Source: Lichina pygmaea (Eukaryota > Ascomycota > Lichinomycetes > Lichinales > Lichinaceae). From it: a DNA stretch of 64,000 nucleotides. How positions within the stretch are numbered: the stretch's first letter is position 1; every line of letters begins with the position of its first letter. The stretch is from the NCBI GenBank assembly GCA_963422465.1, contig OY730175.1:1612001-1676000 (forward strand). The letters run 5' to 3'. The position numbers and the translations under genes are program-made. Below, piece by piece: positions 1 to 64,000 of the stretch. The notes beneath the pieces are model-generated. The model made no database searches and had not been told where the DNA came from. It saw only the letters and a list, made by a program, of their open reading frames with translations.

Positions 1-694
1 TTTCACTGTAGAACAGGTCTGGCTTGGCAACGCTAATCTTTCCATCTGGGAAGTTGGGGTTGGTTGCTCCTGAGGTACTTATCCTTGAGGGTCTTCAAAG
101 TGTTGCAGTCTGTACTGTACTGTCCTATCTGAGTATAGGATTAGGGTGAGAGGTGGAAGGCGGGTTGGTTCTTGCAGGAGAGAAGTGTCAAGGAGTGCGA
201 AGGGGTTTGGTGGAACATGGTGGTGGTGACACCTGATCAACAGCTTCGTACAAAAGGATTGTATTGAAGTAGATCTAGTTGTCTGGATCACAACATGAGT
301 TGAAGACGATTGTTCCATAGGGGAACTATCGCCAGACTATATAGTGCCCAGTTTGTGAGCAGAGTGAGCTCTGCTCACTTTGCTCACTTTTCATGCACGC
401 TGCAGTGAGCTGGGTGAGCTCTGCTCACTTTGCTCACTTTTCATGCACACTGCGGTGAGCTGGGTGAGCTCTGCTCACTTTGCTCACTTTTCATGCACAC
501 TGCAGCGAGCTGGGTGAGCTCTGCTCACTTTGCTCACTTGTTTGTGCATATACATGCTGCGGCGAGCACCCCCTGGTTTGTCTTGCCGGTCACATGACCG
601 GTTCCCGTGTCACACTGTCTGGTACTTCTGTCCAGTATCCTGTCTGCTGCTTTCTGTGAGTATATAAAGACTGTGTTCCTTCTGGGTCGTAACA
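1..694 (-). mobile_element. Ty3/Gypsy element B', left-truncated by window
   Basis: Reverse-complement copy of the 5' end of element B (14976-21504). It contains the first bases of gag and leader (1-100) and a complete LTR (101-694). It runs off the left edge of the window. It is inserted in the gag region of element A0, whose homology begins again at 695. The five bases after the LTR (695-699, TAGTC) would be one copy of the target duplication; the other lies outside the window. The LTR length, 594 bp, equals both LTRs of B. Confidence 0.85.
101..694 (-). repeat. LTR of element B' (594 bp)
   Basis: On the minus strand it starts TGTTACGACC and ends CGCAACA. The U3 part carries about four 50-bp tandem units built round the palindrome GTGAGC-AGA-GCTCAC. 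A TATATA-type box lies at about 336-343. CpG sites differ from the B LTRs by transitions only, as far as I compared them. Confidence 0.85.
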
Positions 695-1384
695 TAGTCT
701 CACATACTTGCCTCACTTCTCAAGTTCCTATTCAAATTGTCAGTTATTGATGTGTACCACTGTATTGATTATATCCTTGAGGTTGGTAGGTTGGTCTCCA
801 CACATGATGTCATCCTTGACTTGTTTCTTGAGGGCTTGGTAGAACAGTGCTGTTAAGATACTATCTCCCCACTGTGTCCTCACTGATAGTTGTTGGAATC
901 TTGCTGCAAAGTCTGATACTGACCCTGTCTGCTGTAGTGCTTGGAGCTTTCATTCCATGTCTTGTTTCTTGTCAATAACTCCAAAGGTTTTCTTCATCTG
1001 GGTTTTGAAGGTTGAGAAACTTCTGATGATTCTCTGTGTTATAGTTTCTATATCTGAGAGACTTCCCCTATTATCAAGATAGTCTTGCAGATAGATGTTG
1101 AACTATGTGAACATTAGTCTATCCAGGTAGAAGGCTGTGAACAGTACCTTCTCCTGTTCTGTCAGGAATTGTGTGGTGTTGAACCTATAATAAAGCTCAA
1201 GCTGAGAGAAGAATAGTTCTAATTCTTTTTGTGATCTATTATACCTCTTCAGCATACCTACCTTCAACAGCTTCAGAGGTAAGGTGAGGGTGGTAGTGGC
1301 AGGTAGTTTCTGGGCTTGTGCCTGAGGTGTAGCCTGGGCACATCCTGTCTGTGAAGGGGTAGAGCTGTGTGGATCTGCCATCAT
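695..1384 (-). pseudogene. Gag remnant of Gypsy element A0 (N-terminal part)
   Basis: Minus-strand gag that starts MMADPHSSTPSQ at 1384 and parallels the A1 gag (MADPRSPTP at 8087) residue by residue. The region includes the conserved ELFFSQLELYYRFNTTQF segment. It carries an in-frame TAG at the same tryptophan position as A1 (TGG to TAG) and many other changes, so it is dead. It is cut at 694 by insertion of element B', and the rest lies outside the window. It belongs to the oldest of the three A-type elements; CpG is strongly depleted. Confidence 0.8.
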
Positions 1385-1419
1385 ATTGAGCTGGTGTCCT
1401 ATATGTTAGAGACTGAAAC

Positions 1420-1767
1420 TGTTAAGAGCCAGTCCACATTCACACAGAATGTGGGTGGTCTGTGTGTCTTGACTGAGAAGGGCAGGGACTTAATAGATGA
1501 ATAGCAAGTAGGGTAACTCTCTTGCTATTATCACTTGTACTTGTTGTTCAGTCTGGAGAGCTATTCTCCCCAGCTATCTGGCTTCTCTTATATACAGGAG
1601 TCTGAGGGGCGGGGTTCTCCCCAAGAGGTATCAGCTTTCCACATAGTAGAGTTGGCAGAGATAGTTACACCTCTACCATCTCTGCCACCAGGTCAGGTGA
1701 ACATTGTTCTGTGTACCTCTGTACACTCACTTAGGTCAGCTCAGCTGTTCTGGCCTGGGTCTTAACA
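1420..1767 (-). repeat. 5' LTR of element A0 (348 bp)
   Basis: Bounded by TGTTAAGAGC at 1420 and CTTAACA at 1767. It is related to the A1/A2 LTRs in the U5/R part, but its U3 lacks their 35-bp palindromic array. The 8-mer TTCAGTCT (1547-1554) pairs with AGACTGAA (1410-1417) just inside the LTR. The right flank CTGGG (1768-1772) matches LINE sequence and should be the target duplication. Confidence 0.8.
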
Positions 1768-2005
1768 CTGGGCAAGAAAACATAGTATGAAGTTTGCACC
1801 TGAAAAGTATGAACTTCTCTATTTTTCTAGAAGAAGAACAGACAATCTTCAGCTCAGTCTAACACTTGGAGAAGTGGTACTACAGCCAAAAGAAGAAGTG
1901 TGTATCCTGGGATTATACTATGATTCCAAGCTTCTCTGGAGAAAACACCAGAAAATCATGTTACAGAAAGCTTCCAAGTTTTTCTCAGCACTTTCCAGAA
2001 CCACT
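1768..2005 (+). pseudogene. LINE-1 ORF2 fragment, part 1 of 3
   Basis: Encodes the segment just after the reverse transcriptase YADD-type core of a Tad-like LINE. It aligns with 24970-25205 of LINE-2 (MKFAPEKYELLYFSRRR against MKFTPEKY). The left end is cut by A0 and the right end by A2; the sequence resumes after 14778 and again after 21504. Target duplication CCACT is seen at 2001-2005 and 14779-14783. The upstream RT domain is outside the window. Confidence 0.85.
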
Positions 2006-2104
2006 TGTTAAAGGCTGGGCCGGGTTCACACAGAAACCAGTACAGTCTGTTGCTTCGCAGGGCGGATTCTAGACAGGGACTCGGTAGAGGAATAGACAGG
2101 TGGG
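2006..2104 (-). repeat. 3' LTR of A2, outer piece
   Basis: The first 99 bp of the A2 left LTR on the plus strand. It matches 14352-14450. It is cut by insertion of A1 at 2105; the LTR resumes at 8569 after the duplicated bases GTGGG (2100-2104 and 8564-8568). Confidence 0.9.
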
Positions 2105-2542
2105 TGTTAAAGGCCAGTCCACGTTCACACAGAATGTGGGTGGTCCTGTCTTCGACCGAGGAGGGCAGGGACTCAATAGATGAATAGCAAGTGGGGTAAC
2201 TCTCTTGCTATTGTCGCTCGTAATGTGCGTTCAGCCTGGAGAGCTAATCCCTCCGGGCTCTTTGGGGGTCTTTATACAGATGCCCCAGGGGGGGGGTCTC
2301 CTCGAGGGGTATCATCCTTTTGCGTGGACAAGCTCCTCGCTTAGCTCCTGCTCGTCCACCAGACAAGCTCCTCGCTTAGCTCCTGCTTGTCCACCGGACG
2401 AGCTCCTCGCTTAGCTCCTGCTCGTCCACCGGACAAGCTCCTTGCTTAGCTCTTGCTCGTCCACCGGATCGGTCGGATGTTGTTCCGCATGACTAACACC
2501 TCTCCCTCGCTTACCTGGGCTGTTCCGGCCTAGGCCTTAACA
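2105..2542 (-). repeat. 3' LTR of A1 (438 bp)
   Basis: TGTTAAAGGCC to GGCCTTAACA. On the minus strand, U3 begins at 2542 and holds four to five 35-bp units of the type GGACGAGC...GCTCGTCC, followed by the TATA box (rc of CTTTATACAG, about 2271-2280) and the R start with AGGCTGAA. Confidence 0.92.
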
Positions 2543-2557
2543 CTATCCCCTCCCTCC
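2543..2557 (-). promoter_or_regulatory. Polypurine tract of A1
   Basis: On the minus strand GGAGGGAGGGGATAG directly abuts U3. This is the position expected for the plus-strand primer of reverse transcription. The same bases read as a pyrimidine tract upstream of the antisense ORF start at 2604. Confidence 0.7.
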
Positions 2558-2603
2558 AAGGGTTCTGTCCCCAGATTCTTTTTGTTCCTGCTCCTCTTTT
2601 GCT

Positions 2604-3176
2604 ATGAACCAAAGCCAGACAACTCGAACTTGTTGCTGTGGTTTTCTCTCTTGTCGTGTTGGCAAAATGGGCAAGGAATCAAAGATCGCATGCGGTGCTT
2701 GTCGTCGTGACCACGCCAAGTGTGTCGTGAGTTCTGCATCATCTTTTTGTTGTCAGTGCATCAAGAAGGGTTGTCGCTGCGACCTTCATCTCTCGGAATC
2801 AGAATGGAAGAAGATGGAGCTTGAGCGCGAGCAGCTCGAGGCTCAGCTGCGGGAGACTGATGACCAACTGTCAAAGCTGCTTCCCCGGCAGATCTGCCTC
2901 CGCCGGCAGCTGGGTCGTCTCTCACAGAAGGAGGCCGATGCCATCTGTCGTGAGCTGTCAGCCATCGAGGATCAAGAGTCCCTTGATGCTCAGGAACAAG
3001 AGGCCCTCCGCGTTATCCGCGAACAGGAGGCCTGTCAAGCTGCTGCTCCACCGTCCTTTGAGGACATCTTCTCTTCAGAGGCTTTGGCTTCTCTCGAGCC
3101 GTTGTCTCCGTCAGACCTGGTCACTGCGGATTTGCTCGGTGGTAATCCACCAGTTTCTGGTTCATCGCAGAGCTGA
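2604..3176 (+). CDS. Antisense accessory ORF of A1: Zn2Cys6-coiled-coil protein
   Basis: 190 residues on the strand opposite to gag-pol, from ATG 2604 to TGA 3174-3176. Residues about 30-60 hold six cysteines with spacing C-X2-C-X6-C-X8-C-X2-C-X6-C (core CGACRRDHAKC), which is the Gal4-type binuclear zinc cluster pattern. Residues about 65-150 are charged and helical, rich in E, Q, L and R, as in a dimerising coiled coil. The tail (about 153-180) is acidic with F and L, like an activation domain. It overlaps the last 56 bp of pol tail-to-tail and starts 61 bp from U3. M22 (2667) is an alternative start, but A2 has Ile there while M1 is kept in both. Function as a transcription factor is inferred; no homolog was searched. 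Confidence 0.7.
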   Translation: MNQSQTTRTCCCGFLSCRVGKMGKESKIACGACRRDHAKCVVSSASSFCCQCIKKGCRCDLHLSESEWKKMELEREQLEAQLRETDDQLSKLLPRQICLRRQLGRLSQKEADAICRELSAIEDQESLDAQEQEALRVIREQEACQAAAPPSFEDIFSSEALASLEPLSPSDLVTADLLGGNPPVSGSSQS

Positions 3177-6100
3177 AGTTCTCGGTTGGTTCCCACGAAT
3201 TCTCCTCTTCGTCAAATCCTAACCACTTCACCAGGTACTCAGTTTTCTGTCTGTTTCTCCGGCTGTCTAGGATCCTTTCGAAATCGTACTCTTCTTTGTT
3301 GTCCTCAAAGTGCCATTCTGTTTCGATTGCCGCGTCGCTGGGTGCTGGCTCAAGCAGTGAGACATGGAATACTCGGTGTATCTGTGCCTTTTTCAGCAGT
3401 CTCAGTCGGTAGTTGACTTCTCCAGTGCACTTCTCAATCTCAAACAGTCCGATTCGTACATGATCCAGCTTTTTGCTCAGTCGCTTCGAGCGCAGGTTTT
3501 TTGTTGACAAATAGACCTTATCCCCCCTCTCCAGGGTTGGTCCCTTCAACCTTTTGCTGTTTAGGTGGTGGCTTGTTGTCTTTTGTGTGGATTCAATTGC
3601 AGTCTTCATTTCCTCATGCATAGCAGTGAGTTTTTCGACGTTTGTTGAAGTGCCACTTCCAGCCGCCATCGCTTCCCAGCGGGGGTTTCTGCCGTAGTTC
3701 GCAAAGAACAGTGTCATGCCCGTCACGCTGTGTTGCTGATCGTTGTACGCAAACTGAGCCATTGGTAGCAGTTCTACCCAATCGTCCTGTCGGTGGTTGA
3801 CGTAGTGGCGTAGGTACTGTTCCATCGTCTGGTTTGTTCTCTCAGTTTGTCTGTCTGTTTGTGGATGGTAGGCAGTAGACATCCTTGTGTCTATCCCTAG
3901 CTGTCTTGTCCACATGTTCCAGAATTTCGAGGTGAAGAGTTTGTCTCGATCCGAGATAATCTTCGTGGGTAGCCCTCGCTGGCTAACCAATTCTTTGAGC
4001 AGGACATTGGCGAGTTCGCTCGCTGTTCCTGTCTCTCACCACAGGATCAGGTGAGTGTATTTGGTGAGTTTGTCAACGACCACCAAGATACTGTCATATT
4101 TCACCTTTGTTACCAGGTCCTCTGACCTCGGCAGCTTCACCACAAAATCCATTGTGATGGTATCCCAAGCTGCTTCTGGAAGGTCCATTTGTTGACTCTC
4201 TCCATAGGGTTTGTGGCGTGACAGTTTGTTTTTCGCACACTCTTCGCAGTTGCGAATAAATTCCATCACTTTCCGCTTCATTCCGTTGAAGTGGTAACGT
4301 CTCCGGATCTTTTCCAGGGTCTTGTCTTGCCCAGGATGTCTGTGTAGAGGTCCATCGTGATGTTGTTGAATCACGTCCTCTTGTGCGCTCTCTGGCACTT
4401 CTTCCTTGTTCGTGGCCGCAACGTTGTGGTCTAGGGTCAGGAGTGCACCCATTTCTTCAGTTTTTGCTAACTGAGGTTGAGCATAGACCAGAGTTTGTCC
4501 TTTTGTCGCAAGGATTGGGCGCTCTTCTGTCGTGTTGTCTGTCATCATATCAGGCTGTCTGCTAAGCGTGTCCGCTCGTGTGTTTTCTGATCCTTTTCGA
4601 TAGAAGATCTGGAAGTCATATGAAGCTAAAAGCTCCACCCATCGGACTTGTCGTCTGTTTAGCTTCTTCGTCATCGTGAAGTAAGCCAAATTCTTGTGGT
4701 CTGAGTACATGTCCACTGTGTACTTTGCTCCTTCCAGGTAAGGTCTCCACTCCTGGAATACGTCGACAATCGCTAACAACTCCTTGTCGTGGACATCGTA
4801 CCTGAGTTCTGGGCCAGAGAACTTTCTTGATCGGTATGCGACAGGGTGTAGGCGGTTTTCGGCGTCTGGTTGACACAAGCAAGATCCAAGTGCTTGGTCT
4901 GAGGCATCTGTCTCCATGATGATCTGCCGTCCAGGATCAAATGATGCCAGTATGGGTGCGGAGGTGAACTTCTCTTTCAGCTCCTGGAACACTCTTTCTT
5001 GGCTGTTCCCCCATGTGAAGGTTTCTTCCTTCTTTGTTAGTTCAGTCAAGGGTGCTGCTGTCCTCAAGTACTCCTTGATGAATTGTCGGTAGAAGTTCGC
5101 AAATCCCAGGAAGGATTGGACTTCTTTGAGGTTTTTGGGTGTTGGCCAGTCTTGTACTGCCGTGGTTTTTGTATCATCCATACAGATTCCTTCTGTCGTC
5201 AGGATTGATCCCAAATATTCCACTTCTTTCACGTGGAAGACGCTCTTATCAAGGCGTAACCTTATTCCTGCTTCTTGGAGCGCATGTAGGATCTTCTTGA
5301 CATGCTGTCTGTGCTCCTCCAGGGTTCCATTGGTGTAAACCAAGACATCGTCGATATAAGTGGTAACAAATATATCCAGGTATTGTCGGAGGATGGCGTT
5401 AATAAGTGATTGGAACATCGCCGGTGCATTCGTAAGGCTGAATGGCATAACAGTATACTTGTAATGCCCGTACCTTGTACGAAAGGCTGTCTTCCATTCT
5501 TCGCCATCTTTCATCCTAACCAGGTTGAAAGCGCCTCGGATGTCGAACTTGGTAAACCACTTGGCTCCTTGGATTCAGTCCTGGATTTCCGATATTAACA
5601 GTAGTGGGTAGTGATTCTTAATTGTGATCGCATTAAGCTGCCGGTAGTTGACACACAGTCGTAATTTGCTGTCCTTCTTTGGCACAAACAATATCGGGTA
5701 TCCGGCCGGTGATGTTGAAGGTCTTATGAACCCTTTCGCTAGGTTCTTGTCCAGGTAATCTCTTAAGGCCTCAAGCTCCTTTGCTGATAGAGCGTAAATA
5801 GGGCTGTGTGTGGGTTTCTTTCTGTCTTCCAGTGGAATTTTGTGATCCCACTCTTGGTGTTCTGGTAGCGTCGCAACCACTTCCTCACCAAACATCTCCT
5901 GGTAGTCTTTATACTCACTTGGCAGCTGCGGTGCCTGAGTCTCGCCCACGGCGTCATGCGTGGTGCAAAGTTGATGGTTTCAGGGCTTCATCCAAGCCAC
6001 ATAGGCTCGCCCTCGCCGGTGGTGCTTCTTCCACCCTGCATATAAGATCTCTTTGATTCTCACTCTCTCTGGCTCTGCTTGAGTTGCCAGACTCCTCTTC

Positions 6101-6550
6101 AGAAAGACTAGGTGCCTTCTTTTCCAGTCGATCCTTGGGTTTTGACTTTCCAACCACGGAAGACCCAATATAACTTCATGTGGTATCTGGACCAAGTCGA
6201 ATTCTTCTGATCTGATTGTCGTACTGTCGACACACAGTTGTAGGTTCTTGGTCTCCTTCGTCACTTGTCCTTGGTCGTTGGAGAGTGGTGTCCCGTCCAC
6301 TACCGTTAGTTGGTATGGATTCCTCTTTTCCTGAGTCGGGATCTTGTGCTTCCTGGCGAAACTTTCTGACATGAAGTTGCCAGTAGCTCCAGAGTCAATC
6401 ATGGTGTTTGTCAGGTGCCTGTTGACTCTCATCCTGATGTGAAAATGCGGACTGCAGGCTGTTGTGTCAAGGCTCTGCTCAACCCCTTCTCTCCGGAGTG
6501 TTGTCTTGCCTGCTCTTCCGACTCCAGATTTGAAGAGCACTGCTAGTTTT
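3121..6550 (-). pseudogene. A1 pol: PR-RT-RNase H-IN-chromodomain
   Basis: One frame, -1 relative to gag, entered at the slippery site 6546-6552. Protease active site DSGATGNF near 6390; RT with FVPKKD, FDIRGAF and the YIDD box near 5350; RNase H with ETDASDQALG and SDHKNLAYF; integrase HHCC (HRHPG...CEECAKNK), then the D,D-35-E core (MDFVVKLP, SDRDKLFTS, TERTNQ); C-terminal chromodomain (EYLVKWLGF...SWEPTENF) ending at 3121. In-frame stops occur at about 5575 (CGA to TGA, in QD-stop-IQGAKW), 4030 and near 5970. The polyprotein acts in cDNA synthesis and integration; the chromodomain usually steers integration to modified histones. Confidence 0.88.
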
Positions 6551-6552
6551 TT
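6493..6552 (-). promoter_or_regulatory. -1 ribosomal frameshift signal of A1 gag-pol
   Basis: Minus strand: slippery heptamer A-AAA-AAC (6546-6552) in the gag frame, directly followed by the gag stop TAG (6543-6545). After a 6-nt spacer comes an 8-bp perfect stem, TGCTCTTC (6532-6539) with GAAGAGCA (6511-6518), and a 13-nt loop. Seven loop bases (6521-6527) can pair with 6493-6499, giving an H-type pseudoknot. Pol is open in the -1 frame across the site. Confidence 0.85.
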
Positions 6553-8087
6553 GAACAACCAAGGCCCTGAGCCTGGCGTTCTGCCATGTGTCTTTCGCAT
6601 TTTTCAGTGAAGCATAGCTCCCATGCGTCTTCTCCGCAATCATCGTGTTCTTTCCCTTGCTGGCTTAGCTGGTGCTTGATGCTCCAGGCTTTCTTGTGGT
6701 ATTCTGGGCCAGGGAAGTAGTGCCTTCTCCTTTTCTCTAGGAGATGTTCCTTGCAGTGGTGGTCCTCGCATCCTTTCCAATAAGGATGTCCGCAGGCTGG
6801 TGTCGTAGCCTGGTGATGGTCCACTTGCGCTGCGATGTCTCGGGGCTGTGAGATGCTGATGGTGTCGTCCACCCATCGCGTCACTCTCGCTTTGCCATCC
6901 TCCGACAAGGTCGCATCCTGTCATCGGAGTAGTGGTGTCTCGGGAACTGGTGGCATGCCGGTTATGTCAATCTCGTAGTCTGTTGTGTTGAATTCAGAGA
7001 TCAGGTCATCCTCCCAATGAACCTTATCGATCTGGTCTTGGATTGCGTGCAGGTCCTCCAGTGACCTCTGCAGATTGTTCTCCAGTCTTTCGATGTGCTG
7101 TCTGAGATTGTCCTCCTGTCCGAGGAGTGTTGCTTCTGACCGGTTCATGGGTAGCGTGCCTCTGGGAGCCCTCGGTGGCTCCTGAATACCCTTGCCTTTC
7201 CAGGCACCGGTGGCATTCAACTGCTTACCCTTGCCTTCCTTCTTCTTCTTGCTTTGGCAGTTGGCTGCGAGGTGTCCTACCTTCTGGCAATTGTAACACT
7301 TCTGTGTTTCTTTCTTCTTTGTTGCCTGTGGTGTTGTTGCATCAATCTCCATGGGTGTCAAGCCGTACTTGTCTTGTGCTGGCGCTGTCTTTTTGCCCTA
7401 TGGCCTTGCATGCTTGCCTCACTTCTCGAGTTCTTGTTCAAACTGTCGGTTGTCGATGCGTACTGCTGTGTCAATCATATCCTTGAGGTCGGTGGGTCAG
7501 TCTCCTCGTGCGATGTCATCCTTGACTTGTTCCTTGAGAGCTTGGTAGAATAGTGCTGTCAAGGCACTGTCTCCCCATTGCGTCCTCACTGACAACTGTT
7601 GGAACTTCGCCGCAAAGTCTGATGCTGACCCTGTCTGCTGTAGTGCTTAGAGCTTTTGTTCCGCATCTCGTTCTTCATCAATGACCCCGAAGGTCTTCTT
7701 CATCTGGGTCTTGAAGGTAGAGAATCTCCCAATGATCTGCTGTGTCGTGGTCTCCATGCTAGAGGGATCTTCCTTGTTGTCGAGGAAGTCTTGTAGGTAG
7801 ACATTGAACTAGGCAAATGTTGGTCCATCCAGGTAGGAAGCTGCGAACAGCACCTTCTCCTGTTCTGTAGGGAATTGTGTGGCGTTGAATCCGTAGTAAA
7901 GCTCAAGCTGAGAGAAGAATAATTCCAATCCCCCTTGTGATCCATCGTACCTCTTCGGCGTACCTACCTTCAACGGCTTTGGAGGTAAGGTGAGGGTGGT
8001 AGGGACAGATGGTTCCTGGGCTTGCGCCTGAGGCGCAGCCCAGGCTTGGCCTGCCTGCAAAGGGGTAGGGCTGCGTGGATCTGCCAT
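6543..8087 (-). pseudogene. A1 gag (capsid-like, zinc knuckle, Cys/His motif)
   Basis: Starts MADPRSPTP at 8087, just inside the LTR. The capsid-like part contains GGLELFFSQLELYYGF and a retrotransposon-gag stretch (LFYQALKEQVKDDIARGD). CCHC zinc knuckle CYNCQKVGHLAANC lies at about 7255-7296. A later Cys/His-rich stretch (WKGCEDHHCKEHLLEKRR, about 6710-6790) precedes the slippery site. In-frame stops: TAG at about 7810 (tryptophan codon in A2), TAG near 7650, TGA near 7497 and others. The shared TAG with A0 may be inherited or an independent TGG to TAG change. Confidence 0.85.
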
Positions 8088-8115
8088 CGTATTGAGCCGG
8101 TGTCCTATGTGTTAG

Positions 8116-8258
8116 AGGCTGAAACTGTTAAAGGCCAGTCCACGTTCACACAGAATGTGGGTGGTCCTGTCTTCGACCGAGGAGGGCAGGGACTCAATAG
8201 ATGAATAGCAAGTGGGGTAACTCTCTTGCTATTGTCACTCGTAATGTGCGTTCAGCCT
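8116..8258 (-). promoter_or_regulatory. Self-priming pair of A1 (primer-binding site and RNA 5' end)
   Basis: No tRNA-type TGG primer site follows the LTR. Instead the minus-strand interior begins GT then TTCAGCCT (8123-8116), complementary to AGGCTGAA (8258-8251) inside the LTR, some 35-40 nt downstream of the TATA box at 8291-8300, where transcription should start. Tf1-type elements prime reverse transcription by folding back their own RNA 5' end in this way. Confidence 0.65.
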
Positions 8259-8563
8259 GGAGAGCTAATCCCTCCGGGCTCTTTGGGGGTCTTTATACAG
8301 ATGCCCCAGGGGGGGGGTCTCCTCGAGGGGTATCATCCTTTTGCGTGGACAAGCTCCTCGCTTAGCTCCTGCTCGTCCACCGGACAAGCTCCTCGCTTAG
8401 CTCCTGCTCGTCCACCGGACGAGCTCCTCACTTAGCTCCTGCTTGTCCACTGGACAAGCTCCTCGCTTAGCTCTTGCTTGTCCACCGGATCGGTCGGATG
8501 TTGTTCCGCATGACTAACACCTCTCCCTCGCTTACCTGGGCCGTTCTGGCCTAGGCCTTAACA
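8126..8563 (-). repeat. 5' LTR of A1 (438 bp)
   Basis: Same length as 2105-2542. It drives minus-strand gag-pol. TATA (TATAAAG) at about 8292-8298; tandem 35-bp palindromic units at about 8347-8490. Differences to the other LTR are C/T or G/A at CpG in every case I checked (for example CGCTC/CACTC, CCGG/CTGG). Confidence 0.92.
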
Positions 8564-8568
8564 GTGGG

Positions 8569-8966
8569 GTAACTCTCCTGTGCTATTGTCTCAGTACGAT
8601 GGGTTTGTATTGTTTGTTCAGCCTGGAGAGCTAATCCCTCCGGGCTCTTTGGGGGGTCTTTATACAGATGCCCCAAGGGGGGGGGTCTCCTCAAGGGGTA
8701 TCATCCTTTTGCGTGGACAAGCTTCTTGCTTAGCTCCTGCTTGTCCACCGGACAAGCTCCTCACTTAGCTCCTGCTTGTCCACCGGACGAGCTCCTCGCT
8801 TAGCTCCTGCTTGTCCACCGGACAAGCTCCTTGCTTAGCTCCTGCTTGTCCACTGGATGAGCTCCTCGCTTAGCTCCTGCTTGTCCACCGGATCAGTCAG
8901 ATGTTGTTCCGCATGACTAACACTCCTCCCTCACTTACCTGGGCTGTTCCGGTCTAGGCCTTAACA
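8569..8966 (-). repeat. 3' LTR of A2, inner piece
   Basis: Continuation of 2006-2104 after the A1 insertion. Together about 497 bp, against 427 bp for the other A2 LTR; the difference equals two extra 35-bp units in the U3 array, so the array changes copy number. Confidence 0.88.
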
Positions 8967-9027
8967 CTATCCTCTCCCTCCAAGGGTTCTGTCCCCAGAT
9001 CCTTTTTGTTCCTGCTCCTCTTTTGTC

Positions 9028-9600
9028 ATGAACCAAAGCCAGACAACTCGAACTTGTCGTCGTGGTTTTCTCTCTTGTCGTATTGGCAAAATAGGCAAGG
9101 AATCAAAAATCGCATGTGGTGCTTGTCGTCACGACCATGCCAAGTGTGTTGTGAGCTCTGCGTCATCTTTTTATCATCAGTGCATCAAGAAGGGTTGTCA
9201 CTGCGATCTTCATCTCTCGGAATCAGAATGGAAGAAGATGGAACTTGAGTGCAAGCAGCTTGAGGCTCAGCTGTGAGAGACTGATGACCAATTGTCAAAG
9301 TTGCTTCCCCGGCAGATCCACCTCTGCCAGCAGCTGGGTTGTCTCTCACAGAAGGAGGCTGATGCCATCTGTCGTGAGCTGTCAGCCATCAAGGATCAAG
9401 AGTCCCTTGATACTCAGGAACAAGAGGCTCTCTGCGTTATCTGCGAACAGGAGGCCAGTCAGGCTGCTGCTCCACTGTCCTTTGAGGACATCTTCTCTTC
9501 GGAGACTTTGGCTTCTCTTGAGCTGTTGTCTCTGTCAGACCTGGTCGCTGTGGGTTTGCTTGGTGGTAATCCACCAGCTTCTGGTTCATCGCAGAGCTGA
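9028..9600 (+). pseudogene. Antisense accessory ORF of A2 (decayed)
   Basis: Same position, length and reading as 2604-3176. It starts MNQSQTTRTC, with a stop after residue 82 (CGG or CGA-type codon to TGA) and then open to 9600. The zinc-cluster region keeps CGACRHDHAKC, but the fourth cysteine reads Tyr (FYHQC) and the arginine after it is His. The two copies together point to an ancestor with all six cysteines and FCRQC at this site. Confidence 0.75.
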
Positions 9601-12600
9601 AGTTCTCGGTTGGTTCCTACAAATTCTCCTCTTTGTCAAATCCTAACCACTTCACCAGGTACTCAGTTTTCCGTCTGTTTCTTCGACTATCCAGGATCCT
9701 TTCGACATTGTACTCTTCTTTGTCATCCTCGAAGTTCCATTCTGTCTTGATCTCTGCGTCACTGGGTGCTGGTTCAAGCAGCAAGACATGGAATACTTGG
9801 TGTATCCTTGCTTTTTGTGGTAGTCTCAGTCAATAGTTGACCTTCCCAGTGCACTTCTTGATTTCGAATAGTCTGATTTGTACGTGGTCCAGCTTTTTGC
9901 TCAGTCACTTTGAGCGCAGGTTTTTTGTTGATAGGTAGACCTTATCCCCCCTTTCCAGGATTGGTCCCTTCAACCTTTTGTCGTGTAATCAGCGGGTGGT
10001 GGTGTTCTGGGCACAGTCGATCGTTGTTTTCATCATCTCGTGCATAGCAGCAAGTTTGCTAACATCGACAACATTGCCTCCTGCTGTTGCCTGCCATCGG
10101 GGGTTTCTTCCATAGTTCGCAAAGAACAGTGTTGTCCCTGTCACACTGTGTTGCTGGTTGTTGTACACAAACTGGGCTATTGGTAGCAGTTCCACCCAGT
10201 TATCCTGCTGGTGGTTGATGTAGTGTTGTAGATACTGCTCTATTGTCTGGTTTGTCCGCTCAGTTTGTCTGTCAGTTTGTGGGTGGTAGGCTGTTGACAT
10301 CCTTGTATCAATGCCAAGTTGCCTTGTCCACATGTTCCAAAATTTCGAGGTGAAGAGTTTGTCTTGATCTGAGATAATTGTCTTTGGTAGCCCTCGGTGG
10401 CTTACCAGCTCTTTGAGTAGGACACTCGCAAGTTTGTTCGCAGTTCCTGACTCTTTCCACAGGACCAGGTGGGCGTATTTGGTGAGCTTGTCAACAACCA
10501 CCAAAATGCTATTGTATACCACCTTTGTTGCTGGGTCTGTTGACTTTGGCAACTTGACCACGAAATCCATCATGATAGTTTCCCATGGTGCCTCGGGTAG
10601 GTTTATTTGCTGTGCCTGCCCGTAGGGCTTATGTCTTGATGGTTTGTTCTTCACACACTGTTCGCAGTTGCGGATGAACTCTGTCACCTTGCACTTCATT
10701 CTGTCAAAGCGGTAGTTCCTTTGGATTTTCTCCAAGGTTTTATCTCACCCGGGGTGTCTGTGCAAAGGCCTGTCATGGTGCCTCCAGATCACCTCCTCTT
10801 GTGCTCTTTCTGGCACAATTTCCTTTTTGTTTGCTGTCTTGTGGCCAAGAGTAAGGAGTGGACTCTTTGTTTCAGTTGTTGCCAGTTGGGGTTGGGCATA
10901 GACCAGGGTTTGTCCTTTTGTTGCTAGGATTGGGTGTTCCTCTGTTGTTTTGTTGTCCATTAAATCTGGTCGTCTGCTGAGTGCGTCTGCTCAGGCATTC
11001 TCAGTGCCCTTCCAGTAGAGGATTTGAAAGTTGTATGATGCTAACAACTCTGCCCATCGAACTTGTTGTCAGTTTAGCTTCTTTGTTGTTGTGAAGTAAG
11101 CTAAGTTCTTGTGGTCCGAGTACATGTCTACCGTGTATTTTGCCCCCTCCAAGTAAGGCCTCCATTCTTGGAATACGTTGATGATTGCTAACAACTCTTT
11201 GTCGTGAACATCGTACCTCAGTTCTGGGCCAGAGAACTTTCTTGATCAATACACGACAGGGTGTAAGTGGTTGTCGGCGTCTGGTTGACACAAGCAGAAT
11301 CCCAATGCTTGGTCCAAGGCATCAGTCTCCAGAATGATTCTCTTCTCAGGATCAAATGATGCCAAAATGGGTGTGGAGATGAATTTATTCTTCAACTCCT
11401 GGAAGGCCACTTGTTGGCTCTCCCCCCACCTGAAAGATTTGTTCTTTCTGGTTAACTCTGTCAAGGCTGCTGCTGTTCTTGAGTAGTCCTTGATGAATCG
11501 TCAGTAGAAGTTTGCAAATCCTAGGAAGGATTGTACTTCTTTGAGGTTTTTGGGTGTTGGCCAGTCTCGTACTGCTGCCGTCTTCGTGTCGTCTATTCGG
11601 ATTCCTTCTGTTGTCAGGATCAACCCCAAATATTCCACTTCCTTCGTGTGGAAAACACTTTTATCAAGGCGTAACCTTATTCCTGCTTTCTGAAGCACAT
11701 GTAGGATCTTCTTGACATGCTGTTTATACTCCTCCAAGGTTCCATTGGTGTATACCAAGACATCATCAATGTAAGCGGTGACAAATATGTCCAGGTATTG
11801 TCAGAGGACAGTGTTAATAAGTGATTGGAATATCGCCGGTGCATTCGTAAGGCTGAATGGCATCACAGTATACTCGTAGTGCCTGTACCTTGTACGAAAG
11901 GCTGTCTTCCATTCTTCACTGTCTTTCATCCTAACCAGGTTGAAAGTGCCTTGAATGTCGAACTTGGTAAACTATTTGGCTCCTTGGATCCAGTCTTGGA
12001 TTTCTGATATTAATGGCAGTGGGTAGTGGTTTTTCACTGTAATCACATTTAGCCACCAATAATCAACACACAGTCGAAGTTTGCCATCTTTCTTTGGCAC
12101 AAACAATATCAGGTATCCAGCTGGTGATGTTGAAGGTCTTATGAACCCTTTCGCTAGGTTCTTGTCCAGGTAGTCTCTCAGGGCCTCAAGCTCTTTTGCT
12201 GACAGAGTGTAGATAGGGCTGTGTGTGGGTTTTTTTCCGTCTTCCAGCGGAATCTCGTGGTCCCACTCCTGATGTTCTGGTAGCATTGTGATCACTGTTT
12301 CTTCGAACATCTCCTGGTATTCTTTATACTCACTTGGCAACTGTGGTGCCTGAGTCTCGCCCACAGTGTCTTGCGTGGTGCAAAGTTGTTGTGTTCGGAG
12401 TTTCATCCAGGCCACACAGGCCTGCCCGCACTGGTGGTATTTCTTCCACTGTGTCAGTGAGATTTCTTTAATCGTCACCCCTGGTTCTGATGTGACCAGT
12501 GTTCTGTCCGGAAAGACTAGTTGCCTTCTTTTCCAGTCAATCCTTGGGTTTTGTTTTTCCAACCACAGAAGTCCCAATATAACTTTGTGTAGTATCCAGA

Positions 12601-12960
12601 CCAAGTCGAATTCCTCTGTTCTGATCGTTGTGCCATGGACACTCAGTCTCAGGCTCTTGGTCTCCTTCATCACTTGTCCCTCGTCTTTGGAGAGTGGTGT
12701 TCTGTCCACTACCATCAACTGGTAGGGGTCTTTCTTGCCTTGGACTGGAACCTTGTTTCTTCTGGCAAAGCTTTCTGACATGAAGTTGCCAGTCACACCA
12801 GAGTCAATCATGGCCTTAGCCAACCGCCCATTGACTCTGATCTTGATGTGAAAGTGCGGGCTGCAGGCTGTTGTGTCAAGGCTCAGCTTGACTCCTTCCT
12901 CCCGGGGTGTGGTCTTGCCTGCTCTTCCGACCCCAGTTTTGAAGAGCACTGCTAGTTTTT
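9545..12960 (-). pseudogene. A2 pol remnant
   Basis: Homologous to A1 pol throughout: protease DSGVTGNFMSESF (about 12770-12810), RT FVPKKDGKLRLCVDY, RNase H ETDALDQALGFCLCQ, integrase MMDFVVKLPKS and TERTNQTIEQYLQHY, chromodomain region decayed near 9640-9760. Many in-frame stops (for example near 11780, 11495, 10980 and 9985). The YIDD region is interrupted. Confidence 0.85.
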
Positions 12961-12961
12961 T
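12902..12961 (-). promoter_or_regulatory. -1 ribosomal frameshift signal of A2
   Basis: Same geometry as in A1 to the base: AAAAAAC (12955-12961), TAG (12952-12954), 6-nt spacer, 8-bp stem (12941-12948 with 12920-12927), 13-nt loop, 11-nt linker, second stem 12930-12936 with 12902-12908. One pair of the second stem is G-C here and A-T in A1, so pairing is kept. Confidence 0.8.
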
Positions 12962-14313
12962 GAGCTGTCTAGGCCCTGGGCCTGATGCTCTACCACGTGT
13001 TGTTTGCATCGTGTGGTGGTGCATCATTCCCCCAGGTCTTGGTTGCAATCATCAGCAATGTCTCTGACCTGTGTGATGCTGAGGGTATCATCAACCCATC
13101 ATGACACTTGTGTCTCCCCTATTTCTGATAGGGTTGTGTCCTGTTGTTGAAGGACAGGTTTGTCAGGGACTGGTGGTGGCTGGGCTTCCTTGTCATCAAC
13201 CCGTTCCTCCATATAGCTGGTTGCGTCAAACTCTGAGATCAGGTCTTCCTCCCAGTGGATTCTGTCAACCTTCCTTCAGACCTTGTCGAGGTGGTCCAAG
13301 GTTTCTTGAAGTATGTTCTCAAGTTTTTCAGTGTGTTGTCAGAGGTCGTCCTCCTCTCTGAGGAGTGCCGCCTCAGGGTGATTGTGGGGCAGTGTGCCTT
13401 GGGGGGCTCTCTGGGGCTCCTCTGTCTCCCTGCCTTTCCAGGCGCTCGTGGTGTTCAACTACTTCCCTTTGCCCTTCTTGTCCTTCTTCTTGCTCCTGCA
13501 GTTCACCGCAAGGTGGCCCACTTTCTGACAGTTGTAACACTTCCGTGTCTCCTTCTTTCGTGGTTCCACCACATTGATTTCCATGGGTACCAGGCTGTAG
13601 TTATCTTTTGCAGGTGTTGGCTTTTTCTTCACCCATGGTTTTGTCTGCTTGCCTCACTTCTCAAGCTCTCTCTCGAACTGTCGGTCGTCGATGCGAGCTG
13701 CAGTCTTGATCATTTTGTAGAGCTCGGTTGGTCAGTCTCCTTGCACGATGTCATCCTTGACTTGTTCCTTGAGGTCTTGGTAGAATAGTGCTGTTAGTGC
13801 ACTGTCCCCCCACTGGGTTCTCACTGCTAGTTGTTGGAACTTCACTGTGAATTCCGATGCTGATCCAGTTTGCCACAGTGCTTGGAGCTTTTGTTCCGCA
13901 TCCCTCTCCTTGTCAAGGATCCCAAACATCTTTCTCATAACTGTCTTAAAGGTTTTCAAGCTTCCCATGACCTGTCGGGTATTGTCTTCTTGCTCCTTGG
14001 GGTCTGCCTGATTGTCTAGGTAATCCCTTAAGTAGACGTTGAACCAAGCGAAGGCTGGTCCTTCCAGGTAGGAGGCTGCAAATAGCACCTTCTCCTGGTC
14101 TGTCAGGAACTGGGCTGTGTTGAACCTATAGTAGAGCTCCAGTTGTGAGAAGAACAACTCCAGTCCTCCCCTGGATTCATCATACCTTTTCAGGGCACCT
14201 ACCTTCAAGGGCTTTGGGGGTAGGTTAACAATAGGTGCCGCCTGGACAGCCTGGGCCTGAGCCGCCTGGGCTTGGGCCACCTGAGAAGGGGTAGGGCTTT
14301 GTGGATCCACCAT
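12952..14313 (-). pseudogene. A2 gag remnant
   Basis: Starts MVDPQSPTPSQ at 14313. Open to 13732 with GGLELFFSQLELYY and AFAWFNVYLRDYL, then broken by TGA at the same site as A1 (GD-stop-PT). The zinc knuckle CYNCQKVGHLAVNC is at about 13495-13536. Compared with A1 it lacks roughly 200 bp that encode the Cys/His-rich motif before the frameshift site. Confidence 0.8.
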
Positions 14314-14351
14314 TGTATCAAGTCAGTGTCCTATATGTTCAAGGCTGAAAC

Positions 14352-14778
14352 TGTTAAAGGCCGGGCTGGGTTCACACAGAAACCAGTACGGTCTGTTGCT
14401 TCGCAGGGTGGATTCTAGACAGGGACTTGGTAGAGGAATAGACAGGTGGGGTAACTCTCCTGTGCTATTGTCTCAGTACGATGGGTTTGTATTGTTTGTT
14501 CAGCCTGGAGAGCTAATCCCTCCGGGCCCTTTGGAGGGTCTTTATACAGATGCCCCAAGGGGGGGGGTCTCCTCGAGGGGTATCATCCTTTTGCGTGGAC
14601 AAGCTTCTTGCTTAGCTCCTGCTCGTCCACCGGACGAGCTCCTCGCTTAGCTCCTGCTTGTCCACCGGACAAGCTCCTCGCTTAGCTCCTGCTCGTCCAC
14701 TGGATCGGTCGGATGTTGTTCCGCATGACTAACACTCCTCCCTCGCTTACCTGGGCTGTTCCGGCCTAGACCTTAACA
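14352..14778 (-). repeat. 5' LTR of A2 (427 bp)
   Basis: TGTTAAAGGCC at 14352 to CTTAACA at 14778, followed by target duplication CCACT. Three 35-bp U3 units. The self-priming 8-mer TTCAGCCT is at about 14499-14506 and its partner AGGCTGAA at 14342-14349, two bases inside the LTR edge as in A1 and B. Confidence 0.88.
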
Positions 14779-14975
14779 CCACTTTTCCCACATGAGGGCT
14801 ACCTGTTCTTTCTGCCAGACTTATCTACACTGCAATACTGAGATCACTTCTCAGCTATGCAGTAGGAGTCTGGTTCAACTCTTACAAGAAACTCTCTAAT
14901 ATTTCTTCTCTAAGTCTTTTCCAGACCAAGTGCCTCAAGACTATAGAGGGTGTCTTCAAAGCTACTCCTACATTT
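14779..14975 (+). pseudogene. LINE-1 ORF2 fragment, part 2 of 3
   Basis: Continues 1768-2005. It encodes the stretch LSARLIYTAILRSLLSYAVG-like shared with LINE-2 (25212-25390). It ends at the insertion of element B, with the bases CATTT (14971-14975) duplicated at 21505-21509. Confidence 0.85.
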
Positions 14976-15569
14976 TGTTACGACCCAGGAGGAACACAGT
15001 CTTTATATACTCACAGAAAGCAGCAGACAGGATACTGGACAGAAGTACCAGACAGCGTGACACGGGAACTGGTCACGTGACCGGCGAGACAAACCAGGGG
15101 GTGCTTGCCACAGCATGCATATGCACGAACAAGTGAGCAAAGTGAGCAGAGCTCACCCAGCTCGCCGCAGCGTGCATGAAAAGTGAGCAAAGTGAGCAGA
15201 GCTCACCCAGCTCACCGCAGCGTGCATGAAAAGTGAGCAAAGTGAGCAGAGCTCACCCTGCTCACTGCAGCGTGCATGAAAAGTGAGCAAAGTGAGCAGA
15301 GCTCACTCTGCTCACGAACTGGGCACTATATAGCCAGGCGATAGTTCCCCTATGGAACAATCGTCTTCAACTTATGTTGTGATCCAGACAACTAGATCTA
15401 CTTCAATACAATCCTTTTGTACAAAGCTGTTGATCAGGTGTCACCACCACCACATTCCACCAAACCCCTTCGCACTCCTTGACACTCCTCTCCTGCGAGA
15501 ACCAACCCACCTTCCACCTCTTGCCCTAATCCTATACTCGGATAGGACAGTACAGTACAGACCGCAACA
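14976..15569 (+). repeat. 5' LTR of B (594 bp)
   Basis: TGTTACGACC to CCGCAACA. Four 50-bp U3 units starting at 15132, 15182, 15232 and 15282, each with GTGAGC-AGA-GCTCAC. TATA box ACTATATAG at about 15326-15334. It differs from the 3' LTR at about twenty bases, all transitions and all but one at CpG. Confidence 0.92.
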
Positions 15570-15579
15570 CTTTGAAGAC
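15363..15579 (+). promoter_or_regulatory. Self-priming pair of B
   Basis: GTCTTCAA (15363-15370), about 30 nt after the TATA box, is complementary to TTGAAGAC (15572-15579), which begins two bases after the LTR end. No tRNA primer site is visible. Same two-base offset as in A0, A1 and A2. Confidence 0.65.
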
Positions 15580-15587
15580 CCTCAAGG

Positions 15588-17072
15588 ATGAGTACCTCAG
15601 GAGCAACCAACCCCAACTTCCCAGATGGAAAGATTAGCGTCGCCAAGCCAGACCTGTTCTACGGCGAAAGAAACAAAGTTGACGACTGGCTCATGCAACT
15701 CCAAGTCTACTTTCAATTCCAACCAGAGACAAAGCTGCCTAAGGAGAAGTAGCCCCTCTTCGCAACCACTTACATGAGAGGCAATACTTATTGATGGATC
15801 AAGCCCTACGTCAACAAACACCTCTCAGGAAACAGAGACCATGACGGCACAACAGAATGGATGACGAAATGGACACAATTCAAGGACAAGATCAAAAGGA
15901 TCCTTGGACTATCTAACAAAGACAAAGTGGCTATACGAATAATCCAGCACATCAAACAACAACGCTCAGCCGCAGAGTACACCACGCAGTTCAAACAATA
16001 CTCAGTACTGACCAACTGGGACGACGATGCCCTGATAGTCATGTACTGACGTGGACTCAAGGAAAACATGAAGGATGAAATCACCTTCGACAGATGAGCA
16101 GTCGACACACTGGACAAACTCATCGCACAAGCAATCGACATTGATGACAAACTATTCGAGCGAGCGATGGAGAAACGCCATGACAGAGGATACAGCCACC
16201 CCGCATGGCATGTGAGCAACCACTACAAGCCGCCTAACAAGGCACCACCACATGACCCATATGGCTATGCACCCATGGAACTGGATGCAGTCCACCACAA
16301 GGGAAGGTTCACAAAGGGAAGGAACAACAAAAAAGGGAAAGCACTGAAGTGCTATGCCTGTGGCAAGCTAGGCCACATGGCGAAAGACTGTTGTTCAAAG
16401 AACAAGGTGCACCGACAGCAACTTAATACGCTCGACGGAGACTGGAATGTCATCAAGCCAGAGGACCCACCAGGAGAGGCTCAGCTATCCCTCGAACAAT
16501 GGGACAACTACAATCAGACATTGGAAGCAGCCCACCAACTGGCAACATCAGGAGGCAAGGACCTACCAGAACTAACAGGTCAGGACAAGGGACAGGAGCC
16601 CTTAACCACCTCTGATGGGGACTGAGACGAACCCGAGTCTATCAAAGAAGAAATACCACAAGGAAGCTATGCTTACAGCATGGACCCACGAAATCTACAG
16701 CACGGTGAACTACAGTGGAGGTTTTGCACAAGGCACTACTGCACCTACCACGAACAACTACGAAGGTACGGAGGACATTCACCCTACCACACCACCTGCC
16801 ACAAGCATTGGGTCAATTGCGAGAAGGATGCGTGTGAGATCCATCTTTGGGACAAACGCCAACACACCGCATTCCCCGGGCACACACATGATTGGCATGA
16901 ACGCTTCATGTTCCTACAGCAAGGCAACAACTACAACTGCTACGTCAACAATTGGCAGTACTGCCTCAAGCCTGGATATAACAAGCATCAGCAAGACAAA
17001 TTCATGAACAGATTCCTCAGAACTGATGGGAATGGCTGGACCTATTGCCCAGTCAGTGGTAAGACACTTTGA
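15588..17072 (+). pseudogene. B gag
   Basis: ATG 15588 (MSTSGATNPNF), 18 bp after the LTR. Capsid-like part with KPDLFYGERNKVDDWLMQLQ. CCHC zinc knuckle CYACGKLGHMAKDC at about 16351-16392. Cys/His motif CEKDACEIHLWDKR at about 16820-16860. Stops: TAG near 15750, TGA near 15793, 16048, 16096 and 16623. The frame closes with TGA at 17070-17072; pol continues in the -1 frame. I see no canonical slippery heptamer here. Confidence 0.82.
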
Positions 17073-17104
17073 TCAGGAAAAGACTGAACTCCCTTGTCAA
17101 GGGG

Positions 17105-20100
17105 TGACATCGGGAGCTCAACAACATGACCCCTAGCAACGCAAAGCACCTGCGATTGCCTGTGTCACTATACGCCAACACGCCGATACAGACATACGCA
17201 CTTGTTGACTCTGGAGCCAGTGGGAACTACATTTCAAGACAACTTTACGATACCCTCAGCACTGGAAGGAGACGCAAGCAGCAGCCCTATCAGCTTGTGA
17301 TGGCAAATGGACAGACAGAGCTAGTCTGCCATAAGACGCAGCCAATGGAAATGGTTACCGGACACCATGCTGAAAGGATCCACCTTGATATCGTCGAGTT
17401 GGCCACTCAGGATATCTACTTGGGGATACCTTGGCTAAAGAAGCACAACCCAGTTGTTAACTGGAAGACAGGAGTACTCACGTTTAGGAACTGCACTAAC
17501 AACACAGCTCAGACCTGTTACCAGCCGCAGAAGGCGTGGACAGATGAGGGAAGGAGTCCTCAGTGGAACCTCACCGACAGAAAGGATGACTCTCAAGAGA
17601 AGAGGTCTGCCTCAACAGGCACACCCCGGAACCAGGTGGCCAAACAGTCAGAGATGAAGAGAGAGGAAGTTGTTAACCCTCTGGAGATCCCTGAAGAGTA
17701 CTGACCTGGGTATGATAACCTCTTTCAGGAAGAGACAACGACAGCAGCGTTGCCTAAGCACCAACCTTGGGATCATGAGATCAAGTTGCAACCAGGGACA
17801 GAGCCAGGATTTGGACCAATTTACCAGTTATCAGAGAAAGAGCTCCAAGTACTTCGCGAGTACCTGGAGGAAAACCTGAAAAAGGGTTTCATTCGAGAAT
17901 CTCAATCACCAGCAGGATACCCGATACTATTTGCACCAAAGAAAGACAGAAGTCTTCGACTTTGTGTGGACTACAGGAAACTCAACGACATTACCATCAA
18001 GAACTGATATCTGTTGCCAAATGCGAACGAATTGCGAGACAGGATCAGCCAAGCTACAATCTTTACCAAGCTGGACTTGAAAGGAGCATACAACCTGATA
18101 CACATGAAAGAAGGAGAAGAATGGAAGACAGCCTTCAGAACCTGATACAGACACTACGAGTATCTGGTTATGCCATTCGGACTCACAAACGCACCAGCAA
18201 CATATCAAGCATTGATCAACAACATCATCAGAGCACACCTGGACCAAACAGCTATCGCCTACCTGGACGACATTCTTGTCTACTCGAACACACAACAGGA
18301 ACATACCAAGCATGTGAAGGATGTTCTACAATGCCTACAAGAGGCAGGGCTCAAGCTCAACCTGAAGAAATGCGAGTTCAACAAACCGGAAGTTGAATTC
18401 CTCAGATACATCATAGGGATTGAAGGGATCAAGATTGACCCTGAGAAAATCAAAGTGATTCAGCAATAGCCAACACCGACATCAGTTAAGGAAGTACAAG
18501 CCTTCCTGGGATTTGCCAACTTCAACCGACAGTTCATCAAGAACTACTCACAGATGGCAACACCACTGACAGAACTCACAAAGAAGGACATGGAGTACCG
18601 GTGGACGGAGAGACAACAAAAAGCATTCCAACAGCTCAAGGACACTTGCGCCAAGGAACCAGTTCTCCTCAACTTCAAGACAGGCCAGCCGACACAAATC
18701 AAGACAGACACTTCAGATCAAGCAGTGGGAGCATGTCTATGCCAACAGGCAGACAGCAAGTGGCACCCAGTTGCCTACTACTCACGAAAGATGACACAAG
18801 TGGAACGAAACTATGATATCCACGATAAAGAGCTACTGGCAGTCGTCAACGCACTCAAACACTGGAGAGTGTACGCGGAAAGCAGTTCTGAACTCACCAT
18901 TCTCACAGACCACAAGAATCTGACAACGTTCACGACAACCAAGAAGCTGAACAGACAGCAAGTCAGATGGGCTGAACTCCTAGGGCAACACAAGTTCAAG
19001 ATCTTGTACACCCCTGGACAAGACAATAGGAGAGCAGACACACTAAGCTGACGAAAAGACCACATGGAAGATGATGAACGCCAAGGAACAATCTTACAGC
19101 AGGACCAGCAAGGAAACCTGGTGCCCCAGCCACAGATCAACAAGCTCACAGCAGAAGACACTGAAGAACTAATAAGGAACTACCACGACAATCCAGCACA
19201 TGGTCACCCAGGAATCTCCAAAACCACAGACCTTATCCAACAGGCAGGGAACAATGTCATTAACCTCCGACAACATGTCACAAACTACATCAGCAAGTGT
19301 CTACTATGCCAGAAAAACAAATATGGGAGACACAAGCCATACGGAGAAGGACACCCGAACATGATACCGAGAGGCCTGTGGGAAGACGTGTCAATGGACT
19401 TTATCACAAAGCTACCCAAGTCCAAAGACCCAGTCACAGGAATCACCTACAACTTGATTATGGTGATAGTGGACAGATTCACAAAATATCTAATAACAGT
19501 ACCATTCAAGGAGACCCACACAGCAGAACAGTTGGGACACCTCTTACTGGACAGACTAGTCAGAGACCACGGAGTTCCAATCACGATCATTACAGACAGA
19601 GATAAACTCTTCACGTCCAACTACTGGAAGACAATCAGTGCAGCCATGGGAACAAAACCCAAAATGTCTACAGCCTATCACCCACGAACTGACAGCCAGA
19701 CGGAGCGAGCGAACCAAGTCCTGGAGACTTACCTACGGCATTACATCAACAAAACCCACAGCAATTGGGTACAGTTATTACCGGTGGCACAGCTGGCAAT
19801 CAACCAGCACAGATCAGACTCAACAAAGGAATCGCCATTTTTTGCCAATTTTGGACAACATGCAAACATCAGGATGCCAAGCAGAGCTTCACCAAACACG
19901 GAGAAAGCACTCCAACACGACAAGCTCCTACGACAAACGCACACGATGATGAGGCACTACCTTCAAGAGACCTCAGAAAAAATGCAATGTCAGATGGACA
20001 AGAAATTGAAAATGGCACCTCAGCTAAAGAAGGGGGATAAAGTCTACCTCCTCACAAGAAATTGGAAAACAAAGAAACCAAGAACAAAGAAACTGGACCA

Positions 20101-20425
20101 TGTTAAGGTCAGACCATTTTCAGTCGAAGAAAGAACTGGACCAGTCAACATCAGACTGCGACTACCAAGGGATGCCAGAGTCCATCCAAACTTTCATATA
20201 TCAATGATTGAACCAGCCGACCAGAGCACACCCTTGCAGGAAATATTCCATTACCAACCCGAAGAAGAACAAGAGTTTGAGGTTGAACAGATCCTGGCTA
20301 GGAAAGGTCAGCAATACCTTGTCAAGTGGAAAGGATACCCAGACTCAGAAAATACCTGGGAACCACTCAAGAACCTCGCGAACTGCCAGCTTCTTCTGCG
20401 ACAGTTTCGGCAGGAGCAGGACTGA
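17105..20425 (+). pseudogene. B pol: PR-RT-RNase H-IN-chromodomain
   Basis: One frame, -1 to gag. Protease ALVDSGASGNYIS (about 17200); [21 protein letters not shown] and YLDD (about 18260); RNase H KTDTSDQAVGACLCQ and DIHDKELLAVVNAL; integrase zinc region HGHPGISK...CLLCQKNK, core MDFITKLPKS, TDRDKLFTS and TERANQVLETYLRHY; chromodomain QYLVKWKGYPDSENTWEPL at about 20310-20370, ending with TGA after 20422. Stops at 17702 (TGA), 18005 (TGA), 18143 (TGA), 18467 (TAG) and 19049 (TGA). At least three of them sit where related elements have arginine. The last 450 codons are open. Confidence 0.88.
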
Positions 20426-20462
20426 ACAGCTCGGCCTGCAGGAGGGACACGTCAATGACTGA

Positions 20463-20744
20463 TCAAGTCAAATCCTCGCCATCCGACTCCATCTCTTTCA
20501 CCAAGCACTGAAGCTTCTGCCTCGCACAGACCTCGGCGCCCTCCAACACCTTTCACTTCTGAGACAGACAAGCCTGCACTGTGGCAAGTTGTTCAAAGAG
20601 TGCATCACGTGTTGCCTCGTCAGCGGCAACATCCTCACAGAGGTTGTCCCGGGACATGTTCAAAGATTCCCAGGACACAGAGACACAAGACCTTCTGCGC
20701 CGAGTGCACGCAGCACATTTCAACTTATCGTCTTCTCCCAGCAT
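20463..20744 (-). pseudogene. Antisense accessory ORF of B (half zinc cluster)
   Basis: Opposite to gag-pol, between the pol end and the 3' LTR, as in family A. It starts MLGEDDKLKC at 20744; cysteine-rich basic motif CAACTRRRRSC (C-X2-C-X6-C) as in the first half of the A-type cluster. Further cysteines do not fit the second half. Then a charged helical stretch. A TGA after SQK (20553) looks like a decayed CGA; beyond it the frame stays open with helical, acidic sequence to TGA at 20463-20465. It does not overlap pol. Similarity to the A-type ORF is in position, start and motif, not in overall sequence. Confidence 0.55.
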
Positions 20745-20892
20745 CTGGAAGCACGGACGACCACGGAGAACACAAAAGTTGCAGGGCGTACACGAAACAA
20801 AACCCCGATCGCGGATTTGAGCAGCCAGCTGAGTTCAGCTAATAGTCGCACGTGACTTTGGAGGCATGACCAGATTTCATCAAGATGATGAA

Positions 20893-20910
20893 AGATGGAG
20901 AGGAGGATAG
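20893..20910 (+). promoter_or_regulatory. Polypurine tract of B
   Basis: GATGGAGAGGAGGATAG directly precedes the 3' LTR at 20911, as expected for plus-strand priming. Confidence 0.7.
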
Positions 20911-21504
20911 TGTTACAACCCAGGAGGAACACAGTCTTTATATACTCACAGAAAGCAGCAGACAGGATACTGGACAGAAGTACCAGACAGTGTGACACGG
21001 GAACCGGTCACGTGACCGGTGAGACAAACCAGGGGGTGCTCACCACAGCATGCATATGCACAAACAAGTGAGCAAAGTGAGCAGAGCTCACCCAGCTCGC
21101 CGCAGCGTGCATGAAAAGTGAGCAAAGTGAGCAGAGCTCACCCAGCTCGCCGCAGCATGCATGAAAAGTGAGCAAAGTGAGCAGAGCTCACCCTGCTCAC
21201 TGCAGCGTGCATGAAAAGTGAGCAAAGTGAGCAGAGCTCACTCTGCTCACGAACTGGGCACTATATAGCCAGGCGATAGTTCCCCTATGGAACGATCGTC
21301 TTCAACTCATGTTGTGATCCAGACAACTAGATCTACTTCAATACAATCCTTTTGTACGAAGCCGTTGATCAGGTGTCACCACCACCACGTTCCACCAAAC
21401 CCCTTCACACTCCTTGACACTCCTCTCCTGCGAGAACCAACCTGCCTTCCGCCTCTCGCCCTAATCCTATACTCGGATAGGACGGTACGGTACAGACCGC
21501 AACA
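20911..21504 (+). repeat. 3' LTR of B (594 bp)
   Basis: TGTTACAACC to CCGCAACA, same length as the 5' LTR, followed by CATTT duplication at 21505-21509 and then LINE-1 sequence. Confidence 0.92.
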
Positions 21505-22391
21505 CATTTCTTATTGAAGGAGAACTATTCTTGCCACCTCTTGATCTCTATTTCAAATACAGAACAGCAACTTTCCTACAATCTTTCTATTACTCTAATA
21601 CTTCTTCTTATTCTCCCTCTTCACTTCTTCTCAAGCTTTTCTCCCAGATTACTTGCTTTGTCTTCTCTCTAAGAATCCCCCCAAAGTCTCTGTCTACTGT
21701 CACACCTAACTGGAAAGTAAGGTGGCTAGAACAACTAACAGCTAACCAAGACTACTCTAAGAAACAACTTCAAGAAGTGTTCCAGAAAGAGTGGGAAGCT
21801 AGATGGCAGGCAAACAGACAGAAGTGTTCTACAGTCTGGGAGCTTTTTTGCAGACCTTCCCAAAAAGAAAACCTCAAAGTCTTTAAGGACTTGAGAAAAG
21901 CTGAGACTAGTCTCTACTTGCAGATTCTATCAGTAAGAATAGGACTAGCCAGCTTTCTTTTCAGAGTAAATGTTCCAGACTTTCAATCTTCTCTATCCTC
22001 TTGTGGTTTTGGAGAAAAGACTGCACAATATATTACTTTCTTTTGTAATAAGTTTCTTGAGCAAAGACAGCAAACCACCTTTCTTTTCTATAATTTCTCT
22101 ACTCTTCTCCAAGAACCTAAAGTTCTCAAACAATTTCTTCTCTGGTTTATGTCTTTGAAAAGACTAGACCAGTTCAACTTAGCACACAAACTCTTGCCAG
22201 AAAGTCTTCTATCTCTGTGATTTCTATTCTCTTCAGACACTACATATTCTTTCAGATATTTCCCTAGTCTTACCCAAGTCTTAGTTTTTATTCCTTTAAA
22301 GGTTTTCTGAGAAAACAAGTATATATCTAGAAGTTCTGCATAGCTCACCAGCCAAATCAGAGTAAGAATAAAATAAAAAATAAAATAAAAT
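21505..22391 (+). pseudogene. LINE-1 ORF2 3' end and tail, part 3 of 3
   Basis: Open reading to TGA at 22218-22220. It matches LINE-2 25395-26107 closely (FLIEGELFLPPLDLYFK). Near the end it holds a Cys/His motif of the C-X-C-X8-H-X4-C type, typical of the C-terminus of Tad-like ORF2; here the first residues read SSCGFGEKTAQYITFFC, so it is damaged. The 3' tail ends in an AATAAAATAAA repeat. CpG is virtually absent. Confidence 0.85.
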
Positions 22392-22528
22392 ATGATATTC
22401 CTCTAGTCTTACTCAAGTCTTAGTTTTTATTTCTTCAAAGGTTTTCTGAGAAAACAAGCATGTATCCAGAAGTTCTGCATAGCTCACCAGCCAAATCAGA
22501 GTAAGAATAAAATAAAAATAAAATCTTC
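22392..22528 (+). mobile_element. Tail-only LINE fragment
   Basis: A second copy of the LINE 3' tail (CTCTAGTCTTACTCAAGTC to AATAAAATAAAAATAAAA) directly after the first. It is about 135 bp long, as left by a strongly 5'-truncated LINE insertion. Confidence 0.7.
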
Positions 22529-22574
22529 CAAAACAAAATTCTTTTGAGATACTTGTGGATTCTAACCCAGAGGT

Positions 22575-25500
22575 TTGATGGGTACACCAACTCTCAACCT
22601 TCTCCAGTATAATATGCAGAAAAGCCAGACATGTCAAGATCTTCTACTAGCTAACCCCAGACTCCAAGAAGTGGATCTGATTACACTTCAAGAACCTTGG
22701 AGAAATCTATACCAGGAAACAAGTACCTCAACAGTCTTCTCAGCCTTCTACCCTCTTCAAGACCAAGTGTTAGGGAGAACTCTGGTTCTAATCAACAGAA
22801 GAATACAGAGGTCAGCTATAACCTCTGTGTTCTGGAGTGAGGATTTAACATCACTGGAGATAAGAGTGCAAGCAAAAGTGTTCTGGGTACATAACCTGTA
22901 CTTCACACCTACAAGCCAGGAAAACTACAGAGTATCAGCAGAAGCTCTACTGGATATACTGGCCCAGGCACTGGAGAAAGAAGAAGAATGTATTCTTCTG
23001 ACTGACTCAAATCTCCACCACCCATCCTGGTCAAAATCCTCCCAACTCTACTCTGAACTAGCTACTAAGTTCAAAGAACTCACAGATGATCAAGAACTAG
23101 AGCTGGCAATAGCACCTTTCACACTAAGAGCAAGAACATTGGTAGAGCCTCTCTTCTCTGCTATTGACTTATCTTTTATTTCTATATCACTTCTTAATTT
23201 CTTTATTTCTTCCCAGATTAATCTAGACTTCCACACAGGTTCAGACCACAGACCAGTTCAGACAATCCTAAGTCTGGAAACACCAAAGAAAGCCAGAACC
23301 TACTAAAGAAACTAGAGAACACTAGATCTGGACTAAGTCAAGAAAGAAGCTAAGAATCTTCCCTCTATTCTACCACTACTTAACAGAGAGGAAGTGGACA
23401 ACTATCTGGAGAATCTGGACAAAGCTCTTCAAGAACTGGCTGACAAGATAACAAGACCTCTGAGAGATTCAAAGTACACTGTTCTCTGGTGGAACCAAGA
23501 GATTAAAAAGAAAATTAAAAAGGAAAGAAAACTAAGAAGAAAAGTCTTCCAAAACCAAGAACCAGTCTACAAACTTGAAAAGGTAATAAAGGAAAAAAAA
23601 CACCTGATCAAGAATACTAAAAGAAAGACATTCAGAGAACAACTCCAGAACCTGGCTGAAACACAAAAGCACTGGAAAATAGCCAAGTGGGGTAAAGAAA
23701 AAGCTGGTAAACTACCAGAACTTCCAATTGTTCCAGAGCTCACAAAGCAAGATGGAGAAACTGCCAGAACTTTCACAGAAAAGGTAGAAGTATTCAAAAC
23801 CCAGTTCTTCCCTCTACCTCTCCAGCCAGCACCAGAATCCCAGGACCAGCCAGCCAACCACCAATAACACCAGCTATCTCAGGAAATCTCCAAAGAAGAT
23901 ATTCACAATATTCTGAAAAAGAAAAAGCTTTTTACAGCTCCTGGGAAAGATACTCTACCTAATGGATTTCTAAAGGTATTAGAAGACTCTTTCAATAAAA
24001 AGATAGCCAAAGTTCTGGAGGCCTGCTGGAAGCTAGAATATTTCCCTGACAGATACAAAGCAGCCAGAACAATATGCTTGAGAAAGTCTAGCAAAGGATT
24101 CTATTGCTATGCCAAAGCTTGGAGGCCAATAGCACTTCTCAACACAATTGGGAAGCTGATGGAAGCTCTGGTAGCCACAAAGCTAAGTGAACTAGCTGAG
24201 AAAGAAAACCTACTACCTGTCACAGTTCTGGCCCAGTTGCATATCTGGCACAAGTCACGCACCTTGCCGGGAAGTTCTATCTGCACTGTTGCCTGTTTGC
24301 TCCGCCGTATCCCCTGCCTATAAGAACTTCTCCTGCTCCCCCAGCTTCTTCTCTTCTTCTTTTCTCTTTTCCTTCCTTGTCTTTCGTCTTGTACATCAAT
24401 CCAAGTCTCAAGTCTCAAGCCAAGTCAGGTCAAGGTTACTGAATCAATTAGGCTCGAGTTCTGCTCTGCCATTGCCTCGTCACACTACCAGAAATCCAGA
24501 TAGGCTTCAGAAAAGAAAGATCAACTAAGTCTGCACTATTTCTACTCACTTCCCAAGTTGAAAAAGTCTGGAAGGAAGGAATAGTAGCCAGTCTTCTTTC
24601 TCTGCATATCTCAGAAGCTTATGATAGAGTTCTGCCAGAAATTCTTAAGAAAATCCTGGAGAGAAAAGGAATTCCCAGCTGGTTTGTTAACTAGATCTTT
24701 TCTTTTGCTACCCAAAGAAAAACCTCTCTTGTTTTTGATGATTCAGAGTCTTCTCTTTTTCCAGTACACTGTGGAGTCCCCCAAGGTTCACCTCTCTCTC
24801 CTATTTTATTTCTTTTCTATATTTCAGATCTTCATAATATTGTTCATACACCAGAGAAAGGTGTATCAGCTCTGGGCTTTGCAGATGATACAAACCTTCT
24901 GGTATTTTCCTCTTCTCTTAAAAGTAATCTTCTGAAGCTAAAGCCTACTCACTCCAAGTGTTTAGACTGGGCAAGAAAACATGGAATGAAGTTTACACCT
25001 GAAAAGTATTAACTTCTCTATTTTTCTAGAAGAAGAATAGATAATCTTCAGCTTAGTCTAAGACTTGGAGAAGTGGTACTACAGTCTAAGGAAGAAGTGT
25101 GTATTCTGGGACTACACTATAATTCCAAGCTTCTCTGGAAAAAACACCAGAAAATCATGTTACAGAAAACTTCCAAGTTTTTCTTAGCACTTTCCAGAAC
25201 TACTTTTTCTACATGGAGTCTACCTGTTCTCTCTGCTAGACTTATCTACACTGCAATACTGAGATCACTTCTCAGCTATGCAGTAGGAGTCTGGTTCAAT
25301 CCCCACAAAAAACCTTCTAATATTTCTTCTCTAAATCTTTTCCAGACTAAGTGTCTAAAAACTATAGGAGGTGTCTTTAAAGCTACTCCTATATTTCTTA
25401 TTGAAGGAGAACTATTCCTACCACCTCTTGACCTTTATTTCAAATTCAGAACAACAACTTTCCTACAATCTTTCTATTTTTCTAATACTTCTTCTAATCC

Positions 25501-26107
25501 TCTCTCCTCACTTCTTTATAAGCTCTTTTCCCAGATCACTGTTTTTGTTTCTACTCTGAGAACACCTCCAAAGTCTCTGTCTACTGTCACACCTAACTGG
25601 AAAGCAAGATGGCTAGAAGAACTAACCACTAACCAAGATTACTCTAAGAAACAATTTCAAGAAGTGTTTCAGAAAGAGTGGGAAGCCAGATGGCAGGCAA
25701 ACAGACAGAAGTGTTCTCCAGTCTGGGAGCTATTTTGCAGACTACCCCAAAGGAAAAATCTCAAAGTTTTCAAAGACTTGAGAAAAGCTGAAGCTAGTCT
25801 TTACTTGCAGATTCCATCAGCAAGGATAGGACTAGCCAGCTTTCTTTTCAGAGTAAATGTTCCAGACTTCCAATCCTCTCTATGTTCCTGTGGTTTTGGA
25901 GAAGAGACTGCTCAACATATCACTTTCTCTTGTAACAAGTTTCTTACTCAAAGACAGCAAGCCACTTTTCTTTCCTACAATTTCTCTACTTTACTTCAAA
26001 AGTCTAAAGTACTTAAAGAATTTCTTCTCTGGTTTATGTCTTTGAAAAGACTAGACCAGTTCAACTTAGCACACCAACTCTTGCCAGAAAACCTATCATC
26101 TCTGTGA
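22575..26107 (+). pseudogene. LINE-2 ORF2: AP-endonuclease, reverse transcriptase, C-terminal zinc motif
   Basis: From M at 22575: endonuclease domain with LLQYNMQKS, ITLQEPWRN, LLTDSNLHHPSW and TGSDHRPV (about residues 8-235). RT follows: KAWRPIALLNTIGKLME near 24117, FRKERSTKSAL near 24510, SLHISEAYDRV near 24600, GVPQGSPLSPILF near 24775 and FADDTNLL near 24880. C-terminal part 25073-26107 with CSCGFGEETAQHITFSC (C-X-C-X8-H-X4-C). No RNase H domain is evident. Stops at 23304, 23865, 24690 and 25009. The reading frame after the solo LTR is shifted by exactly the 272 bp inserted (267 plus 5), so the ORF was once continuous. Confidence 0.85.
24218..24484. repeat. Solo LTR (267 bp) inside LINE-2
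   Basis: Begins TGTCACAGTT and ends CTCGTCACA, flanked by the perfect duplication CTACC (24213-24217 and 24485-24489). It has CpG while the LINE around it has almost none, a TATAAGA box at about 24319 and a CT-rich stretch. It is not related to the A or B LTRs. Removing it with one duplication restores the RT frame. Confidence 0.85.
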
Positions 26108-26244
26108 TTTTATTTTCTCCAGACACTGCATATTCTTCTAGATAATTCCCTAGTCTTACCCAAGTCTCAGTTTTTATTCCTTCAAAGGTTTTCTGGGAAA
26201 ACAAGCATATATCTAGAAGTTCTGCATGGCTCACCAGCCAAATC

Positions 26245-26297
26245 AGAGTAAGAATAAAATAAAATAAAATAAAATAAAATAAAATAAAATAAAATAA
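26245..26297 (+). repeat. (AAAAT)n tail of LINE-2
   Basis: About ten units of AAAAT ending the LINE; used as its 3' boundary. Confidence 0.85.
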
Positions 26298-27016
26298 TTA
26301 TTATACTCACTTATGTCAAAGTAGCTCTCTGTCTGTAAGCAGCTCTGTAAATAAGTAGCTTCTGCTCTAACATAACATACATTACAGTATAGAGTTCTGT
26401 GCCTCGGGGCTGGGGCCGGAGCCAGGGCCAGGGCCTAGTCCCAGCTTGGCTGAACAATAAGCTTGCTGGGCTGACAACTGTACTTGTATGTCACAACGCT
26501 TGGGTAAGCCAGGTGCTTTGGTTGTGGATGTCGCGCGCAGTCGTACGAAGTAGGCTAGAGCGGGACTGAGCCAAAAGGCTACTATGTCTGGGCTTAGTGC
26601 CCGACATCTTCGTACTCACGATAGATAAGTGCGGCTGCACCCGCCTGCCTAGTCAGGATCTAGCTGACTAAGCGCCCGGTCAGGCAACTACGTAGCTCCT
26701 GACGGTGGATGTGACAACTGTACAGAGAATGTACGTATGTACGTACAGTATATACAGTAGCTGCTGGTATCTATGTACGGAAGTATGTATACATCTATCT
26801 AATTACTAGAGCAGAGAGCGTCGATGAAGCAACAGAGAAGATTTTCATGTTTGAAACTCTTGCTTCTTCTTCTCATTCTTCTTCTCCCGTCTTCCGTCTT
26901 CCTACATCTAAGCTTTTGACGAGCGACCAGAGAAGAGAGTTGAAACAGAGAGTGCTGGTGACCAAATACAAGATAAAAGAGAAGAAGACACATTGCCAAC
27001 AGCATCACCATCGACA
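26298..27016. other. Junction between transposon block and host DNA; possible solo LTR
   Basis: No gene seen. 26489-26716 (228 bp) has ends TGTCAC...GTGACA, and a 12-bp direct repeat TGACAACTGTAC occurs at 26472 and 26712, so a further solo LTR or similar repeat is possible, but no clear target duplication exists. 26720-26790 is rich in GTACGTA. From about 26850 the sequence is the presumed 3' UTR side of ADE12. Confidence 0.4.
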
Positions 27017-28623
27017 TCACCGAACGATGACGTCTTCTCTCTTGGGCCCCGTGCCAACGTACTTGACGTGCGCGCCAACTTGTTCCTCGACAAAGGTAAT
27101 GTAGTCGCGCGCCTTCTCGGGCAAGGCTTCGTACGACGATATCCCCGTCGTGGACGTCTGCCAGCCGGGTAAGGTGCTGTAGGTGACGGTGACGCGCGAG
27201 AGGAGAGAGAGGTCCGCTTGATTCGGGTTGTTAGCCTGGTCGAGTTCCTCTCTGGGCTTTCTCTTTTTCTTTGGAGGGACGGGAGGCCCGGGGGTTCGAG
27301 GCGAAAGCACGACGAAAAGAACGGGTTGTCAGGCCAGTGGCCAGAGCACAGTAGAATGCCTACCAGGGAATGAATCGAGCGCTTGGCCATCGACCGAGTA
27401 GCCCGTCGCTACTTGCACCTCCGCAAAGTCGTCGAGGACGTCGAGTTTGGTGAGGTTGAGACTGATCGAAGCGAATGTCACTCGACTGAGTGCGCTTACA
27501 CAGACGAGACTTTCCCATACCTTGTGTAGTGGTTGATGGCCATGGAGAACTTGACCACCACCAGGTCCAGCCATCCACATCTTCGTCTTCGTCCCGTCGT
27601 CACGCCAAACTCGCGGCCCGTCTCCTGGAGCCTGTCGCCGAGCTCCTACGAAGATCCAAGACATCAGCACCACTTGATCACGACCAGAATCCGGTGCCAT
27701 GTCCAGCAGAGCAGAAAGACGCACGTTCAGCTGCTCCGTCGGAAACGGCCCGCTGCCTACGCGCGTCGTGTACGCTTTGACGACACCGATGATCTCCTTG
27801 ACCTTCATCGGACTCAACGCCAGTCCGGTGAAGACACCGCCAAGGCCCGTGTTCGACGACGTCACGAACGGATAGGTGCCGTAGTCCAGATCCAGCATCA
27901 GCGCCTGGCAGCCCTCGACGAGGATTTCGGCGCCCGTTGCTTGCGCGGACGCCATGAGCGGGACGGCGTCGACGACGAAGTCGGCGAGTTTCGGACGATA
28001 GGTCTGTCGTGGTCAGAACCGATCCATGCAAGGCCGAAGCAATCACATCCCCTACCACCCACCCTGAAGCGCTGAATCTCGTCCTCGACATCGTACTGCA
28101 GCAGATCGCCAAAGCGCTTCCGGTACGCCTCGGCCAGGGCGCGAAGCCTCTTCTCGAACACGTCCTCGTGGAAGACGTCGGCTATGCGCACGCCGTTCCT
28201 GGACGCCTTGGAGCTGTAGGTTGGCCCGATGCCCTTCCTGGTCGTGCCGATGTTGGACGCACCCAGCTCGACCTCCTCCAGACCATCGACGAGCTGGTGC
28301 AGGTCGAAGACGACGTGTGCGCGGTCGCTGACGAGTAGGCGACCAGCCGTGTCCAGTCCCTTCTGACCGAGCTGCTCGAGCTCAGCGAAGAAAGAGGGCA
28401 CGTGCACGGCGACGCCGGACCCGAGCAGGTTCATGCATTGTGGGTTCATGAGCCCGGACGGCAGCGCGTGGAATCCGTACGTTTTGCCGTCGGCGACGAT
28501 GGTGTGTCCGGCGTTGTTGCCCCCTTGACAGCGCGCGCAGAGGTCGGCCTTGCTGGCGAGGATGTCGATCAGCTTCCCTTTGCCCTCGTCGCCCCATTGG
28601 GAGCCGAGAACGATCGTGGCCAT
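27017..28623 (-). CDS. ADE12: Adenylosuccinate synthetase (5 exons)
   Basis: Joins IMP and aspartate with GTP to make adenylosuccinate, the first step from IMP to AMP. Cytosolic enzyme. Exons (minus): 28623-28063, 28003-27725, 27645-27521, 27461-27364, 27216-27017; 420 residues, the normal fungal length. The start [18 protein letters not shown] carries the GDEGKGK phosphate loop with the catalytic Asp; GGNNAGHT and the [19 protein letters not shown] signature follow in exon 1; exon 3 has [13 protein letters not shown]; exons 3/4 join to [12 protein letters not shown]; exon 5 has [12 protein letters not shown] and ends [15 protein letters not shown]. Introns are 59, 79, 59 and 147 bp with GT...AG ends (5' sites GTGGGT, GTGCGT, GTATGG, GTAGGC). 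The gene lies next to the transposon block but shows no damage. Confidence 0.96.
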
Positions 28624-29420
28624 CTTGCGCGTTTGCTGATTCGACTGGTGATGGGACTGGTCGTGTTTTGAATGTGGGAAACCCTTGGTGGGGGTGGCCC
28701 CCCAGTACGTATGTACCCCCGCACTGCCCTGCGGCCCCCACATCTGCGATACGGTACCCCTCTATCGCCAGCTTACTAAACAAGTTGGGGGGGGGGGGGG
28801 GGGGGATGTTGTAAGAGCCCCCCATTGTCAACTCAACCCGACGGTGACGATCGAACGGCATCGTCATTCTTGATCGGCTTTATCCGACCTGTGGTTTTCT
28901 CCGTCACTTCGATTCTAGATCTATCTAGCCTCCTGCCGATCACGAAAAACTCCCAGGGTGCCTTGTGGAACCACACAACAAGAGCGACCGGTCATGAGCG
29001 ACGCTCGTCTTCTACGTCGCCGCTGAACGTGGAAAAAGAGCTGCTAAGAGGTTACTAAATACCCCTCGAGTAGGAGGATCGAGGACATCATCATGAAGGA
29101 ATCACGTGGGGCGCTGGTTGAGCTGCACGGAGATACGGTGCTATAGCTCGGATGGTCTGAAGTAGCCCCAGCTGCGCCGATCAGATACGCTTGGCGACCG
29201 AACAGCAGCACGGGGCATTGTTCACAGACGAGCTACGACTGAAACCTGTCGGTGCCATAGCAGAAGAAAGACCGTCCGACTGCGTATTTCCTGATTCCAT
29301 CACTCATTGCAGCCAAACCATCGGCCTGCTGATGAAAGCACCTGACGTGTATCTTATCGACCTGGCATATATCACGAGCCAAATCAACGCATCTCTAAAG
29401 GTGTCCCCTGCCAGAGAACA
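28624..29420. other. Intergenic: ADE12 upstream region
   Basis: No gene recognised. It holds a run of 19 G at 28787-28805, about 165 bp before the ADE12 start. Open frames on both strands look incidental. Confidence 0.6.
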
Positions 29421-30818
29421 TTACATGTCTAGCTTCATATTGTCCGGTTTCCGCCTTGAACCCAACCAAAAGAAACCGAGCGCGATGAAACAGACAGACG
29501 CCGAAAAGACGATGCCGCCGAGCCAGGACGGGAGCGCCGCGGATTTGAGATCGTCGGCGCTCTTGTAGATGGACGCGTACCCTCTCGATCCGCGAGTGAG
29601 GGAGACGGTGCTGCACCTGTTTCGAATGTTTCTCGGTTCAGCCAAGAGCTCTGGAACAGATGATGAGGGCACTCACCAGCAAGAGCCGTAAAAGTTGATG
29701 TACTCGAATATGCTCGAGACCATCAGCCATGCCGCGTTGCCTGCGACGACGCACTTGCCGAGCCGTCCGGTGATGTGGGTAAGTCCGATCAGGATATTGC
29801 ACCAGATCGGCTTCTTGTCGCGTCTCAGCACCGCGGCGGGATCGTTGCGGTGCATGGACTGGTATTGCAGCATGACGCCGTGCGCGACGACGGCCGAAAG
29901 AGCGAGCAGGAGCCACGACACAGTTCCCGCGATGCCGTAGATGAGGTAGGTACCTGAGCGACACTGTCGCTGCCGTCAGCAGCCGAGCGACTGACCGTTG
30001 ACGGCGAAGCACCTAGGCACGGACGAGACATGTGGCGACGCGAAGCAGGGGAGTGCTCGGCAAGATAGATCTTGACGTACCCCAAGGCCTTTGGTCGGCG
30101 TTTCGTGGGCGATCAGAACAGCTGCGGAAGCGACGTCAGCCAAATGCCACTCCACGACGTGAGTAGATTCGACCCGTCGGCGGAACTGGTCCTGACCTGC
30201 TCCCGTGGTGCCCCATTGCACCCAGATCGCCGCGAGGCCGGCAATGGCGAGACGCTTCCATAGCGGCGCAGGGACCTCGCGCCAAGCGGGGTATGCTTCG
30301 ATGGAGTTGTCATCGTGAGCGAGGAGGTTGCAGGCTCGAGCGACGTCCGTCGCCGAACTCTGATCGGGTTCGCGGCCTTCCTCGAGCGCATCCAGGTAGG
30401 CGTCGAAGGCGTCGGCGATCGTGCGGGCGGCCTGCCACCACGTGAACACCCGGCAGAAATTGAAGATCGGGCCCTCCTGGCTTTCATCCCCGATGTTGCA
30501 TTCGATACGACTCCAACGCGCCGTCTTGACCTTCTCTATGCCTCTGTGCGATTCCAAGTCGGCATTTTCAGCCCCTGACTTCGACCACTTTATTTGATAC
30601 TTCGCGTCTTCCAGCTTCGCTTGGCTGTCGGATGGTGGGGGGAAGCGATGCGGGCGAGGCGTCAGGCCCGATCTCACCTGGATGCCTTGTTGCGCCGCTT
30701 CTTTATGCCGTGTCGCATTTCGCTCCGATGGCGATGGTCCGTCAGGAGACGGGGGGTTTGGCCGCCTTGGCACTCCCCGCTGCGGTGCTGGCTCTGTCTG
30801 CGCTAGGCGGTAGGGATG

Positions 30819-30858
<40 letters not shown>

Positions 30859-32212
30859 TGCTGCTGCTCCTGCTGCTGCTGCTGCTGCTCCTGCTGCTGC
30901 TCCTGCTGCTGCTCCTGCTGCTGCTGCCGCTGCTCCTGCTGCTGCTGCTGCTGCTGCTGTCGCCGTCTCGGTTGTTGTGCTTGGTTCCTGGTACTCCAAC
31001 CAACGCCGAGCATCTGGAGTGGAATATCTGGTTGCTGCGGCGGCTGCGGGTCGCTTTGGCCAAGCGGCCGGCGATGTTGAAGCAAGCCCAACGACTCTTC
31101 TGCGGCTTCCTCCTCCAGGCTTGTCTGGGACGGTTGGCTCTCCATGCGCGACGGCGAAGCCGCAGATGCGCCCGCCTCTGGCAGAAGCTTCGGCGCGCGC
31201 TCAGGTCTTGGCAGGGCATCGATCAGGGCGTTCCTGATGGTCCCCGGCCTGGACTGCGTACCGACGGCTGTTATCGGCCTCCGTCAGCTCGGCCCATCCT
31301 CATCCGATCTCGACCGGAAACGAAGACGTACAGATCCAACCCGTGATCACCGGCAGCAGCCAGAGCCAGAGGCAGCCCGAGGACAGGTGCAGGGCGACCT
31401 TGCGATTGCCGAGGTCGGCGCTGAACACGCTGATGACGGTCAGGGCGAAGGTGAGGGCCGCGACGGAGAGCTGCGCCAGCAGGGAGTATTGCCATCCCCT
31501 TCGGCTGTAGCTCAAGATCAATTGGACGCTGCTCCACCACTTGATGTTCCGGTCCAGCACGACGAGGCTGCTGAGCCAGCCGTCGATCTGGGACACTCGA
31601 AGCGGCGCCTGCTGCGACTCTTCGAGGAGGGTCCGAGCATCCCGGATGCGCTGCGGCAGCTTCCGATGACCGTCGGGATCGACGACCTTGCACTTCTCCA
31701 GCAGTTCGTCGAAGCGGCTACGGATCCAAGCGCGGTTGCAGATCGTAATCGTCAGCGAGTACGTGATCAGGGCCGGGCTACCGAGGGCAAGGATCAGGCT
31801 CAGGCCGTCCGATCGGTAGCTCGTCGTCTCGAACGGGAGCTGCGCGGTCAGGGCGAGCCAGGGAAGCAGCCAGTTCGTGACCGACGTGGCGAAGCCGGCC
31901 GTATCGAATGTCTCAAGTCGGTCAGTCGGGGCTCGAACGAGGGCGACATCTGGACCGACCCACTTGGCGAAACTTGTCTCTTGCGCAGTTGCTGTAGCAC
32001 TTTTCCCGCGTGATGCCCCACGTCGTTTCATTCTCAAATCTATCCATCTCGGCGCCATGCTGGTCGGTGAAGCCGCCAGTCGTGTTGGCAATCGCATTCC
32101 TGCAGGCCTCCTCCCAGCTACGCACCCAGACGGCCTCGGCATTGGTCACCCAAGCGGTGAACAGAAGAACGAGGAAGAGGAAGAGACAGAAGGACGCGGC
32201 CCAGCGGGCCAT
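29421..32212 (-). CDS. Multi-pass membrane protein of unknown function with polyQ/E loop (5 exons)
   Basis: Exons (minus): 32212-31964, 31911-31332, 31267-30081, 29963-29677, 29616-29421; 832 residues. It starts with a signal peptide (MARWAASFCLFLFLVLLFTAW, about 27 residues). An extracytosolic Cys-containing part (EKCYSNCARDKF) follows. Membrane segments include TNWLLPWLALTAQLPF, LILALGSPALITYSLTITI, LLAQLSVAALTFALTVISVF and LWLWLLPVITGWI. A long polar loop encoded by exon 3 carries a Gln/Glu tract (about residues 380-425; 30816-30960). Late segments are GTYLIYGIAGTVSWLLLALS and GIVFSASVCFIALGFFWLG. The exon 3-4 join gives GLG-CRSGTYLIYG. I recall similar unnamed proteins in other filamentous ascomycetes; I do not know the function. 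Intron sites are all GT-AG; those after exons 3 and 4 are fixed by frame. Confidence 0.82.
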
Positions 32213-33815
32213 GTTGGAGTCGATGGGACAATGATCTGTCGTTTCTCGTATAGATGTATGGTAGAGAAGCTGCTTATCGCGAGTGGACAGGTTGGCTTGC
32301 AAGATTGGCCCGTCGACAGAAAGCGACAAGGGCGCAGCTCAAGTAGGGGCGCGTCCTTGCCTTCTCCCTTCCAGGGCCTGCAGAATTTCGCGCAGCCTTC
32401 GACGGCCATGGTCCAGCCTTATTCCGTCCACCCATGGGCCGACGAGCCTCACGATGTCATTGCTCCGCTCCGGACGGCCGCAAGGCTGACGCTTTGCTTC
32501 TCAGCCCAAAAGAAGTGGGCAATTAACTTCCATGCCCTCGTCACTTAGCGGTACGTACCTCCGTACCTTGAAATCAGCAAAGATCCCCGGGAGAGTGTAA
32601 GTACTCCAGAACTATTGACAAGTCAGCCTCTCATGCCCCGACCGCTTGACTCCACGCAGCTAACGGAGTCTCCACACCCCCTAAAATGCCATAAGCAGCA
32701 TCAGAATTGAGGTCGGACTACAGGAGCATAGACCTGGACACTAGGTATGACTAGGAAAAAGATTCGACTGAGGAATATGTGCTGTGTGATGCCTCCAAGT
32801 CTTATGACACTTCGATCCTGATGGACTTTGAAAAGTACTTAGGTTTTGGTGGCTCGGCTGGGTGTGGGGCATGTACCGAGGTACGTACCAGCAGGCGAGG
32901 GTAGTAACGAGGGGGGTATGGTAAGCAAAAAGTTGCATAGAGGGGGCACCGGAGTAATTGTCCGGAAAAGAGATCCTCAATCCTATTTTCTGCCGGCGAT
33001 CAGCTGTGAGATGTCATTGAGGGTGTCGCCGATACCTGTTTTGGATCGTCGGCGGTGCTGCATGGCTCCATGCGTGCGTGCATGGACGAGTACGTAGTTA
33101 CTTCGGTGGCCCCCTCGCTTATCGCGGGTACTTTTAGGTTGATGGTAGCCCCACTGAACTTTTGAGATGTCAGCCCGACGACCGGCGTGGCTCACAGTGC
33201 GTTCACATCTCAAGAAAAATCATATCCGAAATCAACATTAAGATGTGTCCATACCACTGTGCAGCTGACCATCAGATATAGCTGTAGGAAGATCTTGACG
33301 GAGAAATACTTGCAGTGTGGTGCTGTCAAGAGTTATGACACTGTTGACTCACCTCACCTGAAGAAATATCTCACTTTTCGTGGTGTGGCCCAGCACTATA
33401 CCGAACAAAGTACAAGTAAGATACGTGCACAGAGGGGTACGAAGTACCGTAGTGTACTTGAAGTACAGGTGACTAACAGTACGTACTGTACGAAGTATTA
33501 GGCTGGAGTTTCACGAGTTTCTGGGGGTACGGTGCGTATGTACGTTACGTACGTATGTACGGTACGAAGGGGTACTAGGAGGTACGTTAGGTATTGCGGT
33601 CGGTACTTGAGATGATGTGAGTAGTTCTGCAAAGCACGGCGAGAATGTCAAAAGTCCTGTGATCGTGCATGTAGCTGCTATCTGCCCTCAGTACGGAATA
33701 TGAGATACGTACTCCGGAATTACAGTGCACATGCGCCGAGCTCCGTTCTACAAGTACTGGTGAGGAGCACATGACTCCCACTCAGACCTGTAAGCAAGCA
33801 CGTGAAGCCCCAGCC
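32213..33815. other. Intergenic, GTAC-rich
   Basis: No gene recognised between the divergent membrane-protein and HSK3 genes; it should hold both promoters. Dense GTAC/TACGTA motifs at 32545-32570, 32870-32890 and 33400-33600. Confidence 0.6.
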
Positions 33816-34554
33816 ATGTCCAACAGCAACAGTAATAGCAACAGCAGTAGCCACAGCCACGGCAACAAGGCGCGTCAGCTCTCGCATCTGAACGCGCAGC
33901 TGGCCTTGCTTCAGGCGCATCTGAGCGACACGGAGGATCTCTTGAGCGTGACCAAAGTCCAGGCCGAATGCCTTCGGTGGATGGCAGGATATTCAGCTTC
34001 CCTGTAAGCCCTTCATGGTCTTTCTTTTTCCGCATGTGTGTTGGATATTGTCGATTTGAGGCGTGCGTCTCTCCATTTTGCTGGAAGGACTGCCTGATGA
34101 TCTTTTCTTGAATACCTTTTGTGTTCTTCTCTCTTCCCTTTCCGCTCCCCGTCGGCGTTCCGCAAGGGAGAAGAGGCAATGGCGTGCCTTGCGCATTGCT
34201 AGCTCGCGTCATTCAACCCCCCACCACGCCGAGCTCTGACACGGAAGTACAAGAGATGAGTAAGCAACCTCTGCTCAAACAAAACAAAACAGATTCATGG
34301 CATCAAGCAAAGTCCTCGGTGAGGAGTCATTGAAAGCAGCCGGTCTGGGCGGTGCTGGAGGAGGAGGGATGGGTCACGAGGCGACAGGCGTCTCGGCATC
34401 GAGTCATTCTGACGCAGCAGCGGCCGGCGGAGCCGCCACCACGACCGGAGCTGCAGCCGGGGCTGGAGATGGCCATGCGAGGTCTACGTCGTCTCATGCC
34501 GAGGGGTCAATGAGTGACCGTCGTCTTGATGACAGCGCCAGCGAAGAGGAGTAG
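33816..34554 (+). CDS. HSK3: DASH complex subunit HSK3 (2 exons)
   Basis: Small subunit of the DASH/Dam1 ring that couples kinetochores to spindle microtubules. Exons 33816-34003 and 34293-34554; 149 residues. The core RQLSHLNAQLALLQAHLSDTEDLLSVTKVQAE is the conserved HSK3 coiled coil. Joining the exons gives AGYSASLFMASSKVLGEES, the conserved end of the domain, which fixes the 289-bp intron (GTAAGC...AACAG). Before the core is a Ser/Asn/His repeat; after it a Gly/Ala/Ser-rich, poorly conserved tail ending SASEEE. An upstream in-frame ATG at 33771 would add 15 residues, but MSNSNSN at 33816 is the likelier start. Confidence 0.9.
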
Positions 34555-37500
34555 GAGGAAGACGCAAGTACCGACCGATAGACATTAACTTCAACCGATG
34601 AGCTGCCGATGATAAGCAGTTCCGAAAGGTGCTGGCATGATTGATATCAGTGCCCTCGTCCTGGCGGTGACACGATACCTGTCGACGTTCCGTCTGCGGA
34701 ACTGTGCCGCCAGGTGCCATGACTCGTTCTCTGCATATCTTGCCGTCAGTCTCCAGATGGATCCTATATGAGCCCCGTGTGCTCTAGGTATCTACTCGCA
34801 CAATCCCCCCCCCCCCTCCATCGAGGCTTCCAGCGCTTGCCCAGGGTGTTGTAATCAACCAGCTCGGATTCTACCAATTACATGTCAAGCCCAACACACA
34901 ACTCAGCAAAGGGGCGGTTCTGACCGACCACAAGAAACACAGTACGTATGTAGGAGTAGGTAATTCACTTCTTACGACCGGCCCTTCATTCGTTATCTCT
35001 ACCGTAGCCAACTTGAACGTCGACTCGAATCTCAACTTCAATCCCCATCTCGGACCGCAGGTTCGAGCACATGACCTCGCACCCTCCTCCGGCGTCCTCA
35101 TCCGCGATCCCCATTCCGAGCCGCAGCTCCGCTCCGACACGGAGCCATGACGACTACAGTACCGACAAGTGTCTGTATACCGTCCCATAGCTACTGTCAA
35201 AGCACGCACTTGCATCCAAGATCACGCAGTACCAGTGCGCACCAGATACACATACGGTAAACAGATTCATCCATCCATCCATCTACACGTTCATCTACAC
35301 GTCCATCTACACGTCCAAGCACACATCCCTCACTAAACCAAGAAACCCTCCCCCCCCCCCCCCCTCATTCCAGCAGCTTTTCACAGAATGAACAGACCCA
35401 GCCAACCCTACAGAAACACAGGCACAGGCACAGGCACAGACAAACGACCTGTCCACCCTTCAAGGTACGAGCACGTACAGTACTTTCTTTAGTTGTGCCA
35501 GATCAATCAATCAATCGATCGCCAACGTACATACGTACCTGAAACCACTCTGATTCCCACACCAACACACTACCGTACCCGTAACTCTTCCATACCGGAG
35601 GTATAAAGTCTTTTTGGTTGCAAAGTCTACCGTAACGTATACTCGTAGTACGTACAGTACGTACCTGTACGGAGTACAGGTACGTTGGCTTACCAAAAAA
35701 AAAAAAGAGGGGGCTTGCAACGGGGCCGCAGCGAAGTCACGATAGACCAGGATCGCGACTGACACGCCCCCTCTGTACGGAGTACAGGACATGGCAGCTC
35801 TCCGCGTGGCTAGCCCCCTCCACATGGCTACAGTAGCTCCCTCCGCAAGCCCCGCCCCCGCTCCGCGCTGCTACAGTACAGGTACCGGTAAAGCGCGGCC
35901 ACGGGTCTACGCTGCTTCTACAGCACATCTACGAGTACACTACTCGTGCAGTAGAACGCGGCCGTGGGTCTATACCCCTCCCCTGATACGGTACGTAGAG
36001 CGCAGCTAAGATATGGTAGAGCGTGGCTGGCTGGCTGGCGCGTGAATACCATACCGTTCCGCAATCACGTACAAACATACCCCTTCACCCTCTTGTACGA
36101 GCACTGGATTGTCCGGCAAAGAAGTATTGTAGGTTGCCCCTGAGTGCATGAGCGCATGAGTGCATGAGAGTATGGGTAAGAGAGAGCGTGAGTGCATGAG
36201 TATATACGTACATTGAGAGCATGTCTGTGGTGTCATGAGAAGAGCTGTGGACAGTTCTGTATTCCTCCCGCGTACTTGTGTACGACTGGAGGCTGTTTGA
36301 TGGAGAAAGTTCATGGAGTTTTATATGAAATGGCATGGCATGGCATGGGATAGCATGGACTCATCACGTGTGTGATGAGTGGAGTATGTGTTTACTATAG
36401 GGACATGATCGTACGTACTCCAAGAGCCAAAGAAGGGGATGTGTGATGTGTGCTCAAGTTTTGACATCTTTCAAAGATAGCATGTATTCCAGACTAGCTA
36501 GCCATCTCTGAGCAATTCTAAGTGCTTGATGTAGAAAAGAGCAGAACAAGGCATCGTCATGGATGAAATAGGGAATCGCTAGGATCCCTAGAGCCAGCTA
36601 GGTAGAGACAAGGAGAGAAGAACCTATGAGAAGAGGAGGTGGTGCTTCCAGCGCTTGATAGGTCTGCGATGATGATGATGACGGTAACATTGATGATGGG
36701 AAGTGGAGGAGAAAACTGTACACGGCCAGCGTATCTTGTGCAGTCCAGCATGCACCGCACGAGCGGTTGGTGCTCCTGATTGTAGGAGTGGAGGAGAGGG
36801 GAGAGCAAGGAGGACATGATCGGTGCAGTGAGAGTATCGCGGTCGATCAAAGATCTGCGAGAACATCTCTGGGGATGTGAACGGAGATTTGCCAGTCATT
36901 GGACCGTGGGGCTGGCGAGAGGGGCTGGTTGATGGTGTAATTAGCTGCTGGGGGGTGTGGCCTTCTGCTCAAAATCAGAGATCAACTCTGAATCCGAACA
37001 GACCAGATGAGCGCTGTTGATGGGAGGATAGCGCGGACTCGAGCGGGCTGTAGGCAGGATAAACTTGCTCGCAGCGCCACGCGTGACGAAGTGAGACAAG
37101 ACGGAGACAAACAACCGCATGAGAAATCTCCAAAGACGCCAGAGAAAACAAGGCGACAGCGAGAAGCGACGGGCCGATAACAAGAGCCTGCTCTTTCAAG
37201 AAGAGAGCACGTCCGATTACCCCCTGCCACCAATGACCGAGATAAGATGAAAGATATGGCAAATCGATGGAATAGATAAAGAAACAAATATAGAAGAAGA
37301 GAGGGGAGGTGCGGGTGATTCAGCAATCTATAAGTAGAGGTAGGTAGAAGCATCTTTGCAGAGTATCAAACCCACGAAAGATTCGCTCCAAATATAAGGA
37401 AGAAAAAGACGATAGACCGTAGAAAATCTAGCACGGAGAAATGTAGCAACAGAAGATGGCGTGTATCGGGAGACGAACTGGGGTGCGAAGATGGAGAGCA

Positions 37501-38000
37501 ATAGTTCCGACGACCAGCCAAGACACAGCAAAGCAGACAAAAACCTGGGGTATATCGTCAATCCGATCAAGGATGACACGTGAGAAGCCGCAAGACGTCT
37601 TGCCCGCAGCGGGAAAGCACCGCGGCACCGGCCGCGACGAGCAGCGAGAAACCAGCAAACAGTGATTGGTAGAAGAAGAGCGGATATGAAAGAAAAAAAA
37701 AAGGGGGGGGAGAAGAGAGAGATAACAGCACTCGATGCATGCGTGCGGCTGCGTCGGCATGACCAACACGGAACACATGCGCTCGCCATTCGGCCCCACA
37801 GCCGTCTTTCGTCCTCACCCGAGAACGAAGACTGTCCATCTCCCTCTTGGAAACACAAAGACACGGGACCGATCACGCTACGACGCAGTCTTGAACGTCG
37901 AGGAGGACAATCCAGGCAACCAGCAGTCAGGTCGGGATCGGAAAAGGTCTTGGATACCGTCAGCGAGCTGTTTCTGTTCCCGGCACGGGAAAGGCTTGCT
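34555..38000. other. Intergenic, 3' sides of HSK3 and areA
   Basis: I see no gene. Contents: CATC/ACGT tandem repeats (about 35270-35320), a C15 run (35350-35364), GTAC-rich islands (35460-35700, 35760-35900) and TGAGTGCA-type repeats (36140-36200). 37400-38000 is probably areA 3' UTR and flank. The many open frames have no recognisable domains. Confidence 0.55.
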
Positions 38001-39759
38001 TCACAAGGACATGGTCAGCCATTCCCACTCCGGAGGTGCCGCCGTTGCTCCGGCCATGATCGAATCGAACTCGCCACCGGCGATACCGACATGACCGCCG
38101 AGCAGCGTCTGGTTCATGGACGGAAACGACGTCAAGGAGGAGACTCCGCCTGGCAAACCGGCTCCAAACATCGAAAAGGCTGGGTCCCTTCGGCCGAGGC
38201 AGTCGCCCATGCCGCTCATCTCCACTTGGTGCGGACCGCGTGCGATCAACGTCGAGTTTCGTCGCTGTCGCTTGGGCGTTGCCGTTCCCGACCTGCCTCC
38301 CCCAACGGCCACGTGGTAAGTTGATACGCCATGCTGAGACGTGCCACCGCCGACGGCCGGCTTCGGCGGTGCAGCGGCGATGGGGACGACTCCGGTCCCC
38401 GCCGGCTTCGTAGGCTGCGTCGGTGCCGTTGTCATGTTGATGGTCGTTGTCGTTGTCGTCGTCGTCGTCGTCGTCGCCGCCGGCGCCGGCGCCGGCGGTG
38501 TCGTGCCCGTCGCCGGTGTCGCCTGCGTTGCTACGGGAGAGTGACCGGTTGCGGACGGCGACGACTCCGAGTCCGTGTTCGACTGCGTCCCGGCCGATGT
38601 GTTGCCCAGGGATTGGGGCGCCTTGGCCGAGGTCGGCGTCGTCGACGGCGTCATCTGGACCGAGTTCTTACGGGACGACGCCGCCTTCTTGGATCGCGTC
38701 GTCGACAACGCGCCGCCGATTCCGCCCACGGTGACGGCGGAATTGGCGCCTCCACGATTGCGCTTCTTGATGATGTCGGTCTTCAGCGACAACGGTCGGA
38801 CGACGCCGTGCAGCTTGAGGAACAAGCCGCAAGCGTTGCACAGCGGCTGACCTTCCGGGTTCCGCCTCCACAGCGGCGTCGTCTGGGTGAGGCAGTTGGT
38901 GCATGTCGTCGGCACTCCGTTCGCCTCGCCCCCCTTCATGCTACCGTTGCCGTTGGCATTGTTCGTGGCGCCGGCTCCCGGGCTGCTCGGTCTCGACGGC
39001 GCGGCCGAGCTGAACCCCGACGACGGCGGCGGCGGCGGCGGCGAGGCCGCGCTCGAACGGTTCCGGGACGGCTGCGCTTCGTACGGCAACCGAGTCGCAT
39101 CGGACGTCGACTTGGTGCGAGAGATCGGCAGGGCCGCCGCTTCGTCGGCGTGACCTATCGGCGTCGTCCAGTCCGGAGGAGGCGAGACGGTCTTGGTGCT
39201 GCCGATGGTAACATGCTTCCTTGGCTGCTGCTGCTGCTGCTGCGGCGGCAGCAGCGTTGGCGGCGGCGGTCCGCCGGGATAGCGGGCCGCTGTCATGCGC
39301 CTCGAACTTGCGAGCTTCGAGTCCCAACGGAGGCCCGAGTTGACCTGCTCCGACGCCGAGCCGTTGTCAGCGCGCGTCGTCTCGGACGACATGCGCGTCG
39401 AGGTGCCATCGAAACTTGTTCCGCTGTCGGCGTCGACGCCGGCGGTGGGGGCAACAGCACCGCCACTACCACCGTCGTCGTCGTTGTCGTCCGAGTCGGC
39501 GCCGAAGGTGAAGATAGCGTCATGTCGAGCCGGCGGCGCCCCCGGCGAGCGTGTGCCCAAAAAGTCGACCTGCAGCACCTGCGAAGGATTGACGTGCTGA
39601 TGCTGGCGGGCGACGATGTTCGCGGTCGGTGCAAAGGTCGACGCCGAGGACGACGTCTGCATGCCTTTGCCAGCGCGAAAGATTGTGTCGCCATGCGGCC
39701 GGTAGTGGTGTTGTTGAAGATGATGGTGGTGCTGGTGCTGTTGCTGTTGCTGTTGTTGT

Positions 39760-39857
<98 letters not shown>

Positions 39858-41676
39858 TTGATGGTAGACGTACGGCGCCGAGGTCACGGCGGCCGAGTTC
39901 ATGGCTGCTGAGGTCATGGCGGCCGAGAGCATCGAGGCGCGATGCAGACCGTCGACGCTCATGGACGGGCGCGGTACGACGCCGTCGACGGAATGGGAGC
40001 CGAGGAAAGCCGACGGGTCGTTGTCGAGGAAAGTCGGCTGCGGCGTCGAGCTGTTCGAAGGGTGGGCCGAGTGGATGGGCGAGTAGGGATGGGCGGACTG
40101 GAGGGACGAAGCCATCGACGTGGGCGCGTACATCGACGAGAAGGGCCCGTGCGTGACCATGGGCGACTGCAAGGGGGAGAAGCTGAAGTGCTGCTGGAAC
40201 GGGCCGGCCGAGGTGATGATGGGATCGTGGTCGAACGCAAACGTGTCGAGCTGGTAGGGAACACCGGGGTGGCCGGCCACGTTGGTGTTGAGGAGCGGCG
40301 GACGATGGTGTTGGTGATGAAGATGATGATGGGGGGCTACGGGGGCGGCGCACGCTGGCGCGGCGAGCGAGTAGGCGTCGATATCGACGTTGGCTTGCGT
40401 CTGGGGCTGACCGTGGAGGCGGCCCTGGGCATCGCCGGGCATCATGATGGCCCCGACGGCGGGCAACTGAGGCGAGAAGTCGGCCGGCCGCTTCAGGGGC
40501 TTTTTTCGTACAACCGGTCAGCACTTTCCGCCTATCGTGCCGTTCGGGCGCGACGAAGGCGATCGCGACGTGATGGGGATCCAAGACCGAGACGGAGACG
40601 GAGACGACGATGACGACGACGACGATCCCCACATACGTGATGGCGTCGTGGCCGGGGGTCAGCTTCAAAGGGAAACAACTCACGCGTCTTTCGTCGATGC
40701 TTGTCTTCCTGACACGCTTCTGGACGTACGCAAACTCGCCGGCGCGGTCCGGCCGCCGTAGGGGCTGGATAGGGGCCGGGGCCGAGGCCGGGGGGAAGTC
40801 GCACACGGGGCGAGAGGGAGCCGCCAGCGGCTTGGGCTTGATCGGGATGGCCGTCGCGACGGCGTGGTTCTGGGTCGCGACGGCATCGAGGTCGGCCGTC
40901 GAGGCCGAGGCCGAGGCCGAAGGCGAAGCGGCGTTCGGAGAGCCGACGGAGGAGGGGAAGATGAAATCGTCGAGGTTCATGGCATCTGCCCAGGCGGAGC
41001 CGGCCTCGACCGGATCGGGGCCGTTGACGGTGCTAGGGGGTGTCGTCGCAGCGCTCGAGCGCGCCGGCGCCGCCGGAATCGTCGCCGGGGCGCCCTCGGA
41101 CGATGTCGACGAGGGGAAGGACGACGGGCGATCCTGCCACGATGGCGGTCGGTTTCTGATCCTGCGCGTGACAAGGTCACGATCAGCATCTCGCCCGCCG
41201 AGGATTCCGCGTAGCTTCGTTGCCGCCCCAGAAGCATCGAAAGCGGCAGGGTTCCCTGTGAGGGGGGGAGGAGAGGGGAAGAAAGCGCGGTGCGACCTGG
41301 CCGGGCGAACGACAGGTTCGGCCGCCGGCAAGAGACAACGCCGGCCCCCCCCCCCCCCCCCCCCCCCCCTCCTCGTCCCCGAGCGTCGAACGTACCGTTC
41401 CAGCTCCCGCTTCAGGTTCATGGCCATCATGCGCCACGAGAGGTTCTCCATCCGTTCCTGGTTGGGCAGGTCCGCCTTCGTCCTCTTGTAGAGCTTCCAT
41501 ACTTGCGTGAGCAGGGGATCCTTCTGGTGCATCTGCTCGGCATCCTCCGGCTGAGGGGCGCGGCCGACATCGTCTCCCCAGACGGGAAAGACGGATTGAC
41601 GAAGGAGCTCGGAGCGAGCAGCGACGGTGGCCGTGCTTCGATCCAGGATGGCGTCTTCGCGGAGGCCGTCGCTCAT
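38001..41676 (-). CDS. areA: AreA/NIT2-type GATA transcription factor (3 exons)
   Basis: Global activator of nitrogen-catabolite genes; binds GATA sites in the nucleus. Exons (minus): 41676-41396, 41296-40684, 40499-38001; about 1130 residues. Exon 1 has the conserved fungal N-terminal domain [19 protein letters not shown]...[16 protein letters not shown]. Exon 2 has MNLDDFIF and ends [17 protein letters not shown]; it joins [22 protein letters not shown] polyglutamine tract of about 40 residues lies near 512-555. GATA zinc finger [20 protein letters not shown]...CNACG (C-X2-C-X17-C-X2-C), residues about 829-853, with basic region [11 protein letters not shown]. The C-terminus WEWLTMSL is the element that binds the NMR co-repressor in known orthologs. 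The 40683-40500 intron is sure; the first intron acceptor (41297) is the one that fits the frame, but it spans a C25 run and could be wrong. Confidence 0.92.
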
Positions 41677-44600
41677 GAAGGAGACGGTCGTCGGACCGAC
41701 GACGTCGCCGGGTCAGAAAGTGGGGTATTAAGCTCGAACAAAAGTGGCCGAGGGGGCCTCGTCAGTCGAGATTCTTGATTCGTCAGCCGGGTGATGCTCG
41801 AACCGGGGGGTGGGCCGCCAGACCGACCGTCGCCGGGTGTGATAGGTCGTCTTCGACGTCGACGACGGCTTTCGACGACGGCTGGAGTTGTTGGCCGTTG
41901 TGACGATGAACATTAGCGTGCCGGCGGAGATGCAGAGGAAGAGAGAAGTTCGAGGATCGGGCGGTCGAGTCTCTTCTTCTCGAGAGCAGGGCTTCGGCCT
42001 GATGCGGGAAGCCGAGCGGGCCGTGACCCCCACGTCGAAAGCCGGAGAGGATGGGGAAGGGCACGGGGATGGTGGGGGGGGGGGGGGGGGGGGGGGGTTC
42101 GTTCTCCGGGCAGGCGTTCCCGCCGTCGCAGGGACTCCAACGGTAATCTAGTGGGGTAGTAGCCTAACAGCAGGCATGTGAACACGCACGGTACTCCGTC
42201 ACCTTGCGAAGGTACTAGGGACGCATGTACGTATGTACGATACGTACAGTACGGAGCGTACCCCCCGTACGAACATACTCCACACTCGGTACTTTGTCGT
42301 CGCCCCGAAAGCACCCGATGAACGAGCTTGACACGGGCCACCTCGCAGTCTTGGGCGCAGCAAACTAACTTGCTAGCCCTCCAGAGATCTCCCATACTGT
42401 TTGACGATGAGGATGATGAGGATGATCATGATCATGATCATGCACAGCCACGGAAGTGGAACTTTCTCGGTGATCTTTGGCCAAGACAGCTTCGTCGGGG
42501 GAACATCGCATCGTGAATCTTTCGCCACGCTTACTTGCCACGCTGAGTGAAGAGTCGTCGCCGTGATCCCTTCCTACTGTGCTCGTTCGCCGGATACTGG
42601 CCGCTTCGGAGCTCGGACGCAATCCATGGCTGGTGATGGAAGGAAGAAGTGTGAATCGGAAGATTACAGAGGGCGTGAAACGAGCCGAACGATTCGGTAA
42701 GGCGTACGTACGTACTGCCGTACTAGACCCGCCGATCAGTTTTAGGCGTCATATCACTGGTCGTAAGGCCTAATCTAGTGCCTTCTCCATGGTTCGGTGC
42801 TAAGGTGCCACTACGGTCAGAAGCGTCGCGGTACGAGTTCCAATGTCGGCAGCGGCAGCAAGAGCGCCAGCAGAGTTCTTGGACGTCGCGATGTGGCTGG
42901 TGGCTCGCGCCGCTCCATCTCGTTTCGCCATGTGCCGTGCTTCGGTAGGTATGTACTGTATCCTGTACAGAGGTATGTGTGCGTGAGGTGAATCCTCCAA
43001 GAAATGGCCGCGCTTCAGCTGTCAGCGGATCCTCTCTTCGTCTGGACGGCACTGGAGCCGAGCGGTCGTCCAGCGCTGTAGGTGCCACAAGGAGCAAGAC
43101 GGTGCCACGAGAAACGAGGGGCAAGAAGCTGCAGGAGCGTCGGAACGACCGCGTTCGAAACAAGACATGCCAGGCCGACAGGCAAGGTAGTCCTGGACGG
43201 TGCTGCACTGTGCTCCTTTGTCCCTGCCCTGCACATAGATATGCACGCATTCCCTCGTACGTACGTACGGACTCAGGGGCTGAAGAGCCCCGCTTCGACA
43301 GCCGCGCAAAGGTGAGACTTGAGACCTTTCTCGCGCTAGAAGGGCCAGCGAAGGGGGCGCCAAGAAGGAGGAAAATTTGCGAGGTGAAGATCGCTGCCGG
43401 CGCAGTTCGGCTCGGCGGCAGAGGCGTCGCCGTCACGACGAACGAGGCGGACCCTAGTAGCACCTCTTGCAGTACGTACGTACGGGAGTACAGTGCCTCC
43501 GTACCTTCGACGAGACCGCGGTAAAGTGGTGACCACGGCCAAGGTCGGGACTCCTCGTGTCGGAATGCACCTAGCAACGCATGGTCCGCGTAACGCCTCG
43601 GCGGGGATCAGGATGCACGACATCCCTCGCCGCAGGGAAGAGAGGGAGAAAAAGTCCGAGATGCCTTCCGAGGTTTATGCAGGCGAAAGCAACTTGCGTG
43701 GATTGTCGAGGTGATGGTCAGGTAGTGGTAGTAGTGTTGGTACATGCGTAGTGGTAGTAGTCTTGGTAGTACGAGGCATAGAGGAATCGTAGCAGTGGTA
43801 GTGGTAGTGGTAGTGGTAGCAGCAGCGGTAGTAGTAGGGAATGTCGTCGCGGAACTATAGTACGAGCAAAGCCGGTGCCGCAGCCGGACTTTGGATTCCT
43901 GGACGCGATATACGGCTTAGGGCTGCAGATGCTTTTGCGCCAGAGTGAAGCACGGATGGCGGTGATCTCCCGAGGTGCCGTAGCCATGTTCGTGCCGACC
44001 ATGCCGGCGCATGGAGAGAGCACGAAGAGCACGCCTAGACCTTGCTCGATCCGGTTCTCGGGCCTCGAGGCCTCAGTCGCGTCCATCGAGTCCGTAGCGT
44101 GATCATCGGCTAGCTTTGCGGATCTGGTACGGATCTGGCCTCCCACGCGCTCCCTGTCGTGGGTGAGTCCGAGTCGAAAGGCACTTTTACCTTCCTCGCC
44201 ACTCGTCCGTACCTGTCAGACGTTGCGGTGTCCGGGGTTCTGTTGCCTGTCAGGCCGAGCCTGCATCCAGTTCGCTTCGGTATGATAGCACCTCTGATTC
44301 TGATGTTTGATGTTTCGACACGTAGGTCGTCGGGAGCCTGCGCCGTTCTCGCGACACCCGAGACGGCCTGCGAAAGGAGCCGGATGCAGCTGCGGTTGAG
44401 CCTTTTCTTTTGCATGAGATCCCGGCCGTTGTCCGGTTCGTGGCAGCGATCCGGGCTTGGCCGAGGACTTGGGCAGATTCGAAGGCCGATTTTGTTCCGT
44501 TTTGTTCTGCTGAGCGCGGGCTGGGTTGAACGTCCGTGAGTGGCGCAATGGGAAACGGTCGACTGCCGGTGGCGAACGCGGCTTTCGGAAGAGCGCAGCA

Positions 44601-47591
44601 GCATTTGCAACGGTCTTCGACGTCGGTGGACAGAAGTCTGCAGACATGTTGATCCGGCCAGCACATGCAGAGCGCTACTTCGTACCTACTCACCACTAGG
44701 CCCGGACGGCCGTCGCCTGTACCGATCATGCGCAATTTCCAGAAATCGTACCGTATGATACACACGGAGGTAATGAGAGATGCGTTGTGACTTGCTGACC
44801 GGTCTGGTTTGACTGCAGACCTCTCACGGTCAAGCCTCGTACGGAGTTAGAACCGTCCTTACGAGTAGGCTTGGAAGTTTGATAGACCGGCCCTGGAACA
44901 TGGCAGGCGACCGACCCGAGCGAACACAAGACGGTGCGCCTTCCACTCGTACCTCCTTAGCATGCGGTGGGAGCTCTGACCCGGGGCGAAGGTGGGGGGA
45001 GACAGCAATCGTATGTGGTAATCGTATGCTAGGGGACGCTATCGGATCAGTGTTGACGATGCGTGCCGGTCTCGCGAGGATGAAACAGGTGCGCGCAGAG
45101 AGAAGAGAAGGCATCGGCGCGGAAGATCAACGGGGTACACACCTACAGGGCGTACGATCCGTACGATCCGTACGTACCGCACTCGGCGTGGGGGCTGATG
45201 ATATCGACGCACCACCTCGTACGGCGTACGGTAACTGTATAGCGCCGTCGTAGTAGCTTCAGGGAGGAAGAAGCGGAAGAGCGAGAACGAAGCTTTGTCG
45301 GAGAGGTCGGCAGCAGGCACGACAGAACGCAACGACTCCTCCTTGAGCGGAGTACGTGCAGTAGCCCTGCAGTACGTAGTACTGTGCTGCCACGCCGGAG
45401 CAGGCTACGTATATTCTTACCGACTTCGGCGCTGTTCGTCTGGCGGTCTCTGTTAGAACAGTCTTCGAACGAGCGATCGGTTGAGGCCTTGGGGTTGTCC
45501 GAACCGACATCTGAGGCCCGATCTTGATCGGTGTCGTTCTTCTGCCCGATCTTATTGACTTCCAACAACACCCTGTCTGGGCAAGACTTCTTCGTTGGAC
45601 GACTGAGATGAATTCGACCTTCTTGCAACTGCCAGGCCCTTTTGGGTGTCCGGCGCTTCGAAAAAGCCGCCGTAGTAGTACATAATTACCGTACTCTTTG
45701 GTGATCGGGCCTTCGATGAGCAGCTGGTCTCTGTTGGCGAGGATGTCCTGCGTTCTTGTGGACGAGTTGCATGTGCTGTGGCAGTGTCAGAGATAAGCTC
45801 GGTGCATTGCATGCGAATACGAAGCTCCTGTGCTGTGCTTGATCGATCCCCGCGGCCATCAGACAGAGCCGAGGCCGAAGCTTCATCCTATCCGTATCCC
45901 GGAACGGCGAGAATAAGACACTGCTCGCCGGGCTTGAGTAGAACCTGCTGTGTACAAGGTTTTGGGTGGTCGACGATCCACGTCACCTGAGTTGTCCATG
46001 GGCACCTTCGTACGTACATCACGTACCTCGGCCAAACCGGAGACGATCATGGAACAGTTTGGTGACTGGGGGACGGGGTGGTGCAGAAGGTTCCCACGAG
46101 TCAGTGGGGTGGAGGTGGAGAGCTGAATGAAAGCGGCGCCACCGGCAAACAGGAGAAGCGCATTGCTTATGCCTCTCGCGTCGCAACCTCTTTATGCAAC
46201 CTTGACCGACAAGCGAGCGCGGACCAGGACATGGCCCTGTTGCAGTAAGCATGGTGAACATGCGTTACTTTATTCGATTTAGGGTGCGACAGTCGTTGTA
46301 AATTAATGGCCTGGTCAGATCCGTAGCCCCACAGTGGTGTGTCGAAGTCGCGATGTATAGGGCACGCCAGCACGCGGTACTGACGATTTCAGCATCGACG
46401 TCTGGACTTGAGAGTCGCCGTGGCTCTGGCCACCATTCTGTAGAGGCATTGAGACCTGACACCCTGTCGTGCCTGTGAACTGCCGTGACTGCCTAGCGGG
46501 AGAAGACCTTTGATACTGGACAGAGCGAGAGCCATTTGAGGGTCAAGGCCACCCCACAACCTCGCCAGAGGCCCCATCGAACGTGCTCTTTGCTTTGCCT
46601 GTACTCGTACGCACGTACGTACGAGCGTACCTCCCGTACTGTACAGTACTGATGAGGCTCCGGACTCTGACGCACATGAGCGTCTGTTCTCTTTCGAATG
46701 AAACTTTGCGAGCCGGTGAGTTGGCGAACTGCAGGTGAGTACTGTAACAGTGATATTATCCGGGGTTTTTATCCGGCAGAAAGCTCTAACGGGCAAGTCG
46801 TCCAATTGGGGGAGAGAACTGGAGTACTTCTAATCTTCGGGTCATGCAAGATATCGCTTCCTGATTTCACTAGCTGCAGCGGCTAGCATATGTGGGGAGG
46901 ACAAACCTGGTGAGACCACCAACATGTGCTCCCGCCGGGCGGCCACGTTGAGGTGGCATCTGTTCCGCTAAATGGCTGCCATGGCTTCTCTATCCTAGTA
47001 AGCAGATAGAAATCTTCAGTTCTCCTCGCATCCACGTTTTCCGGAGAACACACTCAGGAAATCAGACTGTTCGTTGAGAGAAGCCTTCAAACCTCAAATT
47101 TGAGTCGGCCAAGGACTTGACTCCCTCCACTCTCCGATGTAATCGGAGAGCTTATCGTTAGGCGCTGAGTGACGGCTTGTTCTCTTAAAAATGGGAGATT
47201 CGTGCCACCATGTAGTAGTAGAGGCGCTGGGCTTCTGCTCGTGCGGATTCTAGGATCCAATCTTGTACCCTGAGAATCAATGAAAATAGATGATCATAGA
47301 CAAGCGGAGTCGAGATTCTGCAGGACGTTATTGTTCCACCTTTTCGCGGGCGTGGCAGGCGCCGTGCATTGTGAGCTGTAGCGGCAAGCACCCACGAGCT
47401 ACAGGCTCCTCGAACAACAGGGAGGCGGCTCTTACCTTTCCTCATCTGCTTCTCCTCAGCTTTGAAAGTCTTCTCCGGAATCATCTAGCGCAGTGAGGAT
47501 AATCACACAAAGCTACTATTACTGGAACACTGTTGCAATGAAGCAAATGTCAGTAACATTGCCAAATACAAATGCCATGTGTCAAGGGTAA
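41677..47591. other. Long gene-poor region upstream of areA
   Basis: About 6 kb without a recognisable gene. The first 1-2 kb should be the areA promoter and leader, including a G24 run (42074-42097) and a possible GATA site (TGATAG near 41840). GATGAT/ATGATC repeats lie at 42405-42440 and GGTAGT repeats at 43723-43835. GTAC-rich islands recur (42220-42290, 43255-43275, 43470-43510, 45150-45180, 46600-46650). Open frames of 60-180 codons occur on both strands but carry no domain I know. Confidence 0.55.
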
Positions 47592-48264
47592 TGTTGTTAC
47601 ACGCACACCTATTCTTGTTAGGTGCACACCCCCTAGTCTTGTTGTACGCATGGTTGGTCGCTAATTGTTGTCACTGTCACTAGGTACCATGTGTGAGCCA
47701 CCACCCCCTGGGGTCTACAGAGGTATCTTAGCTTTTATTGAAACTGCCAATCTACGTAGTACATGTCAGAGGTCAGGGGTACATATTTATCAAGCAACAC
47801 AGCAAGGACAGTGGTGACCTGCACAAGGTCTATCTTGGCTGTGACCGGGGAGAAGTATCATGGCTACTTACTAGACTACACTCTGGCCAAGTCTACAACA
47901 TTCATTCTTGGAAGATTGAGTGCTCTTTCTCCCTTATAAGAACACTCAGGGAAGGGCAGTAAGTGCTGGAAGTATTGGGGCCCTAAGAGTTAACATCATG
48001 AGACTAGGTATCCTGGCAGTGCCTGGGGGGAGAGATCTGATATTACGGAGCCAGGCATCAAGAGACTACCGTAGATGTTGTGGATCTAGGCATCAGAGGA
48101 GAGAGGTTTCAGCACTATATGTAGTTACTTCCTCAGTGCAGAGGTAGTAGCTTCCTATTGAGAATATACAAACAAATATAGTGACTGACATATCCAGGTG
48201 GGTGTGCGTACAGCAAGACTAAAGGAGTGTGCGTCTAAAAAGAATAGGTGTGCGTGTAACAACA
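47592..48264. mobile_element. MITE-like non-autonomous DNA transposon (673 bp)
   Basis: Terminal inverted repeats of about 59 bp: the left end begins TGTTGTTACACGCACACC (47592) and the right end is its reverse complement ending GTAACAACA (48264), with about seven mismatches in total. No transposase ORF; the 74-codon frame at 47738 has no known domain. The target duplication is not clear (left flank GGGTAA, right flank CTCTTAA). Confidence 0.75.
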
Positions 48265-50691
48265 CTCTTAATTAGGATGCGTACGGTAACGTACTCTACG
48301 GCACCCTACTCGTACGAGTATGCAACTTGAACACCTGAGGATCAGTCAGCAAGCAACTTAGTCATCAGATATGGGCTCTCCACTGGTAGTCTCAGGACTC
48401 CGTGTGAGACATCTTTAGATGACCCAGCAGTCTGTCACGTCTGTTAGGCTCGTGCGTACGGAGTGTGTAAACGAAAAAAGCCTCGGAGGTGATTCTAGCC
48501 AAGGCTGCGACATTCCAGTCGCTGGTGGACACGTAGTTTGCTCTCAGCCTACGCATGTACGTACGTACGACGGAGCGAATTACTGAGGTTCGATCTCACC
48601 GACAGTCAGACCTGAGGTGATTGTGTTAACATGCTGTACGTGTTCATGAACTGTTGCTTCTAGGCTCCGAGCACTTGTGAGACTGGTGAGAGCAGTCGGA
48701 CAGTCACTGAGCTATACTCTGAGCCCTTCCACATAATCATTTGTCTTGGTGATGGTGTCATTGAACAAGTGGTTCAAGCCTGCTATGGCTTCAATCCTGA
48801 TTACCAATTTCTCTGGTACATGATTTCGCAACGGCATGCTCGAAATATATGCCTCAAGTGGATCACCCCTCTGCTTAGTTGGTGGTGGGATCTACGCCTG
48901 ATGGTGCGAAGCGGTATTCTGATAGCTGGGCAGTGCCGCTCTCGGTGGACTACGCCCTAGGTGCATTACATGGCCGCTACGGTTGACTCCCAGTTTTCTA
49001 TCTTCACTTTGTGGAGCTCCATCGAAAGCGGATATCCAGGGAAGAACGCCTAGCTCTCGAAGCCGGTGTCAATCATATATGCCGAGTTGACTTAAGAGCG
49101 GCCAGGCCGGTCGTTTGGCTTCAACCACGGAGGGCTTCCCGTCGGTACTTGCGTACTGCTGGATCCGCCGAGACGCTGTGAGATTCTGCGGCCTCGATTT
49201 TCAGTCACAGCGACCCACAGTCGGAAGAATGTTTAATATCTTGACGTTCTCTGTGAAGAACCCGCTACTTGACGAAACAGTCAAACTCCCGGCTAGGCCC
49301 ATTGCCCCCTAGAAAGCCTCGACCTCCTAGCAAGAGCATTCCTTGGATCTGCTCGCGGATGCTAGGCTGAAGAACATTACGCACCTCTTCAGCTCTGGTA
49401 AAGTCCTTTCGTTCGAGACAGCTTTCCTGACACCCGCACCAGATGGAATTTGTCCTGGTGAGCTCACCGACAGATGCGTTATGATTCAGGACCGGTGCCT
49501 TTGCATTGACACTTCGATCAAGATGTGTCAAGTTAGCGAGGAGGCTGGCCAGTCAGCCACTCGTGCCACTTCGGGGATCAGGACACACAATGCTTGGGAT
49601 TCAGTCCGAGTGGCAAGCAACAGCAGTGTCTCTGCTACCCTACGTGATATCCCTCTAGTTCCTGTAAGACGTGGCCATAGCAGTGGAGGGAGAATGCGCA
49701 ATCAAGGAACTACGTGGTCCATCCTGGGAAGACACATACCCCGCTATCTTACCGGCGGGCTATCGGAAATGCGGATCACCACCTTCCAGATGAGGCCCAC
49801 ATCTTACTACGAAACATCGAAGTCGATCGGTCAAGTCGAGCGCAGTACAGGAGCCGGCGCTAGATTAGCTCGACGGCGAATGAAAGCTAACAATCAGATA
49901 TAATCTCTCGAGACTGACCGAAGAAACATCCCCGCACGGCTCCAGCAGCAAAGTGGAATAGCTAATCACATTGCGTTCATCAGCAGTGCCCACAATGTGT
50001 AGGAGAGTAAGTGCATATATGAGATCTGACTGATGATAATGGAGTAGTTTGAAAGATGTGTTTAGCTGTGAGTCTTCGTCGATGTCAGGATATCAATACT
50101 CTTGGCCTTTCCAGGACAAGTCATTGTCCTCGGATCCTGATTCCTTCTGTCGTGATATCCAGGCGATTTCAGTCCCTTACTCAGAAGAGTCCACATAATT
50201 CTCGATGCTCTGTTGAACATGGTGGAGATCGCAGATCTTCAGACCCCCTTCAATAATCCAATCGTCACTGTGTTCTCCCCTCATGGACCAAGTGCTGGGG
50301 GCAGTCATGCCACTCTCTGGCGAGCAATATCCCCAACAGCTGTGGCATTGTCGCAGCGTGTCGTGCTGGCAAGGAGTCGACAGTTTTGGTGAACCTCGCG
50401 GGGAGGGGGGGCGGTTGTGAGGTGGAATGTGAGTGTGGCTGGATTGGCAAAAAAAGAATCAAACAAGACCACACAGCTCCTGTCTCTTCAGCACCTTGAT
50501 TGTATCCCTTCCACGTTGTCGTACATATCTACGTAATGTACCTTCCTCTCCATGAGCGTCCGTGCTACGTACATTACATAAAACGTTCCTGTTCCTTCCC
50601 TTTCCTATATCGTTCTTTCATCTCCCCTTTCCATATCATTACTCCTTCTTCTTGATGAAACCTATAACTTTTCTTCTCCAATCTCGTCAGT
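48265..50691. other. No recognisable gene
   Basis: Frames at 48769-48960 and 49343-49903 (plus) are open, but I recognise nothing in them; the stretch may be a decayed gene or repeat. The base composition is less extreme than in the surrounding host DNA. Confidence 0.4.
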
Positions 50692-50800
50692 GATGGGATC
50701 TCGACAGACTCTGGACTGCTTGTTGCATGAGGTACCAAGGGGCTGACAGACCAACAGCAACGACGGAGATGGCAGGAAGGACGTAGTCCTCATCGGGAGA
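50692..50800 (+). repeat. Direct repeat, left copy
   Basis: Starts GATGGGATCTCGACAG and contains GGGGCTGACAG and GAGATGGCAGG. It is similar in order and sequence to 51647-51775, which lies after the ORF at 50802-51642. The pair marks an old tandem duplication of an about 955-bp unit. Confidence 0.6.
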
Positions 50801-50801
50801 G

Positions 50802-51642
50802 GTGGTGTACGTACGCATCGTACGGCAAAGTGAGAAGAGGGTCTACGACCTCACCGCAGTTGACGGAATTTTTATCAGTCAGGACAACACCTTCTTCTTC
50901 GACGAAAGGGCTGACCCACACACTCGAATGGTCAGATTCATGCAGATTCAGGGGGAGCTCGTGGTCGAGAAGGAGTGGATCGACAAGCTACTCGACCACA
51001 AGGGGGCGCTCTGGACACAGGAACGGCGTGAGTGGGAAGTGTTTCTAGTCTATCACGCGTGGGAAAACAACCTGGCCCACTTCTCACCGTACTTGACTAA
51101 CCAGAACCAATTGGGCGACAAGATGATCACAACCTTCTCAGAGTGGGACAGAGCTGTCCGTGACCAACGGAAACCGTTTCGGCGACAAGAATATCATCAC
51201 TCCCTCAGAGTGGGACAAAATACCGCTCTGGCGACTGGCGCCCTTCTACGTCGTGTGCTTGACAGCCATGGCCTCCGATGACTGCTCGGACACCCGCCGC
51301 AAGTCTGTCGACCGCAAGGCCGACGACGTGAGCGCTGGCAGATGGACCAGCTTGGCGGCCCGTGTCACTTTCGGACACATCTACATCGAGCAACTGCGAG
51401 TGCAGAGACAGGTCCGCAACCACGTCGCAGGACGAGCATTCAGCGACTACGGGGACGACAGTGACACGGACATGCACGAGATGCTCGACGTCGCTATGGC
51501 CTCGGTCGATGTGGACGATTACCTCCAACACCTGCACAAGGGGGGGGGAGCCGTCTCCGAACACCAAGATGGAGTGACGGGCGTCCCAATCGACGAGGGC
51601 ATCAGCATCGCCTTCGTCCCTGCTCGGCGGGGCGGAAGCTGA
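50802..51642 (+). pseudogene. Hypothetical gene broken by a 67-bp internal tandem duplication
   Basis: Two overlapping frames, 50802-51281 and 51160-51642. The first encodes DNTFFFDERADPHTRM...EWEVFLVYHAWENNLAHF; the second DKIPLWRLAPFYVVCLTAMAS followed by an acidic region and a short tail. At the junction a segment is repeated at a 67-bp offset (about 51111 and 51178): LGDKMITTFSEWD in frame 1 and FGDKNIITPSEWD in frame 2. Because 67 is not a multiple of three, the duplication itself causes the frameshift. I do not recognise the family. A spliced product is possible, but I could not place a convincing intron. Confidence 0.5.
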
Positions 51643-51646
51643 TGGA

Positions 51647-51775
51647 CACGATGGGATCTCGGCGGAGGATCTTCGGACTGCTTGGTGCCGGAGCCATGTA
51701 GCCCTGCTCGGGCACGCACTGCCTGGGGCTGACAGTACCGACAACAATGACCGAGGTGGCAGGAGAGATGTATCA
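51647..51775 (+). repeat. Direct repeat, right copy
   Basis: GATGGGATCTCGGCGGAGG through GAGGTGGCAGGAGAGATG, parallel to 50692-50800. It is followed by a GA/G-rich tract at 51787-51830. Confidence 0.6.
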
Positions 51776-51794
51776 GTAGCCCTCCTGTGGGGGG

Positions 51795-51827
<33 letters not shown>

Positions 51828-51901
51828 AGAGGCAAAAGTAGATTCGTGAGTCAGGAGAGCTACCAACATTAATCAAAGCGAGAAATAGCCAGCCCACCCC
51901 C

Positions 51902-52140
51902 CCTCTCCAGCAAAGAGACCACTCACAACTTCAACACAGACCATGATCATGGCCATGATCGTAGCCATAACCATGACTAGAACCTGTATTCTCATCTCCC
52001 ACCTATTTCCACTTTCCAGTTTTCCTCTCACATCTATCAATCATTCCCTTCCAGTAAAGAGGCCACTCACAACTTCAACACATACTATGATCATAGCTAT
52101 AACCATGACCAGGATTATATTCTTGTCTCCTGTCTTTTTC
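51902..52140 (+). repeat. 147-bp tandem repeat, about 1.6 copies
   Basis: CACTCACAACTTCAACAC and CATGATCAT/ATAACCATGAC segments occur at about 51918 and again at about 52066. Confidence 0.6.
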
Positions 52141-52150
52141 CACTATCCAA

Positions 52151-52154
52151 TTCT

Positions 52155-52188
<34 letters not shown>

Positions 52189-52235
52189 TCTCCCTCTCTC
52201 TCTCTCTCTCCCTCTCTCTATATGTGTGTGTGTCT
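52151..52235 (+). repeat. (CT)n microsatellite
   Basis: Near-continuous TCTC repeat with a few C or G interruptions. Confidence 0.85.
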
Positions 52236-52929
52236 CTCTCACATCTGTCGGTCAGGTCAGGAGCAAGACTTTTCCTTTCTCTTTCTTTTTCATTCTCTTA
52301 CCAAAATCCATCTTTTCCAAACAGTTTGACCTCTTGATTTTCTCTTGGCTTGCCCTCACCCAAAAAAACACACTTTGATCATCTGAGATCTTTCCATCTT
52401 TCTTGAATCTTTCACTCTTTTGAATTCTTTTTTGACTGTTGAAACTTTTTTTTTTATCATCTTTTTTTGAAATCTTTCCATCCTTGAAGAATCTTTTGTT
52501 CGTCTCTGCATCTTCTAAAATCTTCCAAAACTGTCCAAAACAAAACTCCCCCCCCCCCCCCCCCACAACTCAAGAACCTTCTCGTCGATCGATCCTTGAA
52601 ACATTTCTGATCTTCCAAATCTTTCTGATCTTCAATTCCTTCACCCCTCCGTCCCCCCCCTCCCCCCCTCTCCTCCCACCCTGGGTGCAAGTTCCACCCC
52701 CGTGTCATTGGTCTGACAAGACCGGAGAGGCTCACCCCTGAACCAAACAGTGCTTGGGTGATCTAGCCTGGAAAGTGACATGGCATAGAAAGAGCTACTT
52801 GTCGTGAGTGCTCCTGCTGCAGACTGTTGGATATTGGACGTTGTGGGGGTGGAGCCCGAAGCCCCAAGCACTGTCATGTTTACTCTTGCCCTATGAATTT
52901 GGGACAGTTGTCGAAACCCTAGCTAGTTC

Positions 52930-52966
<37 letters not shown>

Positions 52967-54433
52967 AAAAACCTTCTTCCGCTGTGCCTCAAGATTGATC
53001 ACGGACTACTTGTGATCTGGAACATTCATCCTACCGCTGTCACCGCTAGCAAAGCACTCAAAGGTAATCAATCCAAGCAATCTAAAGTCTAGAGTAGGAT
53101 AAACATTTATCAACTGAACGCATCAGGAGTGAGGATTAGATCTATGATGGTTGTAGCAAGAGGCCTTTTCTTCTTTTCCGTGAAGGCTCTTGTTCTTTTG
53201 GCTTCCACATTGAACAAGGCCCTCCATTGTCTTGATCTTGTTCTCGTCCACTTGTCCTCATCCTGATTCCCTATCCGGTTCCTCATCTGATTCCGCATCC
53301 TGTGCGTAGAAGAAGTATGGTACAGATGAAGGACAGGAAGGGAAGAGAGAGAAGGGAAGGAGAGGAAAGAGAGAGCGGGTCGGTGATGTCACGAGAGAGT
53401 AATTTCCGAGGTTGCTTTCACGATGGGAGAGAGTCGTCGGTTGATTGGAAGGAAAATGACGCCGGATTGGGACTAGAGAGCGGACAAGTGAGGAGGGATG
53501 ACGAGAACATGCAAAGCAAATCCGAGAAAAGAAAGAAGGAAGTACGGACTGGAAGACGTGCCCTGAAATACGAAAGGGCGCATGCCACGACGCCCCAGCC
53601 TCACAACAGCCTCCCTTGGCGGAAAGAAATGATGGTGATTAAGGAAGCAAGAGGTCACGAAGGAGGCCAGGACTCGTTCCAAGTAAGACGTCGAGTCCCG
53701 AACGTGCCGTCGCAAGCGAGAAGAAGAACACGTACTAGAAGCAAGTAGGTAGAAGCAAATCGCAGATTAGAAACAGATCGAAGAGTAGAAGGAGCAAAGG
53801 GAGAAGAAAGTATTTATAGTGAAATGAAGCGGAAGAGAAAGAGCCTCACGATCACCCAAAGATGCCCGAAGAAAACAAAACGGAGCGAAAGGAGGGGCGA
53901 GGGACATGCAGAAAGTTGCCGATGCCGTCTTCAAGCGAAACAATGCATTTCCCACCAGAGAACAAGGAAGAGAAGAAAGCCGCAAGCTAAGCCACGACGA
54001 CGACAATGCCCCTTTGAACATGGAATGGTATCGGCCAGACGAGACAAGGAAAGAGTGGAATAAGATCCGTCCCTCCCAACCGCCGGCCTGACAGGGCCAC
54101 GCAACGAGATGCAGACGGCGTAGGGGTCGAGTAGTGGGAACAACCATCGGGCCAGAGGCGTCGACGTTCCGCAGCCCGAGGAACAACGCGAGAACAAGGC
54201 GACCGCCCCAGCGAGAAGCCCTTTTCGTTCCGGGCACAGCCTCGAAACGGAGCAGGACGCTTCGAGTCTCTCTCCGCCACCGTGGACTCTGGCGTCGGCG
54301 AGAGAGCACGAGACGGCCGGCCTCAAAGACGCCAAGGATGACCCAGACGAGAGACGGTCGGACGACGGCGCCGGTGCTGCTGCTCCTCTGAGACGACCCT
54401 GACGGAGGCTGCAGAGCAGCAGCACCGCCGCAG
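52236..54433. other. Intergenic, simple-sequence rich
   Basis: C14 run (about 52550-52564), (CAA)n at 52932-52968, purine-rich DNA 53300-54000. The frame 53302-53748 (plus) is Arg/Glu-rich because of purine-rich DNA and has no domain; I do not call it a gene. Confidence 0.5.
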
Positions 54434-54654
54434 TCAAGAGTTTGCGCTCTGACTCGCGCCCTGATAGAAGCCCGGCACCTCCTCGTTCAAGGGCCCGGTG
54501 GGGACCTCCTCCTCCACCTGCGACAGCCGGCTCGAGTCCTGGAACCAGCCGTTGTAGCCTTCGTTGGCCTTGGGCGTCATGCCGCCGATGGTGCTGCCCG
54601 TGTAGCTTGGATGCCAGGGAGGGTGCATCGGGAAGTTGCTGCTTGGCGCTCGAT

Positions 54655-54692
<38 letters not shown>

Positions 54693-55019
54693 GACGACGG
54701 CTCCGGCGTCGACGTCACCGGAAAGTGCGCCGGTCCGTCCGGCGGGGGATAGACCGGTGGTGGTGGCGGCGGCGGTGGCGGCGGCGGTTGTGCCGGCACG
54801 TGCTTGTAGTACTGTGGCGACGGATAAGGATTAGAGTGGTTGAGGGAAAGCGATTCGAGGTGGCCGTATGACATCGAGCGGGTCTGCAGAGGCCAGCCCA
54901 TTTCCTCCCGTGGCATGCCGTACGTGTAGGTGCCGACGCTGTCTCGATGTTGTGGGTGATGATGCTGGTGTTGTTGTTGTTGCTGATGTTGCTGATGTTG
55001 CTGCTGCTGCTGCTGCTGC

Positions 55020-55056
<37 letters not shown>

Positions 55057-55722
55057 GCGGTGGTGGTTGTGGTTGTTGCTGGTGCTGGTGATGGTGATGT
55101 TGGGGATGCTGTTGCGGCTGCAGCGTCGGCAGGTTGTACGGCCCCTGAAACGAAGGCACCGACGGCGGGACCGGAGAGTCGGCCAAGCGGTAGAAGCTCG
55201 CGGACGGGTCTTCGAGGACGGCTTTGTGGCCGTTCGACATGGGCGACTGGTCCAGGTAGGGCGAGCTCTCGAGCGTCGGTGGCCGGTCTGGCCGGGTCGG
55301 GTCGAAGGCGGCCGAGACGGGCGGAGCCGTGGACATGTGCGGCAACGAAGGCCGGGACGCCACCGGGAGCGGTGGCCTGCCCAAGGACGACGTTGCGCTG
55401 CCGTTCCGCTGCCGAAGCTCCATGGGCGCGGCGAAGCCGGCCGACGGAGGCGCGCTCGAGTCGGGAGGGTAGGGGTGAAAGGGCTGCTGCATCGGGTCTC
55501 GCCCGAGAGCCTGTTGGTGTGGCGGCGACGACGAGGACGAGGACGACTCTCCCGAGGCAGCGCGCTCCTGCTTGAGTGGGGGCTGTGAAGGTCGCTGTAC
55601 CGGCGGCTGTTGGTCCACGGGGAAGAAGTTGCACTCCTTCTTGAGCCGGATGCAGTTGGCGCATCGGCCTTGTGTGTCGTCTTGAGCGAGGAGACATCTT
55701 ATCTTTCGTCTCCGGCAATGAC
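54434..55722 (-). CDS. Zn2Cys6 transcription factor, 5' exon missing in assembly gap
   Basis: 3' part of a fungal binuclear-cluster regulator. The exon starts after an AG acceptor at 55723; the first residues HCRRRKIRC...GRCANCIRLKKEC give five of the six cluster cysteines (C-X6-C-X10-C-X2-C-X6-C). The first cysteine and the start codon must lie upstream, in the N gap. After NFFPVDQQPP comes a long low-complexity protein: Ser/Pro-rich, a His/Gln region with about 20 or more Gln (55000-55060), two polyproline tracts (54660-54700, 54755-54790), and a conserved-looking C-terminus GYNGWFQDSSRLSQVEEEVP. DNA-binding regulator; the target is unknown. I recall the cluster sequence in unnamed Pezizomycotina regulators. 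Confidence 0.85.
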
Positions 55723-55827
55723 CTACAACCATCGCCGTCAGCCTGCCGGGGGGGGGGGGGGGGGGGGAGGTGCATGTCACAGACAGCCGTAGCGCAGGTA
55801 AAAAAAAAAAAAATCGATGGGGTGGGT

Positions 55828-56027
55828 NNNNNNNNNNNNNNNNNNNNNNNNNNNNNNNNNNNNNNNNNNNNNNNNNNNNNNNNNNNNNNNNNNNNNNNNN
55901 NNNNNNNNNNNNNNNNNNNNNNNNNNNNNNNNNNNNNNNNNNNNNNNNNNNNNNNNNNNNNNNNNNNNNNNNNNNNNNNNNNNNNNNNNNNNNNNNNNNN
56001 NNNNNNNNNNNNNNNNNNNNNNNNNNN
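55828..56027. other. Assembly gap (200 N)
   Basis: Exactly 200 N, so the size is probably arbitrary. It lies in the 5' part of the Zn2Cys6 gene and is preceded by a G20 run (55748-55767) and an A13 run, which likely caused the gap. Confidence 0.98.
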
Positions 56028-56845
56028 GATGCGGCAAACGCAGAATTTCTATAGGGCAGAAAAGGAAAAAGGGCTCCGGCGGGCCAGGAACAGAGTGCGA
56101 GGAAGGGGCTGTATGAACCGAGCCGGCTCGACCGTGCCGCTGCGCGCGGTGACGAGCACGCGGCGGACGATATAGCGAGGGGGGGATGAAGAGGGGGGCG
56201 GAAAGAGGGGGGGTGGGGGGGGGGGGGGGATGTGTACTCGTACAGTAGAGGACGATCGAGAAGCGGGGCGCGCGGCGGGCGCAGGCCCGTCCGTGTTGGT
56301 CGCAAGAGGGACGTCCTCCTCGAAGGCAGGTGAAGCGGAGGAGGAAGCTCTAAGCCGGTCTCGAAATCAAGGTGGCAGAGCCGAGGGGCTTTAACGGGTT
56401 GCAGGCCAAAAAGTAAGAGTGAAGTATCACTTCGAGTAGAAGCGGATGCTTGTACCAGTAGTGTATTGCCTCGGTGGAAAGTCAAGAGATTTTGAGGTTA
56501 GAGGAGACGAGGAGGGTGTGTTGGTTGTGGATGCGTTGGGTTGGGTTTGATTGGAGCCTGGGCGTGCAAAAGCTACTGGCTAAGTCAGCGATGCGTACCT
56601 CGTAGTAGTCTTGTAGTCGGCAGGTGCGACGATCCGACACCAAAACAGGATCGGCCCCGTTCACCAAAGGCTGGAGGGGGAGACATGTGGAGGTGCTGGT
56701 GCTGATGGAGGTACGGTACGGAGCTAACGGGGCAAGGGAAAAGAAACAAGACCGCCGCCGTCTTTTCTCCCCCCCCCCATCGAGCTGAAGCAAAACAGTC
56801 AAAATATGAAGCCCACACACACGTACTGTACATGTGTGCACAGTC

Positions 56846-56890
<45 letters not shown>

Positions 56891-57319
56891 GACGAGGCAC
56901 GACCAACGCCGGGGATGGCTCTCCGCTGGCTGGCGGTGCTGGGCTCGTGTCAATGCGCGTCTGGCGCCGCTGCACGATGGGAAAAATAAATCAATAAATA
57001 AATAGATTAAGGGAAGAGGAGGAATCCGGCCGGCGGCAGCAGGCTGCGAAGCCGGCAGTAGTTGGACCCAGTCGGCGCGCGCCAGCCAGCTGCTGCCAGA
57101 GCTGCCAGCAGCGAAAGCAGGAGTAGGCGCTGCTGCCCAGCACGAGGAGGGCTGCACCTCGAGGCCCAGCCAGTCAGGACACCAGGCGCAGGCCCCCGGA
57201 CCAAGGCCGGGGTCAACGCTAAGGAGGTCCGAGTCTCTGCGGCGACGGGGCCAGACCAGAGCCCAGCGAGCCAGCGAGCCAGCGAGCCAGCGAGCCAGGA
57301 ACGCCCGCTCCACCTCCTC

Positions 57320-57402
57320 CGTCGTCCGTCGTCCGTCGTCCGTCGTCCGTCGTCCGTCGTCCGTCGTCCGTCGTCCGTCGTCCGTCGTCCGTCGTCCGTC
57401 GT
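57320..57402 (+). repeat. 7-bp tandem array
   Basis: About twelve head-to-tail copies of CGTCGTC/GTCCGTC, preceded by a short array of GCCAGCGA. Confidence 0.85.
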
Positions 57403-60400
57403 CCTTGGCGGCGTCGAGACGGCCGGGGAAGTCGGACGTGCAAGAGCCGACGGCGCTCGCGTCGGTCCTCGATCGAGCAGCTCAGCAGAGCATCGCCGGA
57501 CGCTCGGACGAGCGCAACAACGCCAAAGCTTCCTCTACACCGGTGGACCGTCCGGTGTGCCAACCGACGCGAGCGTTCATTATCCCTCGGCGTCTCCTTG
57601 ACTTTACACTTTCTGGTCCGATCCCGCTCGGTCTGGAGCTACCTGCCTCTTCCCGTATGGCGCCTTATCAGGTCGCGGACCGGCCGAGTCGTATGGCGGA
57701 CGAGAGGCTCGAGCCGATTGGACGATGTGGCCCAGAACGACGGTCCTTCTTTCAGGCGCGCCCGAGAGGACTTTTCTCCGCTAGACGTGCGCTGCTGGTC
57801 GAGCGACGCGGTCGAACGGCGGACGAGATCCGGCGCGAAGCGGTCTGGGGGGCCGAATCCTCCCCTCGACGATGTCGACTTTCGGTCCGACGTCCGGTTT
57901 TGAAGACGACCGATCCTCCAACGTCTCTCCCTCCCTCTCTCGGCGGAGCTGGCCTATCAGGAGTTTTGCAGACGTCCGCCGTTCCGTTTGAGATCTGGCG
58001 CTGCGCCTACGCGGCGAAATAAGCTGCTCTGGTAAGGGGCTCACTGCCCCCCCCCCTTCGGCGAGGCGCGTGCGGTGGAATTCGACCTGTGTTTCTCTCG
58101 CGGTCTCGCTGCTTTCTTTTTCCCCTGGGCACTCGTCGTCCTTTTATTTGGATTTTCTTCGGAGCTTTTCGCGCTTCGGTCGACCCGACTGTGGGAGCAC
58201 GACGGTCGGACTAAAAGTTGGAGCGTTCGTCGGCTAACGCAGGATTGGTGGTGGCGCTACGGCGCGCGGCCGAGACCGGTAGCGCGCTGTACCCTGGGGT
58301 ATCGACTCCAGAGCAGCGGTGGTGAGGTACGGCAGTCGAGAGGGGCCAGGTGTGACGGCCCAGGCGTGTTTGGCCTGCCGATGGCTGTGTGTCCTGCGAC
58401 CTGGGTTGGTGAAGCCAGGAATTGAAGCTAGGGATGCACTGGATCACGGTGCTTTGGCTTGCCGGGCTCGCTGCCGCACAGGCTGACCGTTCCAGTGCCT
58501 TCTCGCCGTCGGGGCAGCGAGCTCGTCGCCGTCGTCTCCCCGATCGGTACGCAACGTACGTAACGTACTCGGTACGGTCTCTCTTCGCTATCCTTACTTC
58601 CACTCGCCTCGGCCGGGAAAGCCGATTACGTAAGCCGGTGGCGATCACCACCTTCGGCCGTGCCCCTTTCCACGTGAGCATCGGCGGGCAGGGCGCCGAC
58701 GACGTCCAGGACCGCATAGGTACAGTACGTGCTCCTCCGTCGACACGGCCCCGACAGCTCGTCTCGAAGGCCATCTAGGCCGCAACCGGCTTCGATGCCG
58801 ATATCGGACGGGCCATCGCCGTATCGTGCTGTCAGAGATCTCTGCGGACGCTTAGGTGGGATCCCAAAGGAGAAAGAGGAGAGGACGTTTCGACCGGAGA
58901 AGGAAAGGGAAAGATGACGGATCGACCGACGGAGCGACCCAGAGGAGAGCGGCGACGATCACGACCGTGTTCGCCACGGCATACAAGGGCCGAAAAGGGG
59001 TGCCAGGAAGGAGTCCGTGCTGCCACCGTAGCACTCGACATCAAGATCGTGCTCGAATCTTCAGCTCCGGGCGTGTGCTTGGATCGCCATCCGTGGACAT
59101 GTGAGATCCGCGGGCGAACCAGCCGACGCGGCCACACACCTCCTGCCGCAGCCTGAAGGACGCTTACGACGGCAAAAAGTACCCACGGCGTACTTCCGTA
59201 CTTGACCGTGCGTCCACGAGAAGACCTGGAGCTCTGGACTCGTACCTCTGTAGTCTGTAAGCTCGACCAGGCATCGCGATTGCCACGGTCTCGGTGGAGA
59301 TCTGGCAAGTGAGATGAGTAAGCTGGCTTGCTCGGACGGTCCCGTCGCAAGTGGCATCTATCGTTCGAAGGACAGGTACCTGTGTAGCTCGAACGTATGG
59401 GTCACCGTAGCTTAGGCTACCGACAGAAGGACCCCCGGTAGGACGGCCAAGTACACTTCCGATAAAGTAAGTCCGTTCTTATCTTGAACCTTTCCCGACT
59501 GTTCAGGGGATTTAAACAAAGTTGGCATTTCCCGTCGTACTCCGTAGATCATTCACCTTCGCTACCGTACCGTAGCGTACGGCGGTAGTCCCGTACGTAT
59601 GTACTTCCGTACTTCCGTACCGAGTACGTATGTACCCGGAGGAAGACCTTGGAGTACTGCGCTCGGCTTAGTCATCACGTACCCTCGTACCTTCGACTTG
59701 CACGAGGAAAAGACTTCTCGAGTGGCGAGGGAGCATCCCTGCGGCGACAGGCCTGCCGGGGCCATGGATCACCCCGGTTTGGGCCCTTGAGACCCGTTGC
59801 TCGCCGCTACTTCCGTGCTTCGTGGAACCTGACCGGCGGTGACGACGAGACGCCGTGTGACCCGCCGTCTCGCACGTCCCCGCCCTCGCACGCCTAAGTT
59901 ACGGTACGGAAGTACTGTAGTCCGATCCTTGTGTGAAAGCGCCCAAGGTCAGATGCTCGACCTACGGAAAGAAAAAAGAACGGTACTGTTCCCTTGTGAT
60001 CGTCATCGCCCCTCGAGTGCCATCGACGTCGGACGGCCTCGTGACGGTCGGGCCAAGACCGGAGCGGCGCTGCGGCCGAAGTAATCAAAAGTAGCGCGGA
60101 CCAGCGACGAGCTCGACGTGAACGCCGTCCGTGGCCGAGCTTGATCCTCCGCCGGCTCCAGCTTACCGTACGTATCGCCGGCTTCGGGCGAGACCGTCCA
60201 AAACCAGGCTTACGGTAGGTCGGTAGGTTGGTAGGTTGGTCCCCCGATGCCGGTCGGTCTCGAAAGCCCCGCAGCTTAGGCCCGGTGCGAGGATCGCGGC
60301 AGGTGGTGGTCGGGTCCCTCGACGCTTGCGCCACCGAAGCATGTTGCCTGTGGCTTCGGCGGTGTTGGTGTTGGTGTTGGTGTTGGTGTTGGCGAGGACA

Positions 60401-62206
60401 AGACCCCTGCATCGGCCTGGTCGCCGCTGCACGAACGTCCCAAGCAAAGCACGTACGTACCGCTGTACACGTTCGAGCACGAACGGCACTTGCCCTCCAG
60501 GACCGCTGGCACCGAGCACCTTTAAGGATGTGACATCGGACCTGGATCGTCGTGCCGGGAGGAGACGGGAGATCGAGGCGGGTTCCTCATCGCGACCCAG
60601 CACCTCTTGGAGACCACGCTGCGCGTACTCGTATGTACTTTGGGGAGCCCATCGGCGGACGACAAGGACTACCGTAGTTCGAGTGGCTATTGCTGCAGCT
60701 GCAAAGCTGCAAGCTCCTGCATCGTGTAATGCAAGCCCCCGACGACCCAAACACATTGCGACTCACGTAGGCGAGAGGAGTGTCTTCCTGCTAATGCAAC
60801 TCTGATATGTCGGCGAGCCTTAACCTCCGTCCGAGTCGGACGTGGCGAGGAAAGACAAGGAAAACGGAGGGAGAAGCAAAGAGCAAGTGACCTGACAAGC
60901 ACCATCGTAGCCTTGGCCTCCCACGCCTCCGCGTCTCCGGCTCCTCTGTTGATCCATCGGAGACGTGTGATGAGATCAGTCCTTGCCGTGATCTTCCCTC
61001 TCCTCCGCCCACGTCTGTCCGGATGGTTCTTGTGGAGCCGGGAAACGGCGGGGAACCGTCGTCCCCCACGCAAGTGAGAAGGCTCTTTCCCACAGCCCTT
61101 CGATTGCCGACAGGCCGCCCCCGGCTTTCTATCGATCCTCTGTCGATCAACGAACCAGTCGGCGGGTCCGACGACCCAGCGGGAGGCAGATCGTCACTGC
61201 TGTCTCCACCGAGTCGTCTGCTGGGAATGAACTAGGAAACGAGGGAATATGACCGAGGTGCAAACAGGGGTTGGTCTGCGGAGTGGTGATGCCGTTGTGA
61301 AGAATAGGACAATGACATACCCACACACTCTCCCCCTCGAACTCTCAAGCAGTACCTGGACGGTACATGCTGGACTTGACGAGTAGGGAGAACTCCAGCC
61401 TCGGTTGTTATGACACCAAGCAGATTGGGGGGACCGTCGTAGTAACCCAGAAGGGTTAAGATGGCCGCAACCGCGAGGTGATCTCTCGACAGGGTTCTTC
61501 CCCGTACGATCGCGTGGCTCTCGTCCCTCGGCTGCCGACTTGTCCCATCAGACGGCGGATCGCTGCAGGCGGCCAAGCGGTATCGCCTCGTACCGTGCAG
61601 CCACGCTTGCAATATTTCCCTTGCCTTGCCTCGCCTTCCCACGTTGCGGCCAGCCAGCCGGCCGGCAACGGAAGCAACGCAAGGGGTAAGAGTTGCGGCA
61701 AACAGCAGCGGCAGCAGCAGCGGCAGCAGCAGCGGCAGCAGCAGCGGCAGCAGCAGCGGCAGCAGCACCAGCACCAGCAACAACAATAACGGGGAGAATA
61801 TGAGAACGACAAGGACAAGGGAACCCAGGCCTGTTGTACATACGCACGGAAGTACTGTGCTCCGCACGGGTAGCCCCGTAGAACGAGCGGCAGATTTTCC
61901 ATGCCAGGAACAAGAGGTTGCCGTCAGAGGCCAGAGAGAGCATCGTCGCCGTTCCCAGGCACAAGCACGTGATTGGGTATCACGTGTCACTCGTGTGCCT
62001 ATATCATCCCGATCTAGATCGGGAAGGTCGTACGTACGGGGGTACGGCCCACGTCTCTCGGAGCCCGTGCGTGCCCCCTACGAGGCACGTACTGTATGTA
62101 CAGTACTGCGAGGGTGCTGGTGATGACCACGCCTCTTTCCAGCTTCCCCACGTATCTTGGAGGCTTTCTTGCCTGCCCACGCGAGAAGGCTTCGCCAGCG
62201 GTGCGC

Positions 62207-62210
<4 letters not shown>

Positions 62211-62251
<41 letters not shown>
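62211..62251 (+). repeat. (AG)n microsatellite
   Basis: About 20 AG units. Confidence 0.9.
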
Positions 62252-62255
<4 letters not shown>

Positions 62256-63867
62256 CCGAGAGGGAAGGACCGCATTTCTGAGGCTCTCCAGGGTGCCGAG
62301 CACGGGTCTCTTAGGCTTGCATGGCTTGGCTTGGGCCTAATGTACGAGTACGTATGCCTCGTACGCCCCAAGTACAGTAGACCGCCACCACTGCCCGTCG
62401 CGATAGGGTTTTGGCGCGGTCGAAAATTGGCGAGCTCAACTTGCGCTTAGTAATGAAGTACCGATGCTGACTTTTGATGGTGAAGCTCAACGATACCATC
62501 TACTATCGATAGTCTTGAATGGTTATGCAAGACGTGCCACCTGTCAAGCCGACATGAGGCACAAGTCATAAGACGCCACTGTCGATGGTCCAGAGCTATC
62601 CTTGGCTTGTCAACTATGAAATTCTCATTTCTTCTACTGACCACACCACCGTCGGGCCTTCCACTTTAGCCGGTTGGTGCTCGACAGGCATCGTGAAACC
62701 GGCTCAGTCCCCCTACAAAAGGCCCCGGGCAGCTCTTCTGCAACGTTGACCGCACCGGATTGAGGGTAACGAGCGTGCCGTCGCTAGACGGTTGTGCCAT
62801 GTCTCCTCCCCACCCTCGCCGATCCGTCCTTGCAGGATCAGGGGACGCCGCTCACCAACGCTGATAAAACGAGCGACGAGAGTATCTTCTGGCGGGAGGT
62901 GCCGATCAGGAGGTCGAGTACGTAGTGCCTCGCATCAGGCTCTCCCGCGGCTCCTGCTACTCAGCTAGCTTGCTCGTTCGCAAATGGGAATATGACAGAA
63001 GGAAAATGGAGTGAAATGCCCTAGTGAGATTACAGGCCTTGATGATGAGACTGCGCCGGACAATCGGCGCCCTCGGTCCTTAGGCGTGATGGCCGGAGCT
63101 TCTCTCTTTCCTGCTTGCATGCTGAACCTGCAAGCCCCTCTTCCGGTTAGCACAAACAACGGACAGGGAGTGATGACTATTCAACATGGGCAGGGGGGAA
63201 GGGGGGGGGGGGGGGGGATGGGAGGGGAACGGCGTGCTTTGACTTTGACGTCGATGCAAGTCCAAATGGTATAGGCCGCACCATTGGGGCGCTTGTCCAG
63301 TGCTGCCTAGACGCAAACGAGGCTGGCTGAAGTTGGCACGGGTCCCCCATCGTCCAAGAAAAGACCAGCGATCAGGATGACCCTCGAAAGACGCCACCAT
63401 GCCCCATAACCCCCGGTGACGGAGGCCGGCATCCGACGTCGGTCTGCTCGGATCGAGTGAGGATCCCAACCCTCCCGAAAGCGCATAGGCACGCACCAAT
63501 ACGGAAGTGTGTACGTACGCAGGGTTGAGGGGGAAATAGAATTGTCAGCCGGTTTCTGTCAGTCGTTAGGGGTGCACCGCCCTGAAGACCAGGTGGCCGT
63601 TGGGCAGGGATGCACTTCGCAGAGAAGAAAAGACGAGAGGGCGAACGGGGTGGGCAACTTGACGCCGAGAGACTGACCGGATTAGTCCAGTGCGGAGGCC
63701 GTTGCCGCAGCGCTCAGCTGAACCGGACACACCGGTTACCGCATGAGTGTTGTATTGTAAAACCACCCGCAGGGCATCAATACCGTAGCAGTAATTTTGA
63801 CCCTCCTCGTGTGACGGCCCGGAGACGGCTGGCTCGATCGTAAAGGGGTTGGTGGTCTTGGCAACAA

Positions 63868-64000
63868 CCTCCCCTTACGACCATCAACGAAGCCAGCCTT
63901 GAAGACGTGCCCTTCGACGACCGGCGTTTTTCGAGCCAGACCACTGGAGCCCTCGGTCAATGGCTGTCCGGCGTAGAGTCGAGCCATCGCTTTCATCTTG
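63868..64000 (-). other. Possible coding fragment at right edge
   Basis: The minus frame reads ARLYAGQPLTE...GHVFKAGFVDGRK and is followed by GTAAGG, which could be a 5' splice site. Composition looks more gene-like than the flank, but I cannot name it and it runs off the window. Confidence 0.3.

Follow-up and report, generated by a model that had tools for sequence, protein, structure and literature searches.

Antisense genes in LTR elements

Antisense genes occur in LTR elements of plants and fungi as well as in retroviruses, and those of LTR-retrotransposons are described in a review as having no known function (PMC7264820). In the fungal element Boty from Botrytis cinerea, pol and the 3' LTR are separated by an antisense gene named brtn (PMC7264820), and the Boty gag-pol comprises a CHROMO domain (PMC4227169). 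For brtn in Botrytis cinerea and Sclerotinia the source is Zhao et al. 2011, as cited in PMC7264820, PMC8365987, PMC4227169 and PMC5987419. In plants the antisense frames named aORF-3R (gene23 of Grande, RIRE2, TRP28 of Retand) are located between pol and the 3' LTR as well; the Grande product is nuclear and TRP28 of Retand is predicted to bind DNA (PMC7264820, PMC11963269). In HTLV-1 the bZIP protein HBZ is expressed in antisense from the 3' LTR and regulates the LTR of its own virus (PMC3185765).

Here, we analyse a window of 64,000 nucleotides from Lichina pygmaea, in which an open reading frame opposite to gag-pol is found beside the 3' LTR of a Ty3/Gypsy element. Like brtn, it is an additional gene of a fungal chromodomain Ty3/Gypsy element and runs opposite to gag-pol, in the interval from pol to the 3' LTR. 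The statement of the sequence-only reading that no described chromovirus has such a gene was too strong, since Boty combines antisense brtn with a CHROMO domain. The passages on brtn in the citing papers mention neither a zinc cluster nor cassette exchange nor dyads in U3. The plant aORF-3R share orientation and location but belong to another host kingdom, no zinc cluster is named in the passages describing them, and Retand is a member of a non-chromovirus lineage. HBZ resembles the proposed Lichina protein in being encoded in antisense at the 3' LTR and in acting as a transcription factor on the LTR of its own element; it is, however, a bZIP protein of a human retrovirus with proven transcription, whereas transcription of the Lichina gene is predicted. 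There is no bZIP family among the Pfam matches of the antisense protein and its relatives. An antisense gene beside the 3' LTR is therefore already known from LTR elements, but one encoding a zinc cluster was not found among the best-ranked results in the open-licence PMC literature and, within that literature, appears to be new.

The host element

The element in question (element 1 of the window) is encoded on the minus strand and bounded by a 3' LTR at 2105-2542 and a 5' LTR at 8126-8563, each of 438 bp with the termini TGTTAA...TTAACA. The two LTRs match at 99% over 300 nt, and a GTGGG target duplication flanks the element at 2100-2104 and 8564-8568. Pfam detects in the minus-strand gag-pol a protease, reverse transcriptase (RVT_1), RNase H (RT_RNaseH), the integrase zinc domain (Integrase_H2C2), SH3_Tf2-1 and Chromo. 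The 3' end of pol with SH3_Tf2-1 and the chromodomain occupies 3121-3990, and the remaining pol together with the CCHC part of gag (RT, RNase H, protease and zinc knuckle) is located at 4036-7361 and is interrupted in the window copy. The order of reverse transcriptase, RNase H and integrase is that of Gypsy elements, a chromodomain is found at the C-terminus, and LTRs as well as a target site duplication are present; the host element is a Ty3/Gypsy chromovirus. Between the 3' LTR and the ATG of the antisense frame there is a plus-strand leader of 61 nt (2543-2603), and its minus strand holds a purine run that we take to be the polypurine tract of the element.

A different chromodomain Gypsy element is located on the plus strand at 16167-20425; among ORFs of at least 90 aa no zinc-cluster antisense ORF was found downstream of its pol. 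Tandem 50-nt repeats rich in GTGAGC/GCTCAC were observed at 355-539 of the window.

The antisense reading frame and its copies

The antisense ORF comprises 190 codons on the plus strand (2604-3176) and encodes a zinc-cluster-like protein. The sequence-only reading had placed it between the end of pol and the 3' LTR; the ORF is present, but the pol frame ends at 3121, so that the two overlap by 56 nt (3121-3176). Its length alone is modest evidence for a gene because 20 of 2000 first-order Markov resamples of the 661-nt region contain an ORF of at least 190 aa. This leaves room for the explanation that the frame is open by chance and that only an antisense RNA, or nothing at all, is functional, which has to be judged from the copies.

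The host genome (32.5 Mb in 8 contigs) was searched for such copies. For subfamily A, to which the window copy belongs, at least 150 scored matches were obtained from 276 candidates, and 47 among the 150 matches listed are free of stops (counted by hand). A diverged subfamily B, found through the database relative P0030, has 61 matches at 85% identity or more, 53 of them without stop (counted by hand). For comparisons between A and B the 30 top-scoring loci of each subfamily were used, a choice that favours intact copies; 23/30 A and 29/30 B loci are without stop. Mean stop numbers are 0.03-0.23 in the ORF frame versus 2.5-6.9 in the sense-strand frames, by which sense coding over this stretch is ruled out. 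Two protein database searches (76 and 81 matches) revealed no distant relatives, i.e. only proteins with at least 54% identity to P0001; scoring in the second search was limited to the 8000 candidates with the most words in common.

A stop at codon 8 occurs in seven of the 30 A loci. It was considered as a sign of gene death, but recurrent CpG decay is favoured: in the copy checked (L010) it sits on the sole CGA codon, and there is no other site where all seven loci differ from the majority. Moreover, this stop is located upstream of Met22. By eye, ORF copies often differ by replacement of Arg with Cys, His or Gln (CGN to TGN or CAN), which is a mark of CpG decay.

Codons 1-21 show no protein-level constraint between A and B (pN 0.32-0.35, pS 0.36 in two pairs, with only about 41 and 16 sites), and translation may therefore start at codon 22. 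The frame from Met22 (2667-3176, plus strand) is the probable functional one. Met22 (ATG at 2667) is present in 24/30 A and 30/30 B loci and the database matches include forms of 169 aa; a protein of this length starting at Met22 is the likely product in subfamily A. The conservation of Met1 counts against this start: it is kept in 29/30 loci of either subfamily, with the good context GCCATG or ACCATG in 27/30 A and 29/30 B loci (GCTATG in the window copy).

Selection on the antisense protein

Between subfamilies A and B dN/dS in the ORF frame amounts to 0.26 (ratio of the medians dN 0.237 and dS 0.913 over 900 pairs), in comparison with 0.38-1.82 in the other five frames. The lowest of these off-frame ratios, 0.38, comes from a sense frame and is explained by the third positions that this frame and the ORF have in common. 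Three individual A-B pairs gave 0.25-0.26 with bootstrap limits of 0.16-0.40. If only transversions are counted, the median is 0.085 at second positions versus 0.242 at fourfold sites (900 pairs), so that CpG decay, which appears to be strong here, does not account for the A-B constraint. Protein-level constraint across copies, which the sequence-only reading had named among the points to check, is indeed found between A and B, and it is frame-specific.

The constraint is unevenly distributed along the protein. Measured in two A-B pairs, it is strongest in codons 22-62, which hold the cluster (pN 0.09-0.10, pS 0.61-0.65), followed by the helix-like stretch (pN 0.19, pS about 0.6) and the tail (pN 0.21, pS about 0.37). 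The A-B alignment contains 36 gap columns in the block 2881-3080 but none in 2681-2880 and 3081-3280, and the net difference in frame length is 14 codons.

Within the subfamilies the ORF frame is unremarkable, a pattern to be expected from drift of the copies once inserted: A-A pairs show 0.40 (other frames 0.36-1.26) and B-B pairs 0.63 (others 0.39-1.33). These within-subfamily ratios are not frame-specific and were dropped as evidence of coding. Together with the lengths reached by resampling they are what speaks for a chance frame. Against it stand the A-B ratio and its persistence in transversions, by which a chance ORF is rejected, and in addition the retention of 357 of 360 cluster cysteines, the 53 of 61 open B copies and the distribution of the gaps with their net difference of 14 codons. 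That nothing beyond an antisense RNA is functional here is accordingly extremely improbable, and the antisense ORF is a real protein-coding gene under purifying selection between A and B. An older subfamily C gives weaker contrasts because its copies are decayed: all five copies examined (L062-L066) contain stops, and median pN/pS is 0.51 for C-B and 0.43 for C-A (20 pairs each). A further C locus, L067, was left out as it has no frame with the anchor words.

Zinc-cluster signature and protein architecture

The six cysteines C30, C33, C40, C49, C52 and C59 (cluster at 2691-2780, plus strand) fit exactly to C-X2-C-X6-C-X8-C-X2-C-X6-C, and the first loop is basic (R34, R35, K39), both as originally read from the sequence. 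Zn2Cys6 domains (PF00172) follow the spacing C-X2-C-X6-C-X5-12-C-X2-C-X6-8-C, and the antisense protein agrees with this family in spacing as well as in its basic loop. The 357 retained cysteine positions are those of 60 loci, and the loop between the second and third cysteine reads RRDHAK in the window copy and RRDRAK in several B rows. The cluster is followed by a charged, helix-like stretch at 2790-3038, a candidate coiled coil with net charges of -5 (A) and -6 (B), and by a net-acidic tail containing F and L at 3039-3173, a candidate activation region with a net charge of -4; charges were taken from one copy of each subfamily.

The family search is less clear. At E 10 the window copy has no Pfam Zn_clus match. 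Zn_clus was found in 10 of 17 alignment members with a best E of 7.6e-4, and in 7 of 9 relatives scored, in the right register and with at best 16.4 bits versus the Pfam gathering cut-off of 21 bits, which none of the nine passes. From the regulator layout proposed by the sequence-only reading the six-cysteine motif, the charged helix-like stretch and the net-acidic tail are confirmed, but a clean family match is missing: some relatives are recognised, the window copy is not, and the scores shown stay below the cut-off.

A search of the whole genome with Zn_clus (E up to 10) gave 40 places, 34 of them over the cut-off, and by eye none overlaps a listed ORF copy. For a fungus of such genome size 34 places seem few. 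One of the host Zn_clus genes is located in the window itself (54434-56485, cluster at 55616-55720, 25.3 bits; part of this ORF reads N). A profile-profile comparison with 20 of the 34 host domains gave a probability of 71% and an E of 3.7e-5 with all six cysteines in register. With a profile trained on host domains single copies reach medians of 14.0 bits (B) and 6.6 bits (A), and the maximum among 1320 shuffle and off-frame controls (1305 rows reported) is 12.7 bits, above the A median. Much of this signal is due to the cysteines because the best of 1200 cysteine-keeping shuffles reaches 19.4 bits (median -1.1). Matches to PDB entries are weak and non-significant, among them Leu3, Hap1 and Put3 (E 0.15 or more) and Gal4 (E 0.31); a coiled coil (BAP29) ranks first in two PDB searches, one of which also returned RING fingers.

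Resemblance to Gal4, Leu3, Hap1 and Put3 comprises the cysteine spacing, the basic first loop and the succession of cluster and helix-like stretch. In contrast with Gal4-type regulators the Lichina protein is much shorter, has no regulatory middle domain and shows Zn_clus scores below the cut-off. Its X8 loop is without the proline that is usual in Gal4-type clusters and is found in many of the host Zn_clus domains. Altogether the protein appears zinc-cluster-like and would bind zinc through these cysteines; its Zn2Cys6 identity is supported but weakly so.

This weakness matters for a second explanation, in which the protein is selected but serves as an accessory nucleic-acid-binding factor (with a role in nuclear import, chromatin docking or the handling of RNA) rather than as a transcription regulator of the LTR. 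Proteins that combine a cysteine cluster with a coiled coil can have other purposes, and for plant antisense ORF proteins the review suggests accessory roles similar to those in retroviruses (PMC7264820). We consider this explanation unlikely, since the six-cysteine spacing with its basic loop is that of Zn2Cys6 proteins and the gene adjoins a dyad-rich U3 with which it is exchanged.

Dyad repeats in U3

Adjoining the antisense gene, the U3 of the 3' LTR contains an array of four 35-nt units (2326-2465) that form 19-nt dyads of the GCTCGTCCACCGGACGAGC type. There are 185 exact copies of GCTCGTCCACCGGACGAGC in the genome, both strands counted, whereas the control read backwards does not occur. 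Exact 9-nt dyads are found in U3 of 23/30 A, 26/30 B and 7/13 C loci, compared with 15/600, 29/600 and 14/260 resampled U3 sequences, respectively. A and B share CTCGTCC as their commonest dyad arm, next to CTTGTCC; in C it is CTCTGCC. The arms differ between lineages yet remain self-complementary, i.e. both halves were changed together; the half-sites differ from plain CGG triplets. A-type units occur in 30/30 A loci and B-type units in 30/30 B loci, with one B locus matching also two A units, and the units are situated directly upstream of the ORF in all 60 loci fetched, which were chosen with bias as best ORF matches. The LTR at 1420-1767 of the window has dyad arms of the C type (TGGCAGAGATAGT / ACCATCTCTGCCA), and no tandem units were found in it.

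The dyads could also have their role in RNA. U3 is part of the genomic RNA of LTR elements, and the repeats might form hairpins at its 3' end, or they might result from template switching, by which inverted repeats are homogenised; the target of the protein would then be elsewhere. Tandem inverted repeats are prone to slippage, and unit numbers vary from 1 to 5 in A loci and between 1 and 2 in B loci. Yet the array is found about 50-190 nt upstream of the TATA-like box of the sense strand (2270-2276), where sites of an activator are expected, and the spacing of its units is regular at 35 nt. On these grounds an origin of the dyads in RNA structure or replication seems somewhat unlikely.

Proposed function

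Most probably, albeit with considerable reserve, the product of the antisense gene is a small DNA-binding protein that consists of a divergent Zn2Cys6-type cluster, a helical and probably dimerising middle and an acidic tail, and that binds the dyads in the element's own U3 and adjusts transcription of the element. Its mRNA would start in U3 or in the leader beside the 3' LTR, and the protein would dimerise through its helical middle. From the placement and symmetry of the dyads we infer that the dimer may bind there, and the bound protein would then alter transcription of the element and perhaps also of its own gene. These features suggest an element equipped with a control protein of its own.

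As the tail is acidic, activation is the first guess for the sign of regulation. The opposite sign would make the protein a self-limiting repressor that lowers gag-pol transcription and restrains copy number, as HBZ does with sense transcription of HTLV-1; this antisense product of the 3' LTR lowers sense transcription and may raise antisense transcription (PMC3185765). Repression appears to be quite unlikely here, as an acidic tail with F and L in both subfamilies suits activation better and the family is strongly amplified, both being weak arguments.

The Lichina ORF combines a recognisable DNA-binding motif with measurable protein-level selection and adjoining candidate target sites. The question whether a retrotransposon encodes its own transcription regulator becomes directly testable with it, and regulators of this type are readily tested in yeast.

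Exchange of U3 and antisense gene

The U3 and the antisense gene do not share the history of the gag-pol beside them. Element 1 and the B copy L061 are 94-99% identical in gag-pol (250-nt blocks), whereas their U3 and ORF are only 64-79% identical. With an older neighbour at about 8640-14700 the relation is reversed: U3 and ORF match at 92-93% and gag-pol at 64-90%. Identity switches near 3280, at the pol end; the pol-side comparison covers elements 1 and 2 of the window and L061. U3 and antisense gene moved as one cassette between gag-pol backbones. This fits a regulator that travels with its own sites, although it is no proof, since U3 adjoins the ORF and a single crossover moves both even if they have no functional link. 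The exchange offers natural pairs in which specificity can be tested. The older neighbour itself has an A-type U3, an ORF at 9028-9597 with one stop and one lost cluster cysteine, and a diverged gag-pol.

A more far-reaching interpretation is possible but rather doubtful at present. U3 and the antisense zinc-cluster gene could constitute a portable, private transcription cassette, i.e. a Gal4-like regulator with cognate dyads, both of which diversify together in the particular lineages (CTCGTCC in A and B, CTCTGCC in C). Backbones of gag-pol would trade such cassettes by recombination, and several privately regulated families would share one backbone within one genome. The A and B proteins differ widely yet share the core of the dyad arm, and in-step change of protein and site would thus be visible only against C.

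A further observation concerns the backbone. In the RT part of pol (5568-5586, minus strand) the same in-frame stop is present at 81 of 82 genome sites with exact context, only one being without it, and it is common to the A element of the window and the B copy L061. Copies with this stop may have been amplified by mobilisation in trans or by readthrough of the stop.
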